Virus record (IMG/VR): IMGVR_UViG_3300044911_002711
Coordinates: 1-38,344 of that record
Source: a virus
Strand: one strand, 5' to 3'
Length of the DNA stretch: 38,344 bases
Of this stretch, positions 1 to 38,344 are shown in pieces (position 1 is the stretch's first letter; the number at the start of each line of letters is the position of its first letter). Position numbers and translations under genes: made by a program. Below the pieces are notes generated by a model. It was not told where the DNA came from, ran no database searches, and saw only the letters and a list, made by a program, of their open reading frames with translations.

Positions 1-975
1 GTCGTCGGTGTCATGGGCGCCCATGATCTCGCCGAAGGCATAAACAGCACGACCTCGCGCCACCAGCAGGACGGCGGACATGTTGCCCACGTTGAAGTCG
101 ATCCCCACCAGGATGTGATCTGATGGTTGGAGACCATCGGGCAGGGGTTTGACGTGGTGATCTCGGCTAAAGCGGTCGTAGACTTGACCGGTCTTCAGGT
201 TGACATAAAGGCCATTCATATAGGCGTCAAGCATCGCCTCGGTGTAGCGCTCGCGCATGTTGTCGAGGTAGCTTGCTGGCAGGTGCGGGTTGTCTTGGCT
301 GCGCATCCGGATCAGCCGCTTGCCGGTGTCGGCCGCGGCCTCCTGGGTGCCGAAGGTCTTGTAGTGCCAGACAAACCCCTCCGGGGTGGAGAGGAATGCC
401 AGCTGGTTCACGTGGCCGACCCGGATACGGCCGAGAATCTTCTCGTAGCCCCGTGCGGCGATCTGCTCCTGCACGGTGTCGACTTCGTCCACCAGAGCCC
501 AGGCCCAGTCGGGCCCGACGATCCGCTTGAAGTTCTCGAAGCTGCGGGCGAGCACCGGTGTGTCCCCGCCGGGGAGGTGCAGGACGTGCTCGGGCAGCGG
601 CGAGGCCCGGAAGGTGTAGGGGATGCGGTAGTGATCAAGGAAGGCGTCGAACTTCCGAATCCAGATGTCACGCAGCATCGGCCCGGTCGGCTCCAGCACG
701 CAGCCGACGAAGCCCTGGTTCAGGGTGGCGAGCTGAAACGCCTTGGCACAGGCGCCCAGGGTTTTCCCAGCCCCATAGCCGGCGGCAACACCGATCTCCC
801 GGGTCGTGGTGTCGTCGAAGAGGGTGATCTGCCCCCCGTACAGGTCGTCGCGGATGGCGGTGAGGGTGGTGGGAATGTCGAGGGTGGTGCGAGGCGACGC
901 CCTCCTCTCCAGCTCCAGCACGGCCAGCAACGCCTCGGGCGTGGTGATGCGGCGAGAGCGGAGGGATGTGGTCAT
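1..975 (-). CDS. terL: Terminase large subunit (TerL), partial at left edge
   Basis: ATPase-nuclease motor that packages phage DNA into the prohead. Reading from ATG at 975 the frame stays open for 325 codons to the window edge, so the C-terminus is missing. Visible motifs are a Walker A-like P-loop (AGYGAGKT, about residues 65-72), a Walker B (LVDEVD, about 161-166), a coupling motif (LSTPEG, about 195-200) and the first acidic residue of the RNaseH-like nuclease (GIDFN, about 291-295). The start overlaps the stop of the upstream lysozyme-like gene by ATGA, so the two are translationally coupled. It is the last visible gene of the minus-strand packaging block that begins with TerS. Family assignment is firm; the exact terminase subfamily is not resolved. 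Confidence 0.93.
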   Translation of the reverse strand, partial: MTTSLRSRRITTPEALLAVLELERRASPRTTLDIPTTLTAIRDDLYGGQITLFDDTTTREIGVAAGYGAGKTLGACAKAFQLATLNQGFVGCVLEPTGPMLRDIWIRKFDAFLDHYRIPYTFRASPLPEHVLHLPGGDTPVLARSFENFKRIVGPDWAWALVDEVDTVQEQIAARGYEKILGRIRVGHVNQLAFLSTPEGFVWHYKTFGTQEAAADTGKRLIRMRSQDNPHLPASYLDNMRERYTEAMLDAYMNGLYVNLKTGQVYDRFSRDHHVKPLPDGLQPSDHILVGIDFNVGNMSAVLLVARGRAVYAFGEIMGAHDTDD

Positions 976-1691
976 GCGGCTGTCCCCGTCTGCTTACTGG
1001 CACGCCAGGCCGTCAAGCCAGTGCGATGAGATCGACCGGCCTCGATGCGCTTGGCCCTCATTGCGACTCGTTTGGCGACGCGCTTGGCTTCCGCTTTAGC
1101 CTTAGCCTGATTGTGTACCAATAGCCGCCACTGATCAATTAAGCCCAAGTGAGCGCAGTATAGTGAATAATCCCTGCCGTTGTGATCCCTGTTCCTGAAG
1201 TATTTCTCATAACATTCCTCGTAGCACTCCATCGGCTGATGACAGCCATACCAACTTGTCGTCATCTCTTTTCCAAGCGGAGAGTATCGGAAGCCGTAAA
1301 ATCCTTGATCAAATGCTAGGGAGACTACAACAGCTTGAATCTGCGGGTACCACGTATCGAACGGGGGCAGGAGATCGCTCAACTTCAAGGCAAGCGCTTG
1401 AAGATCGGCTGCCAGTAACCGAAGTGCTTGCTCCTGTGTGATCACCTGCCCGAAACTTACATCCGGCCCGATATGCCGATAGCCGATACACAGGTCGGTA
1501 GTCTTTTTCCCTGGTTCGATGTGCCAATACTCGTCTTCCTGAATCGGAGAATATGCAACCGGTCGAAACCTGTATAGTTCGGTGACGATTTCTATCACAT
1601 ACTCAAGCCATTGGGGTTGCTCACTGGGCTGCGGAATGGCCTCCGGCGGGTTCCCGAGCAGGTAGGTGAGGCTGCGGTCGCGGCGGGTCAT
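972..1691 (-). CDS. Divergent GH24 lysozyme-like protein, probably non-canonical
   Basis: 239-residue protein with scattered similarity to phage GH24 lysozymes: a CIGYRHIGPDV segment where lysozymes have TIGYGHTG, followed by ITQEQALRLLAADL, and later AVVVSLAFDQGFYGFRYSPL like the ALVSFAFNVG helix. The usual catalytic Glu of the FEGxxLxAY motif is not in place; the matching stretch reads ELYRFRPVAY, so the Glu is displaced. The C-terminus is a basic Ala/Lys/Arg-rich tail. It overlaps the methyltransferase gene upstream (stop/start near 1688-1691) and TerL downstream by 4 nt. A clearly intact endolysin lies elsewhere at 13124-14362, so this copy may have another role, such as a structural or virion lysozyme-like protein. 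The fold call is tentative. Confidence 0.6.
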   Translation of the reverse strand: MTRRDRSLTYLLGNPPEAIPQPSEQPQWLEYVIEIVTELYRFRPVAYSPIQEDEYWHIEPGKKTTDLCIGYRHIGPDVSFGQVITQEQALRLLAADLQALALKLSDLLPPFDTWYPQIQAVVVSLAFDQGFYGFRYSPLGKEMTTSWYGCHQPMECYEECYEKYFRNRDHNGRDYSLYCAHLGLIDQWRLLVHNQAKAKAEAKRVAKRVAMRAKRIEAGRSHRTGLTAWRASKQTGTAA

Positions 1692-2887
1692 GCGAGTAAC
1701 AGGCTGGGTTGATGGCCGGCGGCAGCAGCCTGGCGGACGCGGCGCTCAGCGATGGTGTGATAGGCCGCCTCGCGCTCAATGCCGATGAAGCCGAACCCCT
1801 CCAGCATTGCGGCTTTGCCAGTGGAGCCGCTGCCCATGAACGGATCGAGCACGATCCCACCAGGTGGGGTGACCAGGCGGCAGAGGTATCGCATCAGGTC
1901 GGTGGGTTTGACCGTGGGGTGGGTGTTGCCGTCGCTGCGGTCGTCGCGGCTGGCCTTCGCCGTATAGAAGAAGCGGGCGGCGGAGCCGGTGTCGCCGAAG
2001 CCTCCTGTAGCGGCGCATGACCCAGAGACCGTGCGCCCGTCGCTGCTGTAGCCCCTACTGGCTGGGCCACTGCCGCCCGTACTTGTCGTCTGCGGAAACA
2101 GCCCCACCACCTCGTCGCTGCCATCCGTGATCAGGTTCGCGGGCCAGCGGCCCCTGGTCTCAGTCCAATCAGGGCGCATCTCTCCCTTCTCGCCGCCACC
2201 GGCAAGCTGACCGCCGTGGCGGTTTGGAGTTCCGCTGAATGACCGTGGCTCCGCGTCAATGCGGCACCCATCCACATTTAGCGCCCCGGTGCCGTGCGCC
2301 AGCACGTTCGCGGCCACGGTGCCGGCCAGCGGCTTGCGGGCCATGGTGATCGGCTCCAGGGCGGGCTTCAACGCAGTGCCCCAGCCGGCCCACTGCTGGG
2401 CTTCGGGGGTGGCGGGGGCGGTGATGGATACATCAGTCGCCCTTCCTGGCTCAGTTGTGATGTAGGAGTTCGTGCTGCCCTTGCCGATGTTGCTGGCGCC
2501 CTTGTAGGAGCCCACCACCTCCCGCTCGGCCCCCGCCGCCTTGTCGATCGCCTTGCTCACATCCAGGCTTTTCAGAAACCCCGACCCGTACACCCACGCG
2601 ATCATGTCGCGGATCTCGAAGCCCGCGTCCTCGATGCGCACCGCCATCCGATGCTGCGTGCGGGTGCCAGCGAACGCCAGCAGGTGGCCGCCAGGCTTGA
2701 GTACCCGCAGGCACTCGGCCCAGATCTCCACGCTGGGCACGTCGTAATCCCACCGCTTGCCCATGAGCGCCAATCCATAGGGCGGATCCGTCACCACCGC
2801 GTCCACGCTGGCATCGGGCATGGTGCGCAACACCTCCAAGCAGTCGCCATGGTGCAGCTGCAGCGTCACGCCAGCACCCTCCACCAC
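1688..2887 (-). CDS. DNA methyltransferase, beta-class (N4-cytosine or N6-adenine)
   Basis: SAM-dependent DNA amino-methyltransferase of 399 residues. The catalytic DPPY motif is near the N-terminus (about residues 34-37), preceded by HHGDCLEVL, and the SAM-binding DPFMGSGSTG motif is near the C-terminus (about 348-357). This IV-before-I order is typical of the beta class. A central Gly/Ser-rich, variable region (about 130-300) is the probable target-recognition domain. No restriction endonuclease lies beside it, so it is likely an orphan phage methylase that protects against host restriction or marks DNA for packaging or timing. The start overlaps the upstream HTH gene by about 20 nt. A GTG start a few codons downstream is possible. 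Target site and modified base cannot be read from sequence. Confidence 0.93.
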   Translation of the reverse strand: MVEGAGVTLQLHHGDCLEVLRTMPDASVDAVVTDPPYGLALMGKRWDYDVPSVEIWAECLRVLKPGGHLLAFAGTRTQHRMAVRIEDAGFEIRDMIAWVYGSGFLKSLDVSKAIDKAAGAEREVVGSYKGASNIGKGSTNSYITTEPGRATDVSITAPATPEAQQWAGWGTALKPALEPITMARKPLAGTVAANVLAHGTGALNVDGCRIDAEPRSFSGTPNRHGGQLAGGGEKGEMRPDWTETRGRWPANLITDGSDEVVGLFPQTTSTGGSGPASRGYSSDGRTVSGSCAATGGFGDTGSAARFFYTAKASRDDRSDGNTHPTVKPTDLMRYLCRLVTPPGGIVLDPFMGSGSTGKAAMLEGFGFIGIEREAAYHTIAERRVRQAAAAGHQPSLLLA

Positions 2888-3141
2888 CCTTGGCCGCCCC
2901 GAGCACGTTCAACGCGCCCCAGGCCAGCCTCCGGCGGCGCTGCGTTGATGGCTGCCAACCGGCGGGAAACCGTCGACTGCGAGCAGTGCCAGGCGGCTTC
3001 GAGGTCACCGGTGCGAACACCACGACCACGGACGCCGAACTCAATCGGCACAGCACGGCGGCACACCTCTAGCCAATCGAGGATCACCCGATCGCTGACG
3101 ATGCTGCGTGCGGAGAGCAGGCGTGGGGTGAGTTCGATCAT
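2866..3141 (-). CDS. Small HTH DNA-binding protein in packaging operon
   Basis: 91 residues, starting at ATG 3141, which overlaps the stop of the upstream diphosphohydrolase-like gene (ATGA). The segment GDLEAAWHCSQSTVSRRLAA reads as a helix-turn-helix with the recognition helix at SQSTVSRRLA. The same signature occurs in the two winged-helix proteins at 16918-17624 (CSSQTVSRRL and CGAPSLSKRL), so the three are probably paralogues. The C-terminal GQGWWRVL may be the wing. It could be a local transcription regulator or an accessory packaging/replication factor. The longer open frame upstream (to 3690) is the shadow of the neighbouring gene. Confidence 0.75.
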   Translation of the reverse strand: MIELTPRLLSARSIVSDRVILDWLEVCRRAVPIEFGVRGRGVRTGDLEAAWHCSQSTVSRRLAAINAAPPEAGLGRVERARGGQGWWRVLA

Positions 3142-3578
3142 GCCTCCCGCCGCAGGAAATCTCCCACCAGACGGGAGCAGTCTTTCGCCGCGCTCTCCGC
3201 GTGGCTCTTCCTCAGCGCCTCGTCCACCATCGCTTGCAGCTCGCGCCTCTCCTCCTCCGTCAGCATCAGCTCCAGCCGCGCCAGGGCATTCCACGTCAGA
3301 TGCGCAGCGTGAGCAAGGCCACTGTCGTGGTCCGGCGAGAGGCCACCAGGATCGGCCAGCCAGTGGCGCAGCATGGCATCGGTGTAGCGCTGCGGGCCAT
3401 CGGGGACTGTTCGCCAGCCGTTGTCGGTGTACTTCGCGGCGCCGAACGTCCCGACCTCGGTGACAGCCCTCAGGGCGCGACTGAAGCCACCCAGCACTAG
3501 GGCAGGGCGAGGCTTGCCGGCATCGAGCTTCGCGCCGGGTTCGTGCTGATTGCGGCCGGTGGGGTCGTGTTCGGTCAC
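3138..3578 (-). CDS. dATP/dGTP diphosphohydrolase-like protein (DUF5664 type)
   Basis: 146 residues with the pattern of the phage dATP/dGTP diphosphohydrolase N-terminal family: GAKLDAGKPRPALVL near the start, FGAAKYTDNGW (about 45-55), a conserved RHW.A (about 70-75) and a His/Asp helix (DSGLAHAAHLTWNALARLEL, about 86-105). Members are thought to hydrolyse purine deoxynucleotides, shaping the dNTP pool during infection. The C-terminal 35 residues are acidic/basic helix. ATGA-type overlaps join it to TerS upstream and the HTH gene downstream. Family recognition is by motif only; activity is inferred. Confidence 0.75.
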   Translation of the reverse strand: MTEHDPTGRNQHEPGAKLDAGKPRPALVLGGFSRALRAVTEVGTFGAAKYTDNGWRTVPDGPQRYTDAMLRHWLADPGGLSPDHDSGLAHAAHLTWNALARLELMLTEEERRELQAMVDEALRKSHAESAAKDCSRLVGDFLRREA

Positions 3579-4051
3579 CCTTCCCCCTCCGGCGGCAGCG
3601 TGTGGCCAAGCGCTTGGATTTCCAGCAGCAAGCGGGTTTGACTTTCAGGAGTGAGTTCCGATCGAGCGATTGCACCAACAACGTCAGCAATTACTCGCTT
3701 CTCAACTTTGCGTGTAGCAGCTGCTTCGCTGAAGTGATCACGAGTTGCAGGGTGATGTGTCAACAGGAAGATATTGGCCTTAGTGTCGCCATTGCCAGCT
3801 TGATAACGTAGATTTTCTATTAAACTTTTCGCAAGCGCGACACCGCTATCGTTAATAGCATTGCGAAATTGAACTTTAAGACTCGATTCCTCGTCCTCGT
3901 CTTCGTCAGCTGCTTTCATCCAACGCCACGCGGTTGCGTGATTAACTCCCAGCTGTTGGCAGATCATGCCCATCGGCAGACCCTGAGCAGCTAGCTCACG
4001 GGTCTGCGTTACCAGTTCCGGCGTCAGCTTCGAGGGCCTACCAGCGGGCAC
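3575..4051 (-). CDS. terS: Terminase small subunit-like protein (TerS)
   Basis: 158 residues with an N-terminal helix-turn-helix (RPSKLTPELVTQTRELAAQG then a recognition helix at NHATAWRWMKAA, about residues 25-47), a short acidic linker (DEDEDEES) and a helical C-terminal region for oligomerisation. Small terminase subunits use this layout to recognise the pac or cos site and recruit TerL, the last gene of the same operon. The start is GTG (4051); no ATG fits better. It overlaps the next gene by ATGA. The coding sequence is less GC-rich than its neighbours between about 3640 and 3900. A general HTH regulator is the main alternative. Confidence 0.75.
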   Translation of the reverse strand: MPAGRPSKLTPELVTQTRELAAQGLPMGMICQQLGVNHATAWRWMKAADEDEDEESSLKVQFRNAINDSGVALAKSLIENLRYQAGNGDTKANIFLLTHHPATRDHFSEAAATRKVEKRVIADVVGAIARSELTPESQTRLLLEIQALGHTLPPEGEG

Positions 4052-4109
4052 AGTTCACGGTGTCAAAGTGCCAACAGCATACCACCAGCGGTGCGAATGC
4101 GGAATGGGG

Positions 4110-5156
4110 TCAGAAGATTCGGCGCCAGGGTTGGCCGGGGACGATGTGTGACCAGTGGGCGTAGGCGCGGCGGGAGGCATCTGCGATGACCACATCCCCA
4201 TCCTTATCCCCATCCATGGGCCCCGGCACCCGGTCATGGATCCACCCTTCGGACGTGGGGTAAGCGAGGTGGGCAGGGAGGGGTTGAGGGGTGTAAGGGG
4301 AGGGTTCGGTGGTAGGCGGCGCCCATGGTTGACCTGGGGTGACAACGTGCCACGAATTCCACCACCAGCCTCGCCCGCGCCCGTGAGGGACCTTCACACG
4401 ACCGTTCGCAGTCGCATCCTTTTCAGCCGGCAGCCTGCTCCTGATCCATCCGTCCCGATCAAGCGGATGCCCACCAGGGGCAGCTGCAGGGCCCTCCTGA
4501 CCCCCTTGCTCCCCCTCTGGCACGTCCTGGCCTTGACCCTCGCCCTGCAGCGCCCCCAAGCCGCTTGTGTGGCGCTCCTGCGATGTGCCCAGCGCCAGGG
4601 TGTCGGGATCGCCTGTGGGAGGCTCTTGGTGGGCTGTGGTGGGGGTGCTGGCGGGTTCCTCGACAAAGGACCAGTCGACAAAGGCGACGATCGGCGCCCA
4701 GCGATCGCCCGGATCGACTGCCCAGAAGTCCTTGGCGCGAAACTTGCGCCCGATAGGCAGGATGGCGAGCCGGCCGCCTTCGGGGACCTCGACGAAGCCT
4801 CTGGAAGAATTCACAAAGCTAGTCTGATCGCGGCGCCAGCCTCCCCAGGAGGCCACTGGATTGGCCAGCGGCGCGGGTTCCTCCGGCGCCGCGGCGGGGC
4901 TGGTGGCGGGCTGCGCCCCCTCAGCTCTGGTCCCGGCCTCCAGCGCGTTGGCGATCCGCTCCAGCGCCCCGAGGGCGTCCGCGATGCGGTTGAGGGGCTG
5001 GGCCTGGATCAGAGCGGCGAACACCTCGGGTTTCGACTCTGCGCAGCCGGCTGGGGAGTCGCTCCGGTAGATGCGGGCAAGGTTCATGGCCTGAGCAGCG
5101 ATCTGTGTGCTGGCGTGCAGGGCCCATGTCTCGGGGCAGGGCTTTGAGCTGTCCAT
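4110..5156 (-). CDS. Hypothetical protein with repeated WxxWHxVxPGQPW modules
   Basis: 348 residues from ATG 5156, chosen because longer frames run into the iteron region. The N-terminal half is helical with an Ala/Pro-rich linker (about 85-105). The rest holds three related modules: one with WGGWRRDQTSF and a DPGDRWAPIVAF ending, and two clearer ones ending WNSWHVVTPGQPW and YAHWSHIVPGQPW, each starting with GWI.SR/DR.P and carrying a D.D/N-G-.V segment. Between the first and the last two is a Gln/Gly/Pro-rich low-complexity linker. No known catalytic motif is recognised. The repeat suggests a small beta-rich binding domain. It lies upstream of terS on the same strand with a 58-nt gap. Confidence 0.7.
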   Translation of the reverse strand: MDSSKPCPETWALHASTQIAAQAMNLARIYRSDSPAGCAESKPEVFAALIQAQPLNRIADALGALERIANALEAGTRAEGAQPATSPAAAPEEPAPLANPVASWGGWRRDQTSFVNSSRGFVEVPEGGRLAILPIGRKFRAKDFWAVDPGDRWAPIVAFVDWSFVEEPASTPTTAHQEPPTGDPDTLALGTSQERHTSGLGALQGEGQGQDVPEGEQGGQEGPAAAPGGHPLDRDGWIRSRLPAEKDATANGRVKVPHGRGRGWWWNSWHVVTPGQPWAPPTTEPSPYTPQPLPAHLAYPTSEGWIHDRVPGPMDGDKDGDVVIADASRRAYAHWSHIVPGQPWRRIF

Positions 5157-5204
5157 CGGCGGGTGGTGTGTGGCTTCCGCATCGTAGCGCAGCCGATGGG
5201 GGCC

Positions 5205-5491
5205 TGTTCCGCCTGTTCCGCTCTGTTCCGGGGGCGGAACGCAAAGCGGAACGGGGTAAACCCCTTGCGGCAACTAGGCCGGCCCCTGTTTTGTTCCGTT
5301 GTTCCACCTAAAGACAGAAATACAGATACATACGCGCATGCGCGCACGCACGCACCCGCACATGCGCATGTAGGCCTCTCGCCTGGAAGGCGGAACAGGC
5401 GGAACAGCGGAACAAATCCAGTGTTTGCAAGGATTCTTGTGTTCCGCTTTGCGTTCCGCTGTTCCGTTTAGGGCCCCTTGGGGGCGTTCCG
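5205..5491. other. Iteron array with nested inverted repeats; candidate replication origin
   Basis: Non-coding interval holding 13 exact GTTCCG/CGGAAC hexamers and one GTTCCA in 287 bases. Two long perfect inverted repeats are nested: 17 bp (5205-5221 with 5390-5406) and 18 bp (5235-5252 with 5441-5458). A tract of alternating purine/pyrimidine (about 5328-5372) lies between the arms. It sits directly downstream of the primase-helicase gene and past its terminator, the expected setting for a phage origin or for a replication-protein binding site. Origin function is inferred from iterons plus context. Open frames crossing it are repeat-driven and not believed. Confidence 0.65.
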
Positions 5492-5520
5492 CTGGGCCCG
5501 GCGGCTGCCCTTGAGCGCAC

Positions 5521-5551
5521 AAAAAAGCGTGGCCGGAAATCCCAGCCACGC
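5521..5551 (-). terminator. Intrinsic terminator after primase-helicase
   Basis: On the minus strand a 7-bp stem (GCGTGGC/GCCACGC, arms 5545-5551 and 5527-5533) is followed by six T residues (5521-5526). It lies about 30 nt past the primase-helicase stop and insulates the iteron region from that transcript. Confidence 0.8.
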
Positions 5552-5581
5552 CCTCGCCACGCCCTGACCCACCCGATGGGT

Positions 5582-8290
5582 CTACTCAGCCCCCGCCAGT
5601 GGCAGCGATACGGCCCTGGAGCTGCCGCTCATCCCCTTGAACCGGACCTTGCCGGGTTTCTGGGCGCCGTGAATGCGGGCGAGCACTGTGGGCCAGCTGT
5701 GAGCCCAAGGAGTGTCCGCCAGGATCCGCTGAAGGCCGATGGCCGTGTTCGCCACCAGAAGCCGATCGTCCATCACCCGGAGCCCGATGCGCCCGAGGTG
5801 TGACTCCGCCACTTCCGCGGGGATGTCTGCAGCCTCACGGCCTGCTCTGGCTGCCTCGACCAATTCCCAGACGGTGCGGGTCAGAACCTTCGCAGTGCTT
5901 TGAACCCTGGCGCCGGTCAGCTCAATCCGCTCGGTTTCAACCCTTACCTGGTGCTGCAGGATGTACTGCAGGCATCTCTGCTCATCCGCCTCCTCCACTT
6001 CCCGATAGGTTTGCCAGTTGTTTGAGTCGATGAGTTGCAGTGCATCCTCGTGGGTTGCGGGTCTTCCGCTGGTTAGGGACCAGGCCCCCGCCAGTAAGGT
6101 GCCGTACTGATCACCATGCCTCTGGCTGTCAAATCGATCGCCTGCGGCACGCCTGAAGGCGGCAACGGATTCGCGAATCACGCTTATGGAGCGCACGGAG
6201 CGCAGGAGCAGCCTATGGCCAAGTTCTGGCGTGATAAGGTCCAGGTCGGCACTCAATGCCTGCCAGTGAGCTTGTCGCTCTTCACGAGGCAGGTGATTAG
6301 GTGAGCGCATGGTGAGCTGAGCGAATCGAGACTGGTCTGCGCCGTGCTTGAGGGCCGTGCTGATTGAGCACAACATAAACATCGAGCGCATGGTAAATTG
6401 CTGGGCATCGCCAGCGGCGCTACCCTTGCCGATCACGCCACGGCCGGAAGATGAGGCGCCGCGTGCTAAGGCTAAAATTGCCTGGATCCGGTGCTGATCT
6501 GCCTTTTCGTTGGATTCAGCTTCATCAAAGACCACTGGCCTGGCGTCAGCTCGAAGTTTTTGCCGGATGAATGCCTCCGTTGTTGCTCCCTCCGGCCAGA
6601 TTGCCAGCTCCGCCAGTAGGGGCCCGAGAAACCGATCGAGCAGGGTTGATTTCCCGGAGCCAGCCCCGGCCGTGAGCCAGGCATGAGGGCGCCAGCTGAG
6701 GGCCCCGCAGATAGGCGCGAGGGCTGTCCAGCCGGCAAGAAGGAGCCCGCTGGCGGGAACCTCCCAGTTGAAACGGCAGGCGATGTCGATGATTCGCATG
6801 CCCTCTTGATCCGTGAGGGGGGCTAAATCTGTATCAATATCGATGGATGCAGCACGTTGATAGCTGTATTTAGTGGCGGGGGGTTGCATGATGCTATGAA
6901 CAACTCCATCGGCGATGAGCCGATCACCAAGGTGTAGAATGCAGCGCCCGCCATCCAACCAGGCACCACGCCCGCGAACCTTGTCCGGGTCATAGATGCC
7001 AACCTGCGCCTGACGGCGAAAGAGCATAGAATAAGCACTCTGAAAATTCACGCCTGTCTTCCCTGGGAAAGCATTCATCCACCACGCTTCGCTAGCAAGT
7101 TGCAGGAGCGCTGTTGACGTGTGCCCTTTGCCAGTGAACCGGAGCACTTGTCCAGTTTCGTTGGGCTGATAAAAGTAATTGTCACCATCGAATCCCAAGC
7201 AAACAAAAGGCAAGTTACCAGGGTCTGGTATGTCGGATGGCGGAGCGGGGGGAGGCCCACCAGGGGGAGGCTCCGGCTCTGGTGGGAGGATCGCCTTGAG
7301 GTTCTGCTGCAGCAGCTCCGCCACCTGCTGGCCGTTCATCCCCTGCGACCTGGCGTCGCCAAGGTCCCAGCCTGTCGGCAGGTTGGCCGGGGGGTGGAAG
7401 GCTGTGAGGGTGCAGCCGAGCGCAAGGAGTCGGCCGGCGATTTTCGCCATAGCCTGCCGGCCCTGCTCGTCCGCGTCAGGCCAGAGCACAACAGCTCGGC
7501 CCTGCAGTGGCGCCCAGTCGACGTGCCCGATACCGCCGGTGCCTCCGTACCAGCAGGCGGCAACGTGATCGGGGAACAGCGCGGCAGCTGCATTGGCTGA
7601 CGGCTCACCCTCGACTAGGAGCACCGGTGCGTCGGGCCGTTCGAGCAGGTCCGGCAGGCGGTAGAGGGGCCTAGGGCTAGGCCACTCGGAGCTGAATGGA
7701 TCAGCGTTCGGCCCGCGGGAACGGGGGTAGTGCCAGCGGCCATCGAGCCAGGTCCTGTGGATCAGGGTTTTTCCGGGTTTGGCGCCGGGGGTCTTGGGCG
7801 GCAGGGGAATGCGCTGCACCCAGAACCAGGGGTTTGCGCGATCGGGCCCGTAGGGGTACTGCTCAGTGGCGCTGCCCAGCGCTGGCGGTGGTGTGCCCGG
7901 CGGCGGGATGTCGGGTATGCGGTGCGGCCTGGCCTTGCGCTTGGGCTGAGCAGCTGCGGGCGGAGCTGGTGCGGCGGTGCCAAGCCAGCCATCGACGTGG
8001 CGTAGTGCTGTTGCGGTGTCCCAGCCGCGAAGTCGCTGGAGGAGATCGAGGCCCGAGCCGCCGCCTCCGGTGCGGGTGATGCCGCCGCAGTGACTGCAGT
8101 GCCAGCCGCCGCTGACGGTGTCCTTCTTGTAATCCCAGCGAAACCGCGTTGTGCCCGCGTCACCGGTGAGCACGAGACACGACGGGCAGGGGCCTTCCCT
8201 GTCGCACAGCTGATCCTGTGTGATGCCCCCCAGGGCACAGAGGATCTCCTCCCACCGACCGGCGGCGGCCTGGAGCGTCGGGGATGGCAT
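5582..8290 (-). CDS. Bifunctional primase-helicase (zinc finger, TOPRIM, P-loop ATPase)
   Basis: 902-residue replication protein. Order of domains: a zinc-binding pair (CPSC at 35-38, CSHC at 65-68); a TOPRIM domain with LLVEGEPSA (about 224-232, catalytic Glu) and WPDADE (about 270-275); a Pro-rich linker (about 335-355); and a C-terminal ATPase with Walker A TAGAGSGKST (about 540-549) and Walker B PVVFDEAE (about 585-592). TOPRIM plus zinc finger indicates DnaG-like primase activity and the ATPase is the likely replicative helicase. The ATG overlaps the stop of the upstream RHH gene (TGATG), so the two are co-translated. The adjacent iteron region is the probable template. The helicase part is not an obvious DnaB; it looks more like the ATPase of large phage/plasmid primase proteins. 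Confidence 0.88.
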   Translation of the reverse strand: MPSPTLQAAAGRWEEILCALGGITQDQLCDREGPCPSCLVLTGDAGTTRFRWDYKKDTVSGGWHCSHCGGITRTGGGGSGLDLLQRLRGWDTATALRHVDGWLGTAAPAPPAAAQPKRKARPHRIPDIPPPGTPPPALGSATEQYPYGPDRANPWFWVQRIPLPPKTPGAKPGKTLIHRTWLDGRWHYPRSRGPNADPFSSEWPSPRPLYRLPDLLERPDAPVLLVEGEPSANAAAALFPDHVAACWYGGTGGIGHVDWAPLQGRAVVLWPDADEQGRQAMAKIAGRLLALGCTLTAFHPPANLPTGWDLGDARSQGMNGQQVAELLQQNLKAILPPEPEPPPGGPPPAPPSDIPDPGNLPFVCLGFDGDNYFYQPNETGQVLRFTGKGHTSTALLQLASEAWWMNAFPGKTGVNFQSAYSMLFRRQAQVGIYDPDKVRGRGAWLDGGRCILHLGDRLIADGVVHSIMQPPATKYSYQRAASIDIDTDLAPLTDQEGMRIIDIACRFNWEVPASGLLLAGWTALAPICGALSWRPHAWLTAGAGSGKSTLLDRFLGPLLAELAIWPEGATTEAFIRQKLRADARPVVFDEAESNEKADQHRIQAILALARGASSSGRGVIGKGSAAGDAQQFTMRSMFMLCSISTALKHGADQSRFAQLTMRSPNHLPREERQAHWQALSADLDLITPELGHRLLLRSVRSISVIRESVAAFRRAAGDRFDSQRHGDQYGTLLAGAWSLTSGRPATHEDALQLIDSNNWQTYREVEEADEQRCLQYILQHQVRVETERIELTGARVQSTAKVLTRTVWELVEAARAGREAADIPAEVAESHLGRIGLRVMDDRLLVANTAIGLQRILADTPWAHSWPTVLARIHGAQKPGKVRFKGMSGSSRAVSLPLAGAE

Positions 8291-8622
8291 CAGGATTTCT
8301 GGCTGGCGGCCCAGATCAGCGCCCGGATGTAGGCGGGTCGCTTCCAGTCAAGGGCGGCGGCGCGGCGATCGAGTTCAGCGAGCCAGTCGCTTCGGATTTC
8401 CAAACCGATATAGAAGAACGGCGGCGGCAGGGTCGGCGGTTCAGGGGGGTGCCCGGGGGCCTCGATGCCTTGGAGGATGATGTTCCGCAGGACGCCCGCC
8501 CGTTTCTGGTGGTGAGCCGCGGCCTGCTTGTCCAACCAGGTGACCCATTGCGAGGGCGTGAGGACGTTGATTCTCTGCGTGGGCCTGGGGTCCTGATCCT
8601 GGGGGCTGCTACTGACTGGCAT
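8290..8622 (-). CDS. Tandem ribbon-helix-helix regulator (fused dimer)
   Basis: 110 residues made of two similar RHH-like units. The first (about 17-53) reads QRINVLTPSQWVTWLDKQAA then a second helix AGVLRNIILQGI. The second (about 70-107) reads FYIGLEIRSDWLAELDRRAA then PAYIRALIWAA. A Pro-rich linker (54-69) joins them. RHH proteins normally work as homodimers whose paired strands enter the major groove, so this gene appears to encode both halves in one chain. It is the first gene of the primase operon and its promoter faces a second promoter across a GTAC-repeat operator, which suggests autoregulation. Function is inferred from fold pattern and position. Confidence 0.7.
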   Translation of the reverse strand: MPVSSSPQDQDPRPTQRINVLTPSQWVTWLDKQAAAHHQKRAGVLRNIILQGIEAPGHPPEPPTLPPPFFYIGLEIRSDWLAELDRRAAALDWKRPAYIRALIWAASQKS

Positions 8623-8653
8623 GGGCGTGGTGGGGTCTCGGGAGCGCGATCCG

Positions 8654-8659
8654 ATCGTA
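8654..8659 (-). promoter_or_regulatory. Candidate -10 for the RHH/primase operon
   Basis: TACGAT on the minus strand, 32 nt upstream of the RHH start codon. It lacks the TG extension of the other phage promoters and overlaps the first GTAC half-site of the divergent operator. No convincing -35 is seen. Confidence 0.4.
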
Positions 8660-8690
8660 CCCTAGGCGGTACGGTTTCCGTATGGTACGC
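8656..8690. promoter_or_regulatory. Divergent operator with three GGTAC half-sites
   Basis: GTAC cores at 8657, 8669 and 8685. The first is in inverted orientation to the second (GTACC-6-GGTAC), and the third repeats the second. An ACGG-TTT-CCGT dyad lies at 8671-8681. The sites overlap both divergent -10 elements. The adjacent RHH protein is the obvious candidate ligand; this is inference. Confidence 0.5.
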
Positions 8691-8705
8691 TCAGTCTGCC
8701 ACCGC
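8683..8705 (+). promoter_or_regulatory. Phage extended -10 promoter P1
   Basis: TGGTACGCT, six bases, then GCCACCGC (8698). This is the same spacing as the promoters at 15165, 17612 and 27702: TGnTAnnnT-N6-GCCAC. It would start the plus-strand helicase operon at about 8698. Confidence 0.55.
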
Positions 8706-8725
8706 GCCCCACCGCCTCCGCGACG

Positions 8726-9001
8726 ATGCCAGCCCCGTGCCGCCCGGCGGGATTCAGCAGGCTACTCGTCATTTTGTGGACCCGTCGAGGTCTGCCGTTG
8801 GGCGAAAACGAACATGAGGACGACAGTAAGGGGGTGGGTTGGTGGTTTCCAATTGAGTCGCGCACCACCATGACAACAGCATTTGAACGGCGCATTGAAA
8901 GCCTCAACCGCCACGGCCCACGCTGGGCGCCCCACATTGTGGATGTCATTGACACGGCGAAGGCGGCTTTCCTTGGTCGGCGCGAGGCTGGCAACCCATG
9001 A
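8726..9001 (+). CDS. Small hypothetical protein, first gene of helicase operon
   Basis: 91 residues if started at ATG 8726, 28 nt after the predicted transcript start, similar to other genes of this promoter class. A shorter 43-residue form from ATG 8870 is equally possible: it follows a CA-rich CACCACC leader and contains the more natural-looking part (MTTAFERRIESLNRHGPRWA to the end). No domain is recognised. The C-terminal part is helical with mixed charge. Its stop overlaps the next start (ATGA). Confidence 0.55.
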   Translation: MPAPCRPAGFSRLLVILWTRRGLPLGENEHEDDSKGVGWWFPIESRTTMTTAFERRIESLNRHGPRWAPHIVDVIDTAKAAFLGRREAGNP

Positions 9002-9261
9002 CCACCCCAACCCCCATCCCCCCGCACATCGAGCTGCGGATGCGCCAATGCGGCGAAACAGTTTGGAATGCCACCTACGCCAGTGATCCGGACATCACCC
9101 CGCGAAGGGCATTCGCGGAAGGCTTCTACATTGCCCTCTCCTTAGGTGTGCGGGTCTCCGCAAAGCAGTGGCTGGAGCTGATGATCTGGCGTGGGCTGGC
9201 ATTCTCCATGTTGATCGGCCTGGCGGTGGCGGCGGCTGTCGTCGGAGTGCTCAGCCGGTGA
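8998..9261 (+). CDS. Small membrane-anchored hypothetical protein
   Basis: 87 residues, soluble N-terminus then one strong C-terminal transmembrane helix (about residues 66-86, LAFSMLIGLAVAAAVVGVL). It overlaps the upstream gene by ATGA and the helicase start by GTGA. A tail-anchored early phage protein; role unknown. Confidence 0.7.
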   Translation: MTTPTPIPPHIELRMRQCGETVWNATYASDPDITPRRAFAEGFYIALSLGVRVSAKQWLELMIWRGLAFSMLIGLAVAAAVVGVLSR

Positions 9262-10598
9262 CCCCCGCCCTTACCCTCCGCCCCCGCCAAGTGAAGGCCC
9301 TGTGTGACGTTCAGCACGCCTATAGGCAGGGCTTCCGCGCCCCGATCCTGGTGGCGCCCACAGGGTTCGGCAAGACGGCCACCGCCACGGAAATCGTCCG
9401 ACGCGCCATCGCCAAGGGAAAGCGCGTCTGGTTCCTTGCCCACCTGGAGGAGATCCTTGACGACACTGCCGAGAGGCTCTTGAAGGCGGGGATCAATTTC
9501 GGCTGGATTCGCTCGGGCCGACCCATGGATTTCACCTGGCCCGTGCAGGTGGTCATGGTCAAGACAGCCGCAAGTGCCATCGGCAGGCGGAACCTGCCCC
9601 GGCCCGATCTGATCATCATCGACGAATGCCACCTAGCTGTGGCGGACACGTATGTGAAGGTCATCAACGCCATGGGCTGTCCCCTGCTGCTTGGCCTGAC
9701 CGGCACCCCCCAGCGGTTGGACAACCGCGGGCTGATTGAGGTTTTCGACCACCTGGTGCTGACCTGCTCCACCTTGGAACTAATGGAGGAGGGCCTATTG
9801 GCCAAGGTGCGCCTGTTCAATCCGAACCTGGCGAGCATCTCGAAGGACGGGACTTTCGCGGTTGGCGATGCCCTCTCCCACTGGAAGCAACACTGCACCG
9901 GCCGGCGAGGCGTGGCATTCTGTATGAACACCGCTCACGCCCAGGGGGTTGCTGACCAGTGGAAAAGCGCCGGCTATCGGGCGATGGCAGTCCATTGCCG
10001 CAGCAAGAAGGAGGACCGGAAGGAGGCCATCTGGGGTCTGCGGTCCGGCAGGCTTGACCTGGTGGCTTGCGCGAAGCTCTGGATCGCCGGGGTGGACGTG
10101 CCGGAGATCGACGCGGTGCTGTGGCTGCGCAAGACCGCCAGCCTGGTGGACTGGCTGCAGGGCAATGGCCGAGGGATGCGAATTGCACCCGGCAAGGAAG
10201 ACCTGATCATCCTCGACCACGTTGGGAACTCGGACCCGAGCCGCTTGGATCACCCCCTGATAGAGCGCGAGTGGAGCCTCGACGGCCACGCCAAGAAGTC
10301 TCGCGAAGCCTCCCTCTCGCTCAAAGTGTGCCCTGGTTGCTTCAACGTGGTTGAGAGCCGCAAGCCAAGGTGCCCACATTGCGGCCATGAATTTGTGGCG
10401 GAGCGCCGCGAACTGGAACACATCGAGGGCGAGCTGGTGGAGGTGGAGATGCAGCGCCGCCGTGAACGCCGCCGCGAGCAGGGTGAGGCGCAGACGCTGG
10501 AGGATCTGGTGCAGCTCGGGAAGCAGCGCGGGATGAAGAACCCCCGCGGCTGGGCTCAGCATGTGCTGGCGGCGCGGCTGGCGAGGGTGGGGGGATGA
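9258..10598 (+). CDS. SF2 DEAD/DEAH-type helicase with zinc ribbon
   Basis: 446 residues from a GTG start that overlaps the previous stop (GTGA); longer upstream starts would cover the previous gene. Motifs: Walker A APTGFGKT (about 33-40), motif II DECH (about 122-125), motif III-like TGTPQR (about 148-153) and motif VI-like QGNGRGMR in the second RecA lobe. A C-terminal zinc ribbon (CPGC then CPHCGH) is followed by a long Arg/Glu-rich helix. This layout matches phage helicases that restart or unwind DNA during replication/recombination. It is the core of the plus-strand early operon. Confidence 0.92.
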   Translation: MTPALTLRPRQVKALCDVQHAYRQGFRAPILVAPTGFGKTATATEIVRRAIAKGKRVWFLAHLEEILDDTAERLLKAGINFGWIRSGRPMDFTWPVQVVMVKTAASAIGRRNLPRPDLIIIDECHLAVADTYVKVINAMGCPLLLGLTGTPQRLDNRGLIEVFDHLVLTCSTLELMEEGLLAKVRLFNPNLASISKDGTFAVGDALSHWKQHCTGRRGVAFCMNTAHAQGVADQWKSAGYRAMAVHCRSKKEDRKEAIWGLRSGRLDLVACAKLWIAGVDVPEIDAVLWLRKTASLVDWLQGNGRGMRIAPGKEDLIILDHVGNSDPSRLDHPLIEREWSLDGHAKKSREASLSLKVCPGCFNVVESRKPRCPHCGHEFVAERRELEHIEGELVEVEMQRRRERRREQGEAQTLEDLVQLGKQRGMKNPRGWAQHVLAARLARVGG

Positions 10599-10780
10599 GC
10601 GAGCGGCTGCCCTGGCTGCTCATCAACCGCGACACCGGCACGATCCGCTACGCGGTGGTGGCGAGGGAGGAGGAGATTGCGGCGGTAAACGCCCGCCTGG
10701 CTGCGTCTGGTTCCCGCCTGGAGTACGTGTCCCCCTCGGACTTGCGGCGCATACTGGCGCGACTGACCGGTCACGCGTGA
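10595..10780 (+). CDS. Small hypothetical protein
   Basis: 61 residues, overlapping the helicase stop by ATGA. It starts with WLLINRDTGTIRYAVV, a short beta-rich stretch, then a charged helix (EEEIAAVNARLAAS). No family recognised. Its 3' end carries an overlapping palindrome that may be an operator. Confidence 0.65.
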   Translation: MSERLPWLLINRDTGTIRYAVVAREEEIAAVNARLAASGSRLEYVSPSDLRRILARLTGHA

Positions 10781-10781
10781 C
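10764..10781. promoter_or_regulatory. Overlapping palindromes, candidate operator
   Basis: TGACCGGTCA (10764-10773) overlaps GTCACGCGTGAC (10770-10781), giving three TGAC/GTCA half-sites in 18 bases. They span the stop codon of the 61-residue gene, about 50 nt upstream of the next candidate promoter. The binding protein is unknown. Confidence 0.4.
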
Positions 10782-10827
10782 AGTTTGTGAACAGACCACG
10801 CGAAGGGTCGCCAGCCTGTGCGCCAGT

Positions 10828-10836
10828 TGTTACAGT
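10828..10836 (+). promoter_or_regulatory. Extended -10 promoter candidate P2
   Basis: TGTTACAGT matches TGnTAnnnT. A GCCACACC block is present but 27 nt downstream (10863) rather than 7, with a small TCGGG/CCCGA hairpin between. It would serve the small-gene cluster starting at 10885. Confidence 0.45.
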
Positions 10837-10884
10837 ATGGAAGTCGGGGCGAGAGACCCGATGCCACACCGCAAACCACCAGTC

Positions 10885-11076
10885 ATGACCCACACCCTCT
10901 CCGACGGCTGCCAAACGTTCTCCTTCACCCCTAATCAATCCGGTATCAGCGTGCTTCGTCAAGCGCTAAACGGCCGCACTGGCCGCTGGCAGGTCACTGG
11001 CACCTTTCAGATGAGCCGCACCGAAGCGCGCGCCTTCCGGTCCGACCTGACCAAGGACGGCGCCCGCCGCGTCTGA
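10885..11076 (+). CDS. Small hypothetical protein
   Basis: 63 residues from ATG 10885 after a CA-rich leader without a Shine-Dalgarno sequence. It contains GRWQVTGTFQMSRTEARAF; the MSRTEAR helix resembles MTETEAR in the next gene, so the two may be distant paralogues. Function unknown. Confidence 0.65.
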   Translation: MTHTLSDGCQTFSFTPNQSGISVLRQALNGRTGRWQVTGTFQMSRTEARAFRSDLTKDGARRV

Positions 11077-11091
11077 CCAGCCCCACGGCCC

Positions 11092-11110
11092 GCCGGGAGC
11101 CAATCCCGGC
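11092..11110 (+). repeat. Conserved intergenic hairpin, copy 1
   Basis: Stem GCCGGGA/TCCCGGC with loop GCCAA, 29 nt upstream of ATG 11140. Relative to the other copies an extra G is matched by an extra C, so pairing is kept. Confidence 0.75.
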
Positions 11111-11139
11111 AACACCACGCCACACCGCCACCGCCAGCC

Positions 11140-11325
11140 ATGAGCAGCAGCAGCAGCAGCACCGATCCTTCCAGGCCCTGCGGTCGCTCCATTCGCTTCA
11201 ACCACCGTACCGGCATGTGGACCGGCTATTCGTGGGAACGGGTTACCTGTTTTCAAGTTGACAGCTGGCCAATTACTGACGACATGACCGAAACGGAAGC
11301 CCGCCATTGGCTGGCTAATGGCTAA
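11140..11325 (+). CDS. Small hypothetical protein with Ser-run N-terminus
   Basis: 61 residues. The start codon is followed by six AGC codons (11143-11160), a microsatellite encoding Ser. The body (RFNHRTGMWTGYSW then MTETEARHWLANG) resembles the previous gene in layout. No Shine-Dalgarno; the hairpin copy 1 lies upstream. Confidence 0.6.
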   Translation: MSSSSSSTDPSRPCGRSIRFNHRTGMWTGYSWERVTCFQVDSWPITDDMTETEARHWLANG

Positions 11326-11338
11326 TTTTTCCAGGCCC

Positions 11339-11355
11339 GCCGGAGCCTATCCGGC
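11339..11355 (+). repeat. Conserved intergenic hairpin, copy 2
   Basis: Stem GCCGGA/TCCGGC, loop GCCTA, 28 nt upstream of ATG 11384, following the stop of the previous gene. Confidence 0.75.
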
Positions 11356-11383
11356 CTACCCACCCATCACCCCATCCCACGCC

Positions 11384-11638
11384 ATGAATAGCTACACCCC
11401 CTCCGAGATGGACATCCTGCGTCATTCTGCGGCAAGATACACGGGCACTGCTCTTCCCGATTCGATTGATGACAAACTGAGCCTCTGCTTGAAAAGGTTT
11501 CATGTTCTGCGTGACAGAAATGGTCAAGTTGCCGGATTTGGCCGAGAAGGATTCGTTTTAACCCCGTCCCGCTGGGGTCTTTATACATGGGGGGAAGAGC
11601 ATAAGCGCCAGGCTCATATCAATGAAGGGCAGGCCTGA
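11384..11638 (+). CDS. Small hypothetical protein
   Basis: 84 residues from ATG 11384, chosen over an upstream ATG (11318) that would translate the hairpin. Starts MNSYTPSEMDILRHSA; the C-terminal half is beta/aromatic-rich (GFVLTPSRWGLYTWG). No family recognised. Confidence 0.65.
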   Translation: MNSYTPSEMDILRHSAARYTGTALPDSIDDKLSLCLKRFHVLRDRNGQVAGFGREGFVLTPSRWGLYTWGEEHKRQAHINEGQA

Positions 11639-11652
11639 CCCCACTCCGGCCC

Positions 11653-11669
11653 GCCGGAGCCTATCCGGC
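11653..11669 (+). repeat. Conserved intergenic hairpin, copy 3
   Basis: Stem GCCGGA/TCCGGC, loop GCCTA, 24 nt upstream of ATG 11694, inside a shared TGACCCCAC...GGCCC context. Confidence 0.75.
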
Positions 11670-11693
11670 ACCTTCCCCCATTGCAATTGCACA

Positions 11694-11915
11694 ATGACCA
11701 ATCAACTTCGCCGGGCTTACTACAGCCCTTCGTTTGCGAAACTTTACGGATCCAGTATCTACCGCGGAGCGGATGGATCAGAGATTGAAGTTACATGCGT
11801 GGAACGCGAAAGCACCGGTATATATAAATGGCAAGATCAAGTGCCCGTAGGCCCGGTGATTGAATGGATTCGCAAAGGGCAGACAGGCAGCAATCCTCTC
11901 CCTCGTCTGCAATAA
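11694..11915 (+). CDS. Small hypothetical protein
   Basis: 73 residues, start after hairpin copy 3. Aromatic/basic N-terminus (RRAYYSPSFAKLYG) and a short beta region. Locally lower GC than neighbours. Function unknown. Confidence 0.65.
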   Translation: MTNQLRRAYYSPSFAKLYGSSIYRGADGSEIEVTCVERESTGIYKWQDQVPVGPVIEWIRKGQTGSNPLPRLQ

Positions 11916-11940
11916 AGATTCCCACTTGACCCCACGGCCC

Positions 11941-11957
11941 GCCGGAGCTTATCCGGC
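11941..11957 (+). repeat. Conserved intergenic hairpin, copy 4
   Basis: Stem GCCGGA/TCCGGC, loop GCTTA, 24 nt upstream of ATG 11982. Confidence 0.75.
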
Positions 11958-11981
11958 AACCGTCCCACCCGCTCTCCAGCT

Positions 11982-12236
11982 ATGGCAACTCTCCCAACAA
12001 TTCACCTCAACGGAACCAGCGCTAAGTCGCTAGTTCGCGAGTACCGCGCTGTCTCCGATGCACTTGAAGCCGCCAGTAAAGCGCTGGAAGCCGCAACCTG
12101 CAACGCCCGCGATTTCTACCTGCAGGGAGACGATGCCTGGCAACGGGCCCGCAAAGAGCGAGAAGAGGCATTTGCCAAGCTGGCGGAAGTGCAGACATAC
12201 GCGGAAGCGTGGTTGGATCACGCCAGTCAAGCCTGA
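11982..12236 (+). CDS. Small helical hypothetical protein
   Basis: 84 residues, nearly all alpha-helical: two amphipathic helices rich in Ala/Glu (EYRAVSDALEAASKALEAAT and RARKEREEAFAKLAEVQ) that may form a helical hairpin. Start after hairpin copy 4. Function unknown. Confidence 0.7.
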   Translation: MATLPTIHLNGTSAKSLVREYRAVSDALEAASKALEAATCNARDFYLQGDDAWQRARKEREEAFAKLAEVQTYAEAWLDHASQA

Positions 12237-12262
12237 TCCTTGCTCATCTCCCCGGAGTTCCC

Positions 12263-12451
12263 GTGATTGATTTAGTTCTTGCTTTGGCTTTTGGCAGCCT
12301 GCTCGGCAGCCTGCTCGGCATCGCGGTCGTCCGTGGTGACGACTGGATCCAGCGCGGCCACGGCCACGGCGGCACCACCACGCCGAAGCCGCCGATCATC
12401 CCGAATCCACAGTTCCCTCCGTCCCGGGCGATTCCCGGAGAAACCTTATGA
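12263..12451 (+). CDS. Small single-pass membrane protein
   Basis: 62 residues from GTG 12263, which has a well-placed GGAG upstream (5-nt gap). The N-terminus is one transmembrane helix (DLVLALAFGSLLGSLLGIAVV) followed by a His/Gly/Pro-rich tail. ATGA overlap with the next gene. Possibly a lysis or superinfection protein; not assignable. Confidence 0.65.
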   Translation: MIDLVLALAFGSLLGSLLGIAVVRGDDWIQRGHGHGGTTTPKPPIIPNPQFPPSRAIPGETL

Positions 12452-12687
12452 CCGCCTGGCAACTCCACACCACGGAGCCCGACACCTGGCAGGTGTTCCT
12501 GCCGTGGGGGCAGTGCGTCGCCGTAATCCGACCCCAGGCCGGCACCGATGGCCTCTGGGAGGGGGCCATCCGCCCGCGGTCAGACCAGCTCTACCCAGGC
12601 GTTAAGGTTCTCCACTGCCCCGGCAAGAAAGCAGCCATGGGCGTGATCAACCGGGAATTGCAACAGCACTGGCCGGAGGTGGCGTGA
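12448..12687 (+). CDS. Small hypothetical protein
   Basis: 79 residues starting MTAWQLHTTEPDTWQVFLPWG; a compact beta-rich domain with several Trp followed by a short helix. Coupled to both neighbours by start/stop overlaps. Function unknown. Confidence 0.7.
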   Translation: MTAWQLHTTEPDTWQVFLPWGQCVAVIRPQAGTDGLWEGAIRPRSDQLYPGVKVLHCPGKKAAMGVINRELQQHWPEVA

Positions 12688-12848
12688 TGTTCAATAACTC
12701 CCGGCTACGTCTTCTCGGCTTTTTGATTGTCATCATCCCGGTGACGATATGGACCGTTAATATTTGGACTAACCGTTGCTCGCCCACAAACTGGGCTGAG
12801 TGCCGCGCCGCGGTTTGGCGTCAAGCGCTGAACCTGCCCGAGTCCTGA
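12687..12848 (+). CDS. Tiny membrane protein
   Basis: 53 residues with an N-terminal signal-anchor (RLRLLGFLIVIIPVTIWTV) and a short outside segment holding two Cys (NRCSPTNWAEC). The start overlaps the previous stop (TGATG). The paired Cys after a signal anchor would fit a periplasmic peptide, perhaps a small spanin or inhibitor; this is speculation. Confidence 0.65.
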   Translation: MFNNSRLRLLGFLIVIIPVTIWTVNIWTNRCSPTNWAECRAAVWRQALNLPES

Positions 12849-12851
12849 CCT

Positions 12852-13070
12852 GTGCCTAACCCCTCCACTGCCCGCGTCAAGCGCCATCGGCAACGCCAGC
12901 GGGGCGAGCTACCACCGCTGGCGGTTTGCCCCTGCGGCTGCCAAATCCGTAGCGCCAAAACCTTCCCCCTGTGTTCGCGCTGCTGGCGTGGCTCGCCAGC
13001 CGGCCGAGAGGAGAACCGCCTGCGGATGCAGCGGGCCCGAAAGGCGAAATCCCCTCAGGCCAAAACCTGA
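12852..13070 (+). CDS. Small basic zinc-ribbon protein
   Basis: 72 residues from a GTG start 3 nt after the previous stop. Contains CPCGC and CSRCW, a likely zinc knuckle, with Arg/Lys-rich ends (ARVKRHRQRQRG, RMQRARKAK) suited to nucleic-acid binding. Last plus-strand gene before the convergent lysis pair. Confidence 0.65.
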   Translation: MPNPSTARVKRHRQRQRGELPPLAVCPCGCQIRSAKTFPLCSRCWRGSPAGREENRLRMQRARKAKSPQAKT

Positions 13071-13080
13071 GAGGACGATC

Positions 13081-13112
13081 AACACGGAAACAGTGCCAGC
13101 CGCTCCGTGTTT
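13081..13112. terminator. Hairpin between convergent operons
   Basis: An 8-bp stem (AACACGGA 13081-13088 with TCCGTGTT 13104-13111) lies between the plus-strand stop at 13070 and the minus-strand endolysin stop at 13124. The plus strand has only a short T-run, so termination strength is uncertain. Confidence 0.5.
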
Positions 13113-13123
13113 ACCAGTGAATC

Positions 13124-14362
13124 CTACACCAGGAACCGGTGAACCCACATCCCGCCTCGTTTTGCGTCAAAGGCGCCGGACTGGTAAATGCGCCTAGCAT
13201 CGCCAGCACCGGCGCCCGCAACGCAAGCCGCATAGATCTCGCGGTCGCTATAGAAGCCATCGTAGAACTTCTCTGAGCTATTGTATCCCCAGGATTCTGC
13301 GTTGAATTTAGACCATGGATCTTTGACACTTATGTCATGCGAGCCGTCCGGTTTTTTCTTCAACCCATCGAGGCAGATGACATGACCACTCCCAGTAAAC
13401 CAGCCGTGGGTGATGAGCAGTTCACCAGCCTTGAGCCAGCCGTATACCTTTTCCAGGCTAGCGTTACCATCGTATTCATACTTAACCTCCTTGTAGGACT
13501 GAATCACTCGCCTCATGACCGCAGGGTCTCCGGCTGATCCGATGTTCACCAGTTTGCGGCGAATCGCCGGGATGTCAGGATCCCGGACCGCCATCGCGAT
13601 GCAGGTCGCTTGGCAGGTGCTCGAATCCGGCTGGCTGAGGTTCAGCGCCCTCACCCTAGCAGCCCACTCGCTCGGAGCCGCGGGCGCAGCTGCTGCCGGT
13701 GCTGGCCCACCAGATGTGAACAGCTTCCCCTCGGCCTTTCGTCTGCGCCGTAGGCCCTCCTCCACGGGCGTCCCTGGGTTGACGTAGAGGAGCATGGCCG
13801 CCGGTACCCCTGCTAAGTCCCAATCGCGAATCCGGGCTGTGATCGTGGCAAACCCCTCGCTGCCGTACCAGTTCACCCCCACGTTGTAGGAGAACGACAG
13901 CAGCGCCGCCTGCTGGTGGGCATTCAGCTCCCCCCACCGCGGGATCCGCCCCGCCAGCACCCTGCAGTCCTGCTCCAGCCGCTGAATCAGCAGGTCATCG
14001 GCCTCAGCCTGAGTGATGGTGTCCCCCTGCTGCACCGAACGGCCGTCGCCGTAGCTGGTGCTCCCCCATCCGATCGTCCACGGTTCGCCACCGGTACCGG
14101 GATCAGGGTAGGCCGTCAGCTTGCACCCCTCGAATTCCTGCACGAGGGGCAAGGCGAGCGCCACGGGATTACCAGATGCGGCGGGTTTTCCAGGCACGGC
14201 ACCCTGCCAGATGGCGTAGCCCTCCGAGTCTCGCCGCAGCGCGGTGGGGTCCAGCTGCTGCAGCCGTTCGAGTGCCCACCAGATGAACGCCCGGTGGTGT
14301 GCCTTGGCCATGTCGAGGTGGTCGACAAAGTTCGCGGCTGGGACTGTGGTGGGTGTGCTCAT
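13124..14362 (-). CDS. Endolysin: GH24 lysozyme plus C39-like peptidase domain
   Basis: 412 residues. The N-terminal part (about 70-215) is a GH24 lysozyme with the catalytic Glu in EFEGCKLTAY (Glu78), WTIGWGSTSYG (about 95-105), DTITQAEADDLL and ALLSFSYNVG. After an Ala/Pro linker (about 218-232) comes a C39-like papain-fold domain: LNLSQPDSSTCQATCIAMA (Cys250), GHVICLDG (His327) and VKDPW (Asp348). The enzyme should cleave the glycan strands and possibly peptide bonds of peptidoglycan. It overlaps the holin-like gene upstream by ATGA. The two genes form a minus-strand island between plus-strand blocks. Confidence 0.88.
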   Translation of the reverse strand: MSTPTTVPAANFVDHLDMAKAHHRAFIWWALERLQQLDPTALRRDSEGYAIWQGAVPGKPAASGNPVALALPLVQEFEGCKLTAYPDPGTGGEPWTIGWGSTSYGDGRSVQQGDTITQAEADDLLIQRLEQDCRVLAGRIPRWGELNAHQQAALLSFSYNVGVNWYGSEGFATITARIRDWDLAGVPAAMLLYVNPGTPVEEGLRRRRKAEGKLFTSGGPAPAAAAPAAPSEWAARVRALNLSQPDSSTCQATCIAMAVRDPDIPAIRRKLVNIGSAGDPAVMRRVIQSYKEVKYEYDGNASLEKVYGWLKAGELLITHGWFTGSGHVICLDGLKKKPDGSHDISVKDPWSKFNAESWGYNSSEKFYDGFYSDREIYAACVAGAGAGDARRIYQSGAFDAKRGGMWVHRFLV

Positions 14363-14652
14363 TGCGGTGGTGGTGGTTTGGGATTGCGTTTACGAGGATC
14401 GCTTAGGGCAGGGTTGTAGGTGTTGAAACCAGCCCACCCCGCCAGGCCTGAGATGGTCGCCAGGCGCGTGAGCTCGTCGATGGAGATCACCAGCGGGCCC
14501 TCCTGCCAGCAGCGCTCCAGGCGGCCGGTCGATCGCCGGCAGTCCAAGATGTACGCGGTCCGGTAGGCCAGCGCCAGAAACGCCAGCACGCCGCAGGCGA
14601 TGACCAGGGTGCGAGTGGAAAGTCGCCGCGGCACGCTGCCCTTCGTAGACAT
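14359..14652 (-). CDS. Holin-like small membrane protein
   Basis: 97 residues from ATG 14652. One clear transmembrane helix follows a basic N-terminus (LVIACGVLAFLALAYRTAYIL, about residues 15-35) and a weaker hydrophobic stretch lies near 70-85. The C-terminus is Pro-rich. Position directly before the endolysin with a 4-nt overlap supports a role in lysis (holin, or spanin-like). No family assigned by sequence. Confidence 0.6.
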   Translation of the reverse strand: MSTKGSVPRRLSTRTLVIACGVLAFLALAYRTAYILDCRRSTGRLERCWQEGPLVISIDELTRLATISGLAGWAGFNTYNPALSDPRKRNPKPPPPQ

Positions 14653-14699
14653 GTCAGGTTTCCGGTTGTGGCACCATGGCATTCCCACCACGCACCACC

Positions 14700-15131
14700 A
14701 TGGCTAGCCGTGAGCACGAAGTGCAACAAAGAGCGATCCTGGCAATGGCCGGCGAGCATACCAGGATGTACCGGAACAATGTGGGCACCGGCTGGGTGGG
14801 GAAGACCCAGAGGGTGACCGATAGCAACCGCAACGCCGTAGGTGCGTCGCTCCTCCCTGGTGACATTGTGATCCGGGCTCCCCGGCCTTTGCGTGCCGGC
14901 CTGTGCCCTGGCAGCTCGGACAGCATCGGCCTGTCTTCGCGGCTGATCCTGCCCGAGCACGTTGGGCGCCGCGTGGCGGTGTTCTCGGCGGTTGAGTTCA
15001 AGGCCGCGACCCGCCCGACGCCGGAGCAGGCGAGTTTCATCCAAATGGTCCGCGGCCTCGGGGGCCTGGCTGGTGTTGCCCGATCCGTTGAGGAGGCGAA
15101 GGCGATCGTGTCGGGACCGTTTGGCGCCTAG
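14700..15131 (+). CDS. VRR-NUC domain nuclease (Holliday-junction/flap type)
   Basis: 143 residues from ATG 14700, which follows a CACCACC leader like other genes here; an in-frame ATG at 14676 is an alternative. The pattern HEVQQRAILAMAGEHTRMYRNNVG, then VAVFSAVEFKAATRPTPEQASF with catalytic Glu-x-Lys, then FIQMVRGLGGLAGVARSVEEA, is that of VRR-NUC nucleases. These phage enzymes resolve branched DNA. Just downstream lie the RecT-like and SSB genes, so this is part of the recombination module. Confidence 0.85.
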   Translation: MASREHEVQQRAILAMAGEHTRMYRNNVGTGWVGKTQRVTDSNRNAVGASLLPGDIVIRAPRPLRAGLCPGSSDSIGLSSRLILPEHVGRRVAVFSAVEFKAATRPTPEQASFIQMVRGLGGLAGVARSVEEAKAIVSGPFGA

Positions 15132-15164
15132 GGCGGGTCGGACGATGCGGATCCTGAACCGCCG

Positions 15165-15187
15165 TGGTATGATGCGCTGGCCACACC
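15165..15187 (+). promoter_or_regulatory. Phage extended -10 promoter P3
   Basis: TGGTATGAT, six bases, then GCCACACCGC starting at 15180. Predicted start about 15180, giving an 18-nt leader without Shine-Dalgarno to the recT-like ATG at 15198. Confidence 0.65.
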
Positions 15188-15197
15188 GCAAACGACC

Positions 15198-16160
15198 ATG
15201 GCACAAACACCTACTAGCGCAGCGCTAGCTCTGCCCAGCAGCACCAGTCTTTTCCTGCAGGTCAGAAGCGTTGACGACTTGACCCGACTTGCTAGGGTTT
15301 TTGCTGCTTCCGGTCTATTTGGCCGTGGAAACCCCGAAGAGCAGATCGCGAAATGCGCGGTACAGCTTCTTGCCGGCATGGAGGCCGGTATGACGCCTTT
15401 TGCGTCGGTGACCAGCGTTTACGTGGTCAACGGTCGCCCAGGGTTTAGCGCTCAGTCAATGGCGCAAGCAATTAAGCGCCACCCGCACTACGACTATCGA
15501 GTGCTAGAGAAGACCGCCGAAATCTGCCGGATCAAGTTCTTGGCCGGGAAGGAAGAGCTGGGCGTGGAAGTGTTCAGCATGGAGATGGCAAAGCGGGCTG
15601 GGCTACTGGGCAAGAACGGCCCGTGGACGCAGTATCCCGAGGCGATGCTGTTCGCCCGTTGCCTTACCGCCGGCATGCGCACGCACTGTCCCGATGCCCT
15701 TGGCGGGCACACTCCTTACACGCCTGAAGAGCTGGGAGCACAAGGTGAGATCAACGAAGACGGCATGGTGACCGTTACCGTGACCGAGGAACCCACTAGG
15801 GACCAGCTACAGGCACAGGCGATTCAGCGACTGCGCGACGCGGGCCTGACGACGGAGGGCACCCGCGCCATGTTGGCCGAACTGGGTGCCCCCAATACGA
15901 CCGGGCTGGGGCAGCTCAGCGACAGGGTGCTAGGCCGCCTAGCGAGGTTTGGCGCCAGCGCTGAGACCATCGCCCGGTGGAACGCCTCCACCGCTGAAGC
16001 GGGCGTCCTCGCGGTCGTCTCCGATCACCACGGGGACGACGTTGACCTAGCTGACGAGTCCGGCGTCGGCTCCGACGACGAACCCCTCGCCACCTGGGGC
16101 CAGGACCTCGCCAACCCGGCGGACCTGGCCGCCATGATCACAGACGCTCCGGCGGCTTGA
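15198..16160 (+). CDS. RecT-like single-strand annealing protein
   Basis: 320 residues. The central part (about 35-180) has the features of RecT-family annealing proteins: KCAVQLLAGMEAGMTPFASVTSVYVVNGRPGFSAQSMAQAI, a CRIKF...EVFSMEMAKRAGL segment, and YPEAMLFARCLTAGMRTHCPDAL. The C-terminal third is acidic and probably disordered or a partner-binding region. Such proteins anneal complementary strands in phage recombination. Promoter P3 lies immediately upstream and SSB follows 25 nt later. No partner exonuclease is adjacent; VRR-NUC is the nearest nuclease. Confidence 0.82.
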   Translation: MAQTPTSAALALPSSTSLFLQVRSVDDLTRLARVFAASGLFGRGNPEEQIAKCAVQLLAGMEAGMTPFASVTSVYVVNGRPGFSAQSMAQAIKRHPHYDYRVLEKTAEICRIKFLAGKEELGVEVFSMEMAKRAGLLGKNGPWTQYPEAMLFARCLTAGMRTHCPDALGGHTPYTPEELGAQGEINEDGMVTVTVTEEPTRDQLQAQAIQRLRDAGLTTEGTRAMLAELGAPNTTGLGQLSDRVLGRLARFGASAETIARWNASTAEAGVLAVVSDHHGDDVDLADESGVGSDDEPLATWGQDLANPADLAAMITDAPAA

Positions 16161-16185
16161 CCACACTCACCCTGCAATTCACGCA

Positions 16186-16680
16186 ATGAACCCGATCATC
16201 GCCCAAATCATTGGCGCCGAAATTCACACGTTCCGGGGCCGGCTTGGCCAAGATCCCGAATGCCGCTCTTTTGAATCGGGGTCATACGTTGCCAAGGCGC
16301 GTATGGCTGTACCACTTGCCGATAAAAAGCGGGACGACCCCCGCGAGGACTATTGGTTTACCCTTGAAGCGTGGGGTAAATCTGACGAGGAAAATACGCC
16401 CGCTAGCTTCATGCTCAATTCTTGCCGTAAAGGCCAAGAAGTTGAGGTAAAAGGTCGCGTTAAGACTGATACTTATACAGATAGAAACAACGAAACAAAG
16501 ACTAGCGTTGTGATCAAAGTTGTAGATATTTTTCTTCTCAGCAGCAGCGCCACGCCACCCGCCCCCACCACGGCACAGCCCCGCACCCCCGCCCAGTCCC
16601 GTCCGCCTGCCCCCACCCCAAGCCCGGCAGCTTGGCTCACCAGCAATTCCGACGGCCCGGATGAAGAGGTGCCATTTTGA
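16186..16680 (+). CDS. ssb: Single-stranded DNA-binding protein
   Basis: 164 residues: an OB-fold (about 5-120) with FRGRLGQDPECRSF, ARMAVPLADKK, YWFTLEAWGK and GQEVEVKGRVKTDTY strands, a Pro/Thr-rich disordered linker, and the acidic tip DEEVPF at the C-terminus that in SSBs binds partner enzymes. Protects ssDNA in replication and recombination next to the RecT-like gene. The OB part uses less GC-rich codons than the flanks. Confidence 0.93.
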   Translation: MNPIIAQIIGAEIHTFRGRLGQDPECRSFESGSYVAKARMAVPLADKKRDDPREDYWFTLEAWGKSDEENTPASFMLNSCRKGQEVEVKGRVKTDTYTDRNNETKTSVVIKVVDIFLLSSSATPPAPTTAQPRTPAQSRPPAPTPSPAAWLTSNSDGPDEEVPF

Positions 16681-16931
16681 ACCCTCCCTGGGAGCGCCAC
16701 TCCCCCACCGAGTGGCGTATCAACTACGGCACCCTGGTCATCGCCTCCCTCCGATGGGGGGCGCCCGGTTACCGGTATGCGAGCCTGTCCATCCGGGCGA
16801 GGCCAGATCGGGAGTTCAGAGGGGCCATTGGCCCCTTCCCACTTGATGAAACAGGGCAGCCATTGCCGCTGCCCCGGCGAATTGACAACATGATCCGCAA
16901 CAATTGGCCGGAGGTTTATGGAAACGATTGA
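16677..16931 (+). CDS. Small hypothetical protein with TTG start
   Basis: 84 residues from TTG 16677, overlapping the SSB stop (TTGA); no in-frame ATG or GTG fits the N-terminus. Aromatic/Arg-rich, with WERHSPTEWRINYGTLVIASLRWG and IDNMIRNNWPEVY at the C-terminus. The next gene overlaps by 14 nt. Function unknown. Confidence 0.65.
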   Translation: MNPPWERHSPTEWRINYGTLVIASLRWGAPGYRYASLSIRARPDREFRGAIGPFPLDETGQPLPLPRRIDNMIRNNWPEVYGND

Positions 16932-17319
16932 GCAGATTCTAGATTTTGCCGAAAGGTATCAATCCACATACCAGGCTAAAGGGCTACTAGATCTGATCTT
17001 CCTGCACAGGTTATGGTCTGATTGCGAGATCGGCCCTGATCAGCCGATCGAACGGGAAAAGCTCCAGCGCCGCTGGAAGTGTAGCTCCCAGACGGTTTCC
17101 CGCCGGCTGATCTACCTTGTCCGTCACGGCCTGGTCACGTACGACAAGGGCTCAAGCGCCCGCCCTGGCTACCATTTTACCCATGTCGGCCTCCCCCCTG
17201 GTGGGGTACCTCTCCTGAGGCCTATCCCCAGGCCTCGACCAAAACGAAAAAACAACCGCCCCGCGGTGCGCAAGCCCGCTGGATCCATCGGCCGGGCACC
17301 GAAGCAGAGGAAAAAGTAA
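16918..17319 (+). CDS. Winged-helix DNA-binding protein A
   Basis: 133 residues. Helical N-terminus, then a winged HTH: LQRRWKCSSQTVSRRLIYLVRHGLV (about 49-73) and a wing with YDKGSSARPGYHFTHVG (about 75-91). The C-terminal 40 residues are Arg/Lys/Pro-rich. It is a clear paralogue of the next gene, with equivalent motifs at the same residue positions. The stop overlaps the next start (TAATG). Likely transcription regulator or replication accessory. Confidence 0.75.
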   Translation: METIEQILDFAERYQSTYQAKGLLDLIFLHRLWSDCEIGPDQPIEREKLQRRWKCSSQTVSRRLIYLVRHGLVTYDKGSSARPGYHFTHVGLPPGGVPLLRPIPRPRPKRKNNRPAVRKPAGSIGRAPKQRKK

Positions 17320-17624
17320 TGGATACACCTGATCTCGCCGTCTATCTTATGATGAATCGCCACAAGTATACTAACGCTGTTATTGTCGACTGTTTGCACC
17401 TTGCCCACCAGACAAGGAAGCGCGGTCGGCAAGCCGCCAGGCGGTACCCGGTTTGGCAGATGTGCGATTGGTTCGGCTGCGGTGCGCCTTCGCTCAGCAA
17501 GCGGTTGTCCGATCTGCGCAGTGCTGGCCTCCTCAACTACGAACGAGGCTCAAACGCCAGCCCTGGTTACCTGATTCGCAGGGTAGGACCCGCGCCAGAG
17601 CCCCGGCAACGTGCTACAGTGTGA
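17319..17624 (+). CDS. Winged-helix DNA-binding protein B (paralogue of A)
   Basis: 101 residues with a winged HTH at the same positions as protein A: CDWFGCGAPSLSKRLSDLRSAGLL then wing YERGSNASPGYLIRRVG. Arg/Lys cluster near 33-43. It arose by tandem duplication or was acquired with its neighbour. Translationally coupled to protein A. The P4 promoter overlaps its 3' end. Confidence 0.75.
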   Translation: MDTPDLAVYLMMNRHKYTNAVIVDCLHLAHQTRKRGRQAARRYPVWQMCDWFGCGAPSLSKRLSDLRSAGLLNYERGSNASPGYLIRRVGPAPEPRQRATV

Positions 17625-17634
17625 GAGCCACACC
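17612..17634 (+). promoter_or_regulatory. Phage extended -10 promoter P4
   Basis: TGCTACAGT, six bases, then GCCACACCGC (17627). Predicted start about 17627, giving a 21-nt leader to ATG 17648. It drives the gene ahead of the FGE variable-region array and probably the array itself. Confidence 0.65.
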
Positions 17635-17647
17635 GCCCCACCCGATC

Positions 17648-17851
17648 ATGCCGATCGTTTTCCCTGCCGAACTGCCCGAGCTGGTTCATCTCAATGAGAA
17701 AATAAGCAGCGCCAAAGACGCGTGCGCCGCCTTGTCGAATGAAGAGTTCTCTGAGCGACTGTCCGCACTGGTCATTGCATTGCGCAGAGAAAATCGTTTC
17801 GCTGACGCTGCCCTGGTAGATCGTGCGGCGGGGCTTGTCGATGTTTTCTAA
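17648..17851 (+). CDS. Small helical protein upstream of the FGE array
   Basis: 67 residues from ATG 17648. Two helices: LPELVHLNEKISSAKDACAAL and NEEFSERLSALVIALRRENRFADAALVDRAAGL. No family recognised; it does not look like the Avd accessory protein of DGRs by eye. Its last codons overlap the array ORF start at 17841 by 11 nt. Confidence 0.7.
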   Translation: MPIVFPAELPELVHLNEKISSAKDACAALSNEEFSERLSALVIALRRENRFADAALVDRAAGLVDVF

Positions 17852-18866
17852 GGAACGCCTGCTGCGCGGTGGCTCCTGCTTTAGCAGTCCCCAGGGCTGC
17901 CGCTCGGCCCGCCGTCTCAGCTACCACCCCGCCTTTGCCTTCAACTACGGCATCGGCTTCCGTGTTGTCCGCCTCCCCCAGCTCACCCTTGGTATCATGG
18001 CTCGAATTTTCCGCATATTGCGCGGCGGCTCCTGGCGCAGCCTCCCGGTGTACTGCCGCTCGGCCTACCGCCTCAACCTCCCCCCCGCCGGTGCCAACCA
18101 CGGCATCGGCTTCCGTGTGTGTTGCCTCTCCCATCCCACCCTTGGTATCATGTCTCGAATTTCCCGAGTTCTGCGCGGCGGCTCCTGGTTCAACGATCCT
18201 CAGATCTGCCGCTCGGCCTACCGGTTCAGGAGGCACCCGGCCCTCTCCTGCTGCGACGTTGGGTTCCGCCTCACCTCCCGGAACCCCCCCGCCACCGATA
18301 TTGTGATGGTGAAAATCCCAACCGGTAGCTTCTTGATGGGCTCACCCACCAGCGAGGAAAGCCACTTCGCCAGCGAATCACCTCAACACAAGGTAACTCT
18401 AGAAACCTTCTGGATGAGCCAATCCCCCATCACCCAGGCGCAATGGGTGAGTGTCATGGGAGACAACCCCTCCCACTTCAAGGGCGAAGACCTCCCTGTA
18501 GAGTGCGTAAGTTGGCATGACGCCATGAAATTCTGCCAGCGGCTGAGCGAGCAAACCGGCGACACCTACACCTTGCCCAGTGAGGCTCAATGGGAGTATG
18601 CCTGCCGAGCTGGCACTACCACGCCGTTTCACTTTGGCAAAACCATAACCCCAGATCAAGCTAATTACGATGGGAATTACACCTATAACGGTGGCCCCCG
18701 CGGCGAATATCGCCAGCAGACCACACCGGTAGGAATATTCCCGCCCAATGACTGGGGGTTGTACGACATGCACGGCAACGTATGGGAATGGTGCCTAGAT
18801 CAATGGCACCCGAACTACGAGGGAGCCCCTGTTGATGGCAGCGCATGGGAGGGTGGTGATGAGTGA
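17841..18866 (+). CDS. Tandem FGE variable-region-like modules fused to a truncated FGE domain
   Basis: 341 residues from ATG 17841 (an upstream GTG at 17823 is possible). The first 145 residues are three copies of a segment RGGSW/C-x(6-7)-CRSA-x-R-x(n)-GFR, each followed by a linker; the first two linkers end in LGIM. This segment is normally the C-terminal end of formylglycine-generating-enzyme (FGE) domains, the part diversified by diversity-generating retroelements. From about residue 156 an FGE N-terminal core follows (MVKIPTGSFLMGSP, LPVECVSWHDAMKFCQRL, YTLPSEAQWEYACRAG, GLYDMHGNVWEWCLD) but stops at WEGGDE, just where the RGGSW segment should begin. The order is therefore permuted. Internal ATGs (17998, 18151, 18306) could also give separate small proteins. 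Its end overlaps the next gene by 8 nt. Confidence 0.8.
   Translation: MFSKERLLRGGSCFSSPQGCRSARRLSYHPAFAFNYGIGFRVVRLPQLTLGIMARIFRILRGGSWRSLPVYCRSAYRLNLPPAGANHGIGFRVCCLSHPTLGIMSRISRVLRGGSWFNDPQICRSAYRFRRHPALSCCDVGFRLTSRNPPATDIVMVKIPTGSFLMGSPTSEESHFASESPQHKVTLETFWMSQSPITQAQWVSVMGDNPSHFKGEDLPVECVSWHDAMKFCQRLSEQTGDTYTLPSEAQWEYACRAGTTTPFHFGKTITPDQANYDGNYTYNGGPRGEYRQQTTPVGIFPPNDWGLYDMHGNVWEWCLDQWHPNYEGAPVDGSAWEGGDE
17865..17963 (+). repeat. Variable-region-like unit 1
   Basis: Encodes RGGS to GFR with SCFSSPQG, then CRSAR, as variable content; one residue longer than units 2 and 3. Shares the 12-nt TGCCGCTCGGCC core with both. Confidence 0.75.
18021..18116 (+). repeat. Variable-region-like unit 2
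   Basis: 156 bp after unit 1. Many differing codons end in C (CGC, CTC, TAC, AAC, CAC). Preceded by the shared linker CTTGGTATCATG-CTCGAATTT. Confidence 0.75.
18174..18269 (+). repeat. Variable-region-like unit 3
   Basis: 153 bp after unit 2, with variable residues FND, QI, RFRRH and LSCCD. Followed by a short linker and then the FGE core. Confidence 0.75.
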
Positions 18867-19374
18867 CCCTATTCGCGTCAAAACTCGCAGCATCCAAGAT
18901 TTGCGAAAATGGATCATCACCCAGGGTCAGCTTAGCCCTTGCGGCACCGAGCTAATGGAGTGCCTGATGCACATTGATTACCTCAAAGCTTCACAGCCGT
19001 CAGCCATGAACCTTGAGCAAGCCACCTTAGGCGTAGCGGAAGCGCTTCCGCCAAGTGATGGGGAGATTGAGGAATGGGCTGATCAATCAGATTTGATCCC
19101 AGACGAGGAATTGGTGTGTAATGAACAATGGCAGAGATGTTTTCTGCCGGAGCAGTTCTACGCCACCATCCGCGCTGCACTTGCCCGATGGGGCAGCCCT
19201 GCCGTTCCTCACCCGTCGCAAGTGGCATGGCCGGAGTTGCCGGATTGCCCGGAGGAATGGAGAACAGGAGATCGCGCGGATACGGAATATGTTGGCGGGC
19301 TTCGCGTCGGCTACCGCAACGCTCGCAACAAACTCGCAGCCATGAATCCTACTCATCAACAGGAGAATCAATGA
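18859..19374 (+). CDS. Hypothetical protein
   Basis: 171 residues from ATG 18859. Starts MSDPIRVKTRSIQDLRKWI, with an acidic middle (SDGEIEEWADQSDLIPDEE) and a C-terminal helix. FGE-array stop and this start overlap by 8 nt. The first residues resemble those of the next gene (MTNPIRD). Function unknown; common length for phage accessory proteins. Confidence 0.7.
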   Translation: MSDPIRVKTRSIQDLRKWIITQGQLSPCGTELMECLMHIDYLKASQPSAMNLEQATLGVAEALPPSDGEIEEWADQSDLIPDEELVCNEQWQRCFLPEQFYATIRAALARWGSPAVPHPSQVAWPELPDCPEEWRTGDRADTEYVGGLRVGYRNARNKLAAMNPTHQQENQ

Positions 19375-20306
19375 CTAACCCTATTCGTGATGCGCTAACC
19401 CATCTGATAACGGAGATCGATTTATTGGCCGCCGCCTCTGAAGGAGTCAGCGGCCTCGACATGAACGGAGGTTTAGAGCCGTGGTCATCCCTGCTAGAGG
19501 GTGGCGAGTCTTCGATCTGGCTTGGCGATGCCATCGCTGCTGGCCGCGCCGCCCTGGCAGCGGAGCCCCCGGCGCCTGCCGCATCTTCCACCCTCGATAT
19601 GGATGCCCTGCTGAGCCCCGAGGGGGCCTACCAGCGGGGCACCGGCCACGAGGATGGCGCCCAGCTGGTCAGCAGCCCCCACGGCCTCGAGTGGTGGGCT
19701 CCCCTGTACGGCTGCGACACCCTCGACAATCTGTTGGATCAGCTCCGCGCCCGGATCCTCCCGCACCTGCGCCCGCCCGTTGCTGGGATCGACGTTCCCG
19801 GCGTTGACGGCGACTACGGCGGCCTACAGGAGTTGTGCGATGCCGAGGGAGTGGACCCCCGCGTGGGGGTGCCGCTGTTGAGGCGTGCGCGGCAGGCGTG
19901 GAAGGTGGCCGCCCAGCCCCCGGCGCCAACCCCCGCCCCCGCCAGCGATGAGGAGCGGGAGAAGCTGGCCAGCTGGCTTGAGAACCATGCTGCGCACCTG
20001 CGGAAAATGGAGAGTATCGGTGCGCTCGGTGAAACTGAACTGACGCCAGCACTGGAACGCGCCGCCACCCTCCTCCGCCAGCCCGCGCCAGCCGTTGTGC
20101 CGGTGGCGGTGGCTGAGCGCCCGTGGGAGCGGGAGGGGTGGTGCGACGCCGATGGGCGGTGCTGGTGGTCACACGGCCCTACGCCTACTGCGCGATGGAG
20201 CCTCCTGCCGATGGACGGCATGGATGACGCTCGCGGCTGGCTTCTCCCCCACTGGGCCATCCCCATCCCCCAGCCGCCCCAGGGGAAGGAGATGCAGCCG
20301 TGGTGA
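19371..20306 (+). CDS. Hypothetical protein with C-terminal LPHWA domain
   Basis: 311 residues from ATG 19371 (ATGA overlap). N-terminal helical region, Ala/Pro linkers (near 60 and 180), a charged helix (SDEEREKLASWLENHAAHLRKM) and a C-terminal domain: PWEREGWCDADGRCWW...WSLLPM...WLLPHWAIPIPQPP. The ending resembles DUF551-type phage proteins with HWMPLPEPP. The same domain makes up most of the next gene, so it was duplicated. Role unknown. Confidence 0.7.
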   Translation: MTNPIRDALTHLITEIDLLAAASEGVSGLDMNGGLEPWSSLLEGGESSIWLGDAIAAGRAALAAEPPAPAASSTLDMDALLSPEGAYQRGTGHEDGAQLVSSPHGLEWWAPLYGCDTLDNLLDQLRARILPHLRPPVAGIDVPGVDGDYGGLQELCDAEGVDPRVGVPLLRRARQAWKVAAQPPAPTPAPASDEEREKLASWLENHAAHLRKMESIGALGETELTPALERAATLLRQPAPAVVPVAVAERPWEREGWCDADGRCWWSHGPTPTARWSLLPMDGMDDARGWLLPHWAIPIPQPPQGKEMQPW

Positions 20307-20557
20307 CCACCCCACAACCCCAGTCATTCGATGTAGCAGCCATGGTCAACCATTTTTATAGGCCACCATGGGAGCGATACGATGGATACTGCGATGATGA
20401 AGGAAAGTGCTGGTTTGGATCGTCGCACCTGGGGCCGGTCGATGGCGCATGGGTTCTCCTGAAGCCATCGGAGCGCCTCGGTCATCACACCGTCAGCCTC
20501 CCTCATTGGGCTATTTCCACCTCTCAGCCGTCCCATCCCCCATCTCAACAGCCATGA
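20303..20557 (+). CDS. Small protein with duplicated LPHWA domain
   Basis: 84 residues from GTG 20303 (GTGA overlap; GTG 20300 is equivalent). Contains PPWERYDGYCDDEGKCWFG and VSLPHWAISTSQP, matching the C-terminal domain of the previous protein. The two conserved Cys and the G.CW motif suggest a small stabilised beta fold. Function unknown. Confidence 0.65.
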   Translation: MTTPQPQSFDVAAMVNHFYRPPWERYDGYCDDEGKCWFGSSHLGPVDGAWVLLKPSERLGHHTVSLPHWAISTSQPSHPPSQQP

Positions 20558-20724
20558 CCACCCCACCACCCCCGGCAGATCACGCCAAACAGGCAGCCCG
20601 TCAGGCGCGCCTTGAGGAGCTGTATTTCGCGGATGGCCGCGATGATCCAGGGCACGAAATGCACAGCCTTTATACAGGGTTGTTGATCGACCAACCCACC
20701 AGTGAGGAACAACCCAATGAGTGA
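20554..20724 (+). CDS. Small hypothetical protein
   Basis: 56 residues, ATGA overlap with previous gene. Basic helix (HAKQAARQARLEELYFADG) then a short acidic tail. Function unknown. Confidence 0.6.
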   Translation: MTTPPPPADHAKQAARQARLEELYFADGRDDPGHEMHSLYTGLLIDQPTSEEQPNE

Positions 20725-20971
20725 CCTGAAACCACTGAGCGCCGACGCGTTCAATGTAATGAAAGCAGCTACTAATGGCAATGTGTGTCTTATTAACGAT
20801 TCTGTTTATAGGCAATGCATAGCGAACGGTATACGCGCCGCGGTGGATGCTGTGCTACCTGCAGACGACTGCTCTGGCCTGAATGACATTCGTATTCGCC
20901 TCGAATTCTTAAGCCTTGTTGCTAGGCTAACCAGCGCCCACCAGGGAGATCAACCATGGCCGACGACATAG
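20717..20971 (+). CDS. Small hypothetical protein
   Basis: 84 residues starting MSDLKPLSADAFNVMKAAT, overlapping the upstream stop by 8 nt. Predicted helical with one Cys in VCLINDSVYRQCIANGI. Similar short proteins are frequent in phage accessory clusters. Function unknown. Confidence 0.65.
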   Translation: MSDLKPLSADAFNVMKAATNGNVCLINDSVYRQCIANGIRAAVDAVLPADDCSGLNDIRIRLEFLSLVARLTSAHQGDQPWPTT

Positions 20972-21324
20972 ACCTGTTCACTCCCGCGCAGCTGGCGAAG
21001 AGATGGAACAAATCCGGCCAGAATCGTCGATGGGAGGAAATCTCTGAACCCGAACGCCTGGCATGGGCTCAGCAGCAAGCGATCCTCGCCGACCGGGAGG
21101 ATTACAAGCGGCTACGGCCCCTGTTGTATGCGGCTGGCGATGGCCACCAGATCTCTCGCGAGGAATCCCTCGGGCAGCCGATATGGGTCGCCCACCAGGT
21201 CCCCGGCGGCGACCTGGTGGGCATCGGCCACCACACCGCCCGGGCCTGCTACGACGCGCTAACGGAGCGACAGCTGCGGGACTGGCAGCGCGTCAACACC
21301 ACCCCCACCAAAGGAAAACCATGA
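20956..21324 (+). CDS. Hypothetical protein
   Basis: 122 residues, overlapping the upstream gene by 16 nt. Starts MADDIDLFTPAQLAKRWNKSG, similar in style to DNA-binding or regulatory small proteins (TPAQLAKRW reads like the first helix of an excisionase-type HTH). The rest has IWVAHQVPGGDLVGIGHHT. Ends with the tail TTPTKGKP encoded by junction repeat 1. Assignment is weak. Confidence 0.65.
   Translation: MADDIDLFTPAQLAKRWNKSGQNRRWEEISEPERLAWAQQQAILADREDYKRLRPLLYAAGDGHQISREESLGQPIWVAHQVPGGDLVGIGHHTARACYDALTERQLRDWQRVNTTPTKGKP
21296..21320 (+). repeat. Junction repeat 1 (ACCACC..AAAGGA..ACC)
   Basis: CA-rich stretch ending AAAGGAAAACC before ATG 21321. Serves as both C-terminal codons of one gene and ribosome-binding site of the next. 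Confidence 0.55.
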
Positions 21325-21644
21325 CGATCGATCTCAGTAGGCTGCCAGCCTGGCCTCAATCTCAGGAACCACTGGCGGATCAGATGGCTGATCTGATTTC
21401 GGTAGCGAATCGGCTAGGTTTGCACGATGCAGCCGATGCAGTTAAGCAAATGGCCGAAAATATCGGAGAACTTCGATATGGCTGCCATGTTGACCTTGAG
21501 CCAGGCATGTTTCCCACGAGTTGCGTCATCGATACAGGAGACTTCGACGACTGTAATCTTGCGCATAAGGGAATGCGAAAAGAACAATGCAAATACTGGA
21601 AAATAGACACTACGCGGCCCACCCCAGCCGGGGAGGCACCATGA
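21321..21644 (+). CDS. Hypothetical protein
   Basis: 107 residues, ATGA overlap. Helical N-terminus (ADQMADLISVANRLGLHDAADAVKQMAENIGEL) and a Cys-containing C-terminal part (GCHVDLEP, TSCVID, DDCNLA, EQCKYW) with four Cys that may bind metal. Function unknown. Confidence 0.65.
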   Translation: MTIDLSRLPAWPQSQEPLADQMADLISVANRLGLHDAADAVKQMAENIGELRYGCHVDLEPGMFPTSCVIDTGDFDDCNLAHKGMRKEQCKYWKIDTTRPTPAGEAP

Positions 21645-22048
21645 GCGCCCCCGACTTCCACGCCATGGCCGCCCGCCAGGTCCATGGCCTGCCCGACGAC
21701 TGGCAGCCCCGCATCTACCGGGTACTGGGCGATGCCCGCGTCACGATCGGCTACAGCCTCGCCGGGGCTGTTCCGGTGGGGGTGATCAGCCGAGGCCCAC
21801 GCAAGGGCCGGCCGAAGTGGCCACGACGGAGCCAGCTGCGGGAGGTGATCATCACCCCCGCGGACGTGGCAGCCGCCACAGCCGAATGGGTGGCCTCCAC
21901 AGGGCTGTGCTCAAGGTGCGGAGGGGAAGGCCGCATCGCCTGGCGTGTGAGCGCCGCCAATGGCACCCAGTACCGCCCATGCAATGCGTGCGGCGGTACT
22001 GGGAGGGCCCCGGCAGATGAAACCACCACTACCAAGGATCAGCCATGA
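21641..22048 (+). CDS. DnaJ-type zinc-finger small protein
   Basis: 135 residues. The C-terminal part has CSRCGGEGRI and CNACGGTGRA, two CxxCxGxG motifs spaced as in DnaJ-like zinc centres. The N-terminal part (YRVLGDARVTIGYSLAG) is a small beta domain. Ends with tail ADETTTTKDQP from junction repeat 2. Likely a metal-stabilised accessory protein. Confidence 0.7.
   Translation: MSAPDFHAMAARQVHGLPDDWQPRIYRVLGDARVTIGYSLAGAVPVGVISRGPRKGRPKWPRRSQLREVIITPADVAAATAEWVASTGLCSRCGGEGRIAWRVSAANGTQYRPCNACGGTGRAPADETTTTKDQP
22008..22044 (+). repeat. Junction repeat 2
   Basis: CCCGGCAGATGAA then ACCACCACTACCAAGGATCAGCC, homologous to junction repeat 3 over about 37 nt. Confidence 0.6.
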
Positions 22049-22380
22049 CCGAGCCAAAGGTTTACAGGTATTTACTGGAAGCGGAGAAATTTACTCCGGA
22101 GGCAAAGATTTTAAGGTGCGAGTTGGTAAATGAAACACCAGCGTTTGCCACCTTAAAAGTGCCCGACTGGCATGGAAGAACCAGTGAATACAAGCTCAGA
22201 AAAACCGGCAGGGTGTTTAACACATGGCAAGATGCCCACGATGAGCTAATAGCGCGAGCGCAAAGACACCTAGATAAAGCCAGGTTGCAACTACAGCGTG
22301 CCCAGGGCCTTCACGGCAACATAGTCGGAATGCGCCCCCCGGCAGACGAAGTCATCACCACCACCAAAGGAGAACCATGA
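22045..22380 (+). CDS. Hypothetical protein
   Basis: 111 residues, ATGA overlap. A beta-rich first half (TEYKLRKTGRVFNTWQDAHDELI) and a long basic helix (RAQRHLDKARLQLQRAQGL), a pattern seen in small phage proteins that coat nucleic acid or form coiled coils. Ends with tail ADEVITTTKGEP from junction repeat 3. Coding sequence is AT-richer than the cluster average. Confidence 0.65.
   Translation: MTEPKVYRYLLEAEKFTPEAKILRCELVNETPAFATLKVPDWHGRTSEYKLRKTGRVFNTWQDAHDELIARAQRHLDKARLQLQRAQGLHGNIVGMRPPADEVITTTKGEP
22338..22376 (+). repeat. Junction repeat 3
   Basis: CCCGGCAGACGAA then CATCACCACCACCAAAGGAGAACC before ATG 22377; best Shine-Dalgarno of the set (AAAGGAG). Confidence 0.6.
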
Positions 22381-22676
22381 TCGAACTACAACCCTGGATG
22401 CACACCTGGTACGGGAGTTGTGATCCGCGGAACGGATTTAGTCGATACAGGTATAGCACTTTCTCTGTTGGATGCTTTGAATGTATTCCAAAACCATCGG
22501 GTGGGCTAAAGCGCGGTCCTATTAAGGTTCGCATCTCCGGCCCCACTTCGGATCCCGAGCTGGTTTACGATCGAGCACGGGAGATCTGCCTACAACTTGA
22601 CGCCGGCACGTATACAGGACCGAATCGTGTCACCGTGCGCAACACCACCACCACCCCAACACCCCAACCGCAATGA
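22377..22676 (+). CDS. Hypothetical protein
   Basis: 99 residues. N-terminal beta-rich and aromatic (WMHTWYGSCDPRNGFSRYRYSTFSVGCFECIPKP), then VRISGPTSDPELVYDRAREICLQL. Ends in a Thr/Pro tail. Function unknown. Confidence 0.65.
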   Translation: MIELQPWMHTWYGSCDPRNGFSRYRYSTFSVGCFECIPKPSGGLKRGPIKVRISGPTSDPELVYDRAREICLQLDAGTYTGPNRVTVRNTTTTPTPQPQ

Positions 22677-22930
22677 AAACCTTCTACGTGATGATCCCGA
22701 TGGCAGGCCACGTCTGCCTGTCCGTCAAAGCTGAGTCAGAAGACGAGGCAAAAGGGAGAGCTTTTGACATTGCAGGCGAAGCGCTAGATAGGATGCTTCA
22801 ACGCGACATCGAAAGCGGCGCGGAATTTGAAGAAGTCGAACTCCTTGACGAATTTAACCGGGGGAATATTTGCCACTGCCCCACGCCATGGGAGGTAGAA
22901 CTATGGCAAGCGGAGGAAGAAGAGGAGTGA
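22673..22930 (+). CDS. Small acidic hypothetical protein
   Basis: 85 residues, ATGA overlap. A ferredoxin-like beta-alpha-beta pattern (KTFYVMIPMAGHVCLSVKAESEDEAKGRAFDIA) as in many small phage proteins, with a strongly acidic C-terminus. Function unknown. Confidence 0.65.
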   Translation: MKTFYVMIPMAGHVCLSVKAESEDEAKGRAFDIAGEALDRMLQRDIESGAEFEEVELLDEFNRGNICHCPTPWEVELWQAEEEEE

Positions 22931-22941
22931 TCTTGACAGCA

Positions 22942-22970
22942 AACACCACCCCCACCACCAAAGGATAACC
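22942..22970 (+). repeat. Junction repeat 4
   Basis: AACACCACCCCCACCACCAA then AGGATAACC before ATG 22971, here in a 40-nt gap rather than in coding sequence. Confidence 0.55.
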
Positions 22971-23282
22971 ATGAAAGCGTGGAAAGACACCACGGGATAT
23001 TCCCACGGTGAACGAGGCAAGATTGAACCTAAATCATGGATGATTGAGTGTGGTGACCTACGGGTTACCGTTACCCGCCACCTGTACTATCCTGGTCAAT
23101 GGTGCGTCATATCAGAATCGTGCGGGCTTCTACTTCAGCCTCTCAACATTCCCGGTAATTCATCAGCAAAAACAGCACAAGATGCGGCGCTAAACCTGGT
23201 TCGTCGCCGCTTGACGACTCTTCAGGATGACTACAACACGATGCTAAGCCTGAAAGAAGGCGATGATGAAAAGGATGAATAG
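22971..23282 (+). CDS. Hypothetical protein
   Basis: 103 residues starting MKAWKDTTGYSHGERGK. Beta-rich centre (MIECGDLRVTVTRHLYYPGQWCVISESCG) followed by a helix. The N-terminal pattern is typical of phage proteins of unknown function. Overlaps the next gene by 20 nt. Confidence 0.65.
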   Translation: MKAWKDTTGYSHGERGKIEPKSWMIECGDLRVTVTRHLYYPGQWCVISESCGLLLQPLNIPGNSSAKTAQDAALNLVRRRLTTLQDDYNTMLSLKEGDDEKDE

Positions 23283-23613
23283 CCTTTTGTTCCCCACCCC
23301 CACCACCGAGAACCAACCCGTGCAACACCACGTCTACGACACCAGCTACGCGCTAACTGATGGGATAGCGATAAGGAGGTTGAGAGACCCCATCTGCTCT
23401 GGCGCACTGAAGGGCCATGTTTTTTACAAACAAAGTGGGTCTTACGGTTCTGCAAACATAATTTCCCCCGCCAAATGGCACGCCACAAAAGCCGAAGCCA
23501 TTGCAGCCGCGGAAGCGCAACGCAAAAAGAAGATCGCAAGCCTAGAAAAGCAGATCAAAAAACTACGCGATATGTCATTCAGTGATTGCCCCGATCTCCC
23601 CACCGAAAACTGA
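23263..23613 (+). CDS. Hypothetical protein with C-terminal coiled coil
   Basis: 116 residues. Beta-rich centre and a C-terminal helix (WHATKAEAIAAAEAQRKKKIASLEKQIKKLRD) that may form a coiled coil. Start ATG 23263, with in-frame ATGs a few codons later. Function unknown. Confidence 0.65.
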   Translation: MMKRMNSLLFPTPTTENQPVQHHVYDTSYALTDGIAIRRLRDPICSGALKGHVFYKQSGSYGSANIISPAKWHATKAEAIAAAEAQRKKKIASLEKQIKKLRDMSFSDCPDLPTEN

Positions 23614-23616
23614 CCC

Positions 23617-24222
23617 ATGCTAAAAAACGACCGCTGGATCCGCCAACAAGCCGCCGCCGGCATGATCGATCCGTTTGAGCCGTGGCTGGCGCGGCAGCTG
23701 CTGACCAGCGATGACCGGGGACTCCGCACCCTCCCCGTCCTCAGTTTCGGCACCTCCTCCTACGGCTACGATCTGCGCCTTTCGGCCCGGGAGTTCCTGA
23801 TCTTCCGCCATGTGCCCGGCACGGTGATGAACCCGAAGCGGTTCAACCCCGCCAACCTGGAGCCGGCGCCGCTGCACCAGGACGAGGACGGGCGCTACTT
23901 CATCCTGCCGGCCCACTCCTATGGCCTCGGGGTGGCGCTGGAGCGGCTGCGGGTGCCGCCGAACATCACTGTGATCTGCCTGGGTAAGAGCACCTACGCC
24001 CGGCTTGGCATCATCGTCAACACCACGCCAGCGGAGGCCGGGTGGGAGGGGCATCTCACCCTGGAATTCAGCAATTCCAGCGGTGCCGACTGCCGGATCT
24101 ACGCGGAGGAGGGCATCTGCCAGCTGCTGTTCTTCGAGGGGGAGCCGTGCGAGACCACCTACCGGGATCGGGCGGGGAAGTATCAGGATCAGCCCGAGCG
24201 GGTCGTGGGGGCGAGGGTGTGA
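23617..24222 (+). CDS. dcd: dCTP deaminase
   Basis: 201 residues of the dUTPase/dCTP-deaminase fold. Key segments: SFGTSSYGYDLRLS (about 43-56), LGKSTYARLGIIVNTTPAEAGWEGHLTLEFSNSS (about 122-155, with the catalytic Glu in LTLEFSN) and the C-terminal phosphate loop region with GKYQDQ. Converts dCTP to dUTP, the precursor of the dUMP used by ThyX at 25102. A bifunctional dCTP deaminase/dUTPase cannot be excluded. Starts 3 nt after the previous stop. Confidence 0.93.
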   Translation: MLKNDRWIRQQAAAGMIDPFEPWLARQLLTSDDRGLRTLPVLSFGTSSYGYDLRLSAREFLIFRHVPGTVMNPKRFNPANLEPAPLHQDEDGRYFILPAHSYGLGVALERLRVPPNITVICLGKSTYARLGIIVNTTPAEAGWEGHLTLEFSNSSGADCRIYAEEGICQLLFFEGEPCETTYRDRAGKYQDQPERVVGARV

Positions 24223-24225
24223 GCC

Positions 24226-24420
24226 ATGAACTGTCCTGAATGCGGCGCGCAATGCGAGCGCGACGATGTTGATGTTGGCGTCGGTCGGATACTTGGACCC
24301 TGGGGGTGTTTTTCCTGTGGATGGTCGGAATGGCCTGAATATAGTCACAGGAATCAACTACCAGGGATTCAAGGTTACCACCTGGATCCGATGGGCGGAC
24401 TGACGCCTTCTGAACCATGA
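24226..24420 (+). CDS. Small zinc-ribbon protein 1
   Basis: 64 residues with CPECGAQC near the N-terminus and CFSCGW about 20 residues on, giving a four-Cys zinc ribbon. First of four consecutive small Cys-rich genes, each overlapping the next by ATGA. Possible nucleic-acid or protein binder; function unknown. Confidence 0.7.
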   Translation: MNCPECGAQCERDDVDVGVGRILGPWGCFSCGWSEWPEYSHRNQLPGIQGYHLDPMGGLTPSEP

Positions 24421-24608
24421 CCGAAGACTGCATGGAACACTGCGCCCGCTGCTCACAGCCCCACGAGAACTGGCCAGCTGACGATCATCCCGTCAATCAG
24501 TTATGCACCGACTGCTGGGAGGCTCAATGCTCTAAGCAATGGTGGGGAGTTGTAATCGCGCTGGATGAATTAGGGCTGATTGAACCTTCTACCCCACCCC
24601 AACAATGA
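24417..24608 (+). CDS. Small zinc-ribbon protein 2
   Basis: 63 residues with CARCSQPH and CTDCWEAQC, a four-Cys knuckle, and a C-terminal helix (WWGVVIALDELGLIE). ATGA overlaps on both sides. Confidence 0.7.
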   Translation: MTEDCMEHCARCSQPHENWPADDHPVNQLCTDCWEAQCSKQWWGVVIALDELGLIEPSTPPQQ

Positions 24609-24838
24609 GCAACCACCCCACCCCACCATGCTGCGACGCATGGCCAGCATGGGCCGATAGCGTCGCCTGGTATCCGATGGAGGATGACCCCACTGTGCTG
24701 GTGATGCCTCACATGGCTGGCACCCGGCACTCAGTCAACTACTGCCCCGGCTGCGGGGCGGAGCGTCGATCGGCCACGTCAACGCGGTTCCCACCAGTGG
24801 AGCGCGGCAGCCACCTCACCACCACAGCCGAACCATGA
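24605..24838 (+). CDS. Small Cys-rich protein 3
   Basis: 77 residues with CCDAW near the start and YCPGCGAER later; these may form a split zinc site. The segment HMAGTRHSVNYCPGCG resembles small phage topoisomerase-like zinc fragments, but no enzyme core is present. Confidence 0.65.
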   Translation: MSNHPTPPCCDAWPAWADSVAWYPMEDDPTVLVMPHMAGTRHSVNYCPGCGAERRSATSTRFPPVERGSHLTTTAEP

Positions 24839-25128
24839 CCACCCCCAAAGCCACGCCAGATCCATCCACGACCCCGGCTGACCCCATCGCCCACTGCCCC
24901 GGTTGGGGTGACGGCCCCGATGACTGGCTGGAGGAGTGCCAGGATTGCCAGCGACGAACCGCGCCGGCAGGGGAGGGAGGCAGCGACCTGCCGCCGCCAA
25001 TTATCGCGCTGTTCTGTGAGGCGTACATCCCACCAGATCGCCCCGAGGATCGGCGGCTGAGGGAGCTGGCCCGTGCCTACGCGCACGGGCCGCGCGTCTC
25101 CCTACGGCGCCAGCCGGGCCCGGTGTAG
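24835..25128 (+). CDS. Small Cys-containing protein 4, end of plus operon
   Basis: 97 residues with CPGWGDGP and CQDCQRR; Pro-rich N-terminus and basic C-terminus. Its last 27 nt overlap the 3' end of the convergent thyX gene. Confidence 0.6.
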   Translation: MTTPKATPDPSTTPADPIAHCPGWGDGPDDWLEECQDCQRRTAPAGEGGSDLPPPIIALFCEAYIPPDRPEDRRLRELARAYAHGPRVSLRRQPGPV

Positions 25129-25827
25129 GCGGCTTTTCTCGTACCAGGCGGCGATCTCTGGCGCCCACACCTGCAGGCGGGGCCAGATCAGCTCACACAG
25201 CCAGCGGATTTCCTGCTGCGCGTCCAACTTGGCCCGCAGGTCAAGGAAGTGCAGCAGGGCCCGCAGGGTGAAGCTCACCACGAAATGCTGCCGGTAGTCG
25301 AAGGGGAGGATGCCGCGGGCGTGTTCTTCGGAGAAGCCAGCGGCCACCAGGTCGCGGTAGCGCTCGGCAGCGGCGCGGCAGAGCTCTCGATCGATCCCCC
25401 GCTGGTTCTGGCCGTAGCGGTACTTTTTGCCCTGGCGGTCGCTGTAGTCGCCAACCGGCCGCAAGTAAAATACCTCCTCTAAATCAATTTGCCCCGTCGC
25501 AGCACGGCAAATGCGCTCACCCGTGTAACGCATCGACTGCACGTCAAACGAAACCCCCACCCGGTGGGTGCGGGCCTGTTGCATCACGGAATGAGGGAAC
25601 CAGCCCACATTCAGTACGATCTGGGCATGCTCTAGCGGGCCGTAATGGCCCCGTTCGCCAGCCAGCAGGCGTTTGATGCAGATCTCACCAGCTATCTTCT
25701 CATTGGGCCAGTCGCCTCGATCGTCAGCGACAAAGCCCTCGCTGTAGTCCTGGTGCATGGCCGCGTAGATGCACTGCTGCGGGTTGGGGGTGGCTGTGAT
25801 GAGTGCCACCCGAAAGCGTGGGTCCAT
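25102..25827 (-). CDS. thyX: Flavin-dependent thymidylate synthase
   Basis: 241 residues from ATG 25827; an earlier ATG at 25854 is in frame but lies within the probable terminator/promoter. The ThyX signature reads RTHRVGVSFDVQSMRYT (about 86-102), the variant common in cyanobacteria and their phages, and HYGPLEHAQIVLNV (about 61-74) precedes it. Makes dTMP from dUMP with FAD, NADPH and methylene-THF. Works with the dCTP deaminase on the opposite strand. It is the 3'-most gene of the minus strand block and shares its 3' end with the plus operon. Confidence 0.95.
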   Translation of the reverse strand: MDPRFRVALITATPNPQQCIYAAMHQDYSEGFVADDRGDWPNEKIAGEICIKRLLAGERGHYGPLEHAQIVLNVGWFPHSVMQQARTHRVGVSFDVQSMRYTGERICRAATGQIDLEEVFYLRPVGDYSDRQGKKYRYGQNQRGIDRELCRAAAERYRDLVAAGFSEEHARGILPFDYRQHFVVSFTLRALLHFLDLRAKLDAQQEIRWLCELIWPRLQVWAPEIAAWYEKSRLHRARLAP

Positions 25828-25857
25828 TGGCGTGGTGGAAGAATGTGCTATCATGGC

Positions 25858-25886
25858 AAAAAGCCACGGCCGATAGCGACCGTGGC
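25858..25886 (-). terminator. Intrinsic terminator upstream of thyX
   Basis: On the minus strand a 7-bp stem (GCCACGG/CCGTGGC, 25863-25869 with 25880-25886) is followed by five T residues. It ends transcripts from the coiled-coil operon before thyX. The T-run runs straight into TGCCATGAT, a possible extended -10 for thyX. Confidence 0.75.
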
Positions 25887-25919
25887 GATGAGTTAGGGGA
25901 TGATGGTGATGTGCAATGG

Positions 25920-26039
25920 CTACACTTGATGCTGCCTACGGAAGGCGTCCGAGACCTGTTGCAGTGTCCACCCTGCCGGGGCTATCCACTCTATTGTCGT
26001 GAGCCCATACCTGTTTGGGTAGGTGATGATGCACATCAT
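25920..26039 (-). CDS. Tiny ORF, 39 residues
   Basis: ATG 26039 lies 1 nt after the stop of the upstream gene with a GGAG about 10 nt before it. Sequence begins MMCIITYPNRYGLTTIEW and has a compact amphipathic end (WTLQQVSDAFRRQHQV). Supported by coupling and by filling the gap before the terminator. Confidence 0.5.
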   Translation of the reverse strand: MMCIITYPNRYGLTTIEWIAPAGWTLQQVSDAFRRQHQV

Positions 26040-26040
26040 C

Positions 26041-26412
26041 TCACACCAGCTCCTCCCCGCTCATCGACGGCATGCCGAGGCCCTGGGTGCTGGCCGGAGC
26101 TCCCCATGTGTTGCCGTGCTGTGGGTTGGTGGCATCGGTAATGGCGGTGGTGATGACGCCCGTGAGCCTCAGCAAGGGACTGGCCACGCCGCCCACCAGG
26201 GGGGAGCCGTCCTCCTGCGTGTTGTCGGCGATGCCGCGAGCGGTTGCGGCGGCGGCGCGGAGAAGGGCCTCCAGGATGAGAACCTGCCGGCCGTTCCTTA
26301 TCCCCGCGGCGGGGTACCGGGCTTCCCTGTGGACGATTTCGTGAACGGCGTCAAGCAGTCGGTCTGTTGACGCGTCGCTTAAGTGCTGGCGATCGATTGG
26401 AAGGGTTGGCAT
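26041..26412 (-). CDS. Hypothetical helical protein
   Basis: 123 residues. Helical N-terminal two thirds (RLLDAVHEIVHREARYP and RQVLILEALLRAAAATARGIAD), low-complexity C-terminus. Lies between the coiled-coil gene and the 39-residue ORF in the same operon. Function unknown. Confidence 0.65.
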   Translation of the reverse strand: MPTLPIDRQHLSDASTDRLLDAVHEIVHREARYPAAGIRNGRQVLILEALLRAAAATARGIADNTQEDGSPLVGGVASPLLRLTGVITTAITDATNPQHGNTWGAPASTQGLGMPSMSGEELV

Positions 26413-26527
26413 GGTGAATGAAAGTGCGGGCGAGCGGTGGCGAAGGCACCGGGTTTCGGCCCCCGGCGGGGCGCAGTGGGCTAGGGCATGGCGGGTACCT
26501 GATGGGGGGGGTGGGGATCAGCGCCGT

Positions 26528-27520
26528 TCAAACTGCAGTCCAGTCAATGCTGAGCGCTTTGTGAAAAGAGCCGGCGATGATGGCATCGGCAACGCGATCG
26601 GGTGCGCTGGTGGTCATGGCCTCGATCAGCTCACGGCGCAGCTTGGCTTCCCGGCTTTTGCGTGCCTGTTGCGCGGCGCGCTCGCGTACCACGCGATCCG
26701 CTTCCGCTTGGCGCTCCGCCTCCAGCCGAGCCCGCTCCTTGGCTTCCGCTTCGCGTGCCCTGGCCTCTGCTGCCGCCGCCGCTTGGATGGCTTCTTGTGC
26801 CCGACGCTCGGCGTCGCGCTCACGCTTGGCCGCTTCTTGGCGCTCGGCTTCAGCACGACGCTCCGACGCGGCCCGCTCATCAGCGATTGCCTGCTCACGG
26901 ATCCGCTCTTGGCGCTCCGCCTCTTCCCTAGCGGCCTTTTCGGCCCGCAGGGCTTCCAGCTCCACTTGCTCCGCTTCACGCTTGCGCAGTGCGTCCCGAA
27001 GCTCTAGGAGCTGCTCAGACACCTCAGCACGGCGAGCGGCGCCTGCGCTGGCGAACTCCTCTAGGCCGGTGGTGTCAACCTCGGCTAGTTGCGCAAGCCG
27101 CGCTTCCGCGTCGGCAGCGGTGGTGACGCCTTGGGGCAGCGCAGCGATGAAATCCAGCACGGACCTATGGGCATCGATCCGAGCTTGCTCTTCGGCTTCG
27201 AGCGCTTTGATTTCGCGCTCATGGGGCCCAATCAGCCCCTGGACCGCGGCCTCAAGCGTCTTGGCGGTCTCATCGACTGCTCGCCCGCGCTCCAAATGGA
27301 TAGCCTTGGCGTCCTTGCGGGCTCGCTCAATGCCGCCCTTGAGGCGGCGAAGCTCGGCAACCCAGGACCGGGCGGCCTTGTTTTCCCATTTGTCGCGATA
27401 GTTGAAGACTTTGCCTTCCGCCTGCTCGGAGGCAATGGCAATATCCGCGGCAAGCGCCTCCCACTTACTGAGTGCGGTGGTTTCCCCTTGCGTGGCAAGG
27501 GCAGCTGTTTGCGTGCTCAT
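26528..27520 (-). CDS. Coiled-coil protein
   Basis: 330 residues from ATG 27520, which has a strong GGAGGT ribosome site and overlaps the upstream stop (TGATG). N-terminal helical domain (about 1-120), then a long Arg/Glu/Ala heptad-rich coiled coil (about 175-300), then a short C-terminal segment. Proteins of this shape occur in phage replication/recombination operons, but no enzymatic motif is seen. The equally long plus-strand frame at 26577-27401 is its composition-driven mirror. Confidence 0.75.
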   Translation of the reverse strand: MSTQTAALATQGETTALSKWEALAADIAIASEQAEGKVFNYRDKWENKAARSWVAELRRLKGGIERARKDAKAIHLERGRAVDETAKTLEAAVQGLIGPHEREIKALEAEEQARIDAHRSVLDFIAALPQGVTTAADAEARLAQLAEVDTTGLEEFASAGAARRAEVSEQLLELRDALRKREAEQVELEALRAEKAAREEAERQERIREQAIADERAASERRAEAERQEAAKRERDAERRAQEAIQAAAAAEARAREAEAKERARLEAERQAEADRVVRERAAQQARKSREAKLRRELIEAMTTSAPDRVADAIIAGSFHKALSIDWTAV

Positions 27521-27666
27521 CACCACCTCCGCAGCATGGAGGGGTTCCGCTCGGCCGGGGTCAGGGCTTCAGAGCCCTCGTAGCCGTCGCAGTCGTCTTC
27601 ATCCAGCTCGGGGTAGTCCTCGCAGTCGTGCGGGTGGAGGTCGTCCTCGGGATCCCAGTAGGGCAT
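27520..27666 (-). CDS. Small acidic protein
   Basis: 48 residues from ATG 27666, about 21 nt after the predicted P5 start. Very acidic (DPEDDLHPHDCEDYPELDEDD), possibly a DNA mimic or metal binder. First gene of the coiled-coil operon. Confidence 0.6.
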   Translation of the reverse strand: MPYWDPEDDLHPHDCEDYPELDEDDCDGYEGSEALTPAERNPSMLRRW

Positions 27667-27679
27667 GGGGTGCTCTCGT

Positions 27680-27702
27680 GGTGTGGCTCTGCAATCGTAG
27701 CA
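27680..27702 (-). promoter_or_regulatory. Phage extended -10 promoter P5
   Basis: Minus strand TGCTACGAT, six bases, then GCCACACCAC starting at 27687. Identical geometry to P1, P3 and P4. Predicted to start the coiled-coil/acidic-protein operon. Confidence 0.65.
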
Positions 27703-27919
27703 GACCCGTTCCGGTTTTGCATTGTTCGTGCGGCTTGCCGAACCCCGGCCTACTGAGGGTGGTGGGTCCTGCCCCTGGAATCCACGCGGCCCAGGGGCTT
27801 CTCTCCGCTCTGGATCTGCTACGGTTAGTGAACGCCGCGGGGTGGTGCCCACGGTGTCATGCTCGATCCGTCGCGCGTGTGGCAGCGGTGCTCGGTTCGC
27901 CGGGCGCCGCCAGCATTTT
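27703..27919. other. Non-coding gap between virion and coiled-coil operons
   Basis: About 215 nt with no convincing gene. Contains an 8-bp hairpin (GCCCCTGG/CCAGGGGC, 27771-27798) and a TGCTACGGT sequence at 27812 that resembles an extended -10 but lacks the conserved initial block. Some terminator is expected here for the virion operon; none with a T-run was found. Confidence 0.5.
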
Positions 27920-28372
27920 TCACTGTTGGCCGATCTGTTCCAGTTGCTCCGGCAGTTCCCTTGGCGCCGGTGCCTGGCGTGAGGTGAGCGAAGTCAACAG
28001 CGCCGCCCCTGAGATGATCACGGCCAGCCAGGTGGCAGTCTGGGAGGAAAGGACTCCCAGGAATTTTGTTCCACCCTCGCGCCTTGCGGATGATTCGCTG
28101 AGCTTTTGCACGGTCTCAGATAGGTCTCTGAAGTCTTCCCTTGTTACCAGGTTGCTTTCTAGTGTATACATACGATTCTCCATCTTTTCCAGTCTTGCCA
28201 GGTAAGTGGCGGACTGCTCTTCACATCGCTTGATGGCAGCATGGAGGCTTTCCTCCTGCTTCCCTACCGCTTTCGTCAGGGAATCAACTGTTCCCACCAG
28301 AAGGCCGATGGCGTAGTTGAGATCCTGGGGTGGCCGCGGCTGCTGTGACGGCTGCGGAATTTCGTCGCTCAT
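27920..28372 (-). CDS. XhlA-like coiled-coil membrane protein
   Basis: 150 residues from ATG 28372. Pro-rich N-terminus, a long helical coiled coil (about 20-105: VDSLTKAVGKQEESLHAAIKRCEE and onward), then a C-terminal transmembrane helix (WLAVIISGAALLTSLT, about 117-132). This shape resembles XhlA-type holin-associated proteins. It follows the nuclease-like gene (ATGA overlap) at the 3' end of the virion operon. Confidence 0.6.
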   Translation of the reverse strand: MSDEIPQPSQQPRPPQDLNYAIGLLVGTVDSLTKAVGKQEESLHAAIKRCEEQSATYLARLEKMENRMYTLESNLVTREDFRDLSETVQKLSESSARREGGTKFLGVLSSQTATWLAVIISGAALLTSLTSRQAPAPRELPEQLEQIGQQ

Positions 28373-28728
28373 CCCACCCTCCGCGCCAGCCCGGCAAGCA
28401 CCAGCGCGTCCGCCAGGGATTCCTCTCCGCGGGTGATCGTCGCGAGCCACCGCTCGAAGGTTGTCCGCCCGCTGGTGACCACGATCACAGGCCCCCTGGC
28501 GAGCCACGCCGCCGCGAATTCCCTGGCCTGGTGGGCCCGCGCCTGGTCCGCTGGCGTGCCACCGCGGATTTCTGGGGTATCGACCCCCTCCAGCCGCACC
28601 CGGATCTGCCAGGTGGGGCGGCAGCGGAAGCCCACGTCTCGGCCTACAACCACCTCGAAGGTGTCGCCGTCGATGACGCGCACTACCCGGTCAAGTTCGT
28701 AGCGGTAGTCGGGGGTGAGGACGCTCAT
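28369..28728 (-). CDS. Staphylococcal nuclease-like protein
   Basis: 119 residues from ATG 28728 (a TTG two codons earlier is possible). SNase-like features: VIDGDTFEVVV (calcium/phosphate loop), IRVRLEGVDTPEIRG matching the catalytic Arg and the DTPE motif, and TFERWLATI with an Arg at the second catalytic position. Predicted Ca-dependent nuclease. Its place among virion genes is unusual; it may degrade host DNA or be carried in the particle. Confidence 0.8.
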   Translation of the reverse strand: MSVLTPDYRYELDRVVRVIDGDTFEVVVGRDVGFRCRPTWQIRVRLEGVDTPEIRGGTPADQARAHQAREFAAAWLARGPVIVVTSGRTTFERWLATITRGEESLADALVLAGLARRVG

Positions 28729-28747
28729 GCTCAAGGTTTCCGCGTCA

Positions 28748-29260
28748 TCAGGGAAGATTCTCCCCGTGCGGGATCAGCAGCGATGCGTTTTGCACGCCCC
28801 GGTTGACCACGGCAAGATCCGCCCTGACCGCAGCCGTGTCAAGCGCCATCAACTTCGCGGACTCCTGTGGCGTCAGCGATGACCCACCAGTGACCACCAC
28901 GGTCGATGCCGCCGACTGGATCAGGAGGATCTGGATTCCTGGGGTGTAGGCGATGGGGTCGTCTCCGGGGCCTCCGACGAGGTTTCCTCCAGCAACCCTT
29001 CCGACGTTGTAGTCACCGGGCGGGAATTGAAGTTGCCAGTTCCCCAGTAGTTTGACGGTGAGACCGACCTGGACACCGGGGCCGAGGACGGAGAGGCCGG
29101 AGCCGATTGCGATTGGGTCATAGAGGATCCCTTCCTCACTTGCCTGCGCAAGTTTACAGGCATCGTAGAGGTCTTGGCAATCTACGTCAGTCGCTCCAAG
29201 GTCAATATCGATCTTCGAGACCTGAAAGTTAAAAGTGAAAGGGACTGCGTAGTAAGACAT
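28748..29260 (-). CDS. Tail-associated structural protein
   Basis: 170 residues. The stretch LTVKLLGNWQLQFPPGDYNVGRVAGGNLVGG followed by YTPGIQILLIQSAAST matches a recurrent phage tail/adhesin-associated family. Soluble, beta-rich N-terminal half. Lies between two fibre-like genes and the nuclease gene. Confidence 0.7.
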   Translation of the reverse strand: MSYYAVPFTFNFQVSKIDIDLGATDVDCQDLYDACKLAQASEEGILYDPIAIGSGLSVLGPGVQVGLTVKLLGNWQLQFPPGDYNVGRVAGGNLVGGPGDDPIAYTPGIQILLIQSAASTVVVTGGSSLTPQESAKLMALDTAAVRADLAVVNRGVQNASLLIPHGENLP

Positions 29261-29262
29261 TT

Positions 29263-30705
29263 TTATACATCATATTGGCGAATTGCATTTACGCTTCCGC
29301 CTATGGGATTTACAGACAGGATAGTGGCGAACGGAAGAATAGGTAAAGTCCCGGATCCATTCCGTACGCCAACCCTTGCGCTGAAATCACTGACATAAGG
29401 GAAAGTTACACTCTCGCTAGTTGCGGTTGCCGCGCGATCAATGAGAGGAACAAACACATCATCGGTGGCAACGATTGCAGACGCCAGAGCCGGCGAAAGT
29501 CCAGTAAAGGTTTTGGTGTTAGCGGAATATGCTGTATAAGTGTAGCGCCGCTTCTTAACGCGAATGACCCCACTGGTGGGCGTATCGCCTTTGATGGGTT
29601 CTACAACCTGTAGCGATGTGGCGCCGCTGGCCGCTGGCACAGGAGTGTATTCATCAATGAGTAGGGCGCCGCCTTCGGTGCTGCGAACGCAAAGAACGCG
29701 ATCGCCTGCCATCAGGTTGCCAATGGTGATAGTTGCCAGTGTGGGCGGGACCTGAGTAATGCCATCGTGATCGATCAGTTGATACTGCCGCGCTTCCGCA
29801 GCAAGCACTCCGGTCAGCGCCCAGCCACGAGCAACGAAGAACGTGCCGCCAGCGAAAGCGCCAAACGGTGCCGCTGGAATTTCGGGATAGGTGGAATTAA
29901 GCACGCGGTAGCGCCAGCCCGGCACACCGTTCAGCGTGGTAGTGGATCCTTCGCGGGTGATGTACTGCAGATACTGATAGGCTTCTTGCAAGGTGCAGTT
30001 GCCGGATAAGGCAATGGTACCTTTGTAACTGCGCGGGCCATTGTCGTTGCCAAGGTCAAGCGTTGTATCACCGAAAGTGACCGTAACTTTACTCGATAGC
30101 GCCGCCGCTTGAGCTTCGGTTAGGATAATACTTGAGTCGATTTGAGTTGAAAGCGCCGCGTTCGACTCGCCACCTGCCGAAAGGTTTACATCGAAGTGGC
30201 TATAGGTTTGCCCCCACTTACGAGAGAAGGCGGTTACGTTACCGGAGTCAATAAGGTTGCCGCCGCTGCGAACCTGAACAAGGATCTGAATGTGTCCATT
30301 GTTCCAGAATTTTGTAAGTTTATTGCCATTTTGTACTACATAAACGGGAGAAGCGGCAACGATACCGCCGATGGTCTTGAGGCCCGAGTATTGAACCGCT
30401 CCGCCCTGTTGCTTGATCGACCCAAAGTTTATGAACTGAGCTGCAGCCGCATCCAGGTTGAATGCTATCGATCCTTCGCTTAGCAGGTTCAATCTAGACG
30501 CGACCGCCGCATCGCGAGGCCCGTCTAACTTGCTGGGGTTAGGCGAGAAGCAGTCAAGCTCATCGTCGCCAGAAAACTGTTCATCATCCGCCAGATCCTG
30601 CAGCCAGGCGTGCAGTTCCAGGGTGGTGTAAATAGTGCTAGATGCGCCCGCTTGCCTGCGGATATCACCGTTTACATTGACAGAGAAGTCGTTTCCAATT
30701 GGCAT
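29263..30705 (-). CDS. Putative tail structural protein
   Basis: 480 residues, beta-rich with many Gly/Thr/Ser and no signal peptide. Regions include IYTTLELHAWLQDLAD (N-terminal), a set of beta repeats and a C-terminal domain (VTFPYVSDFSARVGVRNG). Its position between a large fibre protein and tail proteins indicates a virion component, perhaps a receptor-binding or baseplate element. No specific family recognised. Confidence 0.7.
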   Translation of the reverse strand: MPIGNDFSVNVNGDIRRQAGASSTIYTTLELHAWLQDLADDEQFSGDDELDCFSPNPSKLDGPRDAAVASRLNLLSEGSIAFNLDAAAAQFINFGSIKQQGGAVQYSGLKTIGGIVAASPVYVVQNGNKLTKFWNNGHIQILVQVRSGGNLIDSGNVTAFSRKWGQTYSHFDVNLSAGGESNAALSTQIDSSIILTEAQAAALSSKVTVTFGDTTLDLGNDNGPRSYKGTIALSGNCTLQEAYQYLQYITREGSTTTLNGVPGWRYRVLNSTYPEIPAAPFGAFAGGTFFVARGWALTGVLAAEARQYQLIDHDGITQVPPTLATITIGNLMAGDRVLCVRSTEGGALLIDEYTPVPAASGATSLQVVEPIKGDTPTSGVIRVKKRRYTYTAYSANTKTFTGLSPALASAIVATDDVFVPLIDRAATATSESVTFPYVSDFSARVGVRNGSGTLPILPFATILSVNPIGGSVNAIRQYDV

Positions 30706-30716
30706 GATGAGAGCCC

Positions 30717-33185
30717 TCAGTCGAGTACTTGGTTAGCGGTTAGCGATACACCGCCGGCCAGGAGAGTGGCTGTGTTGAACCACTCCTGGTAGGCCGGCAG
30801 TCCGGTGGATTTGCGCACACTTACATCAATAGGCACATTAACTGTGTGACTGTAGTTGTAAGTGAACGTAGTGCCGGCTACGGTTGTCCTCGCGAGAACG
30901 GCCTGTGTGTCAGTGCGGCGAATACGCACCAGTGACCCCGGCACCAGGTTCGTCACGGTCAGGGTGGCCGATGTGACCGTGCCCGTGCTGTCAGTCCTGG
31001 CGCCGACGAAGGCCCCGCCGTTGGTCAGGGTGATCGTGCCCGTGGTGGTCAGCGATCCGCCACTGGTGAGGGTGCAGCCGTTGATGACGAGGTTGTAGGC
31101 CCCGATGCTCAGCGATGCCAGGGTGCCACTCACGTAGTCCGGTTCGGCCAGGTTTGCGGTCAGGCCCAGGTCGTAGCGGAGGTAGTCATAAAACTGCGCG
31201 ATGGTGCGACTGACGGTCAGCGTGATTGTGTCGGTAGCGTGGTTGACGCTGATACCGGTGTAGGCCGCGACTGTAGCCTCACTGCTTACACTGATGACGG
31301 GATCAACTGTCTGAAATACAGCGTTATTGTACAGGTATCCGTAGTGTCGCGCTACTACTACAAAAGGTGTAATAATAACACCATCGAGGTAATAGTTACC
31401 CGTAGTAAAGGCGCTTGTACCGCTCACTGTGAGAGTCAGATCACCCGTGGACGCGGGCGTCACGGTCAGCGCGAAGTCGTGCCAGCTGTTTGCCGTGGCC
31501 GGGGCCGTGAAGGTTGCCGGGGTGCTGCCTTGGCCCGACAGTGTGACCGATGGCGGCGTGGCTGTGCCGTAGGCGGTGTCAAATCGCAGGCTGCCTCGCA
31601 CCATGACCTGACGACCCGCAACCGCGCCCACCAGCGAATAGGAGCGGCCATGGGCCACGCCGGCCCGCTGCGGCTGAAAGCGGATAGAGGAGGTGCTTCG
31701 CTTGTCGACGGCGTTATCCCGAGCGATGAACCCGCGAGCCGTCTGGATTTCCTGCACCGTCACATCGGAGTTCTTGTTGACGAACGAGAACTCGGCCAGC
31801 GGGTTTGCAGGGCCGGTCGTGAAGATTGAACTGAACAACTGCATCAACCCGACGGTTGAGTTGTTTATCACGCAGGTTTGTAGCGCAAGCGACGTGGACA
31901 GGCTGTTACCGATGAAGCCCGAGTTGTTGGTGCCGAAATTGGCACCGTTCACGATAATGGAGCCCGCACCGGGAGCGGCGAAGCGGTCGTATCTATCGAA
32001 GTCGCCGCCGTTCCAGGTGATTGCATTACCCGGCGTGACGCTGGAGATAAGCGAGACGTTGCGAACCACCATGTCGGTGATCTGGATGCCCTGCCCGCCC
32101 TCGGAGAAGTTGCACAAGAGCGCGTTGGAAATATTCAAGGTGCAGCATCGCCGGAAGCCAACACCGATTGCGTTCGAGGCAGCGCGATAAGAAGAACCAA
32201 AGTTTGGCCCTGCACGAAACGCCGCCACACATTCCAGATATTCAAACTCGATGGCGCTAAAGGCCATTCCGAAGCCTTGCCCGGCACCCGTCGCGATTGT
32301 CGGTAGCGTTCCGTCACGGCGAAGGTTGGTCGCCGCGCACCGCTCGACCACGCCATCACGGAACACGGCGGTCGAGTTGGCGAAGAAGGGCGCGCTTGTG
32401 ACCCCGAAAGCAGATTGGTCAAGCGTTGTTCCACCACCATGAAAGCTGACATTCTTTATGTCTATCGAATTGGCAGGCATCCCCGTGCGCGGGATGATTG
32501 AAAACGTAGCAAAATTCGCCGCATTGAAGTGCTCGACGTATACGTTGCTCCACACGTTCGCGACCACGGCCCCGGCAGCGCGACTGTTCGTCCACGCCGT
32601 CGCCACCGTGACATCGTTTCCGCTGATTGCGCTGATCTGCTTGGATTCGACTAGAGCACTGACGGTGTTCGTATCGGCGCTGATGATGAGCCAGTCGCCA
32701 ACCGCCCAGCCGGTCGCATCTTCGACCGTGAAGGTGACGGTGGTGCCACCCACCACCGCCGTTGTGGTCTTGGTGTGACGGCGCTTGTTTACGCCACGCA
32801 TCCCGATGAGATTGAAGCGATTGGTGGTGCCGAGTCGGATGTCGTATTTGTTATTCGCCATCGCCCCGGAGTAGTTGATCCGGATCCCGGCGGTCACCGA
32901 TGCCGGGATGGTGTCACCCTCAACCCCCCAGTCCCATTCCCCTGTGGTGGCGTTGGCGACGGTGCCCTTGATCGTCAGCAGGCTGTTGACCGCGCGGCTG
33001 GCCCTCAAGCGCCCGTTGATGACCAGGCCACCTATCACGTCGTTCCCCCAGGTAAAGGCGCCGTCTAGGGTCACCGTGTGCACTACTGCGATGGTCACCG
33101 TGTCAAATTCGCCTGGCACCACGCCGCCGACCCAGGTCGTCGTAGCGGACGCGAGGCCTGTTTGTGCGCTGGTGATGGCTGCCAT
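30717..33185 (-). CDS. Large tail fibre with G8-like beta domain and C-terminal lectin-like modules
   Basis: 822 residues. N-terminus (AITSAQTGLASATTTWVGGVVPGEFDTVTIAVVHTVTLD) resembles a G8-type parallel beta region; the middle is long, repetitive beta-helix-like sequence; near 540-640 is a CBM/jellyroll-like domain (YSLVGAVAGRQVMVRGSLRFDTAYG and DGVIITPF). The C-terminus has Thr/Val-rich short repeats. A receptor-binding tail fibre or spike is the best call. Confidence 0.75.
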   Translation of the reverse strand: MAAITSAQTGLASATTTWVGGVVPGEFDTVTIAVVHTVTLDGAFTWGNDVIGGLVINGRLRASRAVNSLLTIKGTVANATTGEWDWGVEGDTIPASVTAGIRINYSGAMANNKYDIRLGTTNRFNLIGMRGVNKRRHTKTTTAVVGGTTVTFTVEDATGWAVGDWLIISADTNTVSALVESKQISAISGNDVTVATAWTNSRAAGAVVANVWSNVYVEHFNAANFATFSIIPRTGMPANSIDIKNVSFHGGGTTLDQSAFGVTSAPFFANSTAVFRDGVVERCAATNLRRDGTLPTIATGAGQGFGMAFSAIEFEYLECVAAFRAGPNFGSSYRAASNAIGVGFRRCCTLNISNALLCNFSEGGQGIQITDMVVRNVSLISSVTPGNAITWNGGDFDRYDRFAAPGAGSIIVNGANFGTNNSGFIGNSLSTSLALQTCVINNSTVGLMQLFSSIFTTGPANPLAEFSFVNKNSDVTVQEIQTARGFIARDNAVDKRSTSSIRFQPQRAGVAHGRSYSLVGAVAGRQVMVRGSLRFDTAYGTATPPSVTLSGQGSTPATFTAPATANSWHDFALTVTPASTGDLTLTVSGTSAFTTGNYYLDGVIITPFVVVARHYGYLYNNAVFQTVDPVISVSSEATVAAYTGISVNHATDTITLTVSRTIAQFYDYLRYDLGLTANLAEPDYVSGTLASLSIGAYNLVINGCTLTSGGSLTTTGTITLTNGGAFVGARTDSTGTVTSATLTVTNLVPGSLVRIRRTDTQAVLARTTVAGTTFTYNYSHTVNVPIDVSVRKSTGLPAYQEWFNTATLLAGGVSLTANQVLD

Positions 33186-33188
33186 GCT

Positions 33189-33596
33189 TCACACCCGCGA
33201 CGTAATGAGGCCCATCAACACGCCATTGGCATAAGAGCCGTAGAACGCATCTTGTGTCATCACATAAGGCGAAGGCACAAGCCGGTATCTGGTTATCCCT
33301 TGAAGCGTGTAAGAGTAAACACTACCAGCCGCAATCTGTCCCAGTTTCACGGGCTGCGAATCCCACCGCAAAACAAGCTCGCTCCATGTCGGCAGCCCGG
33401 TCCCAGGCTCCGCGGGAGTAAGTACCTCAATGGTTGCGGTTTCCCGCTCCAATTCTAGAACGGAATCGTCTAGTGATACTTCTACAATCCCCGGCACCCC
33501 CTCCGGTAGTACATCTATAAGAGTGGTTTCACCCATACCCCGGGATGCCGTTCCTGGCCCCCAGGTGGTCATTACATCGATGATGTCTTCGCTCAT
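33189..33596 (-). CDS. Small virion-associated protein
   Basis: 135 residues, mostly beta (VLRWDSQPVKLGQIAAGSVYSYTLQGITRYRLVPS). Overlaps the next gene's stop by ATGA. A tail or head-completion protein by position; family not recognised. Confidence 0.65.
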   Translation of the reverse strand: MSEDIIDVMTTWGPGTASRGMGETTLIDVLPEGVPGIVEVSLDDSVLELERETATIEVLTPAEPGTGLPTWSELVLRWDSQPVKLGQIAAGSVYSYTLQGITRYRLVPSPYVMTQDAFYGSYANGVLMGLITSRV

Positions 33597-33940
33597 GGCG
33601 CACCGTGGGAAACGCGAGGCGTTGCAACCGCTGACCCGTGAACCAGGTAAAACGAGTCGCCAGAAGGTGGAAACAAGTGCAGATCATGAACAGCCTTCCC
33701 TGCCCTGGTGGGGATTGCCAGGGTTTGCTCTGCAGTTAGGCGGCCACGAATCTGCCCGTCATTGCGGTTAGGCCATTCTACAGCCACTTCCGCGTACTTA
33801 ATCCTGCGCTTTGGGTCCCATATTTCCCAGTTTGCGGTATAGCCGGTCAGCACGACAGGCCCATCGCTTTTGCGCCAGCGAAGGTGCAACGAAGCCGGCG
33901 CGCCTTGCTGAATCGGGAATGGGATGCTGACCGGTTCCAT
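33593..33940 (-). CDS. Small BppU-like virion protein
   Basis: 115 residues. N-terminal IPIQQGAPASLHLRWRKSDGPVVLTGYTANWEIWD resembles the N-terminal beta domain found in phage baseplate/head-tail proteins. Lies just downstream of a 58-residue ORF and upstream of the 135-residue gene. Confidence 0.65.
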   Translation of the reverse strand: MEPVSIPFPIQQGAPASLHLRWRKSDGPVVLTGYTANWEIWDPKRRIKYAEVAVEWPNRNDGQIRGRLTAEQTLAIPTRAGKAVHDLHLFPPSGDSFYLVHGSAVATPRVSHGAP

Positions 33941-33943
33941 GCC

Positions 33944-34120
33944 TCAGGTTTCCGCCTCCGGAGGCTTCTCTGCACGGCGCGGGCGCTTGCGTTCACCCAC
34001 CAGGTCAGGATCCTGCTGGGCGTCCTCCGGTGCGATACCGGGCTCCGCAGGCTTGGCGTCGGGGTTCATGATCTGTGCGACCTGCTCGGGGGTCATCCCG
34101 ATGGGAATGGCGTAGCTCAT
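33944..34120 (-). CDS. Small Pro-rich virion-region protein
   Basis: 58 residues from ATG 34120. Sequence begins MSYAIPIGMTPEQVAQIM and ends in a charged Pro-rich tail. Short genes like this often lie between decoration and tail genes. Confidence 0.6.
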   Translation of the reverse strand: MSYAIPIGMTPEQVAQIMNPDAKPAEPGIAPEDAQQDPDLVGERKRPRRAEKPPEAET

Positions 34121-34161
34121 TGTGATAGGAAAGGGGCCCGGCGAGGGGCCCCGTGAGGTGA

Positions 34162-34623
34162 TCAGTCGTAGATCGGCACGATGCGAATCGTGTTGGTGCC
34201 AGCCGGCGTATCGCCACCGGTACCGGCCACAGCCCGGACGGCACGCACCGACACTTCGCCGGTGAGGCTGCCAGCGGCTCGCACCAGCCGCTCAACGGTG
34301 TCGCCTTGCAGGGCGATCCGCTGGGTGCCGGGAGCGCAGGTGATCACGGCGATGGTGGCGTAGGTGCTGGCGTTTGCCAGGGTGCCACCCTCGGGCACAT
34401 GCGCCGCCTGGATCGTGTAGGTGCCAGCAGAGGCGGAAGACCCGCTGGCTACGATCCGACAAACGTCCAGGTGATTCAGGGACGTGTTCAGAAGCTGAGC
34501 CGCACCGGTGCGGGTTTCAGCCACGCGGCCACGAGGGCCGCGAAGGACGCTACCCACTAGCACAGTGAGGGCGTCAAATGGCATTGCCAGGCGAGTGGCA
34601 AGATTGGTTGCACGTTGTCCCAT
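34162..34623 (-). CDS. Putative decoration or head-completion protein
   Basis: 153 residues directly downstream of the major capsid gene. Small beta domains (GTYTIQAAHVPEGGTLANASTYATIAVITCAPGTQRIALQG). Position suggests a capsid decoration, cement or head-tail protein. No family recognised. Confidence 0.6.
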   Translation of the reverse strand: MGQRATNLATRLAMPFDALTVLVGSVLRGPRGRVAETRTGAAQLLNTSLNHLDVCRIVASGSSASAGTYTIQAAHVPEGGTLANASTYATIAVITCAPGTQRIALQGDTVERLVRAAGSLTGEVSVRAVRAVAGTGGDTPAGTNTIRIVPIYD

Positions 34624-34660
34624 TTGGGGTTACCTCTCAGGGTGAAAGAAGAAGGAGAAA

Positions 34661-35611
34661 TCAGGCCACGACAGCAGCATTCGTCACCCCGTAGAGTCGC
34701 GAAGCAGACCGACCGTTCTTGATGGTCATCAGCACGTCCCACTCAAAGCGGGTGCGATCGACCACGCCTTCACCCTGCTCGCCAAGGGCGCGGATGGTGG
34801 GGCCGAAGGTTCCGTCCTGCATCCGGCCCTGGTGCATGGTGACCAGGTTCGGGCCGAACGCGACGCAGTAGATGGAGGTTGTGGCTCCACCAGTCGGGTC
34901 GATACCGTTGGCGTTTTCGGTGAACGGCTGAATCGGGAGGTTCTGGCCGTTGACCTTGGTGGTGACGATCTCCACGCCGTCATAGAAGCGAGCGCGGCGG
35001 CCAAACTCGTTCAGGTCCGTGGTGTAGAGACCACTGAGCCCGTTGTTGCGAGCGGCGGCTGCGATCCGACGGCCCATCTGCTGGTTCATGATGAACACCT
35101 TCCGGCCACCAAGGGCGTCGGTGGCATCGTTCAGCTCATCGAGGGCGGCCAAGGACAGAGCGCCGTTGGCGTTGATCGCCTGAGAACTGCCGACGTTGAT
35201 TCGCGTGCGGAGGCCGTCGAATTCCCGGACGTTTACGGCCTCATTGCCGTTGATGAACCGATCCTCCAACAGGAATCGCATAGATTCCATCTGCATGGTG
35301 ATCTGATTGATTCGGGCCTCGGGGCCTTCGGTCCGCAGCTGGAATAGGTCGACGTCGATGTCGGCCTGCATCATCTTGTAGGCCTCGGACTGCGGGTTGA
35401 TGATCCCGTAATCTGGATCGTTCGCCTCGTTGACGCCACGGAAGCCGACCTGTGGCAGCTTGGCAACTTTGTTGTAGAACACGCCGGGGCCTGGGGTGTT
35501 CTCGAAGGGGATGAGGCCGGAAAGCTCGCCGAGGCTGAGTTCCTGGTAGAGAGCGCGCTTGACTGGGTCTTGCTCAGCCTTGGCGGACTCCAGAAGAGTC
35601 AGAGCGGTCAC
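34661..35611 (-). CDS. Major capsid protein
   Basis: 316 residues from a GTG start. HK97-like coat features: an N-terminal helical arm (LLESAKAEQDPVKRALYQELSLGELSGLIPFENTPGPG), then VFYNKVAKLPQVGFRGVNEAN, a helix (NANGALSLAALDELNDATDALGG) and the late DRTRFEWDVLMTIKNGRSASRLYGV ending. Forms the icosahedral shell. Upstream is the scaffold gene. Confidence 0.9.
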   Translation of the reverse strand: MTALTLLESAKAEQDPVKRALYQELSLGELSGLIPFENTPGPGVFYNKVAKLPQVGFRGVNEANDPDYGIINPQSEAYKMMQADIDVDLFQLRTEGPEARINQITMQMESMRFLLEDRFINGNEAVNVREFDGLRTRINVGSSQAINANGALSLAALDELNDATDALGGRKVFIMNQQMGRRIAAAARNNGLSGLYTTDLNEFGRRARFYDGVEIVTTKVNGQNLPIQPFTENANGIDPTGGATTSIYCVAFGPNLVTMHQGRMQDGTFGPTIRALGEQGEGVVDRTRFEWDVLMTIKNGRSASRLYGVTNAAVVA

Positions 35612-35647
35612 TGGTGAATACCTTGAAGGGTGGCAATGGTTACTGGT

Positions 35648-35681
35648 GGCATCACGCCGTGGGCTCGGAGGGCATCACGCC
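35648..35681 (-). promoter_or_regulatory. Paired GGCGTGATGCC elements before the capsid gene
   Basis: Two exact 11-mers (35648-35658 and 35671-35681), 23 nt apart, in the 110-nt capsid leader; a third lies at 36496-36506 before the scaffold start. Nearly palindromic. Possible late-gene regulator site. Confidence 0.4.
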
Positions 35682-35721
35682 AACGTCGCTTACCACCAGT
35701 AGGCCAACCCCGCCTAAGCCG

Positions 35722-36489
35722 TTATCTGCCCCCCAGTCCGAGCCGCAGCAGATCCCGCGAGGACATGCCATCAAGGCTCTGCTTGTGCTGCACCCGCCCC
35801 CGCACGCCGGGCCCGCTGCCGCCCCCACTGCCACCGATGGGCTGGAAGTGCGCCGAATAGAGGCGGTCGTTCCGGAGCCGCTCGAAGTGCTGGCGTGGGG
35901 TAACGCGCTTGCCGGTTTCCTTGTCGATCACGGCTAGGCCGTCGGCGCCCTTCAGGTAAAGGCCCTGCTCGTCCTCTTCAAACGTGGCGCCATCATGCTT
36001 CCAGAGGAGATCGAACGAGGTGGTGCCATCGATCTCGCTGGGCTCGGTGAACCCTCCGGACGCGACAAATTCGCTTTCCCACTTGACACGTACCTTCAGG
36101 CGCCGCGCGTCTTCCACGGCCTTCGCGGCCTCCTCCCTGGCTTCCTGCAGCTCCTTCTGTGCTCGTTGCTGAATCGCGGCGATTCTGGTGGACGCCTCAC
36201 GCTCGGCCAGTTCCTTGGCCTGCCGTGCCTCTTCGACCTCCCGGCGGGCCTCCTCCACCTGGTGGGGGTCAATGGCCCTTAGTCGCTTTTCGACCTGCTC
36301 CTTGAGGGTCCGCTCCTTCTTGAGCGCCTCCTGCAGCCTCCTGATGTCCTCCGGTGTCGGCCCTTCCCCACCAGGGGAGGAGTCAGCGGGATCGGGAGCG
36401 TCACCACCACCAGCCTCGCCATCTGGGGCGGGATCGGGTGGGGTGACGTTGTGGAACAGCTCGGGGAAGAGCTTGCGGTGGGTTTTCAT
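35722..36489 (-). CDS. Scaffolding protein
   Basis: 255 residues. N-terminal acidic/Pro-rich stretch, central long charged coiled coil (about 50-130: RRLQEALKKERTLKEQVEKRLRAID and onward), and a C-terminal region with HFERLRNDRLYSAHFQPIGG. Typical of phage scaffolds, placed immediately before the major capsid gene. Confidence 0.85.
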   Translation of the reverse strand: MKTHRKLFPELFHNVTPPDPAPDGEAGGGDAPDPADSSPGGEGPTPEDIRRLQEALKKERTLKEQVEKRLRAIDPHQVEEARREVEEARQAKELAEREASTRIAAIQQRAQKELQEAREEAAKAVEDARRLKVRVKWESEFVASGGFTEPSEIDGTTSFDLLWKHDGATFEEDEQGLYLKGADGLAVIDKETGKRVTPRQHFERLRNDRLYSAHFQPIGGSGGGSGPGVRGRVQHKQSLDGMSSRDLLRLGLGGR

Positions 36490-36495
36490 GTCTTT

Positions 36496-36506
36496 GGCAT
36501 CACGCC
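36496..36506 (-). promoter_or_regulatory. Third GGCGTGATGCC element
   Basis: Identical 11-mer about 7 nt upstream of the scaffold ATG; see the paired copies before the capsid gene. Confidence 0.35.
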
Positions 36507-36525
36507 GCGGTACACCCCAGGTTTC

Positions 36526-36675
36526 CTAAGTCTTCGCCCGTCGTACCGCTTCCTGGATGACGCGTCGGCGATCTTCCTCGCGCAGTAGCCGCTGACGGTT
36601 GGCGAAGGCCAGCAGCATCGCGGTTTCACGGGCTTCGAGCGGCACGAGTTCGGTGGTGGGGATGGGGTCGGTCAT
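36526..36675 (-). CDS. Small helical protein
   Basis: 49 residues from ATG 36675, overlapping the upstream stop by ATGA. A basic amphipathic helix (ETAMLLAFANRQRLLREEDRRRVIQEAVRRAK). May be a small portal- or capsid-associated protein. Confidence 0.6.
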   Translation of the reverse strand: MTDPIPTTELVPLEARETAMLLAFANRQRLLREEDRRRVIQEAVRRAKT

Positions 36676-38339
36676 GGCGGGGAGGAGGAGAAGTTAAAGC
36701 GATCGGCGGGTGTGGCGTTGGCTACGGCCTCAAGCTCCTCCGCGGTGAGCATGAGAGCCGCCGGTGAGAAGCCCAGGCTCAGCAGTTCGAGGATGCAGGC
36801 GAGAGGGCGGCCCCAGTCCCAGGTGTTGATGGCGGTTGCCTCGCCGACGGATGCGGATGAAGTGGCCTGAATGATACTGGAATCACTATAACCATACCCT
36901 TGAGCCTTCATACCTCTAATCAGCTTCCAGTCCCAAAGCGAGCTGAAGGCCCGTCGTCCCATGTTTGGCAATGGCGGCGCGGCCATGACCCGCTCTTCGT
37001 CTGCCCCCTTGCCTTCCTTTGGTAGGATTGGAGGGGCGAGAAAGGTATTTGTATCAAGTGGAGGGCGAAAGTAGAAAAGGTTTGTCGTTTTATCCGTCTC
37101 TACATCTTCTGGCTGGTAGCCGACGGTCAGCATGTAACGGGGGCCTGAACCAGTGGCGCCACCAGCCAAAGACCCCGAAAAGTAATTGTCGCTAATATAT
37201 TGGTAATCCATTGCTTCACTTCGGGTTGCATTGCCCCCGTCGAATTCTCCTTGATATTTACGCATAAAAGCAAAGACCGCCGGAGTTGCGAAGCCGCGAT
37301 TGTCGAGCTGTACTGGTGTTGAGTTAAGCGATGCGATACTTGACGGACTTTGCCCATTGGAGATTGCCTGGCCAATGCTCGCTTTAATGTTGGCCGCGGC
37401 TGTGGTCGGCTCCCTGTTGACCAAATACCCGTAGCCATACGATGATAGCAGTAATCTATCATAAAAGTTTGTATCTTCTCCGTAGTCTATGGAAGCAATA
37501 TACTCGTAGCTATCGGCATCTGCTCCATCTGCCCAGGACCACCTATAAACATCGACACGTTTTCTATCCAACCAGGACCACCTAGTTGTATTATACGTGT
37601 TCAGTGGACGGTAATTAGTCGAAATCTCTATTGCGGGATCCTTGCGCGGGTAAAGCCTTTTTAATATAGTTGACATTACTGGCGGCGTATCGATTATATT
37701 AATGCGATCGTCTGTTACGACACAAGACTTAAATGCTATAGCATTTCGGAAATCATTTAAAATCATATCCCGTCTTACTATTATAGTTCGACCTATTCTC
37801 TCGTGATACTGTGTTAGAGCTTGAGCCTCTCTGCTCAAATGGTGATAAGCTTCAGAATAATCCCATGTATCAAAGCAGAAAGTAATGACGGTTCTTCCGG
37901 CTCCGCCTGGTATTGCCACGACAAAAGCCGGAAATGTGGAAGTTCCATTAGATCGCATCCTGAAATAGTCGTTAGCATAAGTGGTGCGCACAAACCCAGG
38001 GGCTGGGATAACCGCAGAAACCTGCCTGTCAGGAGTGAAAACTCTCAACTGCCCCAGCTCAACCTGACAATAAGCCCCTGCCACCTCAAACTTCTGCCGC
38101 CGCTGCAGCGGGAAAAACGGAGGATCCTCCACATCCGGCACGCCCCGGTTCCTGGGGTCCTTCTTGCCGCCTGCCGAGGAGCGGGCCTGTTCCTCTCGCG
38201 CCTGCCGTGCCTGCCGCTCAGCCTCTCGCCTGGTGCGCTCATCCCGTTCCCGCCGCACTAGCCTGTCCCGGTTGGCAGCCTGCAGCGCCCTGGATGTTTC
38301 GAGCACCTCCGGCGGAATGTTTACGTTTACCCGTTTCAC
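36672..38339 (-). CDS. Large hypothetical virion-region protein, possibly cut at right edge
   Basis: 555 residues if started at GTG 38339; the frame may extend beyond the window. N-terminal charged helix (about 20-60, RLVRRERDERTRREAERQAR), then a long region rich in Tyr/Trp/Asn with distinctly AT-rich codons (about 37020-37900), and a helical C-terminus (ELLSLGFSPAALMLTAEELEAVA). No family recognised. Position before the scaffold suggests a virion or portal-adjacent protein. The AT-rich core implies different ancestry from the flanks. Confidence 0.65.
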   Translation of the reverse strand: MKRVNVNIPPEVLETSRALQAANRDRLVRRERDERTRREAERQARQAREEQARSSAGGKKDPRNRGVPDVEDPPFFPLQRRQKFEVAGAYCQVELGQLRVFTPDRQVSAVIPAPGFVRTTYANDYFRMRSNGTSTFPAFVVAIPGGAGRTVITFCFDTWDYSEAYHHLSREAQALTQYHERIGRTIIVRRDMILNDFRNAIAFKSCVVTDDRINIIDTPPVMSTILKRLYPRKDPAIEISTNYRPLNTYNTTRWSWLDRKRVDVYRWSWADGADADSYEYIASIDYGEDTNFYDRLLLSSYGYGYLVNREPTTAAANIKASIGQAISNGQSPSSIASLNSTPVQLDNRGFATPAVFAFMRKYQGEFDGGNATRSEAMDYQYISDNYFSGSLAGGATGSGPRYMLTVGYQPEDVETDKTTNLFYFRPPLDTNTFLAPPILPKEGKGADEERVMAAPPLPNMGRRAFSSLWDWKLIRGMKAQGYGYSDSSIIQATSSASVGEATAINTWDWGRPLACILELLSLGFSPAALMLTAEELEAVANATPADRFNFSSSPP

Positions 38340-38344
38340 AGCCC

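Follow-up and report, generated by a model that had tools for sequence, protein, structure and literature searches.

SaPI origins carry iteron sets beside an AT-rich stretch, and the alpha protein of satellite phage P4 reads short repeats at its origin. In the SaPI system, the C-terminal domain of Rep recognises iterons located directly downstream of its own gene (PMC7581432), an arrangement described as a rep-ori for SaPIbov1 (Ubeda et al. 2007, as described in PMC7581432). Likewise, in SCCmec the C-terminal domain of Cch2 binds direct repeats downstream of its gene, three AAGTG iterons (PMC7581432), and P4 alpha is a primase-helicase fusion (PMC7145576). Geminiviruses, whose Rep-iteron pairs involve an iteron-related domain (Arguello-Astorga and Ruiz-Medrano 2001, as cited in PMC12548392), provide a precedent in which iterons switch jointly with residues of the initiator. 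Here we describe a viral locus, positions 5205-5491, which is very probably a replication origin forming one module with the adjacent primase-helicase gene, in the manner of a SaPI rep-ori, with the C-terminal domain of the protein as the predicted binder of the iterons.

The window, which is the whole stretch of DNA that was analysed, comprises all 38,344 bases of the virus record IMGVR_UViG_3300044911_002711. It contains 31 copies of GTTCCG/CGGAAC, 13 of which are exact matches at 5206-5491, in agreement with the first-pass annotation, which had listed 13 hexamers within 287 bases. The rest of the contig predicts only 0.136 copies there (Poisson p ~7e-22). This is the single cluster of the hexamer in the contig, and its density is unmatched by any other hexamer in any other interval; a near-copy, GTTCCA, lies within the array at 5301-5306. 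The spacer in the middle (5307-5390) has a GC content of 0.40 vs 0.64 nearby and includes an alternating purine/pyrimidine tract of 30 bases, unusual for the contig. The window has, in other words, the multiple short repeats beside a candidate AT-rich unwinding region that characterise iteron-type origins. GC skew did not single out 5205-5491 and was uninformative as an origin signal in the window, and Rfam and tRNA searches of it gave no match. The features of the locus are listed in Table 1.

Table 1. Features of the candidate origin and of the adjoining primase-helicase gene
Feature	Position	Strand	Basis
Iteron set E, three copies (5206, 5215, 5225), 9-10 bp apart	5206..5230	+	exact matches; plan in relatives
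Iteron set D (5235, 5247)	5235..5252	-, opposite orientation	exact matches; recurring plan
Iteron set C, pair (5293 GTTCCG, 5301 GTTCCA), 8 bp apart	5293..5306	+	recurrence of the pair and of the 45 bp to set D with different words
Spacer, proposed unwinding region	5307..5390		AT-rich 5307-5333 and alternating purine/pyrimidine tract ~5329-5372
Iteron set B, three copies (5391, 5400, 5408)	5391..5413	-, opposite orientation	A-to-B distance of 32-33 bp kept in relatives
Iteron set A, three copies (5441, 5453, 5461)	5441..5466	+	exact matches; plan in relatives
Iteron, outermost of set A (GTTCCG)	5486..5491	+	exact match; GTTCCA in L004
Predicted terminator hairpin after primase gene	5520..5555 (about)	-	-24 kcal/mol, z -4.8, then six T
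Primase-helicase gene, 902 aa, proposed initiator	5582..8290	-	PHROG DNA primase match, E=3e-126
C-terminal domain, residues 765-902, proposed iteron reader	5585..5998	-	differences between word-switched relatives concentrate there
Arg883 codon	5642-5644	-	top-ranked column for word position 6
Lys881 codon	5648-5650	-	top-ranked column for word position 3

Two exact inverted repeats had been noted in the array with lengths of 17 and 18 bp; both exist, and their lengths are 19 bp (5234-5252 / 5441-5459) and 18 bp (5204-5221 / 5390-5407). They had also been described as nested, with a symmetry well beyond that of ordinary iteron arrays and the capacity to extrude a large cruciform. The arms, however, follow the order 5204 < 5234 < 5390 < 5441, so that the two repeats interleave and therefore cannot both occupy one cruciform; only an imperfect third pair (5290-5309 / 5397-5416, 90%) nests within the 19-bp pair, around the alternating tract. 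The symmetry also decays in relatives, where the longest such perfect repeat is 13 bp in the virus with a 97% identical primase (L004) and 9-10 bp in others. In L004 the array is kept, and the few changes break the pairing while mostly sparing the iterons. A functional cruciform is thus next to impossible: perfect arms of 19 and 18 bp are present in the window, but they cross, would enclose loops of 168-188 nt and are lost even in the nearest relative, and we dropped it together with the nesting. The perfect arms are a by-product of the oppositely oriented iteron sets.

The region is free of genes and adjoins the primase-helicase, as first annotated: no plausible gene is encoded in the 425 bp that separate the primase stop (5582) from the neighbouring gene, whose first in-frame ATG is at 5156. 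The claim that it is insulated by terminators holds on the primase side, where the strong hairpin at ~5520-5555 is a predicted terminator of the primase transcript; on the far side of the array no terminator was found. Since the array lies between this terminator and the start of an operon to the left (the gene at 4110-5156 with terminase-like, methyltransferase and lysozyme genes), where a promoter would be expected, it could serve as an operator or promoter at which a repressor or activator bound to the hexamers controls that operon. We consider this improbable, because a promoter scan found no sigma-70-like promoter, the array remains beside the primase even where a different gene comes next (as in L131 and L026, whose genes there differ from those of the window) and the hexamer covaries with the C-terminus of the primase, as described below. 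Among 78 representatives, no downstream gene family is common to more than 24. A small protein with the look of a ribbon-helix-helix protein (MKEIKVRFTPADLAVLDHHAALAGISRSELIR...) is encoded after the array, ~290 bp from the primase stop, in 12 of the 78 (L187, L192, L194, L196, L198, L199, L201, L203, L204, L207, L208 and L218). Such a protein had been suggested as a possible hexamer binder, a role that this limited occurrence and its absence from that position in the window do not support.

In the primase-helicase, a TOPRIM primase is joined to an MCM-like AAA+ helicase, which is followed by a C-terminal domain; the N-terminal part is a zinc-ribbon/TOPRIM region. In the predicted model, residues 127-338 have the TOPRIM RNA-polymerase-domain fold of DnaG-type primases (DnaG 4edg: Z 15.0, rmsd 3.2, 178 aligned). 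Residues 352-902 include a Cch-type, MCM-like AAA+ helicase and align best with SCCmec Cch 5dgk_B (Z 13.7, 435 aligned), a likeness that holds by parts only because the rmsd is 8.5. Foldseek also lists PriRep1 and SaPIBov1 Rep. There was no Pfam match to DUF927 (PF06048) at E 0.01, and for that reason we do not file the protein under this family. The C-terminal domain is modelled with a pLDDT of 91; when isolated it matched no solved structure below E 0.6, and to our eye its helix-helix-strand-strand order resembles a winged helix. The nearest named phage relative of the primase-helicase is that of Synechococcus phage S-H1 (48%) and the chromosomal homologues occur mostly in Cyanobium, Synechococcus and Vulcanococcus, on which grounds the window most likely represents a freshwater picocyanobacterial phage.

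According to the first-pass annotation, the candidate origin would be called into question if homologous phages lacked the array. About 150 primase homologues were compared, with eighty further homologues fetched beyond the first relatives, and most have an array in the same place, after the primase-helicase stop, regardless of the next gene. The array-bearing homologues belong to freshwater picocyanobacterial and proteobacterial phages and prophages. In L131 (63% primase identity) and L026 the array is kept and the alternating tract is replaced by other sequence. Among the better-resolved further homologues, nearly all carry an array directly 3' of the primase stop with a different hexamer, and arrays also lie 3' of many homologues whose identity is 29-43%. 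In 53 of 83 loci the most-repeated 7-mer of the 450 bp that follow the primase stop outnumbers that of every other 450-bp interval of the same locus; 12 loci are ties. An iteron array directly downstream of an initiator-helicase gene, as in SaPI and SCC elements, is thus found in the window and in most of its relatives, and the proposal of a phage origin beside the primase-helicase is strongly supported by this and by the way the hexamer tracks the C-terminal domain.

The array is weak in L193, L226, L228 and L230, and L139, whose primase is the nearest (72%) after the 97% one, has no array in the region downstream of it (L139 3324-4200); its origin is therefore elsewhere or lost. DNA-level searches of annotated phages and plasmids gave no real match, and a raw scan of viral contigs for GTTCCG triplets returned mostly coding repeats and few true relatives, such as L026. 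L132 and L134 were rejected as relatives, the 17-mer they have in common being due to chance only.

The repeated hexamers, or words, fit the form CG[G/T]NA[C/G] with few outliers. Those ending in AC are CGGAAC, CGGGAC, CGGTAC, CGTAAC, CGTTAC, CGT[TC]AC and CGTGAC, those ending in AG are CGTTAG, CGTGAG and CGT[AC]AG (including CGTAAG), and the outliers are GTAGAC and TCTAAC, joined later by CGATAC and CGCAAC. The arrangement of the copies follows a fixed plan. From the primase end, a forward set A is followed after 32-33 bp by an inverted set B, a spacer of ~90 bp, a forward pair C with copies 8 bp apart, a further 45 bp, an inverted set D and, 11 bp on, the forward copies of set E, 9-11 bp apart. 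The C-D-E part is present in 43 of the 78 representatives across nine word classes, compared with a mean of 1.1 and a maximum of 5 for shuffled positions. In 43/43 plan loci, set C is preceded by 30 bp of AT-rich sequence (0.67 vs 0.43), and in 37 of the 43 the spacer is of low complexity, with an unusually long alternating or one-sided purine/pyrimidine run; the alternating tract of the window is thus one form of a spacer that is generally biased to simple, readily distorted DNA. Spacers in L188, L189, L204 and L170 have long CT, CA or GA dinucleotide runs, which are not alternating purine/pyrimidine. Two inverted half-sites with a common core between the iterons were significant in 12 of 43 loci and not significant in the window, for which reason we do not claim this feature.

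Close relatives with different words differ in the protein mainly in the last ~100 residues. A column-by-column test was performed on 73 representatives, leaving out the GTAGAC and TCTAAC loci and L205, whose array is weak. Residue 883 ranked first of all columns for word position 6, being Arg with words ending in AC (61/61) and Trp, Tyr or His with words ending in AG (12/12), and residue 881 ranked first for position 3, being Lys in 7/7 loci with CGG words and in 0/66 otherwise. No mismatched pair of word and domain occurred among the 73. On a tree of residues 1-770, the word changed six times at each of positions 3 and 6, and the residue followed in 6/6 (position 3) and 5/5 (position 6) supported pairs. 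On a tree of the C-terminal domain without residues 881 and 883, it changed only once at position 3 and three times at position 6. From these few changes we conclude that array and C-terminal domain travel as one cassette, and the trees show that related phages switch words by swapping the 3' end of the gene along with the origin. For the same reason, the covariation at the residues could be due in part to neighbouring DNA that hitchhikes. The joint movement supports the two working together; linkage remains a confounder, above all at residue 881.

Taken to its extreme, this concern would make the covariation of the word with residues 881 and 883 a matter of linkage only, with recombination moving the 3' end and the array together and another protein binding the array. 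The few word changes on the C-terminal tree and the proximity of the residue and array sites in the DNA are what it predicts; it is nevertheless unlikely, as just 881 and 883 are perfect among all the linked C-terminal columns, mismatched pairs are lacking in the 73 representatives and the rule extends to distant lineages and fresh loci. An out-of-sample set of 61 fresh viral loci was collected with a proteobacterial query, and the 43 with a clear word followed the rule at residue 883 in 36/36 (AC) and 7/7 (AG) cases (Fisher p 1e-5 after 95% dereplication). Distant proteobacterial homologues also follow the rule, with exceptions: those with AG words (L267, L274) have Tyr at 883 and those with GG-type words (L272, L281, L287) have Lys881, whereas L283 (Ser883, Lys881) and L271 (Trp883) depart from the code. 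The distant lineages lessen the concern about hitchhiking. Recognition of the hexamer by the C-terminal domain is what this covariation and linkage point to, probably through direct contact, and across some 100 related viruses the two C-terminal residues suggest how the protein reads its origin.

Because SaPI and SCC initiators have an origin directly downstream that is read by their C-terminal domain, we infer a similar course of initiation here. The C-terminal domain of the primase-helicase would bind both iteron groups, A/B on one side and C/D/E on the other, which in opposite orientations flank the AT-rich low-complexity spacer. Two oppositely facing helicase rings may then be loaded, one at each side of the spacer, which would melt, and the TOPRIM domain would lay the primers, so that bidirectional synthesis could start with the protein's own primase.

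Iteron sets can also serve as control sites, as in iteron plasmids. The array might accordingly titrate the primase-helicase, as a locus for incompatibility or copy control, with initiation taking place elsewhere, and the same covariation of word and residues would be expected. This is very improbable, since the contig has only one cluster of the hexamer and the array contains an AT-rich low-complexity region, as an initiation site would. Beyond the origin itself, we propose with moderate confidence that the origin and the C-terminal domain together make up a specificity cassette that can be exchanged and whose code consists of two residues (881 for base 3, 883 for base 6), and that origins have switched repeatedly within the phages of one host group as an escape from cross-recognition. 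Words switch often among close relatives, which points to selection against such cross-recognition, whether by superinfecting phages, satellites or host defence.

In its predicted workings, the array with its primase-helicase is of the SaPI/SCC rep-ori kind, and the predicted fold is alike by structure comparison. It shares with the SaPI rep-ori an iteron origin directly downstream of the initiator-helicase gene, AT-rich DNA adjoining the iteron sets and, judging from the covariation, a C-terminal domain as origin reader. Unlike in SaPI, the primase fused to the helicase is a DnaG-like TOPRIM one and not of the AEP type, the words make up a series, CG[G/T]NA[C/G], that can be read at two residues, DUF927 is not matched at E 0.01, and the carriers are cyanobacterial and proteobacterial phages from fresh water, not staphylococcal islands. 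The structural alignment to SCCmec Cch corresponds to ~12% identity, and where Cch2 has its three AAGTG iterons, the present array has ~14 hexamers in five oriented sets. P4 alpha, also a primase-helicase fusion reading short repeats, is likened by description. Geminiviruses, as portrayed in the citing source, likewise have iterons of 5-6 nt that switch between close relatives in step with initiator residues; their Rep is an unrelated rolling-circle HUH protein of ssDNA plant viruses with an N-terminal reader. In the open-access literature we found neither this origin family nor the two-residue code described. A predicted origin can be read from sequence for a large group of phages and prophages, cyanobacterial and proteobacterial and from fresh water, that has received little study. 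The code adds a specific rule, open to refutation, by which a self-loading initiator helicase would distinguish its own origin from that of a neighbour.

In 16 loci a protein annotated in S-H1 as DNA polymerase III beta subunit (sliding clamp) is encoded near the array, for example at L005 18187-19236. The window also encodes a protein matching a PHROG annotated as kinase (17823-18866, E 7e-88), and its thymidylate synthase-like (25102-25854) and dCTP deaminase/dUTPase-like (23617-24222) genes indicate that the phage carries nucleotide-pool enzymes. Homologous primase-origin modules are present on large chromosomal contigs (L219-L240 and L265) of Cyanobium, Synechococcus and Vulcanococcus genomes, with up to three modules per genome (NZ_JAGQBW010000017, -08, -06), and therefore several related prophages with CGT[TC]AC-type words reside in one host.
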